The notes under the pieces are model-generated. The model ran no database searches, had not been told where the DNA came from, and saw only the letters and a program-made list of their open reading frames with translations. Made by a program: the position numbers and the translations under genes. Of a stretch of DNA of 50,297 nt, positions 1 through 50,297 are shown one piece after another; position 1 is the first letter of the stretch; every line of letters starts with the position of its first letter. This DNA is from a virus, in IMG/VR virus record IMGVR_UViG_3300025116_000097, positions 1 through 50,297 of that record; one strand, given 5' to 3'.

Positions 1-40
1 GCACCCTACTGTGCCATAATTTGGGTCTTCACGAATTCCC

Positions 41-125
41 GCCCGGGTGGTGAAATTGGTAGACGCAGGGGACTCAAAATCCCCCGCCGCAAGGCGTGCC
101 GGTTCGATTCCGGCCCCGGGCACCA
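41..125 (+). tRNA. tRNA-Leu (anticodon CAA)
   Basis: An 85-nt cloverleaf with acceptor arm GCCCGGG/CCCGGGC, anticodon stem GGGGA/TCCCC around the loop CTCAAAA (anticodon CAA, reads UUG), a long variable arm typical of Leu tRNAs, a T arm with GGTTCGATTCC and an encoded CCA at 123-125. It is the only clear host gene in the window, and phage genes begin just downstream, so it is the likely integration target. Confidence 0.97.
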
Positions 126-154
126 TAGGTTTCATGCTATGGTTTTTGATGCGT

Positions 155-185
155 TTTCCGCATCGTTTCCGCAGTCATTTCCGCA
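155..185. repeat. Three TTTCCGCA direct repeats beside the tRNA
   Basis: TTTCCGCA occurs at 155-162, 166-173 and 178-185, spaced 11 and 12 bases, that is once per helical turn. The position just after the tRNA 3' end suggests integrase arm-type sites or part of the attachment site. This is inference; the matching att copy is outside the window. Confidence 0.4.
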
Positions 186-192
186 AAAACGT

Positions 193-233
193 AAAAAAGG
201 CCCTGCCGCATCGTGCGTCGGGGCCTTTTTTTT
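193..233. terminator. Bidirectional rho-independent terminator
   Basis: The stem AAGGCCC...GGGCCTT has an A-run on the left and a T-run of eight on the right, so it can work in both directions. It would stop the phage late transcript (minus strand) before the tRNA and also tRNA readthrough into the prophage. Confidence 0.8.
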
Positions 234-252
234 GCGCGCCAGATCTGGGAAC

Positions 253-540
253 TTATGCGCTGCCAAGCTGGTCCCGCAGCCGGAAGCCCAGCAGCGGCCA
301 GATTTCGCGCGCTGCAGCCTCACGGGCAACTTGACGGCCGTATTCAGGGATGTTGTTCTCGATGAACACCACGCCCGACTCGCCGCGCACAGTGAACCCG
401 TTTTTCAGGGTCAGCTCGCAGACTGTCACCCGGCCGCTTGGGAGCACGGTATAGGTTTCACCCACGATTTCAGCATTGACCATATCAGGGGGCACGCGCG
501 GCGCCTTGCCCTGCTCCCAGCGCGCAACTGGCGCAGCCAC
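253..540 (-). CDS. N4 gp49 / Sf6 gp66-like protein
   Basis: A 95-residue protein of unknown function, the last gene of the late transcript before the terminator. The stretch from about residue 42 (ELTLKNGFTVRGES) to EYGRQVAREAAAREIWPLLGF matches the pattern I know for the N4 gp49/Sf6 gene 66 family (LRNGFTVTGES ... GRK.A...A...IWPLEGY). The start is GTG; no ATG is available before the upstream stop and the Shine-Dalgarno is weak, so the N-terminus is uncertain. A role in lysis or host takeover cannot be read from the sequence. Confidence 0.75.
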   Translation of the reverse strand: MAAPVARWEQGKAPRVPPDMVNAEIVGETYTVLPSGRVTVCELTLKNGFTVRGESGVVFIENNIPEYGRQVAREAAAREIWPLLGFRLRDQLGSA

Positions 541-614
541 GGGTAGCGCGGCGCTGGCGGTCGGTGCGCTGTTTTTCCAGGCGCCTGCTGCGCTGGGCGG
601 CGCCTACATCCTGG

Positions 615-1157
615 TCAGGGTAGCGCGGGTTCACGGCTCTGCTGCATGCGGTCCTCGATGTCGAGGATCTGGTTGAGCTGGTCGCTCACGGCCGCGTAGC
701 GAGCGCGGCAGATGGCGATGTGGTCGGCAGTGTCGCGCTCGGTGGCGTAGCCTGCGGCATCGTCAGGCGCAGGGGCGGCAGCGGCTCCGGCCGCGTGCGC
801 AAGCTGGCTGGCAGGGGCTCGCACCCCGATACCACTGGCCCCGAGGTTGTTGAGCATGCCGACAGTGCCAGCACTGAGGCAAGGGCGATCAGACAGGCGG
901 GCGATGTGGGCACGGGCGTCTCCGAGTTGGTTGGTGATGGTGGCGAGCTGCCTGGCGTGGCGACCTGCAGCCTGGTCGGCAAAGTGGCGCTGCTGGCGGG
1001 CGTCGGTTTCGCGGGCTTCCTGCGCGATCTGTTCGGCGCGCAGGCGGTCGGCATCGGCTGCACCCCACCGCCATGCCTGCACCTGCCAGGCGCCGGTGGC
1101 CGCCACGGCGCCAGCCACCAGCGCCGTGGCCACGTAGGTGTAGAGGCCGGGGATCAT
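615..1157 (-). CDS. Rz-like i-spanin
   Basis: Inner-membrane spanin subunit of the lysis cassette, 180 residues. An N-terminal transmembrane helix (YVATALVAGAVAATGA, about residues 6-22) is followed by a long helical periplasmic domain rich in Ala, Gln, Arg and Glu. The ATG overlaps the endolysin stop (ATGA, 1154-1157), and a lipoprotein ORF is nested inside in another frame. Both are standard for Rz. With the nested Rz1 it would fuse inner and outer membranes in the final lysis step. Confidence 0.85.
   Translation of the reverse strand: MIPGLYTYVATALVAGAVAATGAWQVQAWRWGAADADRLRAEQIAQEARETDARQQRHFADQAAGRHARQLATITNQLGDARAHIARLSDRPCLSAGTVGMLNNLGASGIGVRAPASQLAHAAGAAAAPAPDDAAGYATERDTADHIAICRARYAAVSDQLNQILDIEDRMQQSREPALP
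686..913 (-). CDS. Rz1-like o-spanin lipoprotein nested in Rz
   Basis: A 75-residue reading frame entirely inside Rz. From the GTG at 913 it encodes a short hydrophobic signal (LIALASVLAL) ending in a lipobox LSAC, then a Pro-rich mature part (EPLPASLRTRPEPLPPL), the hallmarks of Rz1 outer-membrane lipoproteins. No ATG is available, so GTG is inferred. The signal lacks a strong basic N-region, which leaves the exact start open. Confidence 0.75.
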   Translation of the reverse strand: MPTSPACLIALASVLALSACSTTSGPVVSGCEPLPASLRTRPEPLPPLRLTMPQATPPSATLPTTSPSAALATRP

Positions 1158-1711
1158 GCCAACACCCCCAGCGCGGCGCACGCGGCGCCGTGCAGCGCCT
1201 GCCGGTCTGCCAGGCCGTTGGTGCCGCCGTTGATGCGGCGGGTGATGGCCACAAAGTCGCCCGCGTCGGCCAGCGCGTTGAGCCCCCGGCTGTGCCAGTA
1301 CCACGCTGCGCTCAGGGCGGCCAGGTCGGGCCGCTCCAACAGGGCGGGCACGGCCTCGAAGTCTGGCACATTGGGCACGAAGGCGGCCAGGCCGTCGCGG
1401 GTGGCGCGGTAGTTGGCCCGGCCGGTGGTCTGAATCAGCCCACGGCCCATGTAGCGCTTGCCGTCACCGGGCTGGGAGTTGCCCAGGTCTTTGCGGCCTT
1501 CGTAGCGCGCCTGGGCGGGGGTGGGGCCCCAGATTTCGCGCACGTAGGCCAGGCGGCCAGACTCGTGGCCGATTTGCGCCAGGAAGGCGGCAAGCCGGGC
1601 GGGCGTGTTGATGCCGAAAATCTCGCACGCGCGGGTGATGTGTGGCAGCCAGGCCTCTGCCCGATCGGAGGTGCAGCCGGTGGCGGAGCGAAGCTGGCGT
1701 TCAGTGAGCAT
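1154..1711 (-). CDS. Endolysin, glycoside hydrolase family 19
   Basis: Peptidoglycan-cleaving chitinase-like lysozyme, 185 residues. The GH19 core shows FLAQIGHESGRLAYVREIW (likely catalytic Glu50 and Glu59), the loop GDGKRYMGRGLIQTTGRANY near residues 82-101, and AAWYWHSRGLNALAD toward the C-terminus. No signal peptide or SAR helix is visible, so export should need the holin. The start is chosen at 1711 because GGGAGG lies six bases upstream. It sits between the holin-like genes and Rz, overlapping both neighbours. Confidence 0.93.
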   Translation of the reverse strand: MLTERQLRSATGCTSDRAEAWLPHITRACEIFGINTPARLAAFLAQIGHESGRLAYVREIWGPTPAQARYEGRKDLGNSQPGDGKRYMGRGLIQTTGRANYRATRDGLAAFVPNVPDFEAVPALLERPDLAALSAAWYWHSRGLNALADAGDFVAITRRINGGTNGLADRQALHGAACAALGVLA

Positions 1712-1994
1712 GCGAATCCTCCCGGACAATGAATGGCCGGGGCACGCCCCGGGACCAGTAAAAAGCCGTCACGCCCTGCACCAGCACGATGGCAAGGCAC
1801 AGCAGCACGCCGAACCACGGCAGCGGCCAGCCCAGCACCGGCCAGGCCATGCCCGCCACGGCCACCACGCCCAGCACCCAGAAGGCCAGGCGCACCAGCA
1901 CGCGGGTGCGGGTGCTGGTTTTGAGCAGGCGGCAGAACACCGAGAAGAACAGGGCCGCGCAGGCCAGTTCGTGGGCAATGAGTAGTGCATTCAT
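1701..1994 (-). CDS. Small three-TM protein, putative holin or antiholin
   Basis: A 97-residue protein with hydrophobic segments at about residues 3-21, 34-52 and 56-76 and a charged C-terminal tail (FIVREDSHAH). It lies between another membrane protein and the endolysin, overlapping both (ATGA at 1991-1994; 11 bases with the endolysin). The context is a lysis cassette with two membrane proteins, so one is likely the holin and the other an antiholin or second holin. Which is which cannot be told. Confidence 0.7.
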   Translation of the reverse strand: MNALLIAHELACAALFFSVFCRLLKTSTRTRVLVRLAFWVLGVVAVAGMAWPVLGWPLPWFGVLLCLAIVLVQGVTAFYWSRGVPRPFIVREDSHAH

Positions 1995-2380
1995 GGTTTT
2001 GGCCCTCCAGGCGGCTGGCCGCCGATGCGCGAAACGACCCCCGACAAAGCCGCGCCCACGGCATCGAACACCGGCCGCCAGCCGTTGCCCAGCGCGCCGA
2101 TCAGGAAGGCCACGGGCGACAGCGCCTCCGTCGCCGGGATCTGCCACTTGCTCTGCAACACCAGGGCCAGCGCGGACGTGAGCGCCACGGCCGTGAGCGT
2201 GCAGCGCAGCAGCAGCTTGGCGCCGGCCGCTTTGCTGATCGTCTCTGACGCGCTCAGCGGCCACAGGGCGCCCGCCAGCGCGGCAAACACAATCAGGGCG
2301 TAAGGCCCCGCCATCGGCCCCAGCAACGCGATGGAGACGGCGGCCAGGCTCAGGCCGGATGTAGACGTTGGCTCGGGCAT
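1991..2380 (-). CDS. Putative phage holin
   Basis: A 129-residue membrane protein with hydrophobic stretches near residues 10-40 (AAVSIALLGPMAGPYALIVFAALAGALWPL), 55-73 and 87-100. It also has a conserved-looking motif SASETISKAAGAKLLLRC and a Pro/Gly C-terminus. This pattern and its place first in the lysis cassette fit a holin that would permeabilise the inner membrane for the GH19 endolysin. The next gene starts within its stop codon. Confidence 0.75.
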   Translation of the reverse strand: MPEPTSTSGLSLAAVSIALLGPMAGPYALIVFAALAGALWPLSASETISKAAGAKLLLRCTLTAVALTSALALVLQSKWQIPATEALSPVAFLIGALGNGWRPVFDAVGAALSGVVSRIGGQPPGGPKP

Positions 2381-2481
2381 GCGGCCCCTCCCTGCTCTTG
2401 TGGTTGTGGGTAAAAGCTCAGCAGCACCGCCGCCAGGCCGTTGGGCCCCAGGCGGGTGGATTGATAGAAGGCTGTGCGCAT
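2350..2481 (-). CDS. Small ORF (43 aa) between esterase and holin
   Basis: It encodes MRTAFYQSTRLGPNGLAAVL... and is preceded by GGGAGGG overlapping the end of the esterase gene, a good ribosome-binding site. It overlaps the holin start by 31 bases. No family is recognised. The gap would otherwise be empty in a gene-dense operon, but coding status rests mainly on the ribosome-binding site. Confidence 0.45.
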   Translation of the reverse strand: MRTAFYQSTRLGPNGLAAVLLSFYPQPQEQGGAACPSQRLHPA

Positions 2482-2484
2482 GGG

Positions 2485-3108
2485 TCAGCCCTCCCGCACG
2501 ATGGGCAAAAGCTGCCGCACCATTTCGGCCGCGATGCGGTCAGACAGGGCCTGGCTGGGGTGGATGCCGTCTGGCTGGTCGCCTGGGCCTACGGCCACAT
2601 GCGCCAGCTCGATGAAGGGCACAGCCATCTGCGCGGCCAGGTCGCGCAGGAGGTCGTCCACCCCTTGGATGCCGGGCAGCAGGTTGGGCACGCCCACCAG
2701 AATGGGCTGCTTGCCAGCCGCGCGGGCTTGATCCACCAGGGTGGTGACCTGGGGGCGCAGCGTATCGCCCGGCGTGCCCACCACGTAGTCGGCACCGCCA
2801 AAGCGCAGCACCATCCAGTGCTCTGGGGCGCGCTGCACATGGCTGGCCCAGGGGCCGTAGGGCATGGCGTGGCCACCCTCCAACGCCAGGGCCACGGTGG
2901 CGCCTGGGCGGGCGTAGCTGATGCCGTAGATGGCGCCGCCTGCCAGCTCGTTCAGGCGCCGCACAGGCGGCACGGCCATGGTGTTGTTGGGCGTGCCCTC
3001 GATAGTGCCAGCCGTGAGGCTGTCGCCGTAGAAGCCCACAAGCGGCACACCATTCGCCTGCGGCGCATTGCAGCCCAAGAGTTTGCACAGCGTTTTGCGC
3101 AAGCTCAT
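2485..3108 (-). CDS. SGNH/GDSL-family hydrolase, tail-associated
   Basis: A 207-residue esterase/lipase-fold protein. Block I is FYGDSLTAG (nucleophile Ser30), LRFGGAD sits where block III usually has G-x-N-D (Asn replaced by Ala), and block V is DGIHPS (Asp180, His183). It follows the tail-tip genes and starts inside the stop of the preceding gene. It may deacetylate surface polysaccharide or peptidoglycan during adsorption. The substrate is unknown, and loss of the block III Asn makes activity less certain. Confidence 0.85.
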   Translation of the reverse strand: MSLRKTLCKLLGCNAPQANGVPLVGFYGDSLTAGTIEGTPNNTMAVPPVRRLNELAGGAIYGISYARPGATVALALEGGHAMPYGPWASHVQRAPEHWMVLRFGGADYVVGTPGDTLRPQVTTLVDQARAAGKQPILVGVPNLLPGIQGVDDLLRDLAAQMAVPFIELAHVAVGPGDQPDGIHPSQALSDRIAAEMVRQLLPIVREG

Positions 3109-3464
3109 GGCACTTCCTCGGGCTGCACTGGCGCGCCAAGTATCTCCAGCGCGCGGTCAGCATCAATCAGCCCAATGGCCTCTAACGCCTGCACACCTTC
3201 GATGACCTCGGGGTCGTCCAGATCAATGTACTGCGCTTGCGCCTGGTCTTTGAGGTCGGAGCGCAACGCGGCGGCCTGCTGTCGCTGCTCCACAGTCAGG
3301 TCGGATCGGTCCACTGCGGCCCATTCGATAGCAGCACGCTCGGCTTTGGTGAAGCGGCGGCGGAATGCAAGGACGGTGATGTGCCTCGGCTCTGGAATCG
3401 ATGGCGCAGGAGAGCCCATCACAGTGACCTGAGCGCCGCCGATGTTGTAGGTGGTTGTCGTCAT
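3105..3464 (-). CDS. Hypothetical tail-module protein (119 aa)
   Basis: It begins MTTTTYNIGGAQVTVMGSPAPSIPEPRHITVLAFRRRF; the C-terminal half is helical and acidic. Not assigned to a family. It lies between tail-tip proteins and the SGNH esterase, overlapping the latter by ATGA, and may be a fibre assembly or tip component. The start at 3464 was preferred to an upstream frame extension that runs into the neighbouring gene. Confidence 0.7.
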   Translation of the reverse strand: MTTTTYNIGGAQVTVMGSPAPSIPEPRHITVLAFRRRFTKAERAAIEWAAVDRSDLTVEQRQQAAALRSDLKDQAQAQYIDLDDPEVIEGVQALEAIGLIDADRALEILGAPVQPEEVP

Positions 3465-3471
3465 GGGGGCC

Positions 3472-3921
3472 TCACTGATGGATGTCGTAAACAGCGCCAA
3501 AAGACAGACCCGCAGATGCACCCATCGTCGCCCAGATCTCAAGAGAGCTGTCGAACGGTATCCAGTCCCACAATGGCGTCCCACTTGCGACTGCGAAGCC
3601 TACAGCGATGAGCCCGCTCCCGCTGGCAACGGATGCGTTTGACACGTCCGCAACAGCCACACCGTCCACCCACACTTCCAGGCGCAGCGACTGCGCGCCG
3701 CCTGTCGCTTGATTGATGGCCGTAGCACGCAGAGCGCCCCCCCCGGAAATCGACAACATGCGCTGACGCACGCCCAATGTCATCCCGACGACGCTGCTCG
3801 ATGCGCCAATTGCCGCAGTTGCGCCAACCACCGCAGTGCTGGCCCTCCCCACTGCAGATGCGACGACCTTGCGCGCTCCCGTCGACCGCGCGCTGGGCAT
3901 ACCAAACATTCCGGCGTTCAT
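3472..3921 (-). CDS. Hypothetical tail-tip/structural protein (149 aa)
   Basis: The N-terminus is low-complexity and rich in Ala, Ser, Gly and Val. The C-terminal half is beta-like (LRLEVWVDGVAVADVSNASV, GTPLWDWIPFDSSLEIWATMG), as in small receptor-binding or decoration proteins. It overlaps the upstream gene stop by one base (TGATG). No specific function is recognised. Confidence 0.7.
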   Translation of the reverse strand: MNAGMFGMPSARSTGARKVVASAVGRASTAVVGATAAIGASSSVVGMTLGVRQRMLSISGGGALRATAINQATGGAQSLRLEVWVDGVAVADVSNASVASGSGLIAVGFAVASGTPLWDWIPFDSSLEIWATMGASAGLSFGAVYDIHQ

Positions 3922-4304
3922 CAGAAATCTCCGGCGCGGGTCACCGCAACGTTGAATGCCTCAGCGTTGTGCGTGCTTGCCCGCAGGCTCCAGCCTGTTT
4001 TAAGCACCAGCCCCAGGTTCGACAGGGCCGCAGTGAACGCCGCCACCGTGCCGCTCGGGGTGATGGCAGACACGGCGATCTCTCGCCACAGACGACTGTT
4101 TGTGCCGTCGTTGAGATACAGCCGCACCATACCCGCCGTGGTGGTGCCGGTGGCCGTCACGGTGATGTCATCCACCCGGGTGCCGGACGCACCAGCAGTC
4201 AGCACTGTGACGATGGTGCCGGTGCCGTCGCGGTTGGTGTTTGCGGCCGAGACTTGACCCACGGCGGTTGCCGGGGTCGATGCGTATTGTGCTGATGTGG
4301 TCAT
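3921..4304 (-). CDS. Hypothetical structural protein (127 aa)
   Basis: It starts MTTSAQYASTPATAVGQVSAANTNRDGTGTIVTVLTAG and has alternating short beta segments (TRVDDITVTATGTTTAGMVRLYL). The pattern is familiar from tail-module proteins of several Gram-negative siphophages, where it is annotated only as hypothetical. Probably a tail-tip or fibre-associated beta protein. Confidence 0.72.
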   Translation of the reverse strand: MTTSAQYASTPATAVGQVSAANTNRDGTGTIVTVLTAGASGTRVDDITVTATGTTTAGMVRLYLNDGTNSRLWREIAVSAITPSGTVAAFTAALSNLGLVLKTGWSLRASTHNAEAFNVAVTRAGDF

Positions 4305-4727
4305 TTAGATGATCCCTTGAGATTGGAGAAGAAAATCGGGGGCACCGGCTGATCCCAGGCGCACCCAGCGGGCGGTGTCCAGCGCGGGGTCTATGCTGCT
4401 GATACCAGCGGTGGCAGTGCGGTAGCTGGCCAGGGTGGTTGGGCTGTAAACCGCTGCGCCTGCTGCATAGTTGGTGTCACCTACCCACAGCACCGCGCCC
4501 GCAGCAGCCACCGCTGCACCAGCCTGGGCCGTGGCGGTGGCCGCCGCCGTCTCTGCCTCGGTCGCGTTGGCTGCCGTGCTGTCCGCTACCGCGCCCAGAT
4601 AGGGCCACAGGTTGTTTTTAAGCCAGGCATTGAAGCTGTCCCAGAGTGTGTCGAAGGTGCTCTCCGCGTCTGTACTGACGGGCAGCGCGGGCGGGCCGTC
4701 TGGTGGCGTGGGGGCTGGTGTGGCCAT
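4305..4727 (-). CDS. Tail-tip protein with sugar-binding-like C-terminus (140 aa)
   Basis: A Pro-rich N-terminus is followed by an Ala/Thr-rich helical linker (ATEAETAAATATAQAGAAVAAAGAV) and then LWVGDTNYAAGAAVYSPTTLASYRTAT. The last piece is a short module of the W..G..Y..G..V....YR type common in phage tip and fibre proteins that bind glycans. The start is 4727, with the gene after the 320-residue tail protein. Confidence 0.68.
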   Translation of the reverse strand: MATPAPTPPDGPPALPVSTDAESTFDTLWDSFNAWLKNNLWPYLGAVADSTAANATEAETAAATATAQAGAAVAAAGAVLWVGDTNYAAGAAVYSPTTLASYRTATAGISSIDPALDTARWVRLGSAGAPDFLLQSQGII

Positions 4728-4749
4728 GCGTATCCTTTCGGGTTTTGGG

Positions 4750-5712
4750 TTAATCGACGGGCAGGCCGCGCACGCTAAAGCGGGCCTGGGTGATGCCGTA
4801 GTGGGTGCGGGTGACGGGGGCGCCATCAATCACGCCAAACGTCAGGCGCTGCTCGTACCCCGCGCCCAGGCTGGGCAGCAGGGCCACGCCACGCCCGGCC
4901 AGGCCGCGCAAAGCGGTCAGGGCGGTGTTTTCGCGGTCTGCGTGCATGACCACGGTGGCGTCCATGTCCTGGCTTACGCCGAACATCAGTACTTTTTCTG
5001 TGCCGTCGTCGTCTTGCTCGCGGAACATGCGGGCGCGGGGGGTGTTGCTGAGGCCGTATTCGATGCCGCCAAAATTCGCGCCGTGGATCTGGCGCAGCTT
5101 GCCCACCTCGATCTGCGTGACGCGGCGCAGTTGGCTGCCGCTGCCTTCAACGGTCAGCACAAGCTCGGCATTGGGGTACATGGGCAGGCCTTCAATGAGC
5201 AGGCGGTCGCGGTAGCTGCGCTGCCCATAGATCAAGTCCCAATAGCCGCTGGCAGGCCGCTTGAGGCTGATGGCCCGCTCTTGTGCCAGCGTGCCGCCGG
5301 GCGTGTCGTACACCTGCGCACGCAGGGTGGCGCCGCGCAGGCCGAACAGGGCCACGCCATTGGCGTAGCGCAGCGCCATGCGCCACACCAGGTTGCCGGT
5401 GGTGCTCTCCACGGCCAGGCCGCTGTAGATGGTCTGGCCTGCGGCGTTTGTCCACGGGCCGAATGGCTGCCAGCGGTCGGTGGGGCGCATTTCCTTCCAC
5501 CGGGTGGGGTCGTTCTCGGGCAACGGGCTGGCAGCGCTTGTGTGGGCCACGGCGCAGCGGTACACGCGGTGCGTGGTGGCGCGCACCACCTCCTGCCCCA
5601 CGGTGTAGGCCACGGTGGCGCCGCTCCATGCGGTTTCGCGCGGCGATGGCTCGGCAATGGTGCCCGCCTGCCAGGTGGCGTCGGTGGGCGGGATGCGCTC
5701 GATGTAGTACAT
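4750..5712 (-). CDS. Minor tail protein with carbohydrate-binding N-terminus (320 aa)
   Basis: It directly follows the tape measure. Residues about 24-75 (AWSGATVAYTVGQEVVR ... HRVYRCAVAHTSAASPLPENDPTRWKEM) resemble the CBM5/12-like modules of phage tail proteins. The remainder is beta-rich, with TNAAGQTIYSGLAVESTTGN and NFGGIEYGLSNTPRARMFRE. It probably takes the tail-tip position after the tape measure. No lambda-type L/K/I/J proteins are seen nearby, so its exact place in the tip is inference. Confidence 0.75.
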   Translation of the reverse strand: MYYIERIPPTDATWQAGTIAEPSPRETAWSGATVAYTVGQEVVRATTHRVYRCAVAHTSAASPLPENDPTRWKEMRPTDRWQPFGPWTNAAGQTIYSGLAVESTTGNLVWRMALRYANGVALFGLRGATLRAQVYDTPGGTLAQERAISLKRPASGYWDLIYGQRSYRDRLLIEGLPMYPNAELVLTVEGSGSQLRRVTQIEVGKLRQIHGANFGGIEYGLSNTPRARMFREQDDDGTEKVLMFGVSQDMDATVVMHADRENTALTALRGLAGRGVALLPSLGAGYEQRLTFGVIDGAPVTRTHYGITQARFSVRGLPVD

Positions 5713-5721
5713 GGGCGGTCT

Positions 5722-8700
5722 TTAAGCGATGGTGGGCGCGGCTGCAGTGGTCAGTGCGTCGCCCTGGCTGGCGCGGGTGAGCACGTCAGCGGTCTGGGTG
5801 TTGGCGTCTGCGCTGGTGGATGCATGGCTTTCAAGCGCCGCAACGCGCTCGGCGATTTGCTGCAACAGGGCTACCACCTGGCCGTTGTCCGCCATGGGGG
5901 GCTGGTAGGGCGCGCCCTGCGGTGCAACGGGCAGCACCTGTTCGCCCTTGTGCAGCCAGGCCAGGCCGTCTTCGGGCACAAAGTTTGTGCCGCGCTTGTA
6001 GCGCGGGATGCCGGGCAACAAGGCCTCCACGTCCTCCAGGCGGTAGCCTGTGGCGATGGCGATCTCGTTGGCACTGACCCCGTGCTCCTGCGCAGCGCCG
6101 GTGAGCGCGGCAATGCTTGCAGCAGCCCCGCTCACGCTGAAGTCGAGCGTGTTGACGAACTGGTTGATGCTGTCGAAACGGTCGATGTAGTCGCGATCGA
6201 CAATTGCCGTGCCGCCCGCCCCGAGGTAGATATTGCCCAGGCGGCTGAGCGTCGCTGGGGACGGCGCGGGAGCGCCACCACCACCACCGCCGCCACCGCC
6301 GATGACAAATCCACCGCTGCCAGACTCTGGCGCTGCGGGCTTATCGGCTTCCGGGAACATCAGGGCCTGCAGGCTGCGGACTGCATCGGCCACGCTCAGG
6401 GTGGCGTCAATGCCAGCCTTTGTTCCGTCGAGCAGCTTGCGCCAATAGCCCAGCGTTTCGTCGAGCTGCTCAATCTGGCTCTCGGCGGCGCGCAGTTGCA
6501 GTTCGGCGGTACTGAGCTGTTCGCCTGCGGCTTCTTGCAGAACGGCCAGTTCACCGGCCAGGGCCAGTGCGGCGAATTCGCGTTCGATGCTGTTGCCGTA
6601 GACCCCGCTGGCCGTGATGCCGCCACGGGCTGCGGCAATGGCATCGGCCAGGGCGTCTTTGTCCGGCAGGCCCGCGCCCGCCTGCACTGCCACCTGCGCA
6701 CTGGCGATGAATGCGCGCCCTTGCGCAGCAGACAGGGCCGCGCCCATGCCCTCGTTTCGCAGCTCGCGGATGTTGGCGGCCAGGGTGTCAAAAATGCCCT
6801 GCACTTCGTTGCGCAGGCTGGCTGCGGCATCTGCCTGCGCCGTCCACAGGGCACGTTCGCGCTGGGCGCTGGCGTCAAGCTGGGCCAGTGCGTTGCTGCG
6901 CGCCTTCTCTGCGCTGGCACGCGCCATTTCGGCGGCCTCTTCAGCGGACTGCGTGACGCTGGAGAATGCCTCCGTGAGCTGCAGCAGCTTGCCCGCAGTC
7001 TCTGCGCCGCCCTCGCCCATCGCCCACTGCGCCTGGATCAGGGCCTTGAGTTCGTCGCGTGTGCGCGGCAGGCTGAAACCCAGCTTGCCGAACTCGGCCG
7101 TGAGGTCGGCCCGCACTACGGCTTGACGCTCGGCCTCGCTGAAGTAGTCGCGCGAGAACACGTCCATGGAGCGTGCCAGCGTGCCAGCGCCGCCTACGGT
7201 TTCCGTCAGCTTGCTCAGCGCCTTTTGCGAAAGATCCGCAAACTGGGGCATGAGCTTGCCGAACTGCCCAAAAGCGAGCTGGATGGCGTTGATCTGGTCA
7301 ACCGTTTGCGCCAGGCCCTCCAGCGCCGGGCTGTCGCCCAGCGCATCGAGCATGTCGGTGGCCCAATCGACTTCGCCGATGGCGTCCTTGAGGGCATCGC
7401 GGGCGCTCAGGGCGATGGCTTTTTGGTATTCCTTGGCGCCCGCTTCACCGTCCGCAAATTCACGCGGCGCCCATTTGCTGGTCTGGTCGTCCCGCCAGTC
7501 GATGATGCTTTCGCCGCCTCGCTTGATGACGAGCGAACCCCAGGCGCCGTCTTTACTCTTGTCGTCGGCAAAGGCGGTGCTGATTTCGTAGCCCGCCTTC
7601 TTGCCGAAGGTGGTCGCCACCGAGTCCAGCGCCATGCCAATGCTGCGCGCAATGGGGGCAGTGACGGCCTCAGCCTCGGCGCTGTACGTGCGCGTGTCGG
7701 CAAGGCCGGATGCGCGGTACACGTCCACGCCAGACGTCAGGCCGCCAGCGGCGCTGTAGCTGCTGGCCGCTCCCATGTGGGGCGTGCTCTTTTTGATGAA
7801 GCTCGACAGCAGCGCAATGCCGATGGCGATGGGGCCAAGAGCCCCCGCAATGGTGCCCAGGCCGCCAGCGATGTTGCCTGCCTGCAGGGCGATGCCGCCC
7901 GCAGACATGGCACCGCCGATGGTGGCGCCAGTAGCCGACAGCCCCAGCGAGCCCATGAGCCCGCTTAAGCCGCCCGCCAGCCCGCCACCGAAGTTTCCCA
8001 GCCCGGCGAGCAGGCTGAAGCCGCTGCCGATGCTGCCGATGCTACCGACGGTGGACAAGGCAGACTGCCCCGCATTCGCAGCACCAGCCAGCCCAAGCGC
8101 CCCGGTGACGGCACCCGCAACAGGGTTGACGATGGCGCTGATGACGGGCCGCAAGACAAGCGTCTTGAACATGTTGACGATGGTGTCGCGCAGGTTGCGG
8201 GCGAAATCCTTGCCGGACTCAAAGCCGCGCATCAAAGCGTCGGTCAGGCTGCGGTTGATGTCGTCGGCCGTGCGCTGCCAGTCCTCGGCTGCCTTTCGGG
8301 CCGCTTCTTCGTTGGCCTTCTCGATCTCCAGCGCCGTTTCCTTGGCTGCGCCAACGCGCTTGGCTGCAGCCAGGTCGCGGTACAGCTTGGCCTGTTCTTT
8401 CAGGGAGTCGTAGGTCTGCTGGTCGAGGTTGCGGTCCAGCGCCTTGATGGCCTGCAGCTCTGTGTCGGTGGCAAGCATGTCCAGCTTGGCGGCGTCGAGG
8501 TCTGCGATAGCTTCGCGGGACAAGCCCATGCGGGCGGTGGCTTCTTCTTGGGCCAGGATGTCGGCGCGGATTTTCTCGGTGCCGGTGCTCAGGGATGCGA
8601 GGTACTTGTCGCGGGTCTGGGCGGCTTCGAGGTTGGCCTTGTTGAGCACGCGCATGGCGGCCACCTGCGCTTCTGATTCGGCTTTCTCCTGAATCGCTGC

Positions 8701-10824
8701 GCGTACATCCGCCTCGCGAGCCGAACCCAGCTTGATGCGCCCAGCCAGTAGGTCCTGGTCGAGCTTGATGCGCATCCGCTGGCTTTCCGTCAGCGCCTCT
8801 CCGCCCGCCAGTTCGAGGCGGTCTTCTTCGATCTTGGCGCGAATGCTGGCAATCAGCGATTCGTAGGCGTTTTGCTCCGCGTTGGCAGCGGCGGCAGAGT
8901 TCTTTGTGACGCCGGTTTTTTGCAGCAGGATGGTTTGCTGCTTGGCGAGCGCGTCGGTGTACTCCTTGCCAACCAGCACACCGGCCTGGTTCAGGCGGAT
9001 CAGCTCCTGCATGTCCTTCAGGTAGGACGGAGGCACCCCGGACTGGTTGAGGCGGAAGGCGTTGGCCGATTCAACATCCGCCGCGCGCTGCTTCTCGAAT
9101 CGCTCGCGCGCCTGGCCGCTTGCGGTGACGCCTGCGTTCATGTTCTGGTTGGCTGCAGCGCCTCCCGTCAGTTTGGCTTGTTCATCCTGCGCGGCCTTCA
9201 GTTCTTTGATGTACTCCTGCAACTGGAAGTAGGAGCTTTGCAGGTAAATGTTCTTGGTATTGGCTGCACCACGAGCTTGCAGGGCGGCAAATTCGGCTTC
9301 GGCCTGCTTCAGGTTGGCAGCAAGCGCCTTTGTTTGCTGATCGTTCGTCTTGAACACGTCTGGCAGAAGCGCCAAGTCGGTACGCAGCCCAAACACGCTG
9401 CCGGTGAGCGCATTGATCGTGCCGTTCAGTGTGTTCGCGGCCAGATTCAGGGTAGAGAACACCGTGCGGCCCACAGCCACACCGCCACCAGCGGCCAACT
9501 GCGAGAACATGCCGCCGCCAGCCTTGCGCGTGTTCTCCATGGCGTCTGATACTGCGGTGAGGTCGCGCGTGATGGCCTCCAGCTCACCAGCCACAGCCCT
9601 ACTTACGCCGCTGTCGCCAGCGTTTTGTTTCAGGCGCTCCCATGCGCTTGCAACACGGTTGACCGACGCATCCAACCGTCCTGCAGCCTTTTCAGCAGCG
9701 TCTCCCAGGTTCTTCTCGAGCGCAGCGGCAAATTTCGGAAGAAAGTCGTCGGCAATAACCTGCCCCTGCTCAAGCATCTTGCCAAGCTCTGCCGTGGTCA
9801 CGCCCATGGCCTTGGCTGCGATCTGGAACGCGCCTGGCAAACGCTCACCCAACTGCCCGCGCAGTTCTTCAGCCTGCACCGTGCCCTTGGAAATCATCTG
9901 CTGCAGCGCCAGGAGTACGCCGCTCGACTGGTCCGCGCTCAGGCCCATGACTGCGCTGGCCTTCGCCACGCTCTCGAACACGGCGCGCGCCTTATCGCCT
10001 TCCAGTGCGGTGCCCTTGGCTGCGGCCCGGAACTGGCCGTATGCCTTTGCAGTGCTGCTGAACTCCAGGCCGAGGCGATAGGTGACGCCGCGTAGGTATT
10101 CAATCTCGCGCGCGCTGTTTCCGCCCGTCGAGAAATCCAGCATCGTGCGCAGCCGTTCTGCGTTCGCGCTGGCATCGAACATTGCTTTTGATGCAGCCAT
10201 TGCGCCTTGCACCACAGCGCCACCAAGCACGGCCGAAACGCCAGTGCGCGCAAGTGAAAGCATGGACTGCGCAGAGTCTTTGGCGGCACCTGCTGTCTTG
10301 CCAAGCTCCGTCTGTTCGCGCTTGTAGGCGTCGATTTTTGCCCCAATGGCAGCGGCCACTTGTTGGGCGCTCTCGGACATCCCGCGGCTCTGAGCGATGT
10401 AACGCTCGCGCTCTGAGCGCGTCATGCCAAGCTGTTTTGCTTCGTCAACCAGTTTTTGGATGTACTGACTTTCGGACTGCGTGAACCCGGAGACCGCCGT
10501 CTTGAGCGAATCGAAAGACGATACGGCACTCTTTGCTGCCGTCGCCTGCCCACTCAACGCTGCCTGCGCCTTGCCGCTTGATGCCCCCAACTTCTCCATG
10601 CCTGCGGCTGCCGTTGCGCTGGTTTGGGCAAGGCCGTCCAGTGCCGTGCCGCGCCCAAGCGTCTCCAGGCTCTTTCCCGTGCGCTTGGCGGCCCCCTCCA
10701 CCTGCCCCATGGACTTTTCAACGGCAGGCCCCTTGCTTGCCAACACATCAAGGGCGCGAATGCCCTTCTCAACACCATCGGTTTCGAGCGCAATGCCGAT
10801 CGCTGCGATGTCTTCTGTGCTCAT
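5722..10824 (-). CDS. Tail tape measure protein
   Basis: At 1700 residues it is the largest gene. It sets tail length and is ejected with the DNA. A tape-measure N-terminal domain spans about residues 230-400, with the signature SKGTVQAEELRGQLGERLPGAF ... MGVTTAELGKMLEQGQVIADDFLPKFAAAL. Coiled-coil and Ala/Lys/Glu-rich stretches follow. A Gly-rich hydrophobic block near 900-1010 (GLAGAANAGQSAL to GALGPIAIGIALL) is typical of the membrane-inserting part, and a Gly run occurs near 1500. The C-terminus has WLHKGEQVLPVAP, a motif common at tape-measure ends. Confidence 0.96.
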   Translation of the reverse strand: MSTEDIAAIGIALETDGVEKGIRALDVLASKGPAVEKSMGQVEGAAKRTGKSLETLGRGTALDGLAQTSATAAAGMEKLGASSGKAQAALSGQATAAKSAVSSFDSLKTAVSGFTQSESQYIQKLVDEAKQLGMTRSERERYIAQSRGMSESAQQVAAAIGAKIDAYKREQTELGKTAGAAKDSAQSMLSLARTGVSAVLGGAVVQGAMAASKAMFDASANAERLRTMLDFSTGGNSAREIEYLRGVTYRLGLEFSSTAKAYGQFRAAAKGTALEGDKARAVFESVAKASAVMGLSADQSSGVLLALQQMISKGTVQAEELRGQLGERLPGAFQIAAKAMGVTTAELGKMLEQGQVIADDFLPKFAAALEKNLGDAAEKAAGRLDASVNRVASAWERLKQNAGDSGVSRAVAGELEAITRDLTAVSDAMENTRKAGGGMFSQLAAGGGVAVGRTVFSTLNLAANTLNGTINALTGSVFGLRTDLALLPDVFKTNDQQTKALAANLKQAEAEFAALQARGAANTKNIYLQSSYFQLQEYIKELKAAQDEQAKLTGGAAANQNMNAGVTASGQARERFEKQRAADVESANAFRLNQSGVPPSYLKDMQELIRLNQAGVLVGKEYTDALAKQQTILLQKTGVTKNSAAAANAEQNAYESLIASIRAKIEEDRLELAGGEALTESQRMRIKLDQDLLAGRIKLGSAREADVRAAIQEKAESEAQVAAMRVLNKANLEAAQTRDKYLASLSTGTEKIRADILAQEEATARMGLSREAIADLDAAKLDMLATDTELQAIKALDRNLDQQTYDSLKEQAKLYRDLAAAKRVGAAKETALEIEKANEEAARKAAEDWQRTADDINRSLTDALMRGFESGKDFARNLRDTIVNMFKTLVLRPVISAIVNPVAGAVTGALGLAGAANAGQSALSTVGSIGSIGSGFSLLAGLGNFGGGLAGGLSGLMGSLGLSATGATIGGAMSAGGIALQAGNIAGGLGTIAGALGPIAIGIALLSSFIKKSTPHMGAASSYSAAGGLTSGVDVYRASGLADTRTYSAEAEAVTAPIARSIGMALDSVATTFGKKAGYEISTAFADDKSKDGAWGSLVIKRGGESIIDWRDDQTSKWAPREFADGEAGAKEYQKAIALSARDALKDAIGEVDWATDMLDALGDSPALEGLAQTVDQINAIQLAFGQFGKLMPQFADLSQKALSKLTETVGGAGTLARSMDVFSRDYFSEAERQAVVRADLTAEFGKLGFSLPRTRDELKALIQAQWAMGEGGAETAGKLLQLTEAFSSVTQSAEEAAEMARASAEKARSNALAQLDASAQRERALWTAQADAAASLRNEVQGIFDTLAANIRELRNEGMGAALSAAQGRAFIASAQVAVQAGAGLPDKDALADAIAAARGGITASGVYGNSIEREFAALALAGELAVLQEAAGEQLSTAELQLRAAESQIEQLDETLGYWRKLLDGTKAGIDATLSVADAVRSLQALMFPEADKPAAPESGSGGFVIGGGGGGGGGAPAPSPATLSRLGNIYLGAGGTAIVDRDYIDRFDSINQFVNTLDFSVSGAAASIAALTGAAQEHGVSANEIAIATGYRLEDVEALLPGIPRYKRGTNFVPEDGLAWLHKGEQVLPVAPQGAPYQPPMADNGQVVALLQQIAERVAALESHASTSADANTQTADVLTRASQGDALTTAAAPTIA

Positions 10825-10872
10825 TGGCGGCCTTAAACGAAAAAGGCCCGCCGAATGGCGAGCCTAGAAATG

Positions 10873-10895
10873 AAAAAACCCGCACGATGCGGGTT
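10873..10895 (-). terminator. Terminator or attenuator before the tape measure gene
   Basis: The stem AACCCGCA/TGCGGGTT has a three-base loop followed on the minus strand by a T-run. It follows the zinc-ribbon membrane protein gene and precedes the tape measure. Inside an operon, it could reduce readthrough or be ignored by a Q-modified polymerase. Confidence 0.6.
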
Positions 10896-10915
10896 CTGTG
10901 TGTGGTGCTACGTAG

Positions 10916-11206
10916 TCACTGCGGGACTAGCGCGGTCCCGCAGTGTTTGCACTTACGCGCGTCGTTTCGCACCAGCTCCCGGCAATCCGGGCATCTGACG
11001 TGTGTCTCTGGAGTAATTGCTGCTCCAGTTTCATCTTTCTGGAGCCCAGCGGCCCCAACCTTTGGCAAAACCATAAGCAAGATGAACGACAGCAACGGGG
11101 AAATAACCGCTGAAAGCAGAAACCAGCCAAACCCGCTGCGACCACGGCCCGATGCGGCCACGGCAACGATGACGGCAAATACAACCCAGATTAGAAAGAT
11201 CTCCAT
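10916..11206 (-). CDS. Small membrane protein with C-terminal zinc ribbon (96 aa)
   Basis: Two hydrophobic segments (about residues 3-18 and 27-50) precede a cytoplasmic-type zinc ribbon CPDCRELVRNDARKCKHCG. The start at 11206 has GGAGGGG close upstream. The 15 bases CCCCTCCAAATGAAG just before this gene also precede the membrane protein gene at 11712, so the two share a leader. It looks like a moron between tail chaperone and tape measure; function unknown. Confidence 0.7.
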   Translation of the reverse strand: MEIFLIWVVFAVIVAVAASGRGRSGFGWFLLSAVISPLLSFILLMVLPKVGAAGLQKDETGAAITPETHVRCPDCRELVRNDARKCKHCGTALVPQ

Positions 11207-11231
11207 AGCCCCTCCAAATGAAGAGGCCATG

Positions 11232-11432
11232 CTATCCGATCGTGAGGCGGCCAATCAGCGCGCTCGATGTGAGCGCTCCATCGGCGGCCATCTTGCGAAG
11301 TTCGCCAATCGACTTGCCTGCGCAACTTGCAAGCGACCTCATAAGGCTCGGCGCAACTTCGTTTAAGAGGCTGAAGTCCTCTCCGCGTATCACTTCGGAA
11401 GCCGCGTCTTTCGGGATGATTTGATGCTCCAT
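11232..11432 (-). CDS. Short protein resembling a tape-measure N-domain fragment (66 aa)
   Basis: From MEHQIIPKDAASEVIRGEDF it continues SLLNEVAPSLMRSLASCAGKSIGELRKMAADGALTSSALIGRL. The second half follows the tape-measure N-domain pattern (ELRGQ....P......A..MGV...EL.KM...G......). The start is ATG 11432 after a G-run. It may be a remnant of an older tape measure or a small stand-alone module. The gene is flanked by hairpins. Confidence 0.6.
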   Translation of the reverse strand: MEHQIIPKDAASEVIRGEDFSLLNEVAPSLMRSLASCAGKSIGELRKMAADGALTSSALIGRLTIG

Positions 11433-11450
11433 GACCCCCCCAGAAACAAG

Positions 11451-11469
11451 AAGCCCGCCGAAGCGGGTG
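11451..11469 (-). terminator. Intergenic hairpin
   Basis: The stem ACCCGC/GCGGGC has a TTCG loop on the minus strand and is followed by TTCTTG. It lies between two small genes of the late operon and is a weak terminator or mRNA-stabilising hairpin. Confidence 0.5.
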
Positions 11470-11472
11470 TGT

Positions 11473-11712
11473 TTACGTGTGCCGGGATTTCTCCAGCGCT
11501 TCCAGTCTGTCAAGTAGTTCCTTGCGGAACTTGCGCTCTTCGCGCTCGCTGTCGTCTATCTGGGAGGCGCGCCAGCCAACATATGGGATCACGGCGCACG
11601 CGCACGCTATCGCAGCCATTGCAGCTTCTTGCGGCGCACCCTTCGAAACCAGAACGCCGAGCACCAAAACCAGCAGCCCAACGACTGCGCCGACCATCAC
11701 AAAAATACGCAT
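11473..11712 (-). CDS. Small two-TM protein (79 aa)
   Basis: It begins MRIFVMVGAVVGLLVLVLGVLVSKG (TM1), then TM2 (AAMAAIACACAVIPYVGW) and a charged helical tail (DDSEREERKFRKELLDRLEALEKS). GGAGGGG lies just before the ATG at 11712. The organisation resembles small accessory membrane proteins of phage tail modules; function unknown. It shares its leader with the gene at 11206. Confidence 0.65.
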   Translation of the reverse strand: MRIFVMVGAVVGLLVLVLGVLVSKGAPQEAAMAAIACACAVIPYVGWRASQIDDSEREERKFRKELLDRLEALEKSRHT

Positions 11713-11746
11713 GGACCCCTCCAAATGAAGGCCCCATGGTAGCGGA

Positions 11747-12585
11747 TCACCGCTTCTTCGCCATCTCTTCCAGAGCCGCGCGCTCTACCACCTGCAGATC
11801 AGCAAAGAGCGCATCCTTGCGCTCCTGCGTTTCATTCCTGAGCAGCCGATCCATGGTGGCAAATACGGCCGGATAGTCCAACCCGGTAGGTCCGCCCATC
11901 CCGGACATGCGCCACTGGGTTTGCACGGCGGTGAAAAGCCGAATCACCGGCCAGTTCTCCGGCCACACTGCAAAGTCATCGCCCTCGAAGTCTTCTGGCT
12001 CATAGCCAGAGGCTCTCATCTCCTCAAGGGAAGGAGGGCGATCAAAGTAGGCCGTGATGGCCTCTTTCAGTTTCCCAGGCGGCGGCCTTCCAGCTTTTCG
12101 TTGTAGGCGGCGAAGATGGCAGAGTGCGCGCCCTGGTACTTGTTGCACATCTTCTCAAGCACCTTCTGGGTAAAGGCGTCATCCAGATCCCACCCGGTTG
12201 CGATGTTCAGGATCATCTGGGCCGCATTGGACACAACCAAGCGCTTGATGTCGCTGTCTTTGACAGGCTTGATCATGGCAAGAATTGCTGTCTCTTTTGC
12301 AGCCTCTGCTTCCTCGGTGGAGTGAGGTTCTTCGGAAGGCTTCGCCTGCTTTTTCACCTTCTTCATCGACGCCGCATACTCATCCTCTGCTGCTGCTCGG
12401 GCCTTGTCGAAAAGAGCCTTGATTTCAGTATTCACCTTGTCGGTGTTTGCTTCTCGCATTTCCGCCCACTCGGTGGCCAGCAAATGCTTGGCCGTGAGTT
12501 CGACTGTTGCGGGCCCGTTGGGGGTTGGAATTTCGACAGACAGGGGGAAGCTGTCGGGGGAATCGCCGATGATGAGTTTTGCCAT
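11747..12585 (-). CDS. Tail assembly chaperone G-T type fusion made by -1 frameshift
   Basis: The first frame (12585-12067) runs into the slippery heptamer at 12076-12070. Slippage by -1 joins it to the downstream frame ending at 11747, giving about 279 residues. The downstream part (EDFEGDDFAVWPENWPVIRLFTAVQTQWRMSG) matches the DUF1799 family, the usual second half of such chaperones. The downstream frame has no credible start of its own, which supports expression only as a fusion. It is expected to bind the tape measure before tube polymerisation, as lambda gpGT does. Confidence 0.8.
12067..12585 (-). CDS. Tail assembly chaperone (G-like)
   Basis: A 172-residue unshifted product starting MAKLIIGDSPDSFPLSVEIPTPNGPATVELTAKH. 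A charged helical middle (AAAEDEYAASMKKVKKQAKPSEEPHSTEEAEAAKE) and a helical C-terminus (VVSNAAQMILNIATGWDLDDAFTQKVLEKMCNKYQG) fit phage tail assembly chaperones. It lies between tube protein and tape measure, the invariant place for this gene. The stop codon follows the slippery site directly. Confidence 0.85.
   Translation of the reverse strand: MAKLIIGDSPDSFPLSVEIPTPNGPATVELTAKHLLATEWAEMREANTDKVNTEIKALFDKARAAAEDEYAASMKKVKKQAKPSEEPHSTEEAEAAKETAILAMIKPVKDSDIKRLVVSNAAQMILNIATGWDLDDAFTQKVLEKMCNKYQGAHSAIFAAYNEKLEGRRLGN
12070..12076 (-). promoter_or_regulatory. Programmed -1 frameshift slippery site GGGAAAC
   Basis: In the upstream frame it reads G-GGA-AAC followed at once by TGA, the X-XXY-YYZ form. 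The lambda G/GT site is GGGAAAG. A -1 slip reads GGG-AAA-CTG and enters the DUF1799 frame. Confidence 0.85.
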
Positions 12586-12718
12586 GGTGGTTCTTTCGCA
12601 GGGTTGAAATTGCCCGTGCGCACCCACGCCGTCCCTGCGAAGGAACGAACGTGGATGCGTCGGTGCTGGTGGTGGCTTGCGCCAGAAACAGAAAGGCTCT
12701 CGCGCGGAGGGCCGTTGG

Positions 12719-13369
12719 TCAGGCCGCGTTGTAGCGAGTGATGCGGCCGTTGCCGTTGATTGAGACGGCGTTGGTCATGATCGAGCCATCGGCCATCTTC
12801 ACGTTCTCGTTGATGGCCACGCGGCACGGCGTGAAGATCAGCGAGCCGGACTTCAGCGTCTTCTTCAGCACGGTGTCGGTCTGGACTTCGGTCAGCGTCA
12901 CCAGCGCGGCATAGCTGGCCTGCCCGAATTCGTCCGCATCAATGTCGAACGTCTCGGTGATGGCCGTGAAGCCGTCGTTAATGTTCTCTTCGACGTCGCT
13001 TTCCAGAAACTTCACGGCGATGTTCTTGGCTTCACCGCCGCTGTTATTCGGGTTCAGGATCTTGTTGATCTGCTGGAAGGTAGTTACCTTGCGCACCGTG
13101 CCGCCGCCTGATCCGCTCGGGAAGAACTCGGTATTGGTCGTGTTGATGCCTTCGGCCACGAACGTGTCAGTCGTCACGCTCTTGACCCGGGCGGCGCGGC
13201 GATTCAGGCGGCCCCAGCCAGAGTAGAGCTGAACGACGTCGCCGACAGAGTAGCCATGGGCGGTGCAGGAGACGACGGCCTCTGCTGCGTTGGAAATTCC
13301 AGTGACAGTCTTTGCCGTGGCGAATGCGGTGGCAATCGAGAAGATAGTGCCGGTTGGTACGGATGCCAT
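12719..13369 (-). CDS. Major tail tube protein
   Basis: A 216-residue protein starting MASVPTGTIFSIATAFATAKTVTGISNAAEAVV. A beta-rich insert follows (CTAHGYSVGDVVQLYSGWGRLN), then DIDADEFGQASYAALVTLTEVQTDTVLKKTLKSGSLI, as in siphovirus tube proteins. It is placed right before the frameshifted chaperones. No sheath gene accompanies it, so the tail is long and non-contractile. Confidence 0.85.
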   Translation of the reverse strand: MASVPTGTIFSIATAFATAKTVTGISNAAEAVVSCTAHGYSVGDVVQLYSGWGRLNRRAARVKSVTTDTFVAEGINTTNTEFFPSGSGGGTVRKVTTFQQINKILNPNNSGGEAKNIAVKFLESDVEENINDGFTAITETFDIDADEFGQASYAALVTLTEVQTDTVLKKTLKSGSLIFTPCRVAINENVKMADGSIMTNAVSINGNGRITRYNAA

Positions 13370-13385
13370 GATGGGCCTTTCGTAG

Positions 13386-13405
13386 AAAAAGCCCCGGTAA
13401 GGGGC
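13386..13405 (-). terminator. Rho-independent terminator upstream of the tube gene
   Basis: A GCCCC/GGGGC stem with a five-base loop is followed on the minus strand by five T. It separates the connector genes from the tube gene and probably tunes the relative level of the abundant tube protein. Confidence 0.65.
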
Positions 13406-13477
13406 GGATTTCTGCGAGGCGCATGGCGTCGAGGCCCGAAGGCGAGGACTGCCGCGAGGCAGGGTGATTGATGCGGG

Positions 13478-13573
13478 TCAGGACTGCTTCTGCAGCCACT
13501 GCTCCCAGGCCGTGATGGCGCCTTTGGCAAGGCGGATCAGGGATTCGTGAAGTGCTTTTGTTGCTGGTTTCAT
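13478..13573 (-). CDS. Small helical ORF (31 aa)
   Basis: It encodes MKPATKALHESLIRLAKGAI TAWEQWLQKQS, a single amphipathic helix, starting four bases after the tail terminator stop. The ribosome-binding site is weak (TTGAAGAC). Short proteins of this look occur beside tail genes in related phages, but coding is not proven. Confidence 0.5.
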   Translation of the reverse strand: MKPATKALHESLIRLAKGAITAWEQWLQKQS

Positions 13574-13577
13574 GTCT

Positions 13578-13979
13578 TCAACCGAACGACTGCCAGTAGA
13601 TGGACACCGGCACCATGTAGCGGTCCCCGTCGGCGAACCCGCTACCGATGCTTGGCGTCCTGGTGATTTCGACCTTCCCTGAGCCCTTGGTGAGCGTCAG
13701 GGGGGGGTTGAACTGGTCGCGGATCAACTGGGCCCGCGTCTTCGCAGGAACCCGGCCCTTGTCCAGTGGGTAGAACAGGGACACCTGCAGGATTCCCCGG
13801 TCTTCGGTCACGTCCAGCGTAACGGCGTGATCCACCGGGGTGTTCGTCAGGTGGTTGATGCGTTGGTACTCGGTGCCAACCACTGGCGTGAAGGTCTTGT
13901 TCTCGAACGCGGTGGCGATGGCGGGCGTGATGGCCAGCAGGCGATCTTCCAGCGCGGCTTCGATCAGGGCGATGGTCAC
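13578..13979 (-). CDS. Tail terminator-like protein (DUF4128 type)
   Basis: A 133-residue protein with GTG start overlapping the upstream stop (GTGA). It runs VTIALIEAALEDRLLAITPAIATAFENKTFTP, then VEITRTPSIGSGFADGDRYMVPVSIYWQSF. Length, helix-first then beta layout and order (gp10-like, terminator, tube) fit the tail terminator that caps the tube and joins it to the head. Confidence 0.75.
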   Translation of the reverse strand: MTIALIEAALEDRLLAITPAIATAFENKTFTPVVGTEYQRINHLTNTPVDHAVTLDVTEDRGILQVSLFYPLDKGRVPAKTRAQLIRDQFNPPLTLTKGSGKVEITRTPSIGSGFADGDRYMVPVSIYWQSFG

Positions 13980-14371
13980 TTGATGCTCTCCACGGCGCGG
14001 GCCAGGGCCTGGCGGTAGTCCTGCACCGTCAAGCGGACGACTCCAGTGGGCGCCTGCTGTGACCAACCCCGCTCAATTCGCGCCGCATAGGGCAATGAAT
14101 TTGTGAGCCAGATGGTCTGCCCAGGCTTCCAGCCTTGCAGGGTGGTTTCTGTGCGGCCCAGAGCAGACGAACCGCTCTTTTCTGGCGCGGCAGACGTGTC
14201 CGAGTTCATGGCACCGATGCCGCACTGGAAATTTGAGCGGAACCGCCCTGTGTCCACTGGGCTTTTCTCAATCATCCCGCTCTGCAACTCCAGAGCAGCG
14301 CGGCGCACCAACAGCGCGGCCTTGTCCCCAGCGCGCTCGCAGAGCTTGTTGAGGTCGGCGGCGAATCCCAT
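13976..14371 (-). CDS. HK97 gp10-like neck protein
   Basis: A 131-residue protein starting MGFAADLNKLCERAGDKAALLVRRAALELQSGMIEKSPVDTGRFRSNF. SPVDTGRFRSNF and NSLPYAARIERGWSQQAP are the recognisable family motifs. It takes part in the head-tail joining complex. The downstream terminator gene starts in its stop codon. Confidence 0.85.
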   Translation of the reverse strand: MGFAADLNKLCERAGDKAALLVRRAALELQSGMIEKSPVDTGRFRSNFQCGIGAMNSDTSAAPEKSGSSALGRTETTLQGWKPGQTIWLTNSLPYAARIERGWSQQAPTGVVRLTVQDYRQALARAVESIK

Positions 14372-14373
14372 GC

Positions 14374-14736
14374 TCACCTCCGAACGATCAGCTCGACAAG
14401 CACAGAGGTGCCGGCCGGGGCCAGTTTCTTCACGCTGACCACCGTGCGGGCCACGCCGCCCAGCGTCAGGACGTGTGTGGGCTCCGGGATGCTCAGGCCG
14501 ACGGCCGACAGGTACGCCTGTTCGTCGGTAGCCAGCACCGTAGTGCCGTTCACCAGCTTTTCTTCGACGGGGAAAACCACGGCGGTGCACGCCTGCGTCA
14601 TCTCCACCTCGGGGTAGTCGCCCAGCTCTGTGTCGTATTCCCCGCTGCGGGTCTTGTAGGTGAGTGTTCCAGCGGCGCCAGCTTCGCGCAGGGCCTCATC
14701 AGCGTCTCGCGCGATCCCCTGGTAATCGATGGTCAT
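14374..14736 (-). CDS. Head-tail connector region protein (120 aa)
   Basis: It starts MTIDYQGIARDADEALREAGAAGTLTYKTRSGEYDTELGDYPEVE and continues beta-rich (VVFPVEEKLVNGTTVLATDEQAYLSAVGL...THVLTLGGVARTVVSVKKL). The position between the adaptor and the gp10-like gene is that of a head closure or stopper protein, inferred from gene order. It overlaps the upstream gene by ATGA. Confidence 0.7.
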   Translation of the reverse strand: MTIDYQGIARDADEALREAGAAGTLTYKTRSGEYDTELGDYPEVEMTQACTAVVFPVEEKLVNGTTVLATDEQAYLSAVGLSIPEPTHVLTLGGVARTVVSVKKLAPAGTSVLVELIVRR

Positions 14737-15113
14737 GCAATCCTCCGGGCGTACTCTTCCAGCAGCGTCTGGGCGATGCCCTGAATGCCGTAGGCCTCCT
14801 GCTCCGATCCGCAGCGGCGCTCGCCGATGTTGGCGCAGTGCTCTTGCCAAACGTGCACCGCCTCATGGACCAGCAAGCCAGCGATCTCGATACTTGAGCG
14901 GCCCGATGTGTTGCCCAGCGCCACGATGGCCACCGACTCTCCCTTGTCGTTGCAGAGCAGGTGCGTGGTGGCGTCAGCGCGCGGCGTGGACAGATAGGGG
15001 GTGGACGGCTGTCGGCAGGCCTTCATGGCTGCGTCGCACTCGGCCTGGCTCAGCACCAGGCAGAGGAACGGACCAGGGGCGGCCACGCGACGATCAAGCC
15101 ATTTCGTCTTCAC
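14733..15113 (-). CDS. HExxH-motif phage protein (126 aa)
   Basis: It contains IEIAGLLVHEAVHVWQEHCANIGE, a zinc-metallopeptidase-like HEAVH motif near residue 82, followed by E(R)RCGSEQEAYGIQ that could supply a third ligand. Similar short HExxH proteins are seen in head modules of beta- and gammaproteobacterial phages; a role in head maturation is possible but unshown. The start is GTG, overlapping the upstream stop (GTGA). Confidence 0.7.
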   Translation of the reverse strand: MKTKWLDRRVAAPGPFLCLVLSQAECDAAMKACRQPSTPYLSTPRADATTHLLCNDKGESVAIVALGNTSGRSSIEIAGLLVHEAVHVWQEHCANIGERRCGSEQEAYGIQGIAQTLLEEYARRIA

Positions 15114-15595
15114 GCCCGCACCACCCTCACCTGCCCTGCACTGCCCGCAAGATACGGCGCCAGCAGCGTTTCGGCCGACTGGTAGCGCGTCACCTGCCGC
15201 GTGCCGGTGGCGTAGGTGGTCTCAATCGGCCCCACCTTCACGCTCTGCTTCTGCGGGCCCATGTCGGGCGAGATGTCGCCTGCCGATGCCTTGAGCGCCA
15301 AGACGGCGCAGGCATTGGCAATGGCGGCAGGCACCGTTTCCCAGTCGATCTCGTAGCCGTCCACCACGACACCAGCACGAGGCCAGTCCAGCGCCTGGCC
15401 GGAGCTGACGCGCGCGCCCTTCCAACGGCCGGAGTAAGCGCCCATGTAGTCCGTTGCTTTGCGCAGGGCCTGCTCCTTGGCCTCGGTGGTCAGGAGCGCC
15501 CAGGCGGCATTGCCACGGGCTGCGTGGTAGGCGTCGGTGTTGGCGACGGAGATATAGGACTCCGCGCCAGCGGCGGGGGCGACGATCAGGGCCAT
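15110..15595 (-). CDS. DnaT-like ssDNA-binding family head-completion protein
   Basis: A 161-residue protein starting MALIVAPAAGAESYISVANTDAYHAARGNAAWALLTTEAKEQALRKATDYMGAYSGRWKG. The motif SYISVA.AD.Y...RG...W...EA.LR.AT.Y....Y...W.G is the one assigned to the phage DnaT-like family. By position it is the head-tail adaptor. The family name is historical and DNA binding is not implied. Confidence 0.82.
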   Translation of the reverse strand: MALIVAPAAGAESYISVANTDAYHAARGNAAWALLTTEAKEQALRKATDYMGAYSGRWKGARVSSGQALDWPRAGVVVDGYEIDWETVPAAIANACAVLALKASAGDISPDMGPQKQSVKVGPIETTYATGTRQVTRYQSAETLLAPYLAGSAGQVRVVRA

Positions 15596-15598
15596 GGA

Positions 15599-15994
15599 TC
15601 AGTAGGAGACGCGGTTTGCGCGGTCTTCGTCAGCCAGGTTGTTCCAGTCGGCGCCGGACAGGCCGGAGCGCTCAAAGGCGGCCAGCAGAGCAACCAGGTC
15701 GGCCTTCTTGGCGCCGTCGGGCACCGTGACGCCAGCGCCTTCCAGGGTGGCCTTGATCTCGGGCACCGTGGGGGCCTTCTTGGCGCCGTCGGGCACCGTG
15801 ACGCCAGCGCCTTCCAGGGTGGCCTTGATCTCGGGCACCGTGGGGGCCTTCTTGGCGCCGTCGGGCTCGTTGTCGCTGGGTTCTTGGCGGGCGCACTGCA
15901 CCCAGCCAAGAGCCTTGTGTTCAGCCAGGGTGGCGGGGTTCACCTCGATGTACTCGCCATCCTTGGTCACTGGGGTCAGTTCGATTTCGGTCAT
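15599..15994 (-). CDS. HeH-motif protein with perfect internal duplication (131 aa)
   Basis: The N-terminal part (MTEIELTPVTKDGEYIEVNPATLAEHKALGW) is followed by two identical 24-residue units starting DGAKKAPTVPEIKATLEGAG, then DGAKKADLVALLAAF. VPEIKATLEGAGVTVPDGAKKADLVALL matches the helix-extended-helix (HeH/LEM-like) fold, so there are effectively two HeH modules, the first from a recent duplication. It lies between major capsid and adaptor and is perhaps a head decoration or fibre anchor. AGGGAAATGAC precedes the ATG. Confidence 0.75.
   Translation of the reverse strand: MTEIELTPVTKDGEYIEVNPATLAEHKALGWVQCARQEPSDNEPDGAKKAPTVPEIKATLEGAGVTVPDGAKKAPTVPEIKATLEGAGVTVPDGAKKADLVALLAAFERSGLSGADWNNLADEDRANRVSY
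15710..15853. repeat. 72-bp perfect tandem duplication
   Basis: Positions 15710-15781 and 15782-15853 are identical, with a partial third start at 15854. The unit is 24 codons, so the frame is kept. It lies inside the HeH-motif gene. Confidence 0.95.
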
Positions 15995-16046
15995 GTCATT
16001 TCCCTATTCGCAGGAAGTGCCAGGGGTCAAAGCCCCCGGCTGTTGA

Positions 16047-17177
16047 TCAACCCATCACGATGGCGACGTGCTCGCCCTGCACGACCTTGAAGCCGTAGGC
16101 GATGTGCAGCTGCCAGGTGGTCATGCCGTAGCCCGCGATCTGCAGCAGCAGATAGGTCATGCCGAACTGATCGCTGATCAGCGTCTGTTGGATGATCGGG
16201 TTGGGCGGGATGATGGGAGCGCGCATCACACCCACGACAGCGGAACGCTCGAAGGCGAGGTTGGCCGTGTAGTTGTTGCCCACCGTCAGCGCGTTGGCTG
16301 TTGGGATGGTCATGCGGGCGCCGGGGCGGCCCAGTGTGATCGTGCCGGGAGCCGCCACGCCGTTGTTCACCACGTACTTGTTGGTCGAATCAGCGGCGAA
16401 GGTCACCACGTCACCAGCCAACACCGTTCCGGTGCCGGTAACCAGCGCCACATCGCGCACGCCGGCCGCCGTGCTGCCCGAGGTCACGTAGCTGGCGCCA
16501 GTGCCCTTGGTGTGCGCGGTGATGCCAGCGGATTCGCGGATCGAGAAGCCGAACTGGCGCAGCAGGTCGCCGGAGCGGCGTTCTTGGTCGTTGCCCGCCT
16601 GGTAGGCCTGCTGGATGATGCCCAGCTTGCGGGCGGAAGTGCCAGCAGCGGAGTCAATGCACAGCTGCAGGTCGGCCATGGGAGCGCCGTTGTCGAACAG
16701 CACCTTACGCACATCGGGAATGATGTTGATGTCCGATGCAAAGGGGTTCGTGCCAGCAGTGCCGACAGCGCGCGAAGCGCCAACCTTGATGGCGGTGCAC
16801 GCAGCGACCTCGGCCTTGTTCCGCAGCGCGCGCATGCCCTGGGCGATCATCTGGCGCACCCATTCCTTGTCGGAGTTGGCGTTTTCCAGGCTGCGGGTCT
16901 GCTCGCCGGTCAGGTTCCAGTCCACGTAATCGGTGTTGGTGATGGTCACCGACACGCCGTCAGCGGTCGCATCGTCCCCCGTAGGCATTGCCATGGATGG
17001 GGTGAACGACTTGACAGCGCGGATAGGCGCCACGGGCACCTTCACGGAGTCACCAACAGCGACGCCCTTGTCGTCGAAGTTGGCATTGATTGCGCTGATC
17101 ACGCCGAAAGGTTCGTTGGAAACCTCCTGAGCGGCGCTGAATAGCGTGGGCTGCAGGGCGGTGAATACGTTTGCCAT
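16047..17177 (-). CDS. Major capsid protein, P22 coat-like
   Basis: A 376-residue protein that forms the procapsid shell with the scaffold encoded just upstream. It opens MANVFTALQPTLFSAAQEVSNEPFGVISAINANFDDKGVAVGDSVKVPV. YVDWNLTGEQTRSLENANSDKEWVRQMIAQGMRALRNKAE is the long helical spine region, and VTFAADSTNKYVVNNGVAAPGTITL resembles the inserted beta domain of P22-type coats. Somewhat shorter than P22 coat (430). GAAAGG precedes the start. Confidence 0.87.
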   Translation of the reverse strand: MANVFTALQPTLFSAAQEVSNEPFGVISAINANFDDKGVAVGDSVKVPVAPIRAVKSFTPSMAMPTGDDATADGVSVTITNTDYVDWNLTGEQTRSLENANSDKEWVRQMIAQGMRALRNKAEVAACTAIKVGASRAVGTAGTNPFASDINIIPDVRKVLFDNGAPMADLQLCIDSAAGTSARKLGIIQQAYQAGNDQERRSGDLLRQFGFSIRESAGITAHTKGTGASYVTSGSTAAGVRDVALVTGTGTVLAGDVVTFAADSTNKYVVNNGVAAPGTITLGRPGARMTIPTANALTVGNNYTANLAFERSAVVGVMRAPIIPPNPIIQQTLISDQFGMTYLLLQIAGYGMTTWQLHIAYGFKVVQGEHVAIVMG

Positions 17178-17200
17178 GGTGTAGGCCTTTCAGAAATGGA

Positions 17201-17222
17201 AAAGCCCGCGCTGGGCGGGCTT
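17201..17222 (-). terminator. Terminator-like hairpin between capsid and scaffold genes
   Basis: An AAGCCCGC/GCGGGCTT stem with a short loop is followed on the minus strand by TTTTCC. It lies downstream of the major capsid start region's upstream neighbour, between scaffold stop and capsid start being on the same transcript; its likely job is level control rather than operon end. Confidence 0.5.
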
Positions 17223-17242
17223 CGATGCTGTGGTTTGGCGGA

Positions 17243-17986
17243 TTACTCGACGACGGTGTAGCCCTCGGCCATCTTGGCCGCGCGCTGCTTCGGTGGAAGC
17301 GCGTCGAATGCCGCCTGCTTGATCACTTTCGCGCCGCCGCCTGCGCCGCCTTGCGCACCACCTCCCGTGGTGCCAGTGGGCTCGAAAGCACGGCCATACA
17401 CATCGGACTGGCGCATCTCGCCGACCAAATCCGCAATGGAGAGGAATTCGCCCTTGGCATTGACACGCGGGTTGCCCTGCGCATCAACCACCTGGACCTT
17501 GAAATCACCGTCTTCTTCGATGACCTTCACGGATGCGCGCACATGCGGCAACAGCAGGGCGGGAATTCCCTTGGCTGCCGCAATGGCTGCAGTCGCGTCG
17601 GCATCGATCAGGCGACGCTCCAGGCTCTTCGTCAGAGTCCCGATGCGCTCGTCCTTCTTCGACAGCTCGGCCTTGTGCTGGTCTGCCATCTGCTGCTTGA
17701 GCTTGTCCCATTCACCGCTCTTGCCGAGCTTTTCGGCTTCGGCCTGGGCGTGGGCCTCGACAAGGGCCTGAATTTCCTCAGGCGACTTGCCCAGGGCCGA
17801 CCAGGCTTGCACCTGCTTGGCGGCGGTCTTGGCTGCTTCGCGCTCTTTTTGGAGTGCGCTTTTCAGCCCGGCTGGGTCTTCGTAGCCGTCCACATCGAGC
17901 ACGAACTTCCCGTTCGACTCTTTGTACAGACTGCGCTGCGCTTCGGGCACGGTGTCGATGGAATCGACGGCAAATGGCAATGGCAT
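17243..17986 (-). CDS. Phage scaffold protein
   Basis: A 247-residue protein, helical and highly charged through residues about 35-130 (SALQKEREAAKTAAKQVQAW, EALVEAHAQAEAEKLGKSGEWDKLKQQMADQHKAELSKKDERIGTL). The C-terminal Gly-rich stretch (GTTGGGAQGGAGGGAK) is followed by a basic helix that could bind coat. It is placed immediately before the coat gene, as scaffolds are. The start is 17986 with AGAGGAA upstream. Confidence 0.85.
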   Translation of the reverse strand: MPLPFAVDSIDTVPEAQRSLYKESNGKFVLDVDGYEDPAGLKSALQKEREAAKTAAKQVQAWSALGKSPEEIQALVEAHAQAEAEKLGKSGEWDKLKQQMADQHKAELSKKDERIGTLTKSLERRLIDADATAAIAAAKGIPALLLPHVRASVKVIEEDGDFKVQVVDAQGNPRVNAKGEFLSIADLVGEMRQSDVYGRAFEPTGTTGGGAQGGAGGGAKVIKQAAFDALPPKQRAAKMAEGYTVVE

Positions 17987-18070
17987 TGGAAACGTTCCTC
18001 TCGAACGGTGGGATGCGCCCATCTCGGGCAGTTGGTGGCCACGGCGCATCGCGCGCAGAAGCCGGAAATG

Positions 18071-18103
18071 AAAAACCCGCCGAGACTTGCGCCTGGGCGG
18101 GTT
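18071..18103 (-). terminator. Rho-independent terminator upstream of the scaffold gene
   Basis: An AACCCGCC/GGCGGGTT stem with a 14-base loop is followed by a T-run on the minus strand. It follows the small genes at 18132-18655 and would isolate the HNH/small-gene insert from the scaffold-coat block. Confidence 0.6.
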
Positions 18104-18131
18104 GTTAGGGTGGTCTTGCGACCTGAATTCG

Positions 18132-18341
18132 TTACTTCACAGCTTGGTTCTTGCGGTAAAGGTGTGATCGCATTTCACGCTTGGTTTTGAAAAATTGTCC
18201 GTCAACCTCAATCGGCTGGCATCCGACCGCCATCAGCTTCTCTCGGACGTAGGCTCCAATCTCTCCATCGGTTGCGCCTGCCATGGTCAACTCCGCCAAC
18301 TCTCGAAGGCTTATTTCTGCTTTCGAAAACCCTCTGGCCAT
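18132..18341 (-). CDS. Hypothetical protein (69 aa)
   Basis: It starts MARGFSKAEISLRELAELTMAGATDGEIGAYVREKLMAVG after AGAGGAATTTCAA. The helix-turn-helix-like spacing in the first 45 residues and basic end (FFKTKREMRSHLYRKNQAVK) suggest DNA binding. It lies with a zinc-ribbon ORF and an HNH gene in what looks like an insert between MuF and scaffold. Confidence 0.55.
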   Translation of the reverse strand: MARGFSKAEISLRELAELTMAGATDGEIGAYVREKLMAVGCQPIEVDGQFFKTKREMRSHLYRKNQAVK

Positions 18342-18352
18342 TTGAAATTCCT

Positions 18353-18655
18353 CTATTTCACAGCCTTCGGCTTCGTCCGCCTGGGCTTCGGCTCCTTCAC
18401 CAGCCGTGGCAGCTCCGGAATCATCGGCGACCAAATGCCCCGCATGTGGCAGTGGTAGCAGATGTCCACATTGGTTTTGGTTCCGCCCTGTTTGCGACCG
18501 TTCTTAACGAATGCGCCTGTTACGGTATTCAAGATCGTCCTAGACCCACACCGGGCGCACTGGATCATCCCGTCGGGCCTGGGTATCTTCTTGAGGCGCG
18601 TCAGAACCGCCTGTTTGGGCGATGGCTGGTTCGGCGTGACAAGCTTCAGTGGCAC
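18353..18655 (-). CDS. Zinc-ribbon protein (100 aa)
   Basis: The likely GTG start at 18655 gives VPLKLVTPNQPSPKQAVLTRLKKIPRPDGMIQCARCGSRTILN. The cysteine pairs CARC and CYHC are about 29 residues apart and form a zinc ribbon; the tail is very basic and Pro-rich (EPKPRRTKPKAVK). It is probably a nucleic-acid binder. It lies beside an HNH endonuclease gene and may be its partner or a moron. The start is uncertain. Confidence 0.6.
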   Translation of the reverse strand: MPLKLVTPNQPSPKQAVLTRLKKIPRPDGMIQCARCGSRTILNTVTGAFVKNGRKQGGTKTNVDICYHCHMRGIWSPMIPELPRLVKEPKPRRTKPKAVK

Positions 18656-18662
18656 ACGAGCA

Positions 18663-19604
18663 TCATAGTGCCGTGACCGCTGGCGGCAAGACGTGCCTCC
18701 ACCCGCGCCCGGATAAGACTTGGTAAACCGCGTGGTAGGTTTCGCCCATACTGTCGGCAATTGCTCTGGTCTTTTCGCCGAGCCCTGCACGCGTGCGCAT
18801 CTCCAGAACCTGAGCCTCAGTGAAGCGCGATGAACCCGTTTGTTCGCCGTACGCGAACTTTCTCCGACCCATCTTCCGCCGATTATCCGCGTGCGTCTTG
18901 CCCAACGGAAGCTCCCGCCAGACTTTCCCAGAAACAATGTCGCAGGCGTGCGACGTGCTAATGGAAAACCGTCGGGCGATCTCGCCGATGAACATCCCGT
19001 CGTCTGCTGCGCGCCTGATTTCCATCACGATCCCCTGGGTGAGCTTCGCGCCGTTTGCCATCTCCCCCCGGAGTACACCTCGATGTCCACCGTCTTTCTT
19101 GCCGTTCAAAGGGAGGACCATTTGGCACATGCCTCGAATCGCCTCGGCCTTCCTATGGCATGAAGCGCATCTGCAGGCGAGATTGGACAGTACGTTCGCC
19201 TTCATGTACGAGGAGAAATTATGGAACGGCACGATGTGGTCTACGTCAAGCCGCCTACCATATCGACGTTCACACTCATCGTCGTGCATTCCGCAGTCCA
19301 CACATGCATAGCCGTCACGCTTCAACGCTGCGTTGCGCTGCCTCGCCCAATTCGACCCTCGGTGCCCCAAGTCTTGATGCGATGTGCCGCCCTTCCAATT
19401 GGGATTCTTCTCTCGCTTCAAGCCGCGTTTCGGGTCTGCGGCCCTCGCTCGCCCATGCTCACATGCTGGCGAACACGTCTTGCCCGCGCTATGCGCCACG
19501 TACTTGAGCCCAGACTTTCGGCGTAGCAGCTTCACCGGAGTGAAAACGGCTCCGCAGTGTGTGCAGCACTGTGGCTGCACAGTGGTAGACTTTTTTCCAG
19601 CCAA
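18663..19604 (-). CDS. HNH homing-type endonuclease with two HTH repeats
   Basis: A 313-residue protein. The N-terminal zinc part (CCTHCGAVFTPVKLL ... CSPACEHGRA) is followed by an HNH core near residues 90-155 (NAALKRDGYACVDCGMHDDECERRYGRRLDVDHIVPFHNFSSY ... NLACRCASCHRKAE). Two similar C-terminal repeats follow: GAKLTQGIVMEIRRAADDGMFIGEIARRFSISTSHACDIVSG and SSRFTEAQVLEMRTRAGLGEKTRAIADSMGETYHAVYQVLSG. That is the layout of free-standing phage homing endonucleases whose C-terminal repeats bind DNA. It interrupts the portal-MuF-scaffold-coat order. Confidence 0.88.
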   Translation of the reverse strand: MAGKKSTTVQPQCCTHCGAVFTPVKLLRRKSGLKYVAHSAGKTCSPACEHGRARAADPKRGLKREKNPNWKGGTSHQDLGHRGSNWARQRNAALKRDGYACVDCGMHDDECERRYGRRLDVDHIVPFHNFSSYMKANVLSNLACRCASCHRKAEAIRGMCQMVLPLNGKKDGGHRGVLRGEMANGAKLTQGIVMEIRRAADDGMFIGEIARRFSISTSHACDIVSGKVWRELPLGKTHADNRRKMGRRKFAYGEQTGSSRFTEAQVLEMRTRAGLGEKTRAIADSMGETYHAVYQVLSGRGWRHVLPPAVTAL

Positions 19605-19634
19605 GAGAACCTCTAGTACAGGTTGTTGTGGTTA

Positions 19635-19668
19635 GAGCCGCCTTGGTGTCCCCACACCCTGGCGGCTC
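19635..19668. terminator. Long hairpin after the MuF gene
   Basis: GAGCCGCC...GGCGGCTC contains an inner GGTGT/ACACC stem, a strong hairpin without a clear T-run. It marks the boundary between the MuF gene and the HNH insert. Confidence 0.45.
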
Positions 19669-19680
19669 GCCTATTTTAGG

Positions 19681-20772
19681 TCAAAGCCCTGCTTTTTTAA
19701 ACAGTGCTGCGTCCCTATCGCGCAGCTGGTCGAGCGTGTAAACCACGCCCTTATTGTTGGTGAACTTGTCCACCTCAATCTCGTTGGCCCGGAACAGTTT
19801 CCCGCGCGTACTGCCGAGCACTTCGTCCTGAAAACCCGCAGGCTTCGACCGCAGCCACGCAGTGAACGACGTGTCAGCGGGGATTTGCCCGTCGATAGAG
19901 GCTCTTGTGCGCCCTTCCACGACGATCTCCGGGATATCCAAACCCATCTCTCGAAATGACTTGAGCACCGGCACCGCCGCGCTGCGGCAATTGATATGCC
20001 TTGGCGGAATCGGTCCCTTGCCTATTGGAAAAACCTTCCCCGACAGCGAAGCGCATGTGATGCTGGTCCGTCCGTCAAGGGTCGCATGGAAGAGCCAGCC
20101 CTTCACCACATCCTCATTGGCCTCCAGCGTCTTCTGCTGCGCAACATTCGCCATGTGGTTTGTTGCCGTCCGCACCATGCCCTCAAGGTGGCGGCGACTA
20201 CCCTCCATCAAGCCATCCTCAAAATTCCGCGCTTTCGTGCCGCGAATGCGCCGCACGATGGTGTCTGTGGTCTCGCCTTCTAGCCACCCGAGGCTTACCG
20301 CGTCGCGCACCTGTCGCGCTCGATCAGCGGTCAGCCCTTGCATGTACTGCGCCATCGGCACTGCGCCATCCTTGGAAATGCGAAACGGCTGCGCGTAGGC
20401 AGCCGTGAATGCCTGAACCGGACTGACAGACGCAACGCTCACCTGCACGGGCAGTGACGCCTGCAAAACCTGCGCCTGGTAGCTGGTCTCGTACTCCACG
20501 AACTTCCGCAGTTCGTCGGTCAATTCCCTGCCTATGGCTTCGTAAGCTGCTGCGTTCAGCGCTCGAACACTGCCGAGCATGCTTTCCAGCCTTTCTGCAC
20601 TGAAGGGTGTTCCCTGTACACCTTCAAGCGTCAGTACCAACTCGGCATACAGCCGCTGGTCAGACGCATTCAGCTTACCAATGATCCGCTGGACTACCCC
20701 GTTCGTGAAGCGCTGAAGGGCTACGGCGTGCCGAATGTTCTCCGACAGCAGCCAATCGTTTACGCTTTCCAT
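19681..20772 (-). CDS. Phage Mu F-like minor head protein
   Basis: A 363-residue protein. The MuF core (about residues 200-270) has GMVRTATNHMANVAQQ, then WLFHATLDGRTSITCASLSGKVFPIGKGPIPPRHINCRSAAVPV with the family's conserved D-R-T, C and P-P-x-H-x-N-C-R. It works inside or at the vertex of the head with the portal, and may be ejected with DNA. The start shares one base with the portal stop. Confidence 0.92.
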   Translation of the reverse strand: MESVNDWLLSENIRHAVALQRFTNGVVQRIIGKLNASDQRLYAELVLTLEGVQGTPFSAERLESMLGSVRALNAAAYEAIGRELTDELRKFVEYETSYQAQVLQASLPVQVSVASVSPVQAFTAAYAQPFRISKDGAVPMAQYMQGLTADRARQVRDAVSLGWLEGETTDTIVRRIRGTKARNFEDGLMEGSRRHLEGMVRTATNHMANVAQQKTLEANEDVVKGWLFHATLDGRTSITCASLSGKVFPIGKGPIPPRHINCRSAAVPVLKSFREMGLDIPEIVVEGRTRASIDGQIPADTSFTAWLRSKPAGFQDEVLGSTRGKLFRANEIEVDKFTNNKGVVYTLDQLRDRDAALFKKAGL

Positions 20773-22166
20773 CAGTCTGCCCCGACAGTGCCCAAGGCTG
20801 GGCCTTCCTCCTGCACGGCATCCAGCTCCATCAGGGCGTCGATGTCAGCAGCCAGCATGCCGCGGCGCTGCAGCTCTTTGATGGCCGTCGCCTTGGTTAT
20901 GAACCCTGCCTGCTGCATGGAGATCACCAGCTGGGCACCGGCCTCGGTCAGCGTCGCCGCGCCGAAGTCCTTGAACAGGCTGGCATGGCCGCCCTGCGGC
21001 CCTTTGACCCAGGCCGCCATGAACTGCAGGGCCTGATCCAGCGAGTCCTCGAACCCCTCGGTGATCCGCTGCAGCTCCGACTTGTTGGCCTCGGCGTCGT
21101 TTGCCGCCTCCGTGGCGCTGCGCTGTCCGGGCTTCTGCACCAGCAGCTCGGCGCCGGTCTGGATCATCTGGTCTTCCAGCGCTTCCAGGGACTTCGCGCC
21201 GGCCTCGATGGCTGCGCCCGTGTGCTCTACGAACTTCAGGTCGCCGTCCTTCGGCAGGCGCACGGCAGCGGATGCGCCGACGGTGAGCTGCGTGCCACCA
21301 GTGCCGTCTACTCCAGGATCATCCCCGCCGATCAGCGCCAGGATGGGCACCCTGGCGACGTGCAGGATGGTGTCCTGGTCGCTCTGGCTCTGCCAGTGCT
21401 TGACGTTCAGGTAGGCCAGATCCAGCAGCGGGGAGACGCCATCCATGAAAGCGCGCTTGCGGCCGTAAACCGGAGCGAAAGGAATGACCTGCAGCGTTGT
21501 GGTGCCCTCTTCTTCCAGCACCCAGTCATCCTCAGCCTTTGCCCCGGGCATGTAGACAGCCCATGCGCCCGGCGTCAGCACGCGCACGCGCGGCTCATGC
21601 TTGATGCCGAATTCGCCGTCGTCCTCTTCCTTGGTCTCAGCCAGCCGAAGCTGCGTCAGCACCGTGGCACCGCCAGAGCGCTGCGCCTTCCAGCCCAGGA
21701 TCTGGCTGTGACGGACGGCCACCATGTACGGGCGGGCGCCAATGGCTCGCTCGTCGGCTAGCGTGCGGGCTCCCGACACGCGGGGGTAGTCCACCAGGAT
21801 GCCAGCCAGGCCGAAGCCCAGGGCCTCATCCATCATCATCGCGGCGAACGTGTGCAGGCTGTTGCCCTGCAGGTCCACGTCTTCGCACCAGGTCTTGATT
21901 TTGTCCGGGGTGTCTTCGCCCAGGGTGATCTGCTTGCTGAAAGGCTTTCCGGACATCACGCCCAGCGTGCGGCCGAAGGCTGGAAACAGCGTGGCCGTGG
22001 CCAGGCGGGCTTCGTAGCTTTCTTTTTCCTCACCGGGCCACTTGGGCAGGAATGTGGTTCCCGCCTTGCGCATGGCCGCAGTTCCGCCCAGCAGGGCTTC
22101 GGCGATGGGCCAGTTCTGGGCCAGTGCCTGCACTTCGCTGGATTGGTTCTGTACTTTTTGGGCCAT
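20772..22166 (-). CDS. Portal protein (DUF4055 family)
   Basis: A 464-residue protein that forms the dodecameric DNA channel at the capsid vertex. It has FPAFGRTLGVMSGKPFSKQI, MMMDEALGFGLAGILVDYPR, PPVYG-like PFAPVYGRKRAFMDGVSPLLDLAYLNVKHWQSQSDQDTILH and the helical QRSATEAANDAEANKSELQRITEGFEDSLDQALQFMAAW, matching DUF4055 portals of betaproteobacterial phages. It sits between TerL and MuF; starts two bases after the TerL stop. Confidence 0.9.
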   Translation of the reverse strand: MAQKVQNQSSEVQALAQNWPIAEALLGGTAAMRKAGTTFLPKWPGEEKESYEARLATATLFPAFGRTLGVMSGKPFSKQITLGEDTPDKIKTWCEDVDLQGNSLHTFAAMMMDEALGFGLAGILVDYPRVSGARTLADERAIGARPYMVAVRHSQILGWKAQRSGGATVLTQLRLAETKEEDDGEFGIKHEPRVRVLTPGAWAVYMPGAKAEDDWVLEEEGTTTLQVIPFAPVYGRKRAFMDGVSPLLDLAYLNVKHWQSQSDQDTILHVARVPILALIGGDDPGVDGTGGTQLTVGASAAVRLPKDGDLKFVEHTGAAIEAGAKSLEALEDQMIQTGAELLVQKPGQRSATEAANDAEANKSELQRITEGFEDSLDQALQFMAAWVKGPQGGHASLFKDFGAATLTEAGAQLVISMQQAGFITKATAIKELQRRGMLAADIDALMELDAVQEEGPALGTVGAD

Positions 22167-22168
22167 GG

Positions 22169-23584
22169 CTACATGCGAAGTGGGGCAACAGATACCGTGC
22201 GCTTCACGGCCAGGACGCGGTAACGCGATTCGTCAGCAACGTGGTCTTCTGCATCGGTGTCGATGTCGTCTGGGTCTTTGTCACTGCGTGGCAGGACGGG
22301 GAATGTGCGGATGAACTGGCGGCAGGTGTTGAACACGAACAGGCCAGGCTCTTCCATCCTCGGGGCCTTGGACGCCATCAATCGGCCGCGCATCAACTGC
22401 CAGCCACGCTTTCGACTTCCCGGAGACTTGTCCGCCTTCTCCCACCGCACCTTGTGGCGCTCCTGGATCTTGGCCGGGCTGTCGCCGTTGGTCTCGTCAA
22501 AAATGCTGCTGTCGGCAGGCCCTGGGCGCACACGATCGGCAATTCCAAGGTCGGCCTGGTGCTTCACGATGCCATCGGCAATCCCGGCGTCGCTCAACTT
22601 TAGGCCCTCGTTCGGGCGGCCGTTCCAGCCGTACCACTCCGCGATGCGGAACAGCGTGCCGCGCGGGAAGGTGCGCTTCGTGCCGTCCGCCATGATGGCT
22701 TCCGTTCCGTCCGACTCAGCCCACCAGCCCACGCTGAATGGCTTGCTGCTGCCCCAGTCGAAAGCGCGGTCGATGCGCCAGCTCTTGGGGATGGCGAAAG
22801 GCACCAGCACATGACTGCCCTCTTCCCACACGTCATCGAACATGCCGCCGGCGACGATGTTCCAGTCACCGTCCCGCATGGCCTTGACCAGCGCCGCGTT
22901 GCCCAGGCCTTCCAGCCGGTCAACATAGTCCGGGTCGTTCTCCTGCAGCGTCGGGTTGTCGCTGAGCTTGGCAGGGATGTACTGCCTGCGCATGCCGCCC
23001 TCGGCCTTCTCCTGCTGCACTATCTGCATGGGCGCCGCTGGGTCGATGAATGTCGCCTTCACCCAGTTGTGGCCCACGCCGCCGGGGTTAGAGCCGGCCA
23101 CCACGCGCGGGAACAGGCCCACATACTTCTTCGGCAGCTTCAGGCCGCCAAGACGGCACCGGCCGCGCAGGTAGCGGTAAATCTTGTCCGTGAAGTGGGT
23201 CAGCTCGTCCATCATCAGGACGTGAATCTCGGCGCCCTGGTACTTGGTGACGTTCTTCTCGTACTGGCAGTGGCACAGGTGAATCTTCGAACCGTTCCAG
23301 AACTCAATGAAGTTCTTCGAGTCGTTCGTCTTCACATACCCGGCGTCAATCCACTCGCTCAGCAGCGCCGGGAACCCGGTCGGCCCTTCCATGTGGTTCT
23401 TGGCCAGGTCGTCCGACAGGCGCCGGAAGATGTACACCTGCAGCCCGGGAATGTCCGTGCACCAGGAAATCGCCGCCACGCGCATCAGGTGACTCTTGCC
23501 GCCTCCGGCCGCGCCGCCGTACAGGATCTCCGTCGCAGTGGAAAGAAACGCCTCAGTCTGCTGCGGGTGAAGGCTTAGTTCCAT
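22169..23584 (-). CDS. terL: Terminase large subunit
   Basis: A 471-residue packaging ATPase/nuclease. Walker A is GGAAGGGKS (residues 23-31), Walker B is HVLMMDEL (about 121-128) and the coupling motif is likely VAGSNPGG. The C-terminal nuclease domain includes AFDWGSSKPFSVGWWAESDG (first catalytic Asp) and later ADSSIFDE. It overlaps the TerS end by 32 bases, so translation is probably coupled. Confidence 0.95.
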   Translation of the reverse strand: MELSLHPQQTEAFLSTATEILYGGAAGGGKSHLMRVAAISWCTDIPGLQVYIFRRLSDDLAKNHMEGPTGFPALLSEWIDAGYVKTNDSKNFIEFWNGSKIHLCHCQYEKNVTKYQGAEIHVLMMDELTHFTDKIYRYLRGRCRLGGLKLPKKYVGLFPRVVAGSNPGGVGHNWVKATFIDPAAPMQIVQQEKAEGGMRRQYIPAKLSDNPTLQENDPDYVDRLEGLGNAALVKAMRDGDWNIVAGGMFDDVWEEGSHVLVPFAIPKSWRIDRAFDWGSSKPFSVGWWAESDGTEAIMADGTKRTFPRGTLFRIAEWYGWNGRPNEGLKLSDAGIADGIVKHQADLGIADRVRPGPADSSIFDETNGDSPAKIQERHKVRWEKADKSPGSRKRGWQLMRGRLMASKAPRMEEPGLFVFNTCRQFIRTFPVLPRSDKDPDDIDTDAEDHVADESRYRVLAVKRTVSVAPLRM

Positions 23585-24101
23585 GGAGCACCAGCTTCAG
23601 TTCGGGCGTCTTGATCTCGCCGCTGTGCTCGACCTTCTCCTTGAAGGCGCCGACTTCCACATGCTTGCCGATCAGCTCAACCAGCTTGGTGCGGTCCAGC
23701 AGCTTCACCTTGCGCACGGTGGCGTACACCGGCTTTCCTTCCGCGTCCTCGCCGTCGCGTTCATGCACAGTCTCAATGCCAGCGACCAGACCAGTGCGCC
23801 AGGCAATCGGCCATTCGTGCACGGGCTTCAGGACGCCGTTCTCGGTGTAGAGGTCGGCAAGGTCGGCGGTCGCGTCGCGCGCCAGGCGCTTGAGCACCCA
23901 GTCGGCATTGATCTCAGTCCGCTCACTGCGGGCTTTCATCGCTGCTTGGATGGCCTCCGCAACCTTGACATTTGTTAACAGGCGGCTCGCTTGCTCAGCC
24001 GCCGTCTTCTCGCTGTACCCGGCCCGGATTGCGGCCTGGGTTGCGTTCAGGTCAATCAGGTACTCGGCTACAAAGCGTTGCTGCTTTGCGGTCAGTGCCA
24101 T
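23553..24101 (-). CDS. terS: Terminase small subunit
   Basis: A 182-residue protein. The N-terminus LTAKQQRFVAEYLIDLNATQAAIRAGYSEKTAAEQASRLLTNVKVAEAI is the Terminase_2 helix-turn-helix that recognises the packaging site. DWVLKRLARDATADLADLY and the C-terminal acidic-basic tail complete the usual layout. AAAGAGAG lies close to the ATG. It follows a small zinc-ribbon ORF by 10 bases. Confidence 0.94.
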   Translation of the reverse strand: MALTAKQQRFVAEYLIDLNATQAAIRAGYSEKTAAEQASRLLTNVKVAEAIQAAMKARSERTEINADWVLKRLARDATADLADLYTENGVLKPVHEWPIAWRTGLVAGIETVHERDGEDAEGKPVYATVRKVKLLDRTKLVELIGKHVEVGAFKEKVEHSGEIKTPELKLVLHGTKPSPAAD

Positions 24102-24111
24102 GTTCTCTCTT

Positions 24112-24279
24112 TCAATCAGATTCGCCAGCGCTGGAAATAGGACTGCGGCAATACTCGCAGGCGCTCAACCCAACACGATAGCCAGCACCACAGCCAGGGC
24201 AGGTGTCGGTGTCTTCGCAGGAAGCGATGATGTGCAGTGGCTTGGCTTCGCCGATTTGCTGGATGCTCAACGTCTGCAT
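24112..24279 (-). CDS. Small zinc-ribbon protein (55 aa) ahead of the terminase
   Basis: MQTLSIQQIGEAKPLHIIAS leads into CEDTDTCPGCGAGYRVGLSACEYC, a CxxC...CxxC ribbon. GGAGG sits eight bases before the ATG at 24279. The same frame stays open upstream back toward the tRNA, so a longer form from a non-ATG start is not excluded. It may be a DNA-packaging accessory by position; function unknown. Confidence 0.65.
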   Translation of the reverse strand: MQTLSIQQIGEAKPLHIIASCEDTDTCPGCGAGYRVGLSACEYCRSPISSAGESD

Positions 24280-24488
24280 GTCATGGCCTCCATAGGACTT
24301 ACGCCGAAGCGCTGGCTGCTGCCTGTCGCCGCTCTGCTGATAACGGCTGGGCAGCCGCAGGAGATTCAGCGCACTTTTCCCGGTGCGCTCGGTGTCAGCT
24401 TCACCGAATGAGCGGGGCCGAATAGGTTGCGGGCGCCGCTGCTTTTTGGAACGGTGTCCGAAAGTGATGTTCAGCAGGCCCGCGAACT

Positions 24489-24565
24489 TGGTTGCGGTGG
24501 TCGGCTTCGATCCGACGACGCGCGGGGTATGAGCCCGCTGCTCTACCAGGCTGAGCTACACCGCG
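24489..24565 (-). tRNA. Phage tRNA-Met (CAU) with initiator-like features
   Basis: A 77-nt cloverleaf with encoded CCA. The acceptor starts C1 and faces A72, the unpaired C-A that marks bacterial initiator tRNA. The anticodon stem GCGGG/CCCGC gives three consecutive G-C pairs next to loop CTCATAC. The D-stem is GCTC/GAGC, so position 11-24 is C-G as in elongators, not the A-U of typical initiators. It is probably a formylatable initiator or a hybrid; elongator Met or Ile(CAU) identity is less likely given C1-A72. Confidence 0.9.
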
Positions 24566-24572
24566 ACAAACG

Positions 24573-24603
24573 AAAAAGCCCGCAGGGCAAACCGTGCGGG
24601 CTT
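24573..24603 (-). terminator. Terminator between the late promoter and tRNA (tR'-like)
   Basis: An AAGCCCGCA/TGCGGGCTT stem with a 10-base loop is followed on the minus strand by TTTTTCG. It ends a leader RNA of roughly 130-155 nt from the promoter at 24736-24765, so late genes would need antitermination. Confidence 0.8.
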
Positions 24604-24702
24604 CAAAAATTCAGGACGAGTTGCGCCATCAGCATCTACCGCAGTCGCTACAGGCGATGGCCAGGCTGTGGCTGCGGGCATCCGGCAGAACTTCGAGGCG
24701 CG

Positions 24703-24720
24703 AGAGAATAAGCATTCTCT
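24703..24720 (-). other. Hairpin in the early late-leader RNA
   Basis: AGAGAAT GCTT ATTCTCT is a perfect 7-bp hairpin roughly 10-27 nt after the predicted start of the late transcript. It could be part of a pause or Q-loading element. Confidence 0.5.
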
Positions 24721-24735
24721 GCGGCCCTCATCGCA

Positions 24736-24765
24736 ATTCTAAAATGATGACTCGCTACATGTCAA
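24736..24765 (-). promoter_or_regulatory. Strong sigma-70 promoter, PR'-like late promoter
   Basis: On the minus strand a perfect -35 TTGACA (24765-24760), an 18-base spacer and -10 TAGAAT (24741-24736, five of six matches). It starts just downstream of the HNH gene, reads toward tRNA, terminase and all late genes, and is followed by a terminator, as in lambda PR'-tR'. Confidence 0.75.
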
Positions 24766-24768
24766 CAA

Positions 24769-25266
24769 TCACAGTGTGCACCCTGGGTGCAGCCTCCTTT
24801 TTGCGTCCAAATACGCTGCGCTGGCATCTTCGTGCGATTGGAAACTGCCCAGGTATTGGCTTTTCCCATCCACACTGATTTTTGCGGCGAACCCGTTCCT
24901 GACCGGGTAGATGCCTAAGACGCCGGTGCTGCTCGCCTTTGACGGATGCCGCATGTTCTGGGCGTTCGTCTCCCAATCCACGTCGCGAAGGTTCTCGATC
25001 CTGTTGTCGCTCCTACACCCGTTGATGTGATCGATTTGGCCTCTAGGCCAAGTTCCATACACATAGAGCCAGGCCAACCGATGCGCCATAAACCGTCGTC
25101 TCTGAATCGTGATACCAAGGTATCCGTTGTGTCTCATGGTCCCGGCAGCGGCCCCTGCTATCGCGCGCCCAGAGTTGGCCTTCCATTGAAAAGCCCCCGT
25201 CTCTGGCTGGTAAAAAAGAAGCTCTCGCAAGGTCGTCACAGAAAGTGAGGTTCCCGCATCAAGCAT
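24769..25266 (-). CDS. HNH endonuclease with AP2-type DNA-binding domain
   Basis: A 165-residue protein. The N-terminal HNH_3 pattern is FQWKANSGRAIAGAAAGTMRHNGYLGITI, FMAHRLAWLYVYGTWPRGQIDHINGCRSDNRIENLRDVDWETNAQN. The C-terminal AP2 pattern is GVLGIYPVRNGFAAKISVDGKSQYLGSFQSHEDASAAYLDAKRRLH. This combination marks mobile HNH homing endonucleases. GGAGG lies before the ATG, one base after the Q-like stop, so it is inserted between Q and its promoter site. Confidence 0.9.
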   Translation of the reverse strand: MLDAGTSLSVTTLRELLFYQPETGAFQWKANSGRAIAGAAAGTMRHNGYLGITIQRRRFMAHRLAWLYVYGTWPRGQIDHINGCRSDNRIENLRDVDWETNAQNMRHPSKASSTGVLGIYPVRNGFAAKISVDGKSQYLGSFQSHEDASAAYLDAKRRLHPGCTL

Positions 25267-25267
25267 T

Positions 25268-25936
25268 TCAACCTCCAGTCCGATGGTGCAAGCGTTTCTT
25301 GATCGACTGGCGCGCGCGATGCACGCAATCGTCCATAAAATTTGCCAGCCTGCGCCCGGCCTCCCCGTGCGGAATCCGTAACTTTCCCGTCGCGCCGCAG
25401 GGCTTGCACTGCTTGCTTGACAGTCGGCCGGTGTCCGGGATCACATCAAACTTGCGTCCGTGGCAGGCGTGGCAGTTGGGAGCCATCCACCAGCGCAGGA
25501 GCGCGCAGGCCACCTGCTCGGCGTCTTCCACCTTCCATTTCAGGAGCTGCAGGGTCAGCTGCTCGCGGACGGCTGGCATGGACTTCAGGCGAGACATCAG
25601 CAGCTTGGCCTGCTGTTTGTTGTGCTCGGCGGCCAGTTTCTCGGCCTGGGCACGGGCGGCTGCCGGCGTCTGCGGCGGCTTCTGGGTATCGGCGAGGCGC
25701 TGCTGGGCTGCTCGGCTGAAATCTGCCCCGGCTGCCGGTCGCAGGTGTTCGGCCCCATCCCACTCGGTGTGCAGGCGCAGCAGCGCTGCACCTATGCGGC
25801 TGGGCGACCAGCCAGCGGCAATCAGCAGATCAGTATCTGAGCGCGGAGCGCCCTCGCGTGTGTCACAGCGCAGGTCTGAGCTGGCCGTGGCCGATGCGTA
25901 GCTCTCTTCAATGGTGCGGTGGTCGTCTTGGTACAT
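25268..25936 (-). CDS. Putative late antiterminator, Q-like
   Basis: A 222-residue protein. A helical middle rich in Ala, Lys and Gln (AARAQAEKLAAEHNKQQAKLLMSRLKSM) precedes a DnaJ-like zinc motif CHACHGRKFDVIPDTGRLSSKQCKPCGATGK near residues 165-195, then a basic helix (HRARQSIKKRLHHRTGG). Zinc-binding Q proteins of the 82/21 type have a similar C-terminal finger. It is the last gene of the cro operon except for an HNH insert and precedes a promoter-terminator pair, which is the position of Q. Family membership is inferred. Confidence 0.65.
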   Translation of the reverse strand: MYQDDHRTIEESYASATASSDLRCDTREGAPRSDTDLLIAAGWSPSRIGAALLRLHTEWDGAEHLRPAAGADFSRAAQQRLADTQKPPQTPAAARAQAEKLAAEHNKQQAKLLMSRLKSMPAVREQLTLQLLKWKVEDAEQVACALLRWWMAPNCHACHGRKFDVIPDTGRLSSKQCKPCGATGKLRIPHGEAGRRLANFMDDCVHRARQSIKKRLHHRTGG

Positions 25937-25946
25937 GGTCTCCCTT

Positions 25947-26420
25947 TCAGATTGAATTCGCGGTCGCCGCTGGGAGCGGGTGTTTCTCGGGCCAGACACC
26001 CATGGCGCAAATCCGGCGCTGGGTGTCAGCAACCCAGGCGGACTCGATCAGGCGGCGGGCCTCTTTGCTGAACAGCGCTCCCTGGTCGAAAAGGGCGTGG
26101 CATCCGCGCAGCCCCTGGCGGTCGGCACACAAAGGGAAGGTCTGCAGGTCGCAGGCCTTGGTGCCCATGCCCTTCCCGGTGTTTGCGTGCGCTGCCTGGC
26201 TGTAGCCCCAGATGCCACAGTGCAGGCATGGAAGCTGGGCAACTAGGCGCAGGTATGCCTTGCTGCGGATTGGCGGGGCCTTCGGCGCTGCGGCGGGCGT
26301 GGCCACCACCGGCTGCGGCGCGCGGAAAGCTCCGGGCGTGACAGCGGGCATTGCACGCACGCGGTCGGGGTCGTGTGGCTTGTGGCGGGGTGCTCGGGCG
26401 CGGAAGCCGGTGCGCTTCAT
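25947..26420 (-). CDS. HNH-fold nuclease-like protein (YbcO/Ref type)
   Basis: A 157-residue protein. A basic Pro/Ala-rich N-terminus (KRTGFRARAPRHKPHDPDR) is followed by SKAYLRLVAQLPCLHCGIWGYSQAAHANTGKGMGTKACDLQTFPLCADRQGLRGCHALFDQG. The CxxC, AAHxNTGKGMG.K and CH.LFDQG motifs resemble DUF1364 (YbcO) and the RecA-dependent nuclease Ref. It lies beside RusA and DUF1367 in the Nin-like region, supporting a recombination or repair role. It overlaps the upstream gene by ATGA. Confidence 0.75.
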   Translation of the reverse strand: MKRTGFRARAPRHKPHDPDRVRAMPAVTPGAFRAPQPVVATPAAAPKAPPIRSKAYLRLVAQLPCLHCGIWGYSQAAHANTGKGMGTKACDLQTFPLCADRQGLRGCHALFDQGALFSKEARRLIESAWVADTQRRICAMGVWPEKHPLPAATANSI

Positions 26421-26665
26421 TGGACCACCTTCACCACGTCCCTGACGATGGAGCGAACCAAGGGACGAAGCACCATGTCAGAGAACGTCCTGCGGATGTG
26501 GTCCCTGATGGCATATGCGGCGCACCGCTGGCCTTCGATCATCTCCATGAATGCCGCGCCGATAGAGGCTGAGAAATTCTTGGTCGCAGCGCGAAACTTG
26601 ATGAACTGCAGCGGGCGGCCCTTGGCTGATGCGCGAGCAAGGCGCTTCTTCTGGCGGGGCGTCAT
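26417..26665 (-). CDS. Hypothetical protein in the Nin-like region (82 aa)
   Basis: It starts MTPRQKKRLARASAKGRPLQFIKFRAATKNFSASIGAAFMEM; basic N-terminus, helical C-terminus ending VRDVVKVVQ. Coupled at both ends by ATGA overlaps, which is the main evidence that it is real. No family recognised. Confidence 0.65.
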   Translation of the reverse strand: MTPRQKKRLARASAKGRPLQFIKFRAATKNFSASIGAAFMEMIEGQRCAAYAIRDHIRRTFSDMVLRPLVRSIVRDVVKVVQ

Positions 26666-27183
26666 TCGTTGAACCCCTGCAGGATGGTTTCGATCATCGT
26701 GATGCGGTCAACTGGCGACAGATGGCGCCACAGCGTCTTGCCCGCATGCTCGGTGCGCAGGAATTCAACGGCATCGTTGTGGAACTGCTCCATGGCGCCC
26801 TGCTCCAGCTTGGCGTAACTGGTGGAATCGGGTACAGGGAACACACCGCCCTTCGGCCCGGGGTACCACTGGCAGTGCCCTGCCCCGACTTTCAGCCAGT
26901 CTCGGAAGCCAGCGAAGTTCTCAAATCGCTCCTGGCTCTCGAACACCGCCTGCTCCATGGCCATGTGCTTGCGGTGATACCAGCCGACCCGGGCCTGATG
27001 GGTTTTGATGTCCACCATTTCGCCCGGCTCCAAGCGCAGGATGTTGTTCCACAGGCGGCGCCACTGCTTACGGCCACGGTCGCCCAGGCCGTCCACGATG
27101 CCAAAGATCACGCGCCGGGCCACAGCCTTGTCGGCCTCAGTGATCTGCACAGGGTCTTGGCGCACCAGGGTGATTTCAGCCAT
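26662..27183 (-). CDS. DUF1367 family protein
   Basis: A 173-residue protein. ARVGWYHRKHMAMEQAVFESQERFENFAGFRDWLKVGAGHC and SYAKLEQGAMEQFHNDAVEFLR match the DUF1367 pattern (HRKFFA..., FR.WL...AGH, S.SFAKM...EF). Members sit in Nin regions of lambdoid phages near RusA; function unknown. The start at 27183 overlaps the end of RusA. Confidence 0.82.
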   Translation of the reverse strand: MAEITLVRQDPVQITEADKAVARRVIFGIVDGLGDRGRKQWRRLWNNILRLEPGEMVDIKTHQARVGWYHRKHMAMEQAVFESQERFENFAGFRDWLKVGAGHCQWYPGPKGGVFPVPDSTSYAKLEQGAMEQFHNDAVEFLRTEHAGKTLWRHLSPVDRITMIETILQGFNE

Positions 27184-27616
27184 GGCCCGCCTCCAGCCCC
27201 GCCACAATCACATCCACCCCGGGCTGCTCGGCGTACACCTTGCGGCAGTCCACCAGGCGCACTACCTGGCAGTCGTCCGCCCAGGCGATGCCGTTCATTC
27301 CGTCCTTGATGGCCTTGACCACGTTGTCCAGATCCGGGCGCTTGGTGACGTGCTCCAGCCCATCCAGGGCGGCCTGGCGGCGCTTCTTGCTCCACGACGC
27401 CGGGATGCTGAACCGGGCAATCACCGACAGCGCCACTGCGCCGCTGAATGGCTTGGCACCGACCATGGCCTGCTTGGCGAACACGGCCACGCGGGCCTCG
27501 TAGTTCTCTGTCTTGGCCGGGGTGTAGTGGGCAACACGGCCACCACGCACGAATGCGCGCGCCCTGCCCTTTGCCACCGGATCGCCCGGCACGGTGAAGC
27601 TGTAAACCAAGCTCAT
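27176..27616 (-). CDS. rusA: RusA-family Holliday junction resolvase
   Basis: A 146-residue protein. MSLVYSFTVPGDPVAKGRARAF is the RusA N-terminus and KRPDLDNVVKAIKDGMNGIAWADDCQVV carries the catalytic acidic residues (Asp95, Asp97, Asp115; E. coli RusA has D70, D72, D91). It resolves recombination intermediates before packaging. The ATG overlaps the stop of the small zinc-finger gene. Confidence 0.93.
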   Translation of the reverse strand: MSLVYSFTVPGDPVAKGRARAFVRGGRVAHYTPAKTENYEARVAVFAKQAMVGAKPFSGAVALSVIARFSIPASWSKKRRQAALDGLEHVTKRPDLDNVVKAIKDGMNGIAWADDCQVVRLVDCRKVYAEQPGVDVIVAGLEAGHG

Positions 27617-27768
27617 GAGCGCCCCCCGGTCTTGCGCTTCTCCATTGCAGCGGCCATCCAACAGCTCACCGAACACGTTTCTTGCCTTGCGTTGCGCGCG
27701 GTGAAGTACCGGCCGCAGCCGGTGCACTTTCGCGGCTCCCATTGCAGCCCTCCGGCTCCAGCGCCCAC
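27613..27768 (-). CDS. Small zinc-finger protein (51 aa)
   Basis: From GTG 27768: VGAGAGGLQWEPRKCTGCGRYFTARNARQETCSVSCW, a CxxC...CxxxC finger, ending KRKTGGRS. It lies largely inside the 3' end of the preceding zinc-finger gene in another frame, but its stop overlaps the RusA start (ATGA), indicating it is translated. The start is uncertain; CTG 27747 is another option. Confidence 0.6.
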   Translation of the reverse strand: MGAGAGGLQWEPRKCTGCGRYFTARNARQETCSVSCWMAAAMEKRKTGGRS

Positions 27769-27992
27769 TCCGGGGCCTTGGCCAGCGCGCGAAGCATCGC
27801 CTCGTCGTGCCCCATGCCCATCCACACCGCCAGCGTCGAGCGCGAGCGCTCCCGCTTGGCCTCCGTCCCGATGACAAACAGGCGCTGGATGCGCTGTATT
27901 GCTCTCGCCCCGCAGTAGGGGCAGCCCTCGTCGTGCATTCGGTACTCGCCCGGGTCTGGCCTGGCCCTTGCCAGCTCGCAGCACTCGCACAT
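27666..27992 (-). CDS. Zinc-finger protein (108 aa)
   Basis: It starts MCECCELARARPDPGEYRMHDEGCPYCGARAIQRIQRLFVIGTEAKRERSRSTLAVWMGMGHDEAMLRALAK. CxCC and CPYC pairs look zinc-binding, and the GHDEAxLRALAK end is seen in related phage proteins. The last 35 residues are encoded opposite the frame of the next gene and look less conserved, so a frameshift joining the two zinc-finger frames is possible. It shares one base with the upstream stop. Confidence 0.65.
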   Translation of the reverse strand: MCECCELARARPDPGEYRMHDEGCPYCGARAIQRIQRLFVIGTEAKRERSRSTLAVWMGMGHDEAMLRALAKAPEWALEPEGCNGSRESAPAAAGTSPRATQGKKRVR

Positions 27993-28126
27993 CACGCGCG
28001 CCCTGCATGGGGGGCCTCGCTGAAAAGGTCGCCAGTGACCCACAGGGCGAACAGGATTTCCGACACCGGGGCGTCACCTCCGGCGCGCACGAAGTCCAGA
28101 AGGCGATTGGCTTGGGCGCGGGTCAT
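27992..28126 (-). CDS. Small protein (44 aa)
   Basis: MTRAQANRLLDFVRAGGDAP then VSEILFALWVTGDLFSEAPHAGRA. It starts inside the DUF6475-like stop (ATGA) and its stop shares a base with the next ATG. The tight coupling supports coding. Hypothetical helical protein. Confidence 0.65.
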   Translation of the reverse strand: MTRAQANRLLDFVRAGGDAPVSEILFALWVTGDLFSEAPHAGRA

Positions 28127-28791
28127 GCTGCATGCCCTTCTGCGCTGGCCGGCAGCAGCCCAGCCGGACCCGCCTCGATGGCCTGCAGCGCCTGAAAGCT
28201 GATGGCGGTCTTGCCCGCTGCGCTGCCCTGCTGGTACACCTGCTTCGCTCTGGCGGCGTCTCCCACGAGCGCGGGCTTTGGCAGTGGCAGGCCGGATTTC
28301 GCATACACGCTGTCCGGGCTGCGGTCGCCCATCAGACGGCGCGGATAGTCGAACTGCCCGCGCCCGGCGTAGGCGCGGTGGCTTTCGCAAAAGCGGTGCT
28401 GCACGTAGCCCAGCTCCTTCGTTTCGGTGCGGCAAAGCTTCGGCCAGCCGCCCAGGTCTTCCACCACGGCATGGATGGCCGGGTCATCGAAAACCACATC
28501 GGTGTAGGCGCCAACGCTGCCCATGGCCTCCAGGCACTTGCCCCAGGCCAGCGCGGCGCGGTCGGTGGTGGTGCCCTGCAGGACGCGGGCCAGGTCGGCC
28601 ACCTTCGGCGCGAATTGCCCGCGCTCCGGGTCGGTGCAATGGCGCTGAATCGCAGAGCGAATCTGCTCCAGGTCGAAGCCCTGGCAGGCGGTCCACCAAA
28701 GATCGAGCACGAAGCGGCTGGCGTCCTGGCGGTAGTACGCCAGCACGTCGGTGATGAGCTGCGCGAATGCGGAGCGGTCAGACGGTTTCAT
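28123..28791 (-). CDS. DUF6475-like replication accessory protein (P-like position)
   Basis: A 222-residue protein. MKPSDRSAFAQLITDVLAYYRQDASRFVLDLWWTACQGFDLEQIRSAIQRHCTDPERGQFAPKVADLARVL, then ALAWGKCLEAMGSVGAYTDVVFDDPAIHAVVEDLGGWPKL match the pattern I recall for DUF6475. It lies directly after the O-like gene, overlapping it, so it is likely the helicase loader or other replication partner. That role is inferred from order. Confidence 0.8.
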   Translation of the reverse strand: MKPSDRSAFAQLITDVLAYYRQDASRFVLDLWWTACQGFDLEQIRSAIQRHCTDPERGQFAPKVADLARVLQGTTTDRAALAWGKCLEAMGSVGAYTDVVFDDPAIHAVVEDLGGWPKLCRTETKELGYVQHRFCESHRAYAGRGQFDYPRRLMGDRSPDSVYAKSGLPLPKPALVGDAARAKQVYQQGSAAGKTAISFQALQAIEAGPAGLLPASAEGHAA

Positions 28792-29734
28792 GGGTGGCTC
28801 CTTCTGCGGCCCAGGTACTGGCCACGTTGCGATTGCGCTGCTCCAGCTCTTCCTGGCGGTTGGGTGCAGCCCGCTGCCCGGCAGCACGCATGCAGGTCGC
28901 CTTGAGGTACTCCACCGGGTCGGCTGGGCGGGTGACGACGGCGGCGCGCACGGCGTCCACCACGATCTGGTCGCCAAAGTCCTTCACCAGCCGTCCGACG
29001 AAAGAGCCGCATTGCGCTGCAGGCAGACCGGACTGACTGAGCAGCGACTTCCCCGCCTTCCAAAGCTCGTCCTTCGTCAGCTCGGCGGCCGACTTGGCGG
29101 CGGGGCCGCCCGTTACGTCAGTAACGGAATAAGGTTCTGTTCCCTCTCCGTTCTGTTCTGTTCTGTTCCCTTTAAGAGCGTTTTCCGGTGCTTTTCCGGT
29201 GGGCGGATGAGCGTTTTCCGCCGGAATTCGCTCGTCTTCAGGTGGAATTCCGTGCGGGTATGCGCCGGAATTCCACAGCTCCTGCGATGGAATTCCAAAC
29301 TGCGGCTTTCCTTCTTTCGTGCGCTTCGCGTTCTCTTTCCGCAGGCGGTCGCAATATTTGTCGTAGGCGTACTTGTTCTTGGACGCGAAGGCAGATACGG
29401 CCTTCTCCGCAATGACGGGGTGGTACAGGCGGCCATCGGAGCACTTCACGAACCCGTACAGGGCCTCGGCGCGCACCTTCTTCCACTCCTTCACGGACAC
29501 CGGCATGCGGCCGTACCCGGCTAGGTTTGCCAGCTCTATGTCATCGTCAGGAAGCGATGCGGCGGGGATCTGGTGCCAAGCAGCACACCACAGCATGAGC
29601 CCGGCGCGGAAGGCATCCCCGTTGGGTGTTGACGCAAATTTCGAGTCGCGCAAGCGCCGAACATCCAACTCCATGTATTGAAAGTCGGTCAAATCGCAGT
29701 CGCGCGGGGTGAGTGGCGATGGAAGAATGCTCAT
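28778..29734 (-). CDS. Replication initiator, DUF1376 (O-like)
   Basis: A 318-residue protein. The N-terminal DUF1376 winged-helix part (about residues 12-130) includes DFQYMELDVRRLRDSKFASTPNGDAFRAGLMLWCAAWHQIPAASLPDDD and KWYDKYC-like YAYDKYCDRLRKENAKR. A Pro/Glu/Asn-rich linker follows, then a C-terminal domain (ELWKAGKSLLSQSGLPAAQCGSFVGRLVKDFGDQIVVDAV). The linker DNA carries GGAATTC iterons, as lambda O carries ori. GGGGTGG precedes the ATG. Confidence 0.88.
   Translation of the reverse strand: MSILPSPLTPRDCDLTDFQYMELDVRRLRDSKFASTPNGDAFRAGLMLWCAAWHQIPAASLPDDDIELANLAGYGRMPVSVKEWKKVRAEALYGFVKCSDGRLYHPVIAEKAVSAFASKNKYAYDKYCDRLRKENAKRTKEGKPQFGIPSQELWNSGAYPHGIPPEDERIPAENAHPPTGKAPENALKGNRTEQNGEGTEPYSVTDVTGGPAAKSAAELTKDELWKAGKSLLSQSGLPAAQCGSFVGRLVKDFGDQIVVDAVRAAVVTRPADPVEYLKATCMRAAGQRAAPNRQEELEQRNRNVASTWAAEGATHETV
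29150..29169. repeat. Pentanucleotide GTTCT repeat, four copies
   Basis: GTTCT is repeated three times and then GTTCC within the linker of the O-like gene, at the edge of the iteron array. Not a multiple of three, so length change would shift frame. Confidence 0.8.
29176..29296. other. Candidate replication origin: iterons inside the O-like gene
   Basis: Four GGAATTC(C) palindromes at 29223, 29244, 29267 and 29289 are spaced 21, 23 and 22 bases (two helical turns). GAGCGTTTTCCG occurs at 29176 and 29209 with a related CTTTTCCGG at 29191. An iteron array in the middle of the initiator gene is the lambda arrangement. Confidence 0.6.
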
Positions 29735-30024
29735 GTCGATGTCCACCCCGGAGAAAGCGAACCATTGCCCATCGAGCGCGGGAAAAGCGCATCGCTGCGG
29801 CGGATATGCCCGTCGCGTGCCGCCTGGGTGAACACGGCACCCCAGGCCCTCAAATCTGTTTCCGGCGCAATGCCGGCATCCATGGCGGCCAGCGTGACGT
29901 GCTCGGAACTGAAGGGCTGGCCCTTGTGTTTGCGCGCATAGGCAATCAGGAAGCCCAAGGCATCCTGATCGAACCGGCGCGGAGCTGGTGCGCCGCCGAA
30001 AAGATCGGTCTGATGCGCCTGCAT
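29731..30024 (-). CDS. Hypothetical early protein (97 aa)
   Basis: It starts MQAHQTDLFGGAPAPRRFDQDALGFLIAYARKHKGQPFSSEHVTLAAMDAGIAPETDLRAWGAVFTQAARDGHIRRSD, a winged-helix-like pattern known from phage early operons. GGGGAG lies five bases before ATG 30024; a GTG at 30030 is an alternative. It overlaps the O-like ATG (ATGA). Possibly a replication regulator. Confidence 0.72.
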   Translation of the reverse strand: MQAHQTDLFGGAPAPRRFDQDALGFLIAYARKHKGQPFSSEHVTLAAMDAGIAPETDLRAWGAVFTQAARDGHIRRSDALFPRSMGNGSLSPGWTST

Positions 30025-30026
30025 GG

Positions 30027-30218
30027 TCACTCCCCGGTCACCACGGCGCGACGGACGCCTACGCGCGCTGCTGCCAGATCTCGCGCAAATTGCGCGGAAT
30101 GGATTGCGCGCTCTGCTGCGCGTGCCGTCGCGTCGGGCTTGTCGTCAGACTGACGTCCAATTCGGCCAAAGCCCGGCGGCTGGTTCAGTGGTTTTCTAGG
30201 ATTCCAAAGGCTGGTCAT
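30027..30218 (-). CDS. Hypothetical early protein (63 aa)
   Basis: It starts MTSLWNPRKPLNQPPGFGRIGRQSDDKPDATARAAERAIHSAQFARDLAAAR after AGGAACGTAC. Basic and without recognisable domain. It sits directly before the winged-helix-like gene. Confidence 0.6.
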   Translation of the reverse strand: MTSLWNPRKPLNQPPGFGRIGRQSDDKPDATARAAERAIHSAQFARDLAAARVGVRRAVVTGE

Positions 30219-30254
30219 GTACGTTCCTGTGCGTTTTCCGTTACGCAAAAAGGC

Positions 30255-30446
30255 TTACGCCCTTGGCTTGAGTTGCACGACCTGGGCGGCCTGCTTGCGG
30301 CGCACGTACCTGCGCTCTATGGACTGGCGGGCGAGCTGAGTCGCCGCCTCGTCCGTTGTCATCCCGCGCTCCCGTGCGTACTGCTCCAGGGCGCGGTGCT
30401 CCGCATCGCTCAAATCGAGCGGCTTTGTTCGTTGAGTTGGTGGCAC
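30255..30446 (-). CDS. Small ribbon-helix-helix-like protein (63 aa)
   Basis: GTG start, then PPTQRTKPLDLSDAEHRALEQYARERGMTTDEAATQLARQSIERRYVRRK. The strand-helix-helix layout resembles Arc/MetJ-type DNA-binding proteins. It follows a second protein of the same type in the cro operon and might play the cII-like or transcriptional tuning role. Family assignment is tentative. Confidence 0.6.
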   Translation of the reverse strand: MPPTQRTKPLDLSDAEHRALEQYARERGMTTDEAATQLARQSIERRYVRRKQAAQVVQLKPRA

Positions 30447-30504
30447 GAGTGCTCATTCCGTTACGCATTTGTTGGTGGAGCGTGCCTGCTGAGGCACTCG
30501 TAAG

Positions 30505-30711
30505 TTACGAATGAAACGCTCGCATTTCAGGAGCGGAGAGCCCAGAATTGATGCCATGTTGAGAGTTCAATGCATCGAAAATCAGCTCGCGCAAAAAGGC
30601 GGATGGCTGCTGCTTGTTCAGGGCGCTGATGGCCTCGATAGCGCGCATCTCGTCGTCGTTGAGAGAGAGGTTCACGCGCTTGCTGCGGATGTGGCGTGGA
30701 TCGGCGTACAT
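30505..30711 (-). CDS. Ribbon-helix-helix DNA-binding protein (68 aa)
   Basis: MYADPRHIRSKRVNLSLNDDEMRAIEAISALNKQQPSAFLRELIFDALNSQHG: a basic beta strand (SKRVNLSLN), then two helices with the turn at NKQQPSA, a clear RHH pattern. It lies downstream of cro in the early operon and is probably a transcription factor. Confidence 0.75.
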   Translation of the reverse strand: MYADPRHIRSKRVNLSLNDDEMRAIEAISALNKQQPSAFLRELIFDALNSQHGINSGLSAPEMRAFHS

Positions 30712-30826
30712 GGGTCAGCCTCCGGTTGTTGTTGTGGGGTGGAATCCGCGTTCTGGCTTGATGGAGCCCGCCCATCCCCGGATACGATGGGTGTCGCTTA
30801 CACAACCATCGCCAGGGAGGGCGGAC

Positions 30827-31063
30827 ATGAAACTTTGGTTGGACATACAGACGCCGACAGTCATATTCACGAAGTGCGACTGGCCTGGTCTTGCGCACCC
30901 AGCGACTGGGGACACAGTCCTGTACGGCAAGGGCGATCAGACGTGGGTGTTCCAGGTGACGGAGCGAACGCTTGCGATAGGCATGGACCCGATGACCCGG
31001 GAGCCGGTGACGCACTTGATGCTGAAAGTCGATTCAGAAGCGCCAGAGGGATTCCAGCCGTAA
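30827..31063 (+). CDS. Hypothetical protein on the opposite strand of the early operon (78 aa)
   Basis: MKLWLDIQTPTVIFTKCDWP then GLAHPATGDTVLYGKGDQTWVFQVTERTLAIGMDPMTREPVTHLMLKV: a well-formed small beta protein. GGGAGGGCGGAC precedes the ATG, and TTGATG-N19-TACGAT upstream could be a weak promoter. It overlaps antisense with the ORF at 30867-31202. One of the two may be a shadow, but both have excellent ribosome-binding sites. Confidence 0.55.
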   Translation: MKLWLDIQTPTVIFTKCDWPGLAHPATGDTVLYGKGDQTWVFQVTERTLAIGMDPMTREPVTHLMLKVDSEAPEGFQP

Positions 31064-31202
31064 CACCAGACTGGACAAGCCATCCCGAGGCAAAGACGTT
31101 CTCTACGCCTTCGACAGCAACGAGAACGCGGCGGTCAAACGAGGCTGGGATGCGAATGACGGTGTCCACGCCATCGAGCTTGCATGTGATTTGCTCACCC
31201 AT
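30867..31202 (-). CDS. ORF coupled to cro (111 aa)
   Basis: MGEQITCKLDGVDTVIRIPASFDRRVLVAVEGVENVFASGWLVQSGVTAGIP is followed by a Ser/Pro-rich tail. The start overlaps the cro stop by eight bases and is preceded by AGGAGGTGATCC, a near-perfect anti-16S match, so it should be well translated. The last 65 residues are antisense to the plus-strand ORF and look less protein-like, so the gene may have been truncated or extended by rearrangement. Confidence 0.6.
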   Translation of the reverse strand: MGEQITCKLDGVDTVIRIPASFDRRVLVAVEGVENVFASGWLVQSGVTAGIPLALLNRLSASSASPAPGSSGPCLSQAFAPSPGTPTSDRPCRTGLCPQSLGAQDQASRTS

Positions 31203-31431
31203 GGATCACCTCCTGCGCTTCGGCGCGGGTGGGGCCTGCTTCCGCTGTGCGGTCTTGCACAAGCGACTCCAGAGAGACAGCGCCTCCAGTGAAATCACGG
31301 ACGGACAGCATGTACTTTGGAGGCACGCCGTCATCCGCCATCTGGCTGACGCGGCCAGCCGTCAGCCCAAGGTGCTCCGCCAACGCCTTCTGGCGCCCGC
31401 GTTCTTCTTCCAGCCAAGTTTTCAGGTTCAT
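31195..31431 (-). CDS. cro: Cro-like repressor (YdaS/Cro family)
   Basis: A 78-residue protein. MNLKTWLEEERGRQKALAEHLGLTAGRVSQMADDGVPPKYMLSVRDFTGG contains the helix-turn-helix QKALAEHLGLTAGRVSQMADD. Divergent from cI. The -10 TAAAGT ends eight bases before the ATG and there is no Shine-Dalgarno, so the mRNA is nearly leaderless. It is the first gene of the leftward early operon that leads to Q. Confidence 0.88.
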   Translation of the reverse strand: MNLKTWLEEERGRQKALAEHLGLTAGRVSQMADDGVPPKYMLSVRDFTGGAVSLESLVQDRTAEAGPTRAEAQEVIHG

Positions 31432-31468
31432 GGGCTGCGACTTTAGCGTTTACTAAAGCGACAGTCAA
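31432..31468 (-). promoter_or_regulatory. Early promoter for cro (PR analogue)
   Basis: On the minus strand TTGACT (31468-31463), a 17-base spacer and TAAAGT (31445-31440). Operator O1 covers the -10 and spacer, so repressor binding should exclude polymerase. Confidence 0.8.
31441..31458. promoter_or_regulatory. CI/Cro operator O1
   Basis: CTTTAGCGTTTACTAAAG, a perfect 6-6-6 inverted repeat (CTTTAG-N6-CTAAAG) overlapping the cro promoter. It is the best copy of a motif also found at 31479 and 34874. Confidence 0.8.
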
Positions 31469-31504
31469 GTGATTACTTGTTTAGAAATCATTAAAGTTTG
31501 ACCA
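31469..31504 (+). promoter_or_regulatory. Maintenance promoter for cI (PRM analogue)
   Basis: GTGATT (31469-31474), 17 bases and TAAAGT (31492-31497). The -35 is weak, as expected for a repressor-activated promoter. Transcription would start at or near the cI ATG (31504), giving a leaderless message. Confidence 0.6.
31479..31496. promoter_or_regulatory. CI/Cro operator O2
   Basis: GTTTAGAAATCATTAAAG, the same 6-6-6 layout as O1 with two changed bases. Centre-to-centre distance to O1 is 38 bp. Its right half overlaps the cI -10. Confidence 0.65.
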
Positions 31505-32217
31505 TGACCGACGCAGCCGAAGCACGCAAAGCCGCACTACGCAAATTCCTGCAAGACAACGGCGGGTTTGCGAAAGTGGTCGCGACGTTTGGCCTTACGC
31601 AATCCCAAGCGAGCTACCTGTCGCAGCTAACTGCGCAGGATTCGACAGCATCGTTTGGCGAAAAGAGCGCAAAGAACTGGGAAGACCGTCTGCGCATTGA
31701 CGGCGGCCTGCTTGTCAACGCCGGACGGATGGCGACGATTCCGGCCACAACGGCCCCAGCCATGGCCCCCGCCCCAGCACCCGGCATGCCCGCCGTGGTC
31801 GTCCCACTGCTCGCCAATGCAGGAAGCATGGGGCCTGGCACCGAGGTGCAGCACGACGATGTGCTTGTGGGGCACATCGCCCTGTCAGAGCAGTGGGTAG
31901 CTCGCCGCCTTCAGCCCACCAGCCCCAAAGCCTTGCGCTTCATCCATGCCTACGGCGACAGCATGCACCCCACTTTCGAGGATGGCGATGTGCTCCTGGT
32001 GGACACCGGCATGCGCGACCCAAAATCCATCGACGGGGTGTATGTCATGGCGGCGAACGACCGCGTTTACATCAAGCGGGTGCGCCAGCGCATGGATGGC
32101 GTTGTCGAAATCAGCAGCGACAACGCCACCGTGAAAACCGTGGACGTGCTCAATGGAGATCACCGCATCGACATTCTGGGCCGGGTGGTGTGGTGCTGGA
32201 ACGGGCGGAAGCTGTAG
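31504..32217 (+). CDS. cI: CI-type repressor, S24 peptidase
   Basis: A 237-residue protein. The N-terminal DNA-binding part includes FAKVVATFGLTQSQASYLSQLTAQDS. A Pro/Ala linker leads to NAGSMG (Ala106-Gly107, candidate self-cleavage site). The C-terminal S24 domain has YGDSMHPTFEDGDVLLVD (Ser153) and VYIKRV (Lys191). It keeps lysogeny and should be inactivated by RecA-stimulated autocleavage. ATG 31504 has no Shine-Dalgarno; a TTG six bases upstream is less likely. Confidence 0.93.
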   Translation: MTDAAEARKAALRKFLQDNGGFAKVVATFGLTQSQASYLSQLTAQDSTASFGEKSAKNWEDRLRIDGGLLVNAGRMATIPATTAPAMAPAPAPGMPAVVVPLLANAGSMGPGTEVQHDDVLVGHIALSEQWVARRLQPTSPKALRFIHAYGDSMHPTFEDGDVLLVDTGMRDPKSIDGVYVMAANDRVYIKRVRQRMDGVVEISSDNATVKTVDVLNGDHRIDILGRVVWCWNGRKL

Positions 32218-32226
32218 GAGAGAGGG

Positions 32227-32358
32227 ATGGCACTGAGGTTTCAGCCGGCGAACAGGGCCTCGCGACGCGCTGCGGCGACTCCGATCAACATCAACATATC
32301 AACGCCAGAGCTCATGCAGGTAAAGCAGGCGCTTGCTAAAGCGCTGCACCTGCAATAA
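32227..32358 (+). CDS. Small protein downstream of cI (43 aa)
   Basis: MALRFQPANRASRRAAATPI then NINISTPELMQVKQALAKALHLQ. GGAGAGAGGG immediately precedes the ATG, nine bases after the cI stop. A basic N-terminus and an amphipathic helix; unknown family. It would be co-transcribed with cI in the lysogen. Confidence 0.6.
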   Translation: MALRFQPANRASRRAAATPININISTPELMQVKQALAKALHLQ

Positions 32359-32454
32359 AATCGAGGCGTTCCCGAAAGGGGCTGCTAGTCTGGTCCGCGA
32401 AAGCGTTGACCAGCCAGGAAGAACGGCGATGACAAGCTCTCTTCTCTGAAATCC

Positions 32455-32477
32455 AGGGGCGCTTCGGCGCCCCTTTG
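32455..32477 (+). terminator. Rho-independent terminator after the cI operon
   Basis: GGGGCGC TTCG GCGCCCC followed by TTTGTCTTT. It separates cI and the small ORF from the thermonuclease gene. Confidence 0.8.
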
Positions 32478-32500
32478 TCTTTCATGGACAAATCATTGCG

Positions 32501-32923
32501 GTGCTATCTGCTACGCTCCTCTGCCTGGTCGTCGGTATCACCGACGGCGACACCCTGAAAGCCCGCTGCGGCGAACCCGGCGGCTATGAGCAAATCACCG
32601 TCCGAATCTCGGCCATCGACGCCCCAGAGAGAAAACAGCCCTTCGGCCGGGCGTCACGCCAGCACCTGGCAAAGCTCTGCTTCCAGCAGCAGGCCACCAT
32701 CACCCCCAAGACAAAAGACCGCTACGGGCGAACCGTGGCGGATGTGGAGTGCCAGGGCCAGGACGTGGCCACCGAGCAGGTGCGTTCAGGGCTGGCCTGG
32801 TACTACGTGCGGTATGGGAAGGGGTATGTGCACCTGGGCGAGCTGGAGGCTCAAGCCAGGGCTGCAGGGCGCGGGCTGTGGAGCGTGGAGGCGGTGGCGC
32901 CGTGGGAGTGGCGGAAACGATAG
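32501..32923 (+). CDS. Secreted thermonuclease-family nuclease
   Basis: A 140-residue SNase-like protein. A hydrophobic N-terminus (VLSATLLCLVVG) acts as a signal or anchor. The catalytic layout is ITDGDTLKARCG, VRISAIDAPERKQPFG (Arg, Asp) and KDRYGRTVADVECQGQDVATEQVRSGLAWYYVRYGKGY (Glu, Arg), with LEAQARAAGRGLWS near the end. The start is GTG without a clear Shine-Dalgarno. It lies in the position of lambda rex, right after cI, so a lysogenic fitness or exclusion role is plausible. Confidence 0.85.
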   Translation: MLSATLLCLVVGITDGDTLKARCGEPGGYEQITVRISAIDAPERKQPFGRASRQHLAKLCFQQQATITPKTKDRYGRTVADVECQGQDVATEQVRSGLAWYYVRYGKGYVHLGELEAQARAAGRGLWSVEAVAPWEWRKR

Positions 32924-33074
32924 CGCCAATTGCTCATAGTGGAATGCTTGACGATAGGAAGTCTGCCCACATTTCAATACAGCGCGGGGATTGCAACAAG
33001 AGCACAAAGAGGCGTAGCAAGGTACAATTTACCACTTGCTTCTCGCCCCATCATCTATTGGCCAGGAGTCCAAC

Positions 33075-33548
33075 ATGCCAAACGCCACAGAAACTCTTGA
33101 TACCTACTGGGACGGAAAACTCCCGGTTGACGTGAAAAAAATCGCGTCGTCAATGGGAATTCGCGTGGTTCCGAGCACCGGAATAAGTGAAAGCGGCGTC
33201 ATCCAAATCTCTAATGGCAGTCCCGTCATTAAGTACAACACTACCGAAGCAAGTGTGCGCCAGCGTTTTACGATTGCGCATGAGATCGGCCATTTTGCAC
33301 TTGGTCACCTTGAAGGCGCATCGAAGATGTTCCGCGATCCTGCAAGCAACTTTTCATCTGGAGCCAATAAGCCAGAAGAGCGTGAGGCAAACGTCTTCGC
33401 AGCTCGCTTGCTTATGCCGGCGAAAGTAGTTCGGTACGCAGTAAACGAAAAGAAGATTCGTAGCATAGAGCGTTTAGCCGAGATTTTCGGCGTTTCTCAG
33501 GTTGCAATGAAATATCGGCTGATCAATTTAGGAATACTAAGTGGCTGA
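33075..33548 (+). CDS. ImmA/IrrE-type metallopeptidase
   Basis: A 157-residue protein. RQRFTIAHEIGHFALGH has the HEIGH zinc site (His69, Glu70, His73) and EEREANVFAARLLMP gives the third ligand region (Glu104). The C-terminal helices (RSIERLAEIFGVSQVAMKYRLINLG) form a recognition HTH. AGGAG precedes the ATG. Base composition is clearly lower in GC than the neighbours. ImmA relatives cleave phage repressors; here it is followed by an overlapping two-TM protein gene. Confidence 0.9.
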   Translation: MPNATETLDTYWDGKLPVDVKKIASSMGIRVVPSTGISESGVIQISNGSPVIKYNTTEASVRQRFTIAHEIGHFALGHLEGASKMFRDPASNFSSGANKPEEREANVFAARLLMPAKVVRYAVNEKKIRSIERLAEIFGVSQVAMKYRLINLGILSG

Positions 33549-33930
33549 TTTATCAGAAGATAGTCTTCCTGTAGAAGAACGAGCAGTAGCCAATCTCGGG
33601 CTCGAAGAGTCAGCACATCGAATCGGTACACAAAAGACAGCCATCAATGCAGCTATAACGATGAGCGTTCTTCTCTTAGTGGCGGCTATTGTGATGGCTG
33701 GCTGCATGCTCTGGCTGATCGCGCATGACTCTTCGATTCATTGGCACTCGTCAATTTTGGTTGCCGCGCTGACAATTCCTCCAACTGTCATTATGGTCGC
33801 GGTGCTGCGATCCGTCTTCCAAACAACGCAGAAGGACAAGGAAGAAAAGAACGAACCGACATCTTGGCCAGCCCAAGAAGTTGTGAAGGAGCTGATCAAG
33901 GCGCTCAAAGAATCAGCGATGAAGTCTTGA
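33541..33930 (+). CDS. Two-TM protein coupled to the ImmA-type gene (129 aa)
   Basis: GTG start inside the end of the peptidase gene (8-base overlap). TM helices at about residues 36-58 (ITMSVLLLVAAIVMAGCMLWLIA) and 70-90 (SSILVAALTIPPTVIMVAVL), then a charged cytoplasmic tail (QTTQKDKEEKNEPTSWPAQEVVKELIKALK). It may be a membrane effector or target of the peptidase. Followed by a terminator. Confidence 0.75.
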   Translation: MADLSEDSLPVEERAVANLGLEESAHRIGTQKTAINAAITMSVLLLVAAIVMAGCMLWLIAHDSSIHWHSSILVAALTIPPTVIMVAVLRSVFQTTQKDKEEKNEPTSWPAQEVVKELIKALKESAMKS

Positions 33931-33947
33931 CACCAGCTGACATCACA

Positions 33948-33968
33948 GCCACCTTCGGGTGGCTTTTT
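33948..33968 (+). terminator. Rho-independent terminator
   Basis: GCCACC TTCG GGTGGC followed by TTTTT. It ends the metallopeptidase/TM pair. Confidence 0.9.
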
Positions 33969-33997
33969 CATTGCTGGCGCCCTGCTACATTCCCCTC

Positions 33998-34291
33998 ATG
34001 CACCGCCTCATCAAACCCATCCTGCTCGGCCTGCTCATCAGCACCCTGGTGATGGCTGGCATCTACGGCTCTGCCGTCATGGGCTCTGCCCCAGCCGTCA
34101 ACCTGCTGTTGGAGCTGACCCTTCCCCCATTCAATGTCGCGGCAATGCTGGTAGAGCCCGTGTCGCCAGATGACCTGGAACGCGGTGGACAGCGGATCGA
34201 CTTGCTGCTCCTTGTGGCCTGGCTGCAGATCAGCCTGGTTTCAGCCACTGCAGTTGCGGCAGCCCGCTCCGCGCTCTCACGCTCAAAGTAG
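33998..34291 (+). CDS. Membrane protein (97 aa) between two terminators
   Basis: MHRLIKPILLGLLISTLVMAGIYGSAVMG is a signal-anchor; further hydrophobic segments are VNLLLELTLPPFNVAAMLV and IDLLLLVAWLQISLVSATAVAAA. It stands alone between terminators (33948 and 34312), the typical moron layout. No Shine-Dalgarno stands out. Function unknown; superinfection exclusion is a possibility from position only. Confidence 0.6.
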   Translation: MHRLIKPILLGLLISTLVMAGIYGSAVMGSAPAVNLLLELTLPPFNVAAMLVEPVSPDDLERGGQRIDLLLLVAWLQISLVSATAVAAARSALSRSK

Positions 34292-34311
34292 CCCAGCAGC
34301 AATTCCCTACC

Positions 34312-34334
34312 AACCGCCCTTGAGGCGGTTTTTT
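34312..34334 (+). terminator. Rho-independent terminator
   Basis: AACCGCC/GGCGGTT hairpin followed by TTTTTTG, closing the membrane protein gene. Confidence 0.9.
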
Positions 34335-34850
34335 GTTGCCTGCCCGGCATAGGTTGGGGCAGTCACTTCTGAGATACTGACACTGGGCGTTTGCGCCGCC
34401 CAGGCGGCCCGCTAAGCCGCTGAAGGTCAAGCGCCGACCGGCGAGATGCTAGCCCAGCGATATGGGACACAAGATGCTCACCATAGGTGCAGAAGCCGAT
34501 GCCAGAAGCCCATCCTAGGCAAGCAACTGGCCGCGCTAGCAACGGCGCGTAATAAGTCCGAGCGGGATTCAACCTCCCGTGGCCACGGGGGATTTCAAAG
34601 GGCGACCTATGAAAACCCAAGTGAAGGTGATCATCATCGTGGACGTTGCACGCTGCCTTCGGGCAGTCGCGGCAATCCTCCTGATGCTGATGTGACCTAG
34701 TGGGGCGGGCTGGAGCAATCCGGCCCGCTACCCCGCTGAACTCATCTTCTCGACTTCCTTCTTCCCCATCTCAAAAGAACCGCCCCAGCCTATGCCGGGT
34801 ACACGCGCCCAACGTGGGCGTGAGGGGAGTGTAAAAGAAATTTCAAGAAA
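34335..34850. other. Largely non-coding stretch before the PL-like promoter
   Basis: No long plausible gene on either strand. It holds one short hydrophobic ORF (34609-34695) and several GC-rich inverted repeats, including GCGGGC/GCCCGC near 34705-34730. It may contain a regulatory RNA; none is recognised. Confidence 0.5.
34609..34695 (+). CDS. Putative short hydrophobic peptide (28 aa)
   Basis: MKTQVKVIIIVDVARCLRAV AAILLMLM, preceded by AAAGGGCGACCT. A single membrane-type helix. It could be a small toxin-like or membrane peptide; coding status unproven. Confidence 0.4.
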   Translation: MKTQVKVIIIVDVARCLRAVAAILLMLM

Positions 34851-34863
34851 CTTTAGCGTTTGC

Positions 34864-34892
34864 TTGACTTGCAGTTTAGTTTTCACTAAAGT
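34864..34892 (+). promoter_or_regulatory. PL-analogue early promoter
   Basis: TTGACT (34864-34869), 17 bases and TAAAGT (34887-34892), the same hexamers and spacing as the cro promoter. It reads toward the recombination operon. A leaderless eight-codon ORF starts at 34900. Confidence 0.8.
34874..34891. promoter_or_regulatory. CI/Cro operator at the PL-like promoter
   Basis: GTTTAGTTTTCACTAAAG, the same 6-6-6 inverted repeat as O1, covering spacer and -10. A half-match CTTTAG occurs 23 bases upstream at 34851. Confidence 0.75.
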
Positions 34893-34902
34893 ACCACCCA
34901 TG

Positions 34903-35256
34903 CCGCCAACAAAGCGGCCAGGGTGAGCAGGCATCGACCAGTCCACCGAGACGGAACCTTAAAAAACGATTCCCTGCGGTTCGCACAAGACGACAGCAGG
35001 CGCAGCCCCGAAGCGTGACCAGGGGTGAGGCGGTGCCAGCCAAAAACGGAAGGGCATCAAGACAGCGAGCGTCCCGGGTGGGGTAGCGCTTGAGTCGAGA
35101 AGCTGGAGCCTGCACAGCAGGGAGACGCCAGCAGCAGCACACGCCACGGCAAAGCGCCGTGGCCTGGGAAGGACGTGCTGCAAGCAGCCCTTGGAAACAG
35201 GGGCAAAGCCAGAGCCTTGCGGGTCAGGGCTGTGGTTTTTCCAACAGGAGGGAAGC
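34903..35256 (+). other. Long structured leader of the PL-like transcript
   Basis: About 350 bases without a convincing gene between promoter and first CDS. It contains a perfect hairpin GCCACGGC-AAAGC-GCCGTGGC near 35143-35163 and other GC-rich stems. No N-like gene is seen, so RNA-based antitermination (put- or nut-like) is a possible use. Confidence 0.45.
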
Positions 35257-35448
35257 ATGAGCGCACCACGCAGTGGCGACACCATCACTTACACCCAGCG
35301 GGACGGCACGACTAGGACCGCCAAGGCGGTACGGATAGAGGGAAATTTGTGCTGGACGGACTACGGCGATGGCCAAATAGAGCCGTTCATTTGGCGCTTC
35401 CACGACGGGCTCAACACCCTTCATGACTGGCCTGGGAAAAACGCCTAA
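35257..35448 (+). CDS. Hypothetical protein (63 aa), first gene of the PL-side operon
   Basis: MSAPRSGDTITYTQRDGTTR TAKAVRIEGNLCWTDYGDGQIEPFIWRFHDG, a small beta-type protein. GGAGGGAAGC precedes the ATG. Unknown function. Confidence 0.65.
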   Translation: MSAPRSGDTITYTQRDGTTRTAKAVRIEGNLCWTDYGDGQIEPFIWRFHDGLNTLHDWPGKNA

Positions 35449-35830
35449 CCACCGTCCCGGCCAAGCGTCGGGGCCATCACACATGCCCATGCGTCCCTCG
35501 GGATAGAACGGCCGTTCTGGCGTGGGCAGTTGTGATGGTGAAGGCGAAAGCCTGACGGAGTTCCAGTCACGGCAGCGCGCGAGCCCTGGGACCGATGCGG
35601 GGAGTTCAGTCGCCCCTGGCAGATCGGCTGGCGCCATCAAGAGCGGGTCGGGGTTTCCTGGCCGTGTGCGCAGCAGGTGGAAGCCCTGCACCTTTTCCAC
35701 CGCGCCAGGGCGCTTCTCCTCCCTCCCCTTCTCTCATTCCCCTGGCAGCCCGACGCACCCGGGCAGCGGCATTTTCTTCATCACGGCCCGCACCACGCGG
35801 GCTCTTTTATTCCACCCACCAGGAGCCAGC
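35449..35830 (+). other. Non-coding stretch upstream of the pentapeptide gene
   Basis: No credible gene seen. It contains a GGCGAAAGCC tetraloop hairpin near 35545 and a terminator at its end. It might be a leader or small RNA; nothing recognised. Confidence 0.4.
35786..35809 (+). terminator. Rho-independent terminator
   Basis: GCCCGC ACCAC GCGGGC followed by TCTTTTATT, just before the pentapeptide gene. Confidence 0.75.
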
Positions 35831-36613
35831 ATGGCTGATTCGATAGCGACCACCGAAAGCACCAAGACCAGCGCTGCGGCAGAAACGGCAAAGATCGTCA
35901 TCAAGCACCGCGACACCGACGCGGTCCTTTTTGAATACCAGCCCACCGAAGATCAACAGGCCAGCGGCTTGGCCATGCGCGCGGCGCTCGAAGCTGCCGC
36001 GTCTGGCGGCGCGAACCTTGGCGGCGCGAACCTGTGCGGAGCGTACCTGGGCGGCGCGAACCTTGGCAGCGCGGACCTGTGCGGAGCGTACCTTGGCAGC
36101 GCGAACCTTGGCGGCGCGAACCTTGGCGGCGCGAACCTTGGCGGCGCGAACCTTGGCGGAGCGAACCTTGGCAGCGCGGACCTGGGCGGAGCGAACCTTG
36201 GCAGCGCGGACCTGTGCGGAGCGTACCTGGGCGGCGCGAACCTGTGCGGAGCGTACCTGGGCGGCGCGAACCTGTGCGGAGCGAACCTTGGCAGCGCGGA
36301 CCTGGGCGGAGCGAACCTTGGCGGAGCGAAGCTCCTCGGTGATCGCCCCGTCTTCATCGTCGGCCCCATCGGCTCCCGCTGCGACTACTTCACGTCGTAC
36401 ATCACCGACAAGGGCATCTATCTGAGTGCCGGTTGCTTCTTCGGGTCCGTTGCCGAGTTCACGGAAAAGCTGCACCGGGAACACGGTGAGAACAACCACG
36501 CACAGGAATACACGGCTGCGCTGGAGCTGATTCAGTGCCATGCACGACTGTGGACGCCATCCACTTGTGATACAGCTGCAGAAACCGACCAACAGGAGGT
36601 GGCCCATGAATGA
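35831..36613 (+). CDS. Pentapeptide repeat protein (260 aa)
   Basis: N-terminal about 60 residues (KIVIKHRDTDAVLFEYQPTEDQQASGLAMRAALEAAASGG), then about 21 pentapeptides of the A(N/D)LGG / AYLGG type forming a right-handed quadrilateral beta helix. The C-terminal domain is DRPVFIVGPIGSRCDYFTSYITDKGIYLSAGCFFGSVAEF. Such proteins can mimic DNA (Qnr/MfpA type) but the target here is unknown. AGGAGCC precedes the ATG; the stop overlaps the next gene by eight bases. Confidence 0.88.
   Translation: MADSIATTESTKTSAAAETAKIVIKHRDTDAVLFEYQPTEDQQASGLAMRAALEAAASGGANLGGANLCGAYLGGANLGSADLCGAYLGSANLGGANLGGANLGGANLGGANLGSADLGGANLGSADLCGAYLGGANLCGAYLGGANLCGANLGSADLGGANLGGAKLLGDRPVFIVGPIGSRCDYFTSYITDKGIYLSAGCFFGSVAEFTEKLHREHGENNHAQEYTAALELIQCHARLWTPSTCDTAAETDQQEVAHE
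36010..36325 (+). repeat. 15-bp coding repeats of the pentapeptide domain
   Basis: A tandem array of units such as CTTGGCGGCGCGAAC and close variants. High identity between units (few synonymous changes) suggests recent expansion by slippage or recombination. Confidence 0.9.
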
Positions 36614-36989
36614 CCACATCCACCCCGTCATGCAGCAGGCCCTGGCCGGATTCATCCCACCAGGCTTCCGCAGCGCACCGGTGATGCACGCAACGCAGCA
36701 CCTGCAGGGCATCAACGAAACCCTGCGGGCCGCGCTCAAGAGCTTCGACGCACCGCCCTGCCCCGCTGGACAGTTCGCGTACACGTACCGGCACCCCGAG
36801 CTGGGCGCGCTGGATTGCCACGTCGAGCATGAGCCCGCAGCGCCTGAATGCGGCTGGCCCGAGGAAGTGACGCTGCACGCGGCCTACCTGCGTGGTGTTG
36901 ACATCACAGATCGGCTGACGCGCGACGAAGTGCATGCCATCGAGCTTGCCGCACTGCGTGCCCCCCGAGCATTCCAGGAGCCCGCATGA
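36606..36989 (+). CDS. Hypothetical protein (127 aa)
   Basis: MNDHIHPVMQQALAGFIPPGFRSAPVMHATQHLQGINETLRAALKSF, then PAGQFAYTYRHPELGALDCHVEHEPAAPECGWPEEVTLHAAYLRGVDIT. AGGAGGTGGCCC precedes the ATG. Unassigned accessory early protein. Confidence 0.7.
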   Translation: MNDHIHPVMQQALAGFIPPGFRSAPVMHATQHLQGINETLRAALKSFDAPPCPAGQFAYTYRHPELGALDCHVEHEPAAPECGWPEEVTLHAAYLRGVDITDRLTRDEVHAIELAALRAPRAFQEPA

Positions 36990-37156
36990 CCGCAGCCCCA
37001 TCCAGCCTGCTCCAGGCCCTGGCCGACCTCATCGAAGCCACCGAGGCAGACATCTACACCGACGACCCGGACTTCGCCCCGGCCGTGTGGAACCTGCGCG
37101 CATGCGCATCGCAGGCGAAGGCAGAGCTTGCGAAGGCCAGGCAGGAGCCAGCATGA
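36986..37156 (+). CDS. Small protein (56 aa)
   Basis: MTAAPSSLLQALADLIEATE ADIYTDDPDFAPAVWNLRACASQAKAELAKARQEPA; an acidic helical protein. It starts inside the preceding stop (ATGA) after AGGAGCCCGC, which supports coding. Function unknown. Confidence 0.65.
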   Translation: MTAAPSSLLQALADLIEATEADIYTDDPDFAPAVWNLRACASQAKAELAKARQEPA

Positions 37157-37173
37157 CCGCTGCAATCCACCGC

Positions 37174-37203
37174 TTGCCGATGCCGCAGGGAATGCGCTAT
37201 GAT
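37174..37203 (+). promoter_or_regulatory. Promoter of the C4-type RNA/antirepressor operon
   Basis: TTGCCG (37174-37179), an 18-base spacer and TATGAT (37198-37203). The predicted start, about 37209-37211, falls exactly at the first hairpin of the structured RNA. Confidence 0.7.
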
Positions 37204-37208
37204 GCGGG

Positions 37209-37294
37209 CGTCTCTACCAGCAAAGTAGAGGCCGGGGGTGAGAGCCCGAATGAGGCGGCAAAAGCCGCACTTGCACCAGTGAGCGCGGCTTTTT
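37209..37294 (+). ncRNA. C4-type antisense RNA controlling the antirepressor
   Basis: About 86 nt: hairpin CTCTAC/GTAGAG (37212-37230), a GGGGGTGAGAGCCC stem, a single-stranded-looking GAATGAGGC, then terminator AAAAGCCGC...GCGGCTTTTT (37260-37294). TGAGAGCCCGAATGAGGC (37239-37256) is complementary over about 16 pairs to GCCTCATCGGTCTCTCA (37384-37400) in the downstream leader. The layout equals P1/P7 c4 and related phage C4 RNAs that block icd/ant. A competing hairpin GCGGC-AAAA-GCCGC overlaps the terminator. Confidence 0.85.
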
Positions 37295-37318
37295 CGCGTC
37301 TGAGCCCTATTCATCCGC

Positions 37319-37447
37319 ATGGTTTTGATGACCATGCCGACAGTTTGGCGGTCCGGGCGGAGGGAGCCGCAAGGCTCGCCGGTGCCTCATCGGTCTCTCA
37401 ACCTCCGTTTCGGGCTGCCACCACGTTTGAGAGCGTGGCGGCGGTAA
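37319..37447 (+). CDS. icd-like leader ORF (42 aa)
   Basis: MVLMTMPTVWRSGRREPQGS then PVPHRSLNLRFGLPPRLRAWRR. It spans the C4 target region and ends 26 bases before the antirepressor ATG. In P1, icd translation is required for ant expression, and C4 acts on it. Here the ORF may be a regulatory open frame rather than a functional protein. Confidence 0.45.
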   Translation: MVLMTMPTVWRSGRREPQGSPVPHRSLNLRFGLPPRLRAWRR

Positions 37448-37468
37448 ACCAAACCGCAACTGAGGCAC
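37382..37468 (+). promoter_or_regulatory. Structured leader sequestering the antirepressor ribosome-binding site
   Basis: GTGCCTCA (37382-37389) pairs perfectly with TGAGGCAC (37461-37468), which contains the Shine-Dalgarno TGAGG of the antirepressor. Inside, CTCTCAA pairs with TTGAGAG or, alternatively, GCCACCACG pairs with CGTGGCGGC. The first strand is the same segment bound by the C4 RNA. Confidence 0.65.
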
Positions 37469-37473
37469 GCGCC

Positions 37474-38394
37474 ATGACGCAACATCAAATCGTTACCGTA
37501 GATTTCCACGGTCAATCCATCATCGCATCCGCCATTGACGGCAAGCCCTACGTGGCGCTGAAGCCGCTGGTTGAAAACATCGGCCTGCAATGGGAGGCGC
37601 AATACAAGCGCCTTCAGCGCAACCCGGTTCTGAAATCAACTATGTCCGTTATGGACATGGTTGCCGAAGATGGAAAGACACGCGAAATGCTGTGCCTGCC
37701 GCTGTCCATGCTCAATGGCTGGCTGTTCGGAGTTGACGTCAACCGCGTGCGCGAAGAAATCCGCCCCAAGCTGATCCGCTACCAGACGGAATGCTTCGAG
37801 GTGCTGGCCCAACACTTCATGCCCGCCCAGCGCCCGCACAACCCCGCCATCGACTACGACCGCATCAGCCCCGCCCAGGCGCAAGACCTCAAGGAGCTGG
37901 TGCACGCCGTAGTCGATGCCAAGGTGCAAGGCTTTGGCGAAACGTGGGCGCGGCTGCACCGCAAGTTCCGCGTGAACAGCTACCTCGAACTGCCCGCTGC
38001 CAAGTTTGACGAGGCACGCGATTACCTGCTGGGCAAGCTGCCCGAGACCCCGGCACCGGCCCTGCCCGATATGAACCGCACCCGCGCCGCATTCGACGCA
38101 GCCGCCCAGGCCGCAGCATCGGTACAGACCGCCGTTTTCAACGCCGTGCTGTCCGGCAATGACGAATGGAAATACAGCCGCTGGGTGCTGGCCTTCATTG
38201 ACGACAGCGCCAAGGGCTCGCCCGCCTACGTGCGCCAACTGGAGCACGGCTCATTCACCACCACCTGGCCCCGCCTGGTGCGCGATGTAGGAACCGGCGA
38301 GTGCATGTGCAGCAGCGCCGAACTGCTCGACATGGCCGCAGCCTGCATGCAGCGCCTGCAGCAGCGCGGCACACCGCCACGGCTGGCCGCATAA
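37474..38394 (+). CDS. Phage antirepressor, P22_AR_N domain
   Basis: A 306-residue protein. MTQHQIVTVDFHGQSIIASAIDGKPYVALKPLVENIGLQWEAQYKRLQRNP and LPLSMLNGWLFGVDVNRVREEIRPKLIRYQTECFEVLAQHF form the P22_AR_N domain. The C-terminal helical part is AFDAAAQAAASVQTAVFNAVLSG. It is expected to bind and inactivate repressor. The frame is open upstream to 37153, but ATG 37474 with TGAGG is chosen because the upstream part is the C4 RNA region. Confidence 0.88.
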   Translation: MTQHQIVTVDFHGQSIIASAIDGKPYVALKPLVENIGLQWEAQYKRLQRNPVLKSTMSVMDMVAEDGKTREMLCLPLSMLNGWLFGVDVNRVREEIRPKLIRYQTECFEVLAQHFMPAQRPHNPAIDYDRISPAQAQDLKELVHAVVDAKVQGFGETWARLHRKFRVNSYLELPAAKFDEARDYLLGKLPETPAPALPDMNRTRAAFDAAAQAAASVQTAVFNAVLSGNDEWKYSRWVLAFIDDSAKGSPAYVRQLEHGSFTTTWPRLVRDVGTGECMCSSAELLDMAAACMQRLQQRGTPPRLAA

Positions 38395-38450
38395 CGCTAT
38401 CAAATAGATAGCTGCTAGCGCTTTCTGGTAAAGCGCTAGAGACTGATTTC
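38395..38450. repeat. Comamonadaceae-type intergenic hairpin element, copy 1
   Basis: CGCTATCAAATAGATAGCTG, then the perfect stem CTAGCGCTTT-CTGGT-AAAGCGCTAG and GACTGATTTCA. It follows the antirepressor stop directly. Closely related to the element at 40724. Confidence 0.7.
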
Positions 38451-38511
38451 ATTCACAACCCGCCACGGCTGCACACCGGCAGTCCGGGCGGAGCCTTGAC
38501 CGGAGAAAACC

Positions 38512-38805
38512 ATGAACGACTCCCGCCCCAACATCGGCACCGCCCTGCTGCTGATCGCCATCTTCGCGGCCTTCTTCGCGGCCCAGCACCTGGACATGAC
38601 GGACAACAGCGCAGAGCACGCGCAGGCCGCAGAGATCGAGCAGCGCTTAACCGAAGCAGAGCAGCAGGCGCGCAAAGAAGCCGCAGCGCAGTACGCATGC
38701 GGGCCGCAGGCGGCTTACGTCTGGATCAACGAATCGACCATCGAGTGCCTGACGACACGCGGCGATCCTGCGGGAACAACCCTGATTGCTGGAGGCAGGC
38801 CATGA
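38512..38805 (+). CDS. Single-TM protein (97 aa)
   Basis: An N-terminal TM (IGTALLLIAIFAAFFAAQHL, residues 8-27) is followed by a helical coiled region (EHAQAAEIEQRLTEAEQQARKEAAAQYACG) and a short C-terminal part. GGAGAAAACC precedes the ATG. Hypothetical inner-membrane protein. It overlaps the next gene by four bases. Confidence 0.72.
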   Translation: MNDSRPNIGTALLLIAIFAAFFAAQHLDMTDNSAEHAQAAEIEQRLTEAEQQARKEAAAQYACGPQAAYVWINESTIECLTTRGDPAGTTLIAGGRP

Positions 38806-39404
38806 AAGAGCGCCCGATCCTCTTCAGCGGCGCCATGGTGCGCGCGCTGCTGGCTGGCACGAAGACGCAGACGCGGCGGATGGTGAAGCCACAGCCGCAA
38901 ATGGTCACCAACCGCACGATTGTGATATGGGATGGCCCTGCATCCGCTCTGAAGTACAAGCTTGAAAGAATAGGCAGGGGATGCCCCTGCGGCCAGCCCG
39001 GCGACCGATTGTGGGTGCGGGAGACATGGGCACGCACAAATGTCTTCCCCGGCACCGAGCTGGTGGTCTACCGCGAGGGAGACAACCGCACGGACTACGG
39101 CGGCACCTGGAAACCGGGCATTCACATGTGCCGCCGAGACAGCCGCATCACCCTGGAGGTGACAGGCGTGCGCGTGGAGCGGCTGCAGGACATCAGCGAG
39201 GAAGACGCCCAGGCCGAGGGCGCAGACAGTTGCGTTTGGGACGGCATTGAGGACGACATCGGTGCGCTCATCGACTGGCCACTCAAAGAAACCGCCAACC
39301 CCTACCGCAATGGCTACGCGCTGCTGTGGGAGCAGATCAACGGCCCCGCCAGCTGGGCATCTAACCCATGGGTGTGGGTTGTCGAGTTTCGGAGGCTTCC
39401 ATGA
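38802..39404 (+). CDS. ASCH/PUA-like phage protein (200 aa)
   Basis: MKERPILFSGAMVRALLAGTKTQTRRMVKPQPQ, then CPCGQPGDRLWVRETWARTN and SRITLEVTGVRVERLQDISEEDAQAEG, ending LLWEQINGPASWASNPWVWVVEFRRL. This pattern is common in phage early regions; the N-terminal MKxRPILFSGxMVxAxLxGxKTQTRR motif is that of ASCH-like proteins, possibly RNA or modified-base binding. Function unproven. It is the first of two ASCH-like proteins in this operon. Confidence 0.85.
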   Translation: MKERPILFSGAMVRALLAGTKTQTRRMVKPQPQMVTNRTIVIWDGPASALKYKLERIGRGCPCGQPGDRLWVRETWARTNVFPGTELVVYREGDNRTDYGGTWKPGIHMCRRDSRITLEVTGVRVERLQDISEEDAQAEGADSCVWDGIEDDIGALIDWPLKETANPYRNGYALLWEQINGPASWASNPWVWVVEFRRLP

Positions 39405-39487
39405 AGCTCGCCGCCGCCATCACCGCCTGGGCCGCCTTGATCGTCGTTTGCACCGCCCTGGCCCTGGTCCGGATCTACGGAGCCTGA
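39401..39487 (+). CDS. Single-TM micropeptide (28 aa)
   Basis: MKLAAAITAWAALIVVCTAL ALVRIYGA. The start overlaps the preceding stop (ATGA) after GGAGG. Membrane micropeptide of unknown function. Confidence 0.6.
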   Translation: MKLAAAITAWAALIVVCTALALVRIYGA

Positions 39488-39491
39488 CGCC

Positions 39492-39689
39492 ATGGACTGC
39501 CCCACCGGCAAGGCCGTGCACACCTTCAAGACCGCCAAGGCCGCCAGCAAGCGCGCCCGGCGCCGTACAGAAACGCCCCTCGCCCCCTACCGCTGCGCCG
39601 AGTGCGGCCAGTGGCATGTGGGGCAGCACAACGGCCTGAAGAGGCCAGTAAGAACCATCTACACCAACCACCAATTGAGGACCACATGA
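39492..39689 (+). CDS. Small zinc-binding-like protein (65 aa)
   Basis: A basic N-terminal half (VHTFKTAKAASKRARRRTETPLAPYR) followed by CAECGQWHVGQHNG, a CxxC-W-H motif. The stop overlaps the Bet ATG. Likely nucleic-acid binding; such small proteins often precede bet. Confidence 0.7.
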   Translation: MDCPTGKAVHTFKTAKAASKRARRRTETPLAPYRCAECGQWHVGQHNGLKRPVRTIYTNHQLRTT

Positions 39690-40723
39690 GCAACATCGTT
39701 CTTTCCCAGGCCAAGAAGCTGGCCGAATCCTTTGGCATCGAAGGCGACGCCCAAGAGATCGTCTCCATCCTCAAGGCCACGGCCTTCCGCAGCGACAAAG
39801 GCGAGGTATCTGATGCCCAGCTGGCAGCGCTGCTGATCGTGGCAGGCCAGTACGGCCTGAACCCATGGACGAAGGAAATCTACGCGTTCCCCGACAAGAA
39901 AAACGGCATCGTTCCGGTGGTCGGTGTCGACGGTTGGTCGCGCATCATCAACGAGCACCCGCAATTTGACGGCATGGAGTTTCGAGTCAGCGAAAACATG
40001 GTGCGCATGCCCGGCGCGAACGTTGACGCCCCGGAATGGGTGGAGTCGGTGATTTACCGCAAGGACCGCAGTCGCCCGACAGTTGTCCGGGAGTACCTGG
40101 ACGAGGTGTATCGCGAGCCCTTCAAAGGCCAGTACGGCGTGGTGATCGGACCCTGGCAAACGCACACGAAGCGCTTTCTGCGCCACAAGGGGACCATTCA
40201 GGGCGCCCGCCTTGCATTCGGCTTCGGCGGCATATTCGACCAGGATGAGGCCGAGCGCATCGTCGAGGCGAAGGGCGGCGAGAAGTTCATGGGCCCGGTG
40301 GATGAGGTGAAGCCCGAGCCCGTCCCGTACCCCGCCGACCAGTTTGAAGCCAACCTGCCCGCGTGGCAGAAGGTGATCGAGGGAGGCCGCAAGAGCGCTG
40401 AGGATCTGATCGTCTTCGCCCAGTCCCGCAACCCGAACACCCCCTTCACCGAAGAGCAAAAGGCCAAGCTCCGCGCTTTCAATCCCGTGAAGAACCCTGC
40501 GGCCACCGATGTGCAGCCGAAGGGTGAATCCTCCGCGCCGGAACCAGCCGCCGCCGGCCCGGCCATCACCTTCGCCCAGGTCAGCGAGAAGCTGCATGCG
40601 GCCCAGGACATCGACGCCCTGAACACCGCAGCCGACCTGATCGGAGAAGTGGCGGACCCGCAACAGCGCGCCGAGCTGGAGACCATCTACGACACCCGCG
40701 CGGCCACCCTGGCGCCGCAGTAA
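39686..40723 (+). CDS. bet: Bet/RecT-family single-strand annealing recombinase
   Basis: A 345-residue protein. LLIVAGQYGLNPWTKEIYAFPDKKNGIVPVVGVDGWSRIINEHPQFDGM and GTIQGARLAFGFGGIFDQDEAERIVEA are the Bet/RecT core. Longer than lambda Bet (261), with a C-terminal helical extension after a Pro/Ala linker (AITFAQVSEKLHAAQDIDALNTAADLIGE). It anneals complementary strands with the exonuclease encoded next. Confidence 0.93.
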   Translation: MSNIVLSQAKKLAESFGIEGDAQEIVSILKATAFRSDKGEVSDAQLAALLIVAGQYGLNPWTKEIYAFPDKKNGIVPVVGVDGWSRIINEHPQFDGMEFRVSENMVRMPGANVDAPEWVESVIYRKDRSRPTVVREYLDEVYREPFKGQYGVVIGPWQTHTKRFLRHKGTIQGARLAFGFGGIFDQDEAERIVEAKGGEKFMGPVDEVKPEPVPYPADQFEANLPAWQKVIEGGRKSAEDLIVFAQSRNPNTPFTEEQKAKLRAFNPVKNPAATDVQPKGESSAPEPAAAGPAITFAQVSEKLHAAQDIDALNTAADLIGEVADPQQRAELETIYDTRAATLAPQ

Positions 40724-40780
40724 GCGCTATCAGAAACATAGCGTCATGCGCTTGTTTGGCAAGCGCCGCGACCAGATTTC
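40724..40780. repeat. Comamonadaceae-type intergenic hairpin element, copy 2
   Basis: GCGCTATCAGAAACATAGCG, then GCGCTTG-TTTGG-CAAGCGC and CAGATTTCA. Same layout as the element at 38395 but diverged, again directly after a stop codon. Confidence 0.7.
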
Positions 40781-40792
40781 AAGGAGATTCCC

Positions 40793-42568
40793 ATGCAAGT
40801 ACACGAACTGACCCAAGGCAGCCCAGAGTGGCATGCCTACCGCCGCAACCACTTCAACGCCAGCGACGCGCCGGCCATGCTGGGCTGCAGCCCGTACAAG
40901 ACGCGGGACCAGCTGATCGCTGAGCTGGCCACCGGCATCGTCCCCGAGGTGGATGCCGCAACGCAGCGCATCTTCGACGCCGGACACCGCTTCGAAGCTC
41001 TTGCCCGGCCGCTGGCCGAGAAGATCATCGGCGAAGAGCTGGCACCCCTGGTGGGCAGCAACGGAAAGTACAGCGCGAGCTTCGACGGGCTCACGCTAAT
41101 GGAGGACACCGCATTCGAGCACAAGACCATGAATGCCAATCTGCGAGCGTGCCTCCGTCAACAGGGCGGCAACGCCAATGACTTCCTGCCACCGCTCTAC
41201 CGGGTACAGATGGAGCAGCAGTGCATGGTGTCCGGCGCTACGCGCATCCTGTTCATGGCCTCGAAGTGGGAGCGTGTCCACGACTTCCCAGAGGACCAGC
41301 CAGAGGGCTGGCATCTGGTGGAAGAACGCCACTGCTGGTACACCCCCGACGCCGAACTGCGCGCCGAGATCGTGGCCGGCTGGGCCCAACTGGAGAAGGA
41401 AGTCGCCGCCTACGTGGCGCCCGACGCCGCACCCGCCAAGATCGTGGCCGAGGCCGTCACCGCCCTGCCCGCCGTGTTCGCCCAGGTCACCGGCAGCATA
41501 GCGCTGAAGGACAACCTGCCCGAATACGAAGTGGCGCTGCGCGACTTCATTGAGCACCGCCTCATAACCAAGCCCGAGAGCGATCAGGACTTCGCCAACC
41601 TGGACCTGCAGATCAAGTCCCTCAAGGGCGCCGAGGCCGCGCTGGATGCCTCCGAGGAACAGGCGTTGTCGCAGGCGGAAATGCTGTCTGCATTCAAGCG
41701 CCAGAAGGACATGCTCCACAAGCTGACGCGCGACACGCGCTTGGCGGCCGAGAAGCTGCTGACGGCCGAGAAGGAACGCATCAAGCTGGAGCAGGTACAG
41801 CGCGGCCAGCGCGAGTTCGCCGACCACGTCGCCAGCCTGAACGCTCGCCTGGGCAAGCCCTACATGCCAACCGTGCCCAGCGACTTCGCCGGAGCAGTCA
41901 AGAACAAGCGCACCGTGGACAGCCTGCGCAGTGCGGTGAACGACGAGCTAGCCCGGGTGAAAATCGAGTCCAGTGCCATCGCCGACCGCATCCAGATCAA
42001 CCTGACCACGCTGCGCGAGCTGGCCAGCCAGCACGCCTTCCTGTTCGCCGACACGTCCATCATCGTGCTCAAGCAGCCCGACGACCTGACCATGCTGGTG
42101 AAATCGCGGATTGCAGAGCACCAGGCCGCCGAGCAGGCCAGGCTGGAGGCCGAGCGCGAGCGCATCCGGCGGGAAGAAGCGGCAAAGCTGGAGCGCGAGG
42201 CGGAAGCGAAGCAGGCCGCAGCGCATGCCAATCAAGCGCGAGTTGCTATCAATTCTGATGATGTGGTGAATGCCGAGCTTACGCAAGAAATCCTCCAGCA
42301 GTCCGCTCCACCGGCACTGGAGAACATCATCCCCCTGTTGCGCGACGATCCAGCGCCCGCAGCGCGCACTGGCACGCCGACGCTCAAGCTGGGGCAAATA
42401 GCGGAGCGCCTGGGCTTCTCCCTGACGGCCGATTTTCTCAAGGGATTGGGCTTTGAAGTGGCCGCCCGCGAACGTGGCGCTTGCCTGTTCCACGAGGCTG
42501 ACTGGCCGCTGATCCTGGCCGCGCTGGTGCGTCACATCGAGGGCGTGCAGGCGAAGGCTGCAGCCTGA
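40793..42568 (+). CDS. YqaJ-type recombination exonuclease with C-terminal extension (591 aa)
   Basis: The N-terminal YqaJ domain (about 1-200) has [68 protein letters not shown] (catalytic Asp, Glu-x-Lys) and [15 protein letters not shown] long coiled-coil region (about 270-480) follows, then [53 protein letters not shown], a small domain also found on other phage proteins. It degrades 5' strands for Bet. Nearly three times the length of lambda Exo. Confidence 0.9.
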
Positions 42569-42590
42569 CAAACCCTGCGACCAAAACCCC

Positions 42591-42616
42591 AAGCCACCCG
42601 CCGAGGTGGCTTTTTT
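42591..42616 (+). terminator. Rho-independent terminator
   Basis: GCCACC-N6-GGTGGC followed by TTTTTT, between exonuclease and the RdgC-type gene. Confidence 0.9.
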
Positions 42617-42627
42617 CTGGAGCCCCC

Positions 42628-43788
42628 ATGTTCAAGAACCTGATCATCTACCGAATCGCCCCGGGCTCAGTGCTCGACCTGCAGGCCGCCGAAGACGCCC
42701 TGGCCAAGGCCCCCTTCATGGATTGCAGCGCCACACAAGAGAAGTCCTGCGGCTGGGTGCCCCCACGCGGCGAGGCCCACGGCGCCATGCTGGAAAGCAT
42801 CGGCGGCCAGTGGATTGCCCGCCTGATGGCCGAAACCAAGGCCGTGCCCTCTGATGTCCTGAAGCGCAAGGTGGAAGAAAAGGCAGCGCGCATCGAGCGT
42901 GAAACCGGCCGCAAGCCCGGCAAGAAGGAGCTGCGCGAACTCAAGGATGAGGCCAAGCTGGATCTCCTGCCCATGGCGTTCACCAAGCAGGCCAGCACCT
43001 TGGTGTGGATCGAGCCAACTACCCGGCTGCTGGTGCTGGACACGGCCAGTCAGTCCCGCGCGGATGAAATCGTGTCGGCGCTGGTGGAGCTGCTGCCCGG
43101 TCTTTCGGTATCGCTGCTGCACACGCAGAGCAGCCCGCAGTCTTGCATGGCGCACTGGCTCAAGGAGCAGGAGCCCCCGGTGGGTTTCACCGTGGACCGC
43201 GAATGCGAGCTGAAGGCCAACGACGAAACCAAGGCGGTCGTGAAGTACGGCCGCCACCCGCTGGACATTGCCGAGGTGCAGCAGCACATCGCCCAGGGCA
43301 AGCTGCCCACCAAGTTGGCCATGACCTGGGACGACCGGGTTTCCTTCGTGCTGACCGAGGGCCTGCAGCTGCGCAAGCTGACGTTTCTCGACACCGTGGT
43401 TGAGGGCAAGGCCACCGACGATGGCGGCTTTGACACCGATGTAGCCATCGCCACTGGCGAGCTGGCGAAGCTGATCCCGGATCTGATCGAGGCGCTGGGC
43501 GGCGAGTCGGAAGCATGCTCGGCCATCGCGGCAGCGCATGCATTTGCGACAAGCAGCGCCGCAGAACAGTCAATACCACCCGACCCGTACCATGAAGGCG
43601 GCGGCCCAGACCCTATGTACCAGCAGGCCGTGGATGTAGTGCGAAAGCAAAACAAGGCCAGCATTTCATTGGTGCAGCGCGTGCTCCGCATCGGCTACAA
43701 CCGCGCCGACCGACTGCTGGAGGACATGGAGAAGGCTGGTTTGGTGGGTGCGATGCAGGCCAACGGCGCGCGCGAGGTGCTGCAATGA
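42628..43788 (+). CDS. RdgC recombination-associated protein fused to FtsK gamma domain
   Basis: A 386-residue protein. Residues 1-300 are RdgC ([85 protein letters not shown]). After a linker, residues 328-386 ([47 protein letters not shown]) are a clear FtsK gamma winged helix, the domain that reads KOPS and touches XerD. RdgC rings on dsDNA restrain RecA. The fusion may target that activity to KOPS-like or phage sites. Confidence 0.9.
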
Positions 43789-43913
43789 CCCAGCCAACGC
43801 CGCAGCCCACGCCCACGGCACCCCAGCCCCGCACCTGCCTGGGCTGCGGCGCCCGCCACCCTATCAACCCAGACGGCACGCCAGTGGGCGGCGCGCTCCC
43901 CTGCGGGCACTGA
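43785..43913 (+). CDS. Small Cys-motif protein (42 aa)
   Basis: [42 protein letters not shown]: a Pro/Thr-rich start and a CxxC...CxH zinc-like end. It overlaps the RdgC-type stop (ATGA). Function unknown. Confidence 0.6.
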
Positions 43914-43916
43914 GCC

Positions 43917-44342
43917 ATGCCCAAGCCGCCAATAACCCGCGACGCCATCACCGCCGCGCTGAAAGAGTGCGGCCCGATGAGCGTCATGGAGCTGGTCGAG
44001 TACCTGGGCTGGTCGCGCAACCGGGTCGATGCGTGCATCACCACGGCACGCGAGAACCACCCGGGGAAGTTTTTTCGCATCGTGCGCTACCGCAAGCAGG
44101 TCGGCATTCAGGGCCGTGAGGCTGCGGTCTATGCCGCAGGCCCTGGGGCAGACGCCAAGCGGCCCACATTCGGCGCTGAGCACCAGCTGGAGCGCAAGCG
44201 CCGCTACTACCTGAGCAACCGCGCACAGTGGGCCGCCCGCCGCAAGGCGCGCACACGCCAGGGGCCAGCAAGCCCGTGGGACGGACTGGTGCCAATGGCG
44301 CGCAGGCCCTCAAGAAGCGCAGACACGCCAACGACACCATGA
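43917..44342 (+). CDS. Winged-helix-like DNA-binding protein (141 aa)
   Basis: ITRDAITAALKECGPMSVMELVEYLGWSRNRVDACITTARENHPGKFFRIVRY is a winged-helix pattern; the C-terminal part is basic (LERKRRYYLSNRAQWAARRKARTRQ). Likely a small transcriptional or replication regulator. It overlaps the HNH gene by four bases. Confidence 0.7.
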   Translation: MPKPPITRDAITAALKECGPMSVMELVEYLGWSRNRVDACITTARENHPGKFFRIVRYRKQVGIQGREAAVYAAGPGADAKRPTFGAEHQLERKRRYYLSNRAQWAARRKARTRQGPASPWDGLVPMARRPSRSADTPTTP

Positions 44343-45037
44343 CCGATCACCGCAAATGGACACCGCAGCAGCTCGAAGGGCTGCGCAAGCTGTACCCCGA
44401 CATGAAAGCCGCAGCCGTCGCTCAGGCTATTGGCCGGCCGGAAAAATCCGTGTACGCCAAAGCGCGAGAGCTGGGCATCGGCAAATCCGAAGCATTCAAA
44501 AAGAGCTGGGCAAGCGGGCGGATACAAGCAGCCAACACCGATCCGCGCATGGTGGCAACACGGTTCAAGCCAGGGCATACGACCTGGAACAAAGGCAAGC
44601 CAGGCACCACCGGATTGCACGAAAACTGCCGCGCAACGCAGTTCAAGCCCGGCCAAAAGCCGCACACCACACAGCCGGTTGGCTCTTACCGCATCAACAA
44701 GACAAAGGGTATTGCAAGGCTTGAGCAGAAGACGAACGAGCGCCCCGGACCCAACAGCGTGCGATGGATCCCCGTCACGCGGCTGGTGTGGGAGCAGCAC
44801 CACGGCCAGATCCCTCCAAAGCACATCGTGATTTTCAAAGACTCACGGCTTGCCACCGTGGTGCTGGAGGAAATCACTGTGGACAAGCTCATCTGCATCA
44901 CCCGCGCGCAGAACGCGGCCCGCAATCACCCGTCCAGCCGATCCCCGGAGCTGGCGAAGCTCACCCAGCTCAAAGGCGCCATCACACGCCAGGTCAACCG
45001 AATCACCCGCGAAAGCCAACAGAAAGCAACCCCATGA
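44339..45037 (+). CDS. HNH endonuclease-like protein with Myb/SANT-type N-terminus (232 aa)
   Basis: RKWTPQQLEGLRKLYPDMKAAAVAQAIGRPEKSVYAKARELGIGKS is a SANT-like HTH. FKPGHTTWNKGKPG and FKPGQKPHTTQPVGSYRINKTKG follow, then WIPVTRLVWEQHHGQIPPKHIVIFKDSRLATV...NAARNHP, a standard phage HNH_3-like end. Coupled by ATGA overlaps on both sides, so it behaves as an operon member rather than an insert. Confidence 0.82.
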   Translation: MTDHRKWTPQQLEGLRKLYPDMKAAAVAQAIGRPEKSVYAKARELGIGKSEAFKKSWASGRIQAANTDPRMVATRFKPGHTTWNKGKPGTTGLHENCRATQFKPGQKPHTTQPVGSYRINKTKGIARLEQKTNERPGPNSVRWIPVTRLVWEQHHGQIPPKHIVIFKDSRLATVVLEEITVDKLICITRAQNAARNHPSSRSPELAKLTQLKGAITRQVNRITRESQQKATP

Positions 45038-45321
45038 CGACACCCCACATCAACGAACTGCGCGCCCAACTCATGGCCACCCTGACCAGCCTGCGTGACC
45101 GCGACAACCCCATGGAGCCCGATCGCGCCCGCGCCGTTGCTCAGGTGGCAACTGTGCTCGTGGACAGCGCCAAGGTGGAGATCGACTACATCAAGGCGAC
45201 TGGCGCGGACCGCAGCGACTTCCTGGAATCGCCCATGACAACGGCACTGCCAGCACCGAGCGACACGCCCACGGCGAACAACCCGTTTCCGACCGTTGTG
45301 CGGCACCGGCTTGCGGGGTGA
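45034..45321 (+). CDS. Hypothetical protein (95 aa)
   Basis: MTTPHINELRAQLMATLTSLRDRDNPMEPDRARAVAQVATVLVDSAKVEIDYIKATGADRSDFLE. Helical; the DRARAVAQVAQ..VDSAKVE..Y pattern is common next to such HNH genes in phages. ATGA and GTGA overlaps on both sides. Function unknown. Confidence 0.72.
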   Translation: MTTPHINELRAQLMATLTSLRDRDNPMEPDRARAVAQVATVLVDSAKVEIDYIKATGADRSDFLESPMTTALPAPSDTPTANNPFPTVVRHRLAG

Positions 45322-45590
45322 GCAATGGCAGAGCTACCCCCCCCACAAAACCGCGCCTGAGCCCAAACACCAAGCGCCTCATCCGCAAGCGCAAGGAGTG
45401 GCGCAAGCGCGCCCTTGCGGCCGCTGTGCAACTCACTACCTGGCCCACCGGAGAGCCAGGGCGCGAAGCGGTCGAGACGGAAATGATCCTCAGCCTGAAC
45501 AAGGTGAATGCGTGGTTCAGAGAACCGCGTGCGCGACTGGTCGTTTCCGTGATCCAGCGCCGGGCCGTCTCGGCATTCCGGCTGCAGTAA
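45318..45590 (+). CDS. Hypothetical basic protein (90 aa)
   Basis: GTG start, then SNGRATPPTKPRLSPNTKRLIRKRKEWRKRALAAAVQLTTWPTGEPGREAVETEM. Strongly basic N-terminal half, probably nucleic-acid binding. Coupled to the upstream gene (GTGA). Confidence 0.65.
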   Translation: MSNGRATPPTKPRLSPNTKRLIRKRKEWRKRALAAAVQLTTWPTGEPGREAVETEMILSLNKVNAWFREPRARLVVSVIQRRAVSAFRLQ

Positions 45591-45596
45591 CCCAGA

Positions 45597-45622
45597 GCCC
45601 GACCAGAGCGGGCTTCTTCTTT
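45597..45622 (+). terminator. Rho-independent terminator
   Basis: GCCCG/CGGGC hairpin followed by TTCTTCTTTT between the basic protein and the mosaic gene. Confidence 0.75.
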
Positions 45623-45635
45623 TCAGGACGCCGAC

Positions 45636-46703
45636 ATGGGCACAACAGGACAACCAGATGCGCTGCTGATCGCGGAAGAATTCGAGAGCTTTGCAATCGA
45701 CCACAAGCCTGACGGCTGGCCTGCCATTCGGCAAAAGAAGATCAGCGCCGCAGCCGCAGAGCTGCGCCGCCTGCACGCCGAGAACACCGCGCTCCAGGCG
45801 GGCTACGACGCAGCACGGCTGGAGATTGAGAGCCTGAAGGCCAAGGCGCCTGCGAGCGAGTATCCGCCGCTGCCGCAGCCTTTTAGACGACAGGGCGCGC
45901 AGGCTCAAGCGGACGGCGAATCCGCAGTCACATGCGACCTTTTTTGCATTGAACAGATGCGCGCCTACGTTGACGCAGACCGCGCAGCACGCGCTAGGAC
46001 TGCGCCGGCAGTGCCCGTTGCCGCTATCGGAAGCCTGCTCAATCAGGCAATGGAGCAGGCTGTGTCCAATGGCGCAAACAGCATCTCGATGCCGGACGAG
46101 ATTGTAGAGATTGCCGCATGGCTCGCAGGCCTGGGTGCCAAGGCTGCACCGGCAGCACCCTCCCGCATGAGCGACGAGATGCGCAGGTTTATCGAAGGGA
46201 TGGCAGTGTCTGTCGATGTCAGCACCTGTGATGCGGACGAAGGTCACCGGTACTTTGGCACTGTCACCGAGGTCATGGACGACATCACGGACAAGCACGG
46301 TGTCGTGCTGTTGGTGCAGAGCGCCAAGCCCAACTTCACTGCACCGGCAGTGCCTGCGGCCCTTGCATCGAACGATGCCATAGCAAAGCGCCGCGCCTCG
46401 TACCTTCGGAAAGACACCGATGCCGGGCGCGCTTACGTGGCCCAGTTCTTCAAAGGCATGGGCAGCAACGTGTTCGATGACTACATCCGAAACGACATCG
46501 CGGGGGACTTCGCGTGCGAGCTTGCGGCCATGCTCGCTACCCAGGCAGCACCGGAAGTGCCTGCGGCTGTGCTCGACGCTGTGATGGACGCATTCGAGCA
46601 AAAGGAGCGCGGCAAGCTGGCGGCCCACATCGCGGCAGAGCTTGTCGCAGAACTGCGCGCAATGCTCGCCGCCGCATCATCGCCATCAAAGGAGCAGCCA
46701 TGA
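45636..46703 (+). CDS. Mosaic phage early protein (355 aa), Ea22-like
   Basis: Built of short modules: RLHAENTALQAGYDAARLEIESLKAK (coiled coil), MEQAVSNGANSISMPDEIVEIAAWLAGLG, then SDEMRRFIEGMAVSVDVSTCDADEGHRYFGTVTEVMDDITDKHGVVLLVQSAKP. The latter resembles reusable modules of Ea22/Ead-type proteins. Several Pro/Ala linkers (APAVPVAA, APAVPAAL) recur. Function unknown. Confidence 0.65.
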   Translation: MGTTGQPDALLIAEEFESFAIDHKPDGWPAIRQKKISAAAAELRRLHAENTALQAGYDAARLEIESLKAKAPASEYPPLPQPFRRQGAQAQADGESAVTCDLFCIEQMRAYVDADRAARARTAPAVPVAAIGSLLNQAMEQAVSNGANSISMPDEIVEIAAWLAGLGAKAAPAAPSRMSDEMRRFIEGMAVSVDVSTCDADEGHRYFGTVTEVMDDITDKHGVVLLVQSAKPNFTAPAVPAALASNDAIAKRRASYLRKDTDAGRAYVAQFFKGMGSNVFDDYIRNDIAGDFACELAAMLATQAAPEVPAAVLDAVMDAFEQKERGKLAAHIAAELVAELRAMLAAASSPSKEQP

Positions 46704-47431
46704 CCGACAAACTGAGACAGGCAGCGCAGCAGGCGCTGGAGGCTTTAGAGCAACTGCAAGGGGGATGCACGGATTCTGATGATGGGACTGTCGAGGCAAT
46801 AACTGTGTGGTGCCCTGAAGTTATCAAGGAACTACGCGAAGCCCTGGCAGAGCCAGCGGGGGAACCGGGCTACCAGTCCACCCAACTGGCTGAAATGATT
46901 TTGTCGGACTGCGGCCACAGCAGTGACTTCGCTCCATTGCTTGAGCGAGTCGCCAAGCGCATCGACGCGCATGTGGAGCAACGGCTTGCAGCGCTGCGTG
47001 AGTGCATGGAGGCGAAGAAGCCAGCGGAAGTGCAGGAGCCGGTGGCAATCGTCAAATGGCAAACGGGCTGCAAGGTTGTGCACTTGATTGGCGATGCTCA
47101 GGTAGGCGCCCTGCTCTGCACCCACCCATCCCCACAGCAGGCAGCGCCTGCGGGGGCGGCGCAGAGCGATCAATTTGCCGAAGCGATGATCGATCAATTT
47201 GAGCGGCACTTTGATACCGGCTGGGACGATCCATTACTGCGCAATGAGCGCCTTGCCTGGATTGCTGCATGGTCTGCACGGGGTGCGGCGAATGCGCTGC
47301 ACATCGAACTACGCAACCTTTCCAGCGCTGTGGCCCATGGCGACCAATCCGTGCTGCTTGCATTTTCCTCTTGCCGGGCTGCGAGCGCGTTCAAGGCCGC
47401 AGCCCTGGCAGCACAGAAAGGCGGTGCGTGA
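46700..47431 (+). CDS. Mosaic phage early protein (243 aa)
   Basis: MTDKLRQAAQQALEALEQLQGGCTDSDDGTVEAITVWCPEVIKELREALAEP is the typical start of phage DUF551/Ead-type mosaic proteins, followed by further modules (FDTGWDDPLLRNERLAWIAAWSARG). It overlaps the previous gene by ATGA. Function unknown. Confidence 0.7.
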   Translation: MTDKLRQAAQQALEALEQLQGGCTDSDDGTVEAITVWCPEVIKELREALAEPAGEPGYQSTQLAEMILSDCGHSSDFAPLLERVAKRIDAHVEQRLAALRECMEAKKPAEVQEPVAIVKWQTGCKVVHLIGDAQVGALLCTHPSPQQAAPAGAAQSDQFAEAMIDQFERHFDTGWDDPLLRNERLAWIAAWSARGAANALHIELRNLSSAVAHGDQSVLLAFSSCRAASAFKAAALAAQKGGA

Positions 47432-47547
47432 TGGCCCCGGAAGCAGCACGCCACATTGGCGAAGGCATCGCCTGGCTTGGGTTCTGGCTGGCCGTCGCGG
47501 TGGGTGCATCCGCCGCGATGTTCAACGGCTGGAAGCCCTGGGAATAG
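47431..47547 (+). CDS. Small membrane protein (38 aa)
   Basis: MAPEAARHIGEGIAWLGFWL AVAVGASAAMFNGWKPWE, one TM helix. It shares a base with the preceding stop (TGATG). Unknown function. Confidence 0.6.
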   Translation: MAPEAARHIGEGIAWLGFWLAVAVGASAAMFNGWKPWE

Positions 47548-47556
47548 GAGCGCGCC

Positions 47557-47826
47557 ATGCCCAGCATCCACACCACCGAAGTGCGCGAGTTCACCCCCCG
47601 CGTCGAGGTCATCACCGCCCACATCGAAACCAGCCTCTCCACCGGGGAGCGATTCACCGGCCCGCTCGTCACCGGGTTCTACCCGCCCGGCGATGACAGC
47701 GAAGACCCGGAGCTGTGGATCGAGTGGGAGGGCAACCGCATCCACTTCAACGCCTCCACGATGGCGGCGCTTTTCAAGCAGGTGCGGCGCACCGCGAAGC
47801 TGGCCCAGGAGCACGGCGATGGCTGA
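47557..47826 (+). CDS. Hypothetical protein (89 aa)
   Basis: MPSIHTTEVREFTPRVEVITAHIETSLSTGERFTGPLVTGFYPPGDDSEDPELWIEWEGNRIHFNASTMAALFKQVRR. Beta-rich small protein. It overlaps the ASCH gene by eight bases. Confidence 0.68.
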   Translation: MPSIHTTEVREFTPRVEVITAHIETSLSTGERFTGPLVTGFYPPGDDSEDPELWIEWEGNRIHFNASTMAALFKQVRRTAKLAQEHGDG

Positions 47827-48094
47827 CCTCGTGCTGCCGCTCAAGCGGGCCTACTTCGAGCAAATCCGGGATGGCGTGAAGCCGGAGGAATTTCGCCTCT
47901 GCACGCCCTACTGGCGAAAGCGACTTGAAGGCCGCTCGTTCGACCGGATCGTGTTGACGCTGGGCTACCCGGCATCCGACGATACCGCGCGCCGCCTGGT
48001 GCGCCCGTGGCGCGGCTACCGGGAAACCATGGTCACCCATCCGCACTTCGGCGACGAGCCGGTGCGCGTGTTCGCAATCGACGTGCGCAACTGA
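47819..48094 (+). CDS. ASCH-domain protein (91 aa)
   Basis: MADLVLPLKRAYFEQIRDGVKPEEFRLCTPYWRKRLEGRSFDRIVLTLGYPASDDTARRLVRPWRGYRETMVTHPHFGDEPVRVFAIDV. LPLKRxYFExIxxGxKxEEFR is the ASCH start and the GY...RxV.P.RGY motif supports it. The domain binds RNA or modified nucleosides in known members; substrate unknown. Confidence 0.85.
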   Translation: MADLVLPLKRAYFEQIRDGVKPEEFRLCTPYWRKRLEGRSFDRIVLTLGYPASDDTARRLVRPWRGYRETMVTHPHFGDEPVRVFAIDVRN

Positions 48095-48114
48095 CCGCAC
48101 CGCCCCAACCACCA

Positions 48115-48140
48115 GCCCCGCCATCGAGCGGGGCTTTTTA
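48115..48140 (+). terminator. Rho-independent terminator
   Basis: GCCCCGC-N6-GCGGGGC followed by TTTTTA, after the ASCH gene. Confidence 0.9.
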
Positions 48141-48151
48141 TTGGAGAAAAA

Positions 48152-49249
48152 ATGCTGACACCAAAAGGACATGTCAATCGCGCGGGAATCGTCAGCTTCG
48201 GAGACGCCAGCCTGAGCGTGTGGGAAGAAGGAATCGCGGACGCCCGCAAGGCCGGCGGCTACGCAGGCGAGAAGGCTTGGGGGCTGGCATTCAAGCGCCA
48301 GGTGTTCGCCCGCATCGTACAGACGCTGAACCGCCTTGGCTGGACGTGCGTGGTGCCGCAGGACTACGTGAAGCAGTACGGCCGGTCGTTCGCCGAGTAC
48401 CGCCGCGAGTGCAGCAAGGGCGACCTGAAAGGCTGGCTCGACCTCAGCGGCCGAACCATCAAATTCGAGATGTGGCAGGGCATCAACTGCCCAACACGCC
48501 CCGACCACGGCGGCCGCTACGAATCGAACAAGGAAGCCTGCATGCCATACGTGCTGCGCCTGGAAATGGAGCGCACCCGCCGCCGCATCCGCGACTACCT
48601 GTGCGCGGTGTTCTCTGGCTACGAATTCGATAGCGAGAAGCGCAGCATCTACCGCAAGCCGCTGCAGTTCACTGCCATGGAGCGCATCCACCAGCACTAC
48701 GCTGAGAGCAGCCACTTCCGGGGCGATATGGCGGACTACCTCAAGCGTAACGGCTACGACCGACTGCCGGGCTACAACGCGAAGTCAGCCGACGTCCAGG
48801 TGCTGGAGCACGGACAGCGCGTGTGGACCACGGACCACAAAGGCCGCTGGGTCGAGGGTACAGCTCTCTACAACATCAACAATATGTGGTGGGTTGTGCT
48901 TGGCCGCTACGACTACACCAACAAGGCCTGCTTTGATCTGCGCGCAACACCGCCAGAGAACCCGCGCGTCAAGCAGAACGAGAGCCAGCGCCGCAAGCGC
49001 CTGGAGGGCCTGCTGGCAGACGCCACCAAGGCCATGAACTTCGAGCGCGCCGCCGTGCTGCGCGACATCCTGTGGCCGAAGCCTGAGCCGCTGTTCTACA
49101 TCATGAAGGGCGACGCCTACTTCGCTCCGAACTACTGCGGGTATCGGGACAACCCCATCGATGCCGGCAAGTACACCGAGGCCGAGTTGCGGCCATACGC
49201 CAGCGGCATCAAGAACGGCACCCTGAAGGCCATGCCCGTGTCCGCATGA
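48152..49249 (+). CDS. Unknown protein with C-terminal UVR motif (365 aa)
   Basis: The N-terminal part (EKAWGLAFKRQVFARIVQTLNRLGWTCVVP) and KFEMWQGINCPTRPDHGGRYESNKEACMPYVLRLEMERTRRRIRDYLCAVFSGY lack a recognised family. RRKRLEGLLADATKAMNFERAAVLRDILWP (about residues 280-310) is a UVR/UvrB-UvrC interaction motif. GGAGAAAAA precedes the ATG. It may recruit or divert nucleotide-excision repair; that is inference from the motif. Confidence 0.75.
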   Translation: MLTPKGHVNRAGIVSFGDASLSVWEEGIADARKAGGYAGEKAWGLAFKRQVFARIVQTLNRLGWTCVVPQDYVKQYGRSFAEYRRECSKGDLKGWLDLSGRTIKFEMWQGINCPTRPDHGGRYESNKEACMPYVLRLEMERTRRRIRDYLCAVFSGYEFDSEKRSIYRKPLQFTAMERIHQHYAESSHFRGDMADYLKRNGYDRLPGYNAKSADVQVLEHGQRVWTTDHKGRWVEGTALYNINNMWWVVLGRYDYTNKACFDLRATPPENPRVKQNESQRRKRLEGLLADATKAMNFERAAVLRDILWPKPEPLFYIMKGDAYFAPNYCGYRDNPIDAGKYTEAELRPYASGIKNGTLKAMPVSA

Positions 49250-49432
49250 CCCCCACCCACGACTGGCAGTCCGCCGACAAGGCATACCTGCAGCACCACA
49301 CCAGCTGCGCAACATGCCGTGCAGCTGGCATCAACCCCCCACCGCTCCCGCTGCCAGGCAGGCGCGGAGCTGTGGGCCGCTTATCAAGCCGCGGGCATGC
49401 CCCCGCATTTCACCTGGGGGAAGCCCGGGTGA
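49246..49432 (+). pseudogene. Small Cys-rich gene interrupted by a +1 shift in a C-run
   Basis: MTPTHDWQSADKAYLQHHTS CATCRAAGINPPP continues sensibly only in the next frame as RSRCQAGAELWAAYQAAGMPPHFTWGKPG, stopping at 49432. The joint lies at the six-C run near 49335-49340. CxxC plus C suggests a zinc protein of a family common in phages. A one-base insertion, a sequencing error or programmed shifting are all possible. Confidence 0.65.
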
Positions 49433-49443
49433 GGAAAGAAGCC

Positions 49444-49956
49444 ATGAATCAAACGAATCCGAGCGTCCTCGACCCATGTTGTGGCAGCCGCATGATGTGG
49501 CTGAACAAGGCCGACCCGCGCGCCATCTTTGGCGACCGGCGCAGCGAAACACTCACGGTCACCGACCGCTCGCACCGTGAAGACGGAACACGCACGCTGC
49601 GCATCGAGCCCGATGTGCTGCTGGACTTCCGCGCTCTGCCCTACCCGGATGACTCATTCAAGCTGGTTGCGTTTGACCCGCCCCACGTTGTCCGCGCTGG
49701 CCCGCGCTCCTGGCTGGCTGCAAAGTATGGGAAGCTGGGCCAGGACTGGCGCGATGACATGCGCCAAGGCTTTGCCGAGTGCTTCCGCGTCCTGGAGCCC
49801 GGCGGTGTGCTGGTGTTCAAGTGGAATGAAACGCAGGTGAAGCTGGCAGAGGTGCTGGCCCAAACGCCCGAGAGGCCTCTTTTCGGTCAGGTCAGCGGCC
49901 GGCGCGGCATGACCCACTGGCTTGTTTTCATGAAGCAGGAAGGCGCCACGCCATGA
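49444..49956 (+). CDS. Class I SAM-dependent methyltransferase (170 aa)
   Basis: MNQTNPSVLDPCCGSRMMWLNK holds motif I (DPCCGSRMM). LRIEPDVLLDFRALPYPDDSFKLVAFDPPHVVRAG has the catalytic-type DPPH motif. FAECFRVLEPGGVLVFKWNETQVKL follows. GAGGAAAGAAGCC precedes the ATG. DPPH is similar to the DPPY/NPPY of DNA N6-adenine enzymes, so DNA is a likely substrate, but small phage members are uncharacterised. It overlaps the next gene by four bases. Confidence 0.85.
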   Translation: MNQTNPSVLDPCCGSRMMWLNKADPRAIFGDRRSETLTVTDRSHREDGTRTLRIEPDVLLDFRALPYPDDSFKLVAFDPPHVVRAGPRSWLAAKYGKLGQDWRDDMRQGFAECFRVLEPGGVLVFKWNETQVKLAEVLAQTPERPLFGQVSGRRGMTHWLVFMKQEGATP

Positions 49957-50297
49957 AACTCATCCACATCTCCTACGGAGGCCCAGACAGGCGCATCAAA
50001 GACACCACGGGCCGCATCTGGCACTTTGAGATGCACCCGTACTGCGGGCCTGCCGTCACAAACCAGCGTGGCGACCCCACGGACAACCAGCCGGGACCGC
50101 GCTCGCCATTCTGGGATGCAGTCACCCAATGGGCGCAGCAGGGCGGCGTGGTCGATGCCACAGGGCTGTGCCAATGGACGCCAGAGGCAAAGCCCGACCT
50201 GGTGCACCTGGGCGGGCGTAACTATGCAGTGGCTGGCTCAACGCTGGCCGGGAAATACGGACGCGCCGCGCGCGAACACCGGAGGGATACCCCATGA
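49953..50297 (+). CDS. Hypothetical protein (114 aa) at the window edge
   Basis: MKLIHISYGGPDRRIKDTTGRIWHFEMHPYCGPAVTNQRGDPTDNQPGPRSPFWDAVTQWAQQGG...VDATGLCQW. Complete, stopping at the last base; another ATG overlaps its stop (ATGA), so the operon continues. Unassigned early accessory protein. Confidence 0.72.
   Translation: MKLIHISYGGPDRRIKDTTGRIWHFEMHPYCGPAVTNQRGDPTDNQPGPRSPFWDAVTQWAQQGGVVDATGLCQWTPEAKPDLVHLGGRNYAVAGSTLAGKYGRAAREHRRDTP

Follow-up and report, generated by a model that had tools for sequence, protein, structure and literature searches.

The window, by which is meant the whole stretch of 50,297 bases that was analysed (positions 1 to 50,297 of IMG/VR virus record IMGVR_UViG_3300025116_000097), very likely contains a locus of the C4 kind whose target is an antirepressor gene, and this locus is a further example of the already known C4 type. 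We propose a model in which a C4 operon, silencing of the antirepressor gene ant, attenuation in the leader, and a leader RNA directed against C4 are parts of one scheme, and we regard the model as a whole as probable. For the wider proposal, that C4 RNAs in general, that of P1 included, control their own operon by a conserved a1b1 attenuator, and that IsrK of the Salmonella prophage Gifsy-1, being the terminated leader of such a locus, activates in trans by titration of C4, we see an even chance.

The C4 RNA and Its Pairing Partners

In phage P1, C4 silences ant, and silencing at the sites a2 and b2 is an established part of the mechanism. A search of the window with the Rfam models gave a single C4 match (RF01695), at 37341–37425, scoring 50.7 bits (cut-off 45) and covering model positions 1–87 of 87. 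Its antisense arms, placed by the C4 alignment and by pairing tests, are b' (GTGCCTCAT; 37382–37390), in the loop of the third stem, and a' (CTCTCAACC; 37395–37403), which is unpaired. On the 3' side, a2 (37426–37433) is complementary to a' and b2 (37460–37468) to b', with a joint a2b2 score of 38, and b2 holds the Shine-Dalgarno GAGG (37462–37465) of ant, 8 nt 5' of the ATG at 37474. The gene (37474–38394; all features of the locus are on the plus strand) encodes, as the preliminary description had it, an antirepressor, with a P22_AR_N domain (PF10547, E = 1.1e-38) and a match to PHROG 524, anti-repressor Ant (E = 6.5e-61). A score above the cut-off, complementarity of a' and b' to the ribosome-binding site of the downstream gene, and an antirepressor target are thus found together.

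On the 5' side, a1 (37236–37244), which lies inside a hairpin loop, is complementary to a', and b1 (37250–37257) is complementary to b', so that both sites match the downstream C4, as in RNAs of the c4-a1b1 family (RF03163). The complementarity between 37239–37256 and 37384–37400, already noticed in the preliminary description, is real and consists of two blocks, a1:a' and b1:b', with a joint score of 36.5 (p = 0.033 when compared with C4 segments from other loci). A second partner containing the antirepressor Shine-Dalgarno had also been claimed for the latter segment, and indeed 37383–37390 can pair alternatively with 37460–37468, inside which GAGG is found.

All four sites are supported, in addition, by compensatory changes: in the six nearest sequences a1/a'/a2 and b1/b'/b2 change together, far beyond chance. 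The b1/b'/b2 set is TGAGGC/GCCTCA/TGAGGC in the window and in one relative (L046) and TGGAGC/GCTCCA/TGGAGC in the other four of the six, while the a1/a' variants are TGAGAG/CTCTCA, TGGAAG/CTTCCA, TGGCGG/CCGCCA, and TGGAAC/GTTCCA.

The P1 record annotates a1, b1, c4, a2, and b2 in this same order, with a1 and b1 called 'putative'. Further likenesses to the C4 systems of P1 and P7 (immI operon c4-icd-ant) are the C4 fold, b2 at the ribosome-binding site, the antirepressor on the 3' side, and the promoter on the 5' side; in contrast to them, the window has a different antirepressor type (P22_AR_N), no icd, and one detected promoter. From the order of elements it follows that what the preliminary description had observed holds, with the name C4 to be shifted one element downstream. 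It had recognized correctly a C4-type system with an attenuator in the leader, and had exchanged the roles: its 'leader segment' is the antisense arm of C4, and the RNA of about 86 nt that it had called C4 is the upstream target. That this short RNA should nevertheless be C4, with 37384–37400 merely its target leader, is hardly credible; the complementarity does exist, and the RNA lies close to the promoter and ends in a terminator, but the covariance-model search which had been suggested as a check puts a full-length C4 match at 37341–37425 and none on the 86-nt RNA, and P1 has the same element order. The assignment was consequently rejected.

Leader, Terminator, and Competing Hairpin

Among positions 36900–37600 there is one sigma-70-type promoter match, TTGCCG-18-TATGAT at 37174–37203 (9 of 12 matches; 0.0 expected in shuffles), from which a transcript is expected to start near 37210. 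The promoter and the structured RNA ending in a terminator that had been described downstream of it were both confirmed in the sequence, the RNA as a predicted 86-nt leader (37210–37295) of the c4-a1b1/isrK kind. This assignment is sub-threshold, since the leader scores 26.8 bits with isrK (RF01394; E = 5.8e-4, cut-off 50) and 37197–37252 scores 23.6 bits with c4-a1b1 (E = 6.9e-4 in 401 bases, cut-off 46.7); a near relative (L100) scores 52.7 with isrK, above the cut-off. The intrinsic terminator (37261–37294; AAAGCCGC...GCGGCTTT) is a hairpin with arms 37261–37268 and 37285–37292 followed by T5 (37290–37294), has a folding energy of −17.8 kcal/mol, and is kept in five near relatives.

The GCCGC in the 5' arm of the terminator can pair alternatively with GCGGC at the 3' end of b1, forming a competing hairpin, GCGGC-AAAA-GCCGC (37255–37268; −8.4 kcal/mol), which is a candidate antiterminator and has arms that are invariant among the nearest relatives. 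Accordingly, the leader can form one or the other of two hairpins, of which the first contains the antisense target, as in attenuators of the pT181 or P4 CI type. P1 has such an arrangement as well: between b1 and c4 (P1 48254–48309; L012 255–310) there is a terminator-like hairpin together with a hairpin that excludes it, unannotated in the P1 record, where TGCGG/CCGCA competes with the terminator ACCGCA/TGCGGT-ATTTTT.

The leader shares with c4-a1b1 its position, the layout of two hairpins, and the placing of a1 in the second loop, but the Rfam model stops 5' of the terminator and competing hairpin that the window has. Because the model stops there, and because c4-a1b1 stands in Weinberg et al. 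2010 (PMC2864571) as not cis-regulatory, it may be that no attenuator responding to C4 has been reported before; the terminator may have been mentioned earlier in the P1 literature (Citron and Schuster, Hartmann, Heinrich) or in the supplements of Weinberg 2010.

Equilibrium folding gives the window terminator at full length a probability of 0.94 with or without C4. As the terminator wins in either case, any switch in the window must be kinetic. To pass from the competing hairpin to the terminator, the window RNA would have to overcome a computed barrier of about 12 kcal/mol (the median over the loci surveyed below is 11.2), a figure which, being calculated over direct paths, is an upper bound.

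Proposed Mechanism

Consider a transcript that would start near 37210. Those polymerases that read through the leader terminator (37294) would make a transcript with C4 (37341–37425) followed by ant, and C4 would be cut out of it, as expected from P1, where C4 is processed by RNase P from a precursor to about 77 nt (cited in PMC5320573). By pairing of a' and b' with a2 and b2 round the Shine-Dalgarno, C4 would then block translation of ant, of which the P1 mechanism and the compensatory evolution seen here make us highly confident. C4 would pair with a1 and b1 in the leader too. The 3' end of b1 is at the same time part of the 5' arm of the competing hairpin, and for this reason the binding should promote termination; by freeing the terminator C4 would damp its own operon through transcription attenuation, a C4-dependent control that we judge, from the geometry of the sites, to be likely and to have somewhat more than an even chance. 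When in excess, the 86-nt leader would in turn titrate C4 and raise ant expression; by analogy with IsrK of Gifsy-1 it is a likely trans-acting anti-C4 RNA, this titration step having slightly better than an even chance. The suggestion that C4 could free the ribosome-binding site does not hold for C4, which pairs with a2 and b2 and very probably has the usual silencing sign, and would fit instead the short leader, if this acts like the short IsrK (PMC4825925).

The scheme resembles, in its logic only, that of phage P4, where the CI RNA, a processed antisense RNA lying between complementary sites seqA and seqC, causes premature transcription termination (according to the summary in PMC4825925). 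The window differs from P4 CI in that its terminator is intrinsic and faces a competing hairpin, and in that translation, too, is a target.

Survey of Related C4 Loci

The main set comprised 131 distinct C4 loci, and with an out-of-sample set about 200 loci were compared. When a match to a1 and b1 was defined by a joint score of 30 or more between the a' and b' of a locus and its own upstream region, it was found in 98% of the 131 loci, compared with 10.7% after C4 segments had been swapped between loci. The corresponding figures for a2 and b2 are 89% and 16%, with the start codon a median of 7 nt past b2. A terminator 3' of b1 occurs in 81% of the loci and in 24% of shuffles, and about 20–30% of loci have no detected terminator. 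A competing hairpin of −4 kcal/mol or better is present in 79% of the loci with a terminator, against 21% of shuffled sequences (68% and 17% when averaged over clusters); 44 different arm pairs are represented, and in 87 of 94 loci at least 2 nt of b1 lie within the 5' arm of the hairpin. When the partners were permuted among 47 sequence clusters, the observed value was 10.61 and the expected one 8.70, and 0 of 2000 permutations reached the former. This permutation and the shuffles are the main tests for the competing hairpin; a pairwise version based on tail probabilities is weak (0.38 and 0.44, where the null value is 0.5), owing to the frequency of one arm pair.

The tests were devised after the first loci had been seen, and were therefore run again, with thresholds frozen, on 69 new loci drawn from the order to which another genome belongs. 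There a1b1 was found in 93% (20% in the control), the terminator in 70% (14%), and the competing hairpin in 93% (17%), these hairpins being mostly of one sequence type with the arm pair GGCGC/GCGCC.

In the nascent RNA the competing hairpin has a predicted median probability of 0.95, which falls to 0.01 when a1 and b1 are kept from pairing, so as to mimic the binding of C4. At full length the median probability of the terminator is 0.85 when the RNA is free and 0.94 when a1 and b1 are blocked. The terminator thus usually wins at full length, and from this it follows that a switch would rest on kinetics.

Some genomes of one order (G886, G986, G999, G902, and G852; loci L161, L164, L165, L178, and L179) carry 12–14 dispersed C4 copies. 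In several, a strong hairpin with no T-run comes after a1b1, as if the terminator had been lost. One locus (L123; G667:C9:1700-3092) has four tandem C4 copies within 1.4 kb, where each differing a' is matched by its own a1.

Gifsy-1 IsrK as the Leader of a C4 Locus

In Gifsy-1 (L141) the Rfam matches follow each other on the minus strand in the order c4-a1b1 (34329–34277), isrK (34316–34240), and C4 (34214–34131), all above their cut-offs. From this order it follows that IsrK is the terminated a1b1 leader of a C4 locus, and that the 'orf45' segment coincides with C4. Like the window leader, IsrK (RF01394; PMC4825925) is a short terminated leader upstream of a C4 match and an antirepressor gene, and pairs with the C4 segment; unlike the window, where no orf45 was seen, Gifsy-1 has orf45 with a role in translation, and its competing hairpin is weak, with no clear strong one present. 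C4 RNA as a term is absent from the IsrK paper (PMC4825925), and our literature search gave no paper in which STnc1160 and C4 are connected; an annotation of Xylella lists isrK beside C4.

When positions are numbered from the start of IsrK, G28 and G31 are in a1, C159 and C162 are in the unpaired a' of C4, and G114–C175 is a pair in a C4 stem. In the published measurements without extra IsrK, translation of anrP is 4 for the wild type, 93 and 218 for a1 mutants, 484 and 926 for a' mutants, and 224 and 327 for the double mutants (PMC4825925, Table 1). This order is what the C4 model predicts, since a' mutants lose binding to both a1 and a2, doubles regain binding to a1 only, and a1 mutants keep binding to a2. 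With IsrK supplied in trans, transcription rises 8-fold and anrP translation 139-fold, and a1 mutants of IsrK are inactive (PMC4825925); in our re-reading of these published numbers, the trans effects suggest a sponge for C4. The IsrK authors themselves likened IsrK to seqA and CI of P4 and raised the possibility that STnc1160 acts as a termination factor, but additional STnc1160 failed to counter IsrK in Gifsy-1 (PMC4825925). The same paper gives tagged-protein evidence for translation of orf45, which the re-reading in terms of C4 does not explain away.

Alternative Readings

The model in which C4 both silences ant and attenuates its own operon has to be weighed against several rivals. If the locus were a plain P1-type one, ant would be silenced through a2 and b2, a1b1 and the terminator would be without a regulatory link, and the competing hairpin would be incidental. 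Silencing at these two sites is what is established for P1, the listing of c4-a1b1 as not cis-regulatory in Weinberg et al. (PMC2864571) agrees with this reading, and so does the success of the terminator at equilibrium in the window. Against this stand the conservation of a1b1, which is kept as well as a2b2, the excess of competing hairpins over shuffles and permutations in two sets, and the finding that a1 mutations in Gifsy-1 alter expression in cis (PMC4825925), and we therefore hold this reading to be unlikely. Of equally low probability is the reading by which termination is constitutive and yields a trans-acting anti-C4 leader like the short IsrK, with C4 having no influence on termination. 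The 86-nt RNA does hold both a1 and b1, IsrK, too, comes from a C4 locus, and the 139-fold rise of anrP translation, together with the inactivity of the a1 mutants, is what such an RNA would bring about; yet a conserved hairpin that overlaps b1 and excludes the terminator would be left without explanation, as would the 8-fold rise in transcription, unless it came from stabilisation of the message.

The model of the IsrK authors dispenses with a separate C4 RNA: the leader pairs with the downstream segment of the same long transcript, and the short RNA, acting in trans, brings about the translated fold. Native gels and mutants speak for it (PMC4825925), and intramolecular pairing of a1 and b1 with a' and b' is possible in the window too. 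However, that very segment of Gifsy-1 scores above the cut-off as C4, an 80-nt processed species exists there (PMC4825925), and the double mutants regain silence only partly, as they should if there is a third partner, a2, so that we think this model quite improbable. The Acinetobacter 'group 2' antisense RNAs were considered as terminated a1b1 leaders and rejected, being opposite-strand transcripts.

If the C4 attenuation model is correct, P1 C4 and Gifsy-1 IsrK, which have been studied separately, are joined in one scheme, and the 'putative' a1 and b1 sites acquire, from the comparison of about 200 loci, a directly testable role in attenuation and titration. The model further predicts a feedback circuit regulating the amount of the RNA by which prophage induction is controlled.

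Surroundings of the Locus

The closest full-length relatives of ant (L002, L003, L004, and L005) are without a match to the Rfam C4 model, and C4 control and ant are for this reason to be seen as separable modules in the ant family. At the DNA level, no relatives of the window were found in phage records. Upstream on the same strand, at 31498–32217 and 33036–33548, are genes for an S24-type CI-like repressor, on which Ant probably acts, and for an M78 peptidase of the ImmA/IrrE type. A gene for a pentapeptide-repeat protein (35522–36613) ends shortly 5' of the C4 promoter. Directly 3' of ant, at 38397–38440, are two adjoining inverted repeats, GCTATCAAATAGATAGC and CTAGCGCTTTCTGGTAAAGCGCTAG; these repeats were not found in the other loci compared. 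The window has, further, a tRNA-Met (CAT) on the minus strand at 24489–24565, in the phage interior, and a tRNA-Leu (CAA) at 41–125, at its extreme left end, which is perhaps the edge of an integration site.
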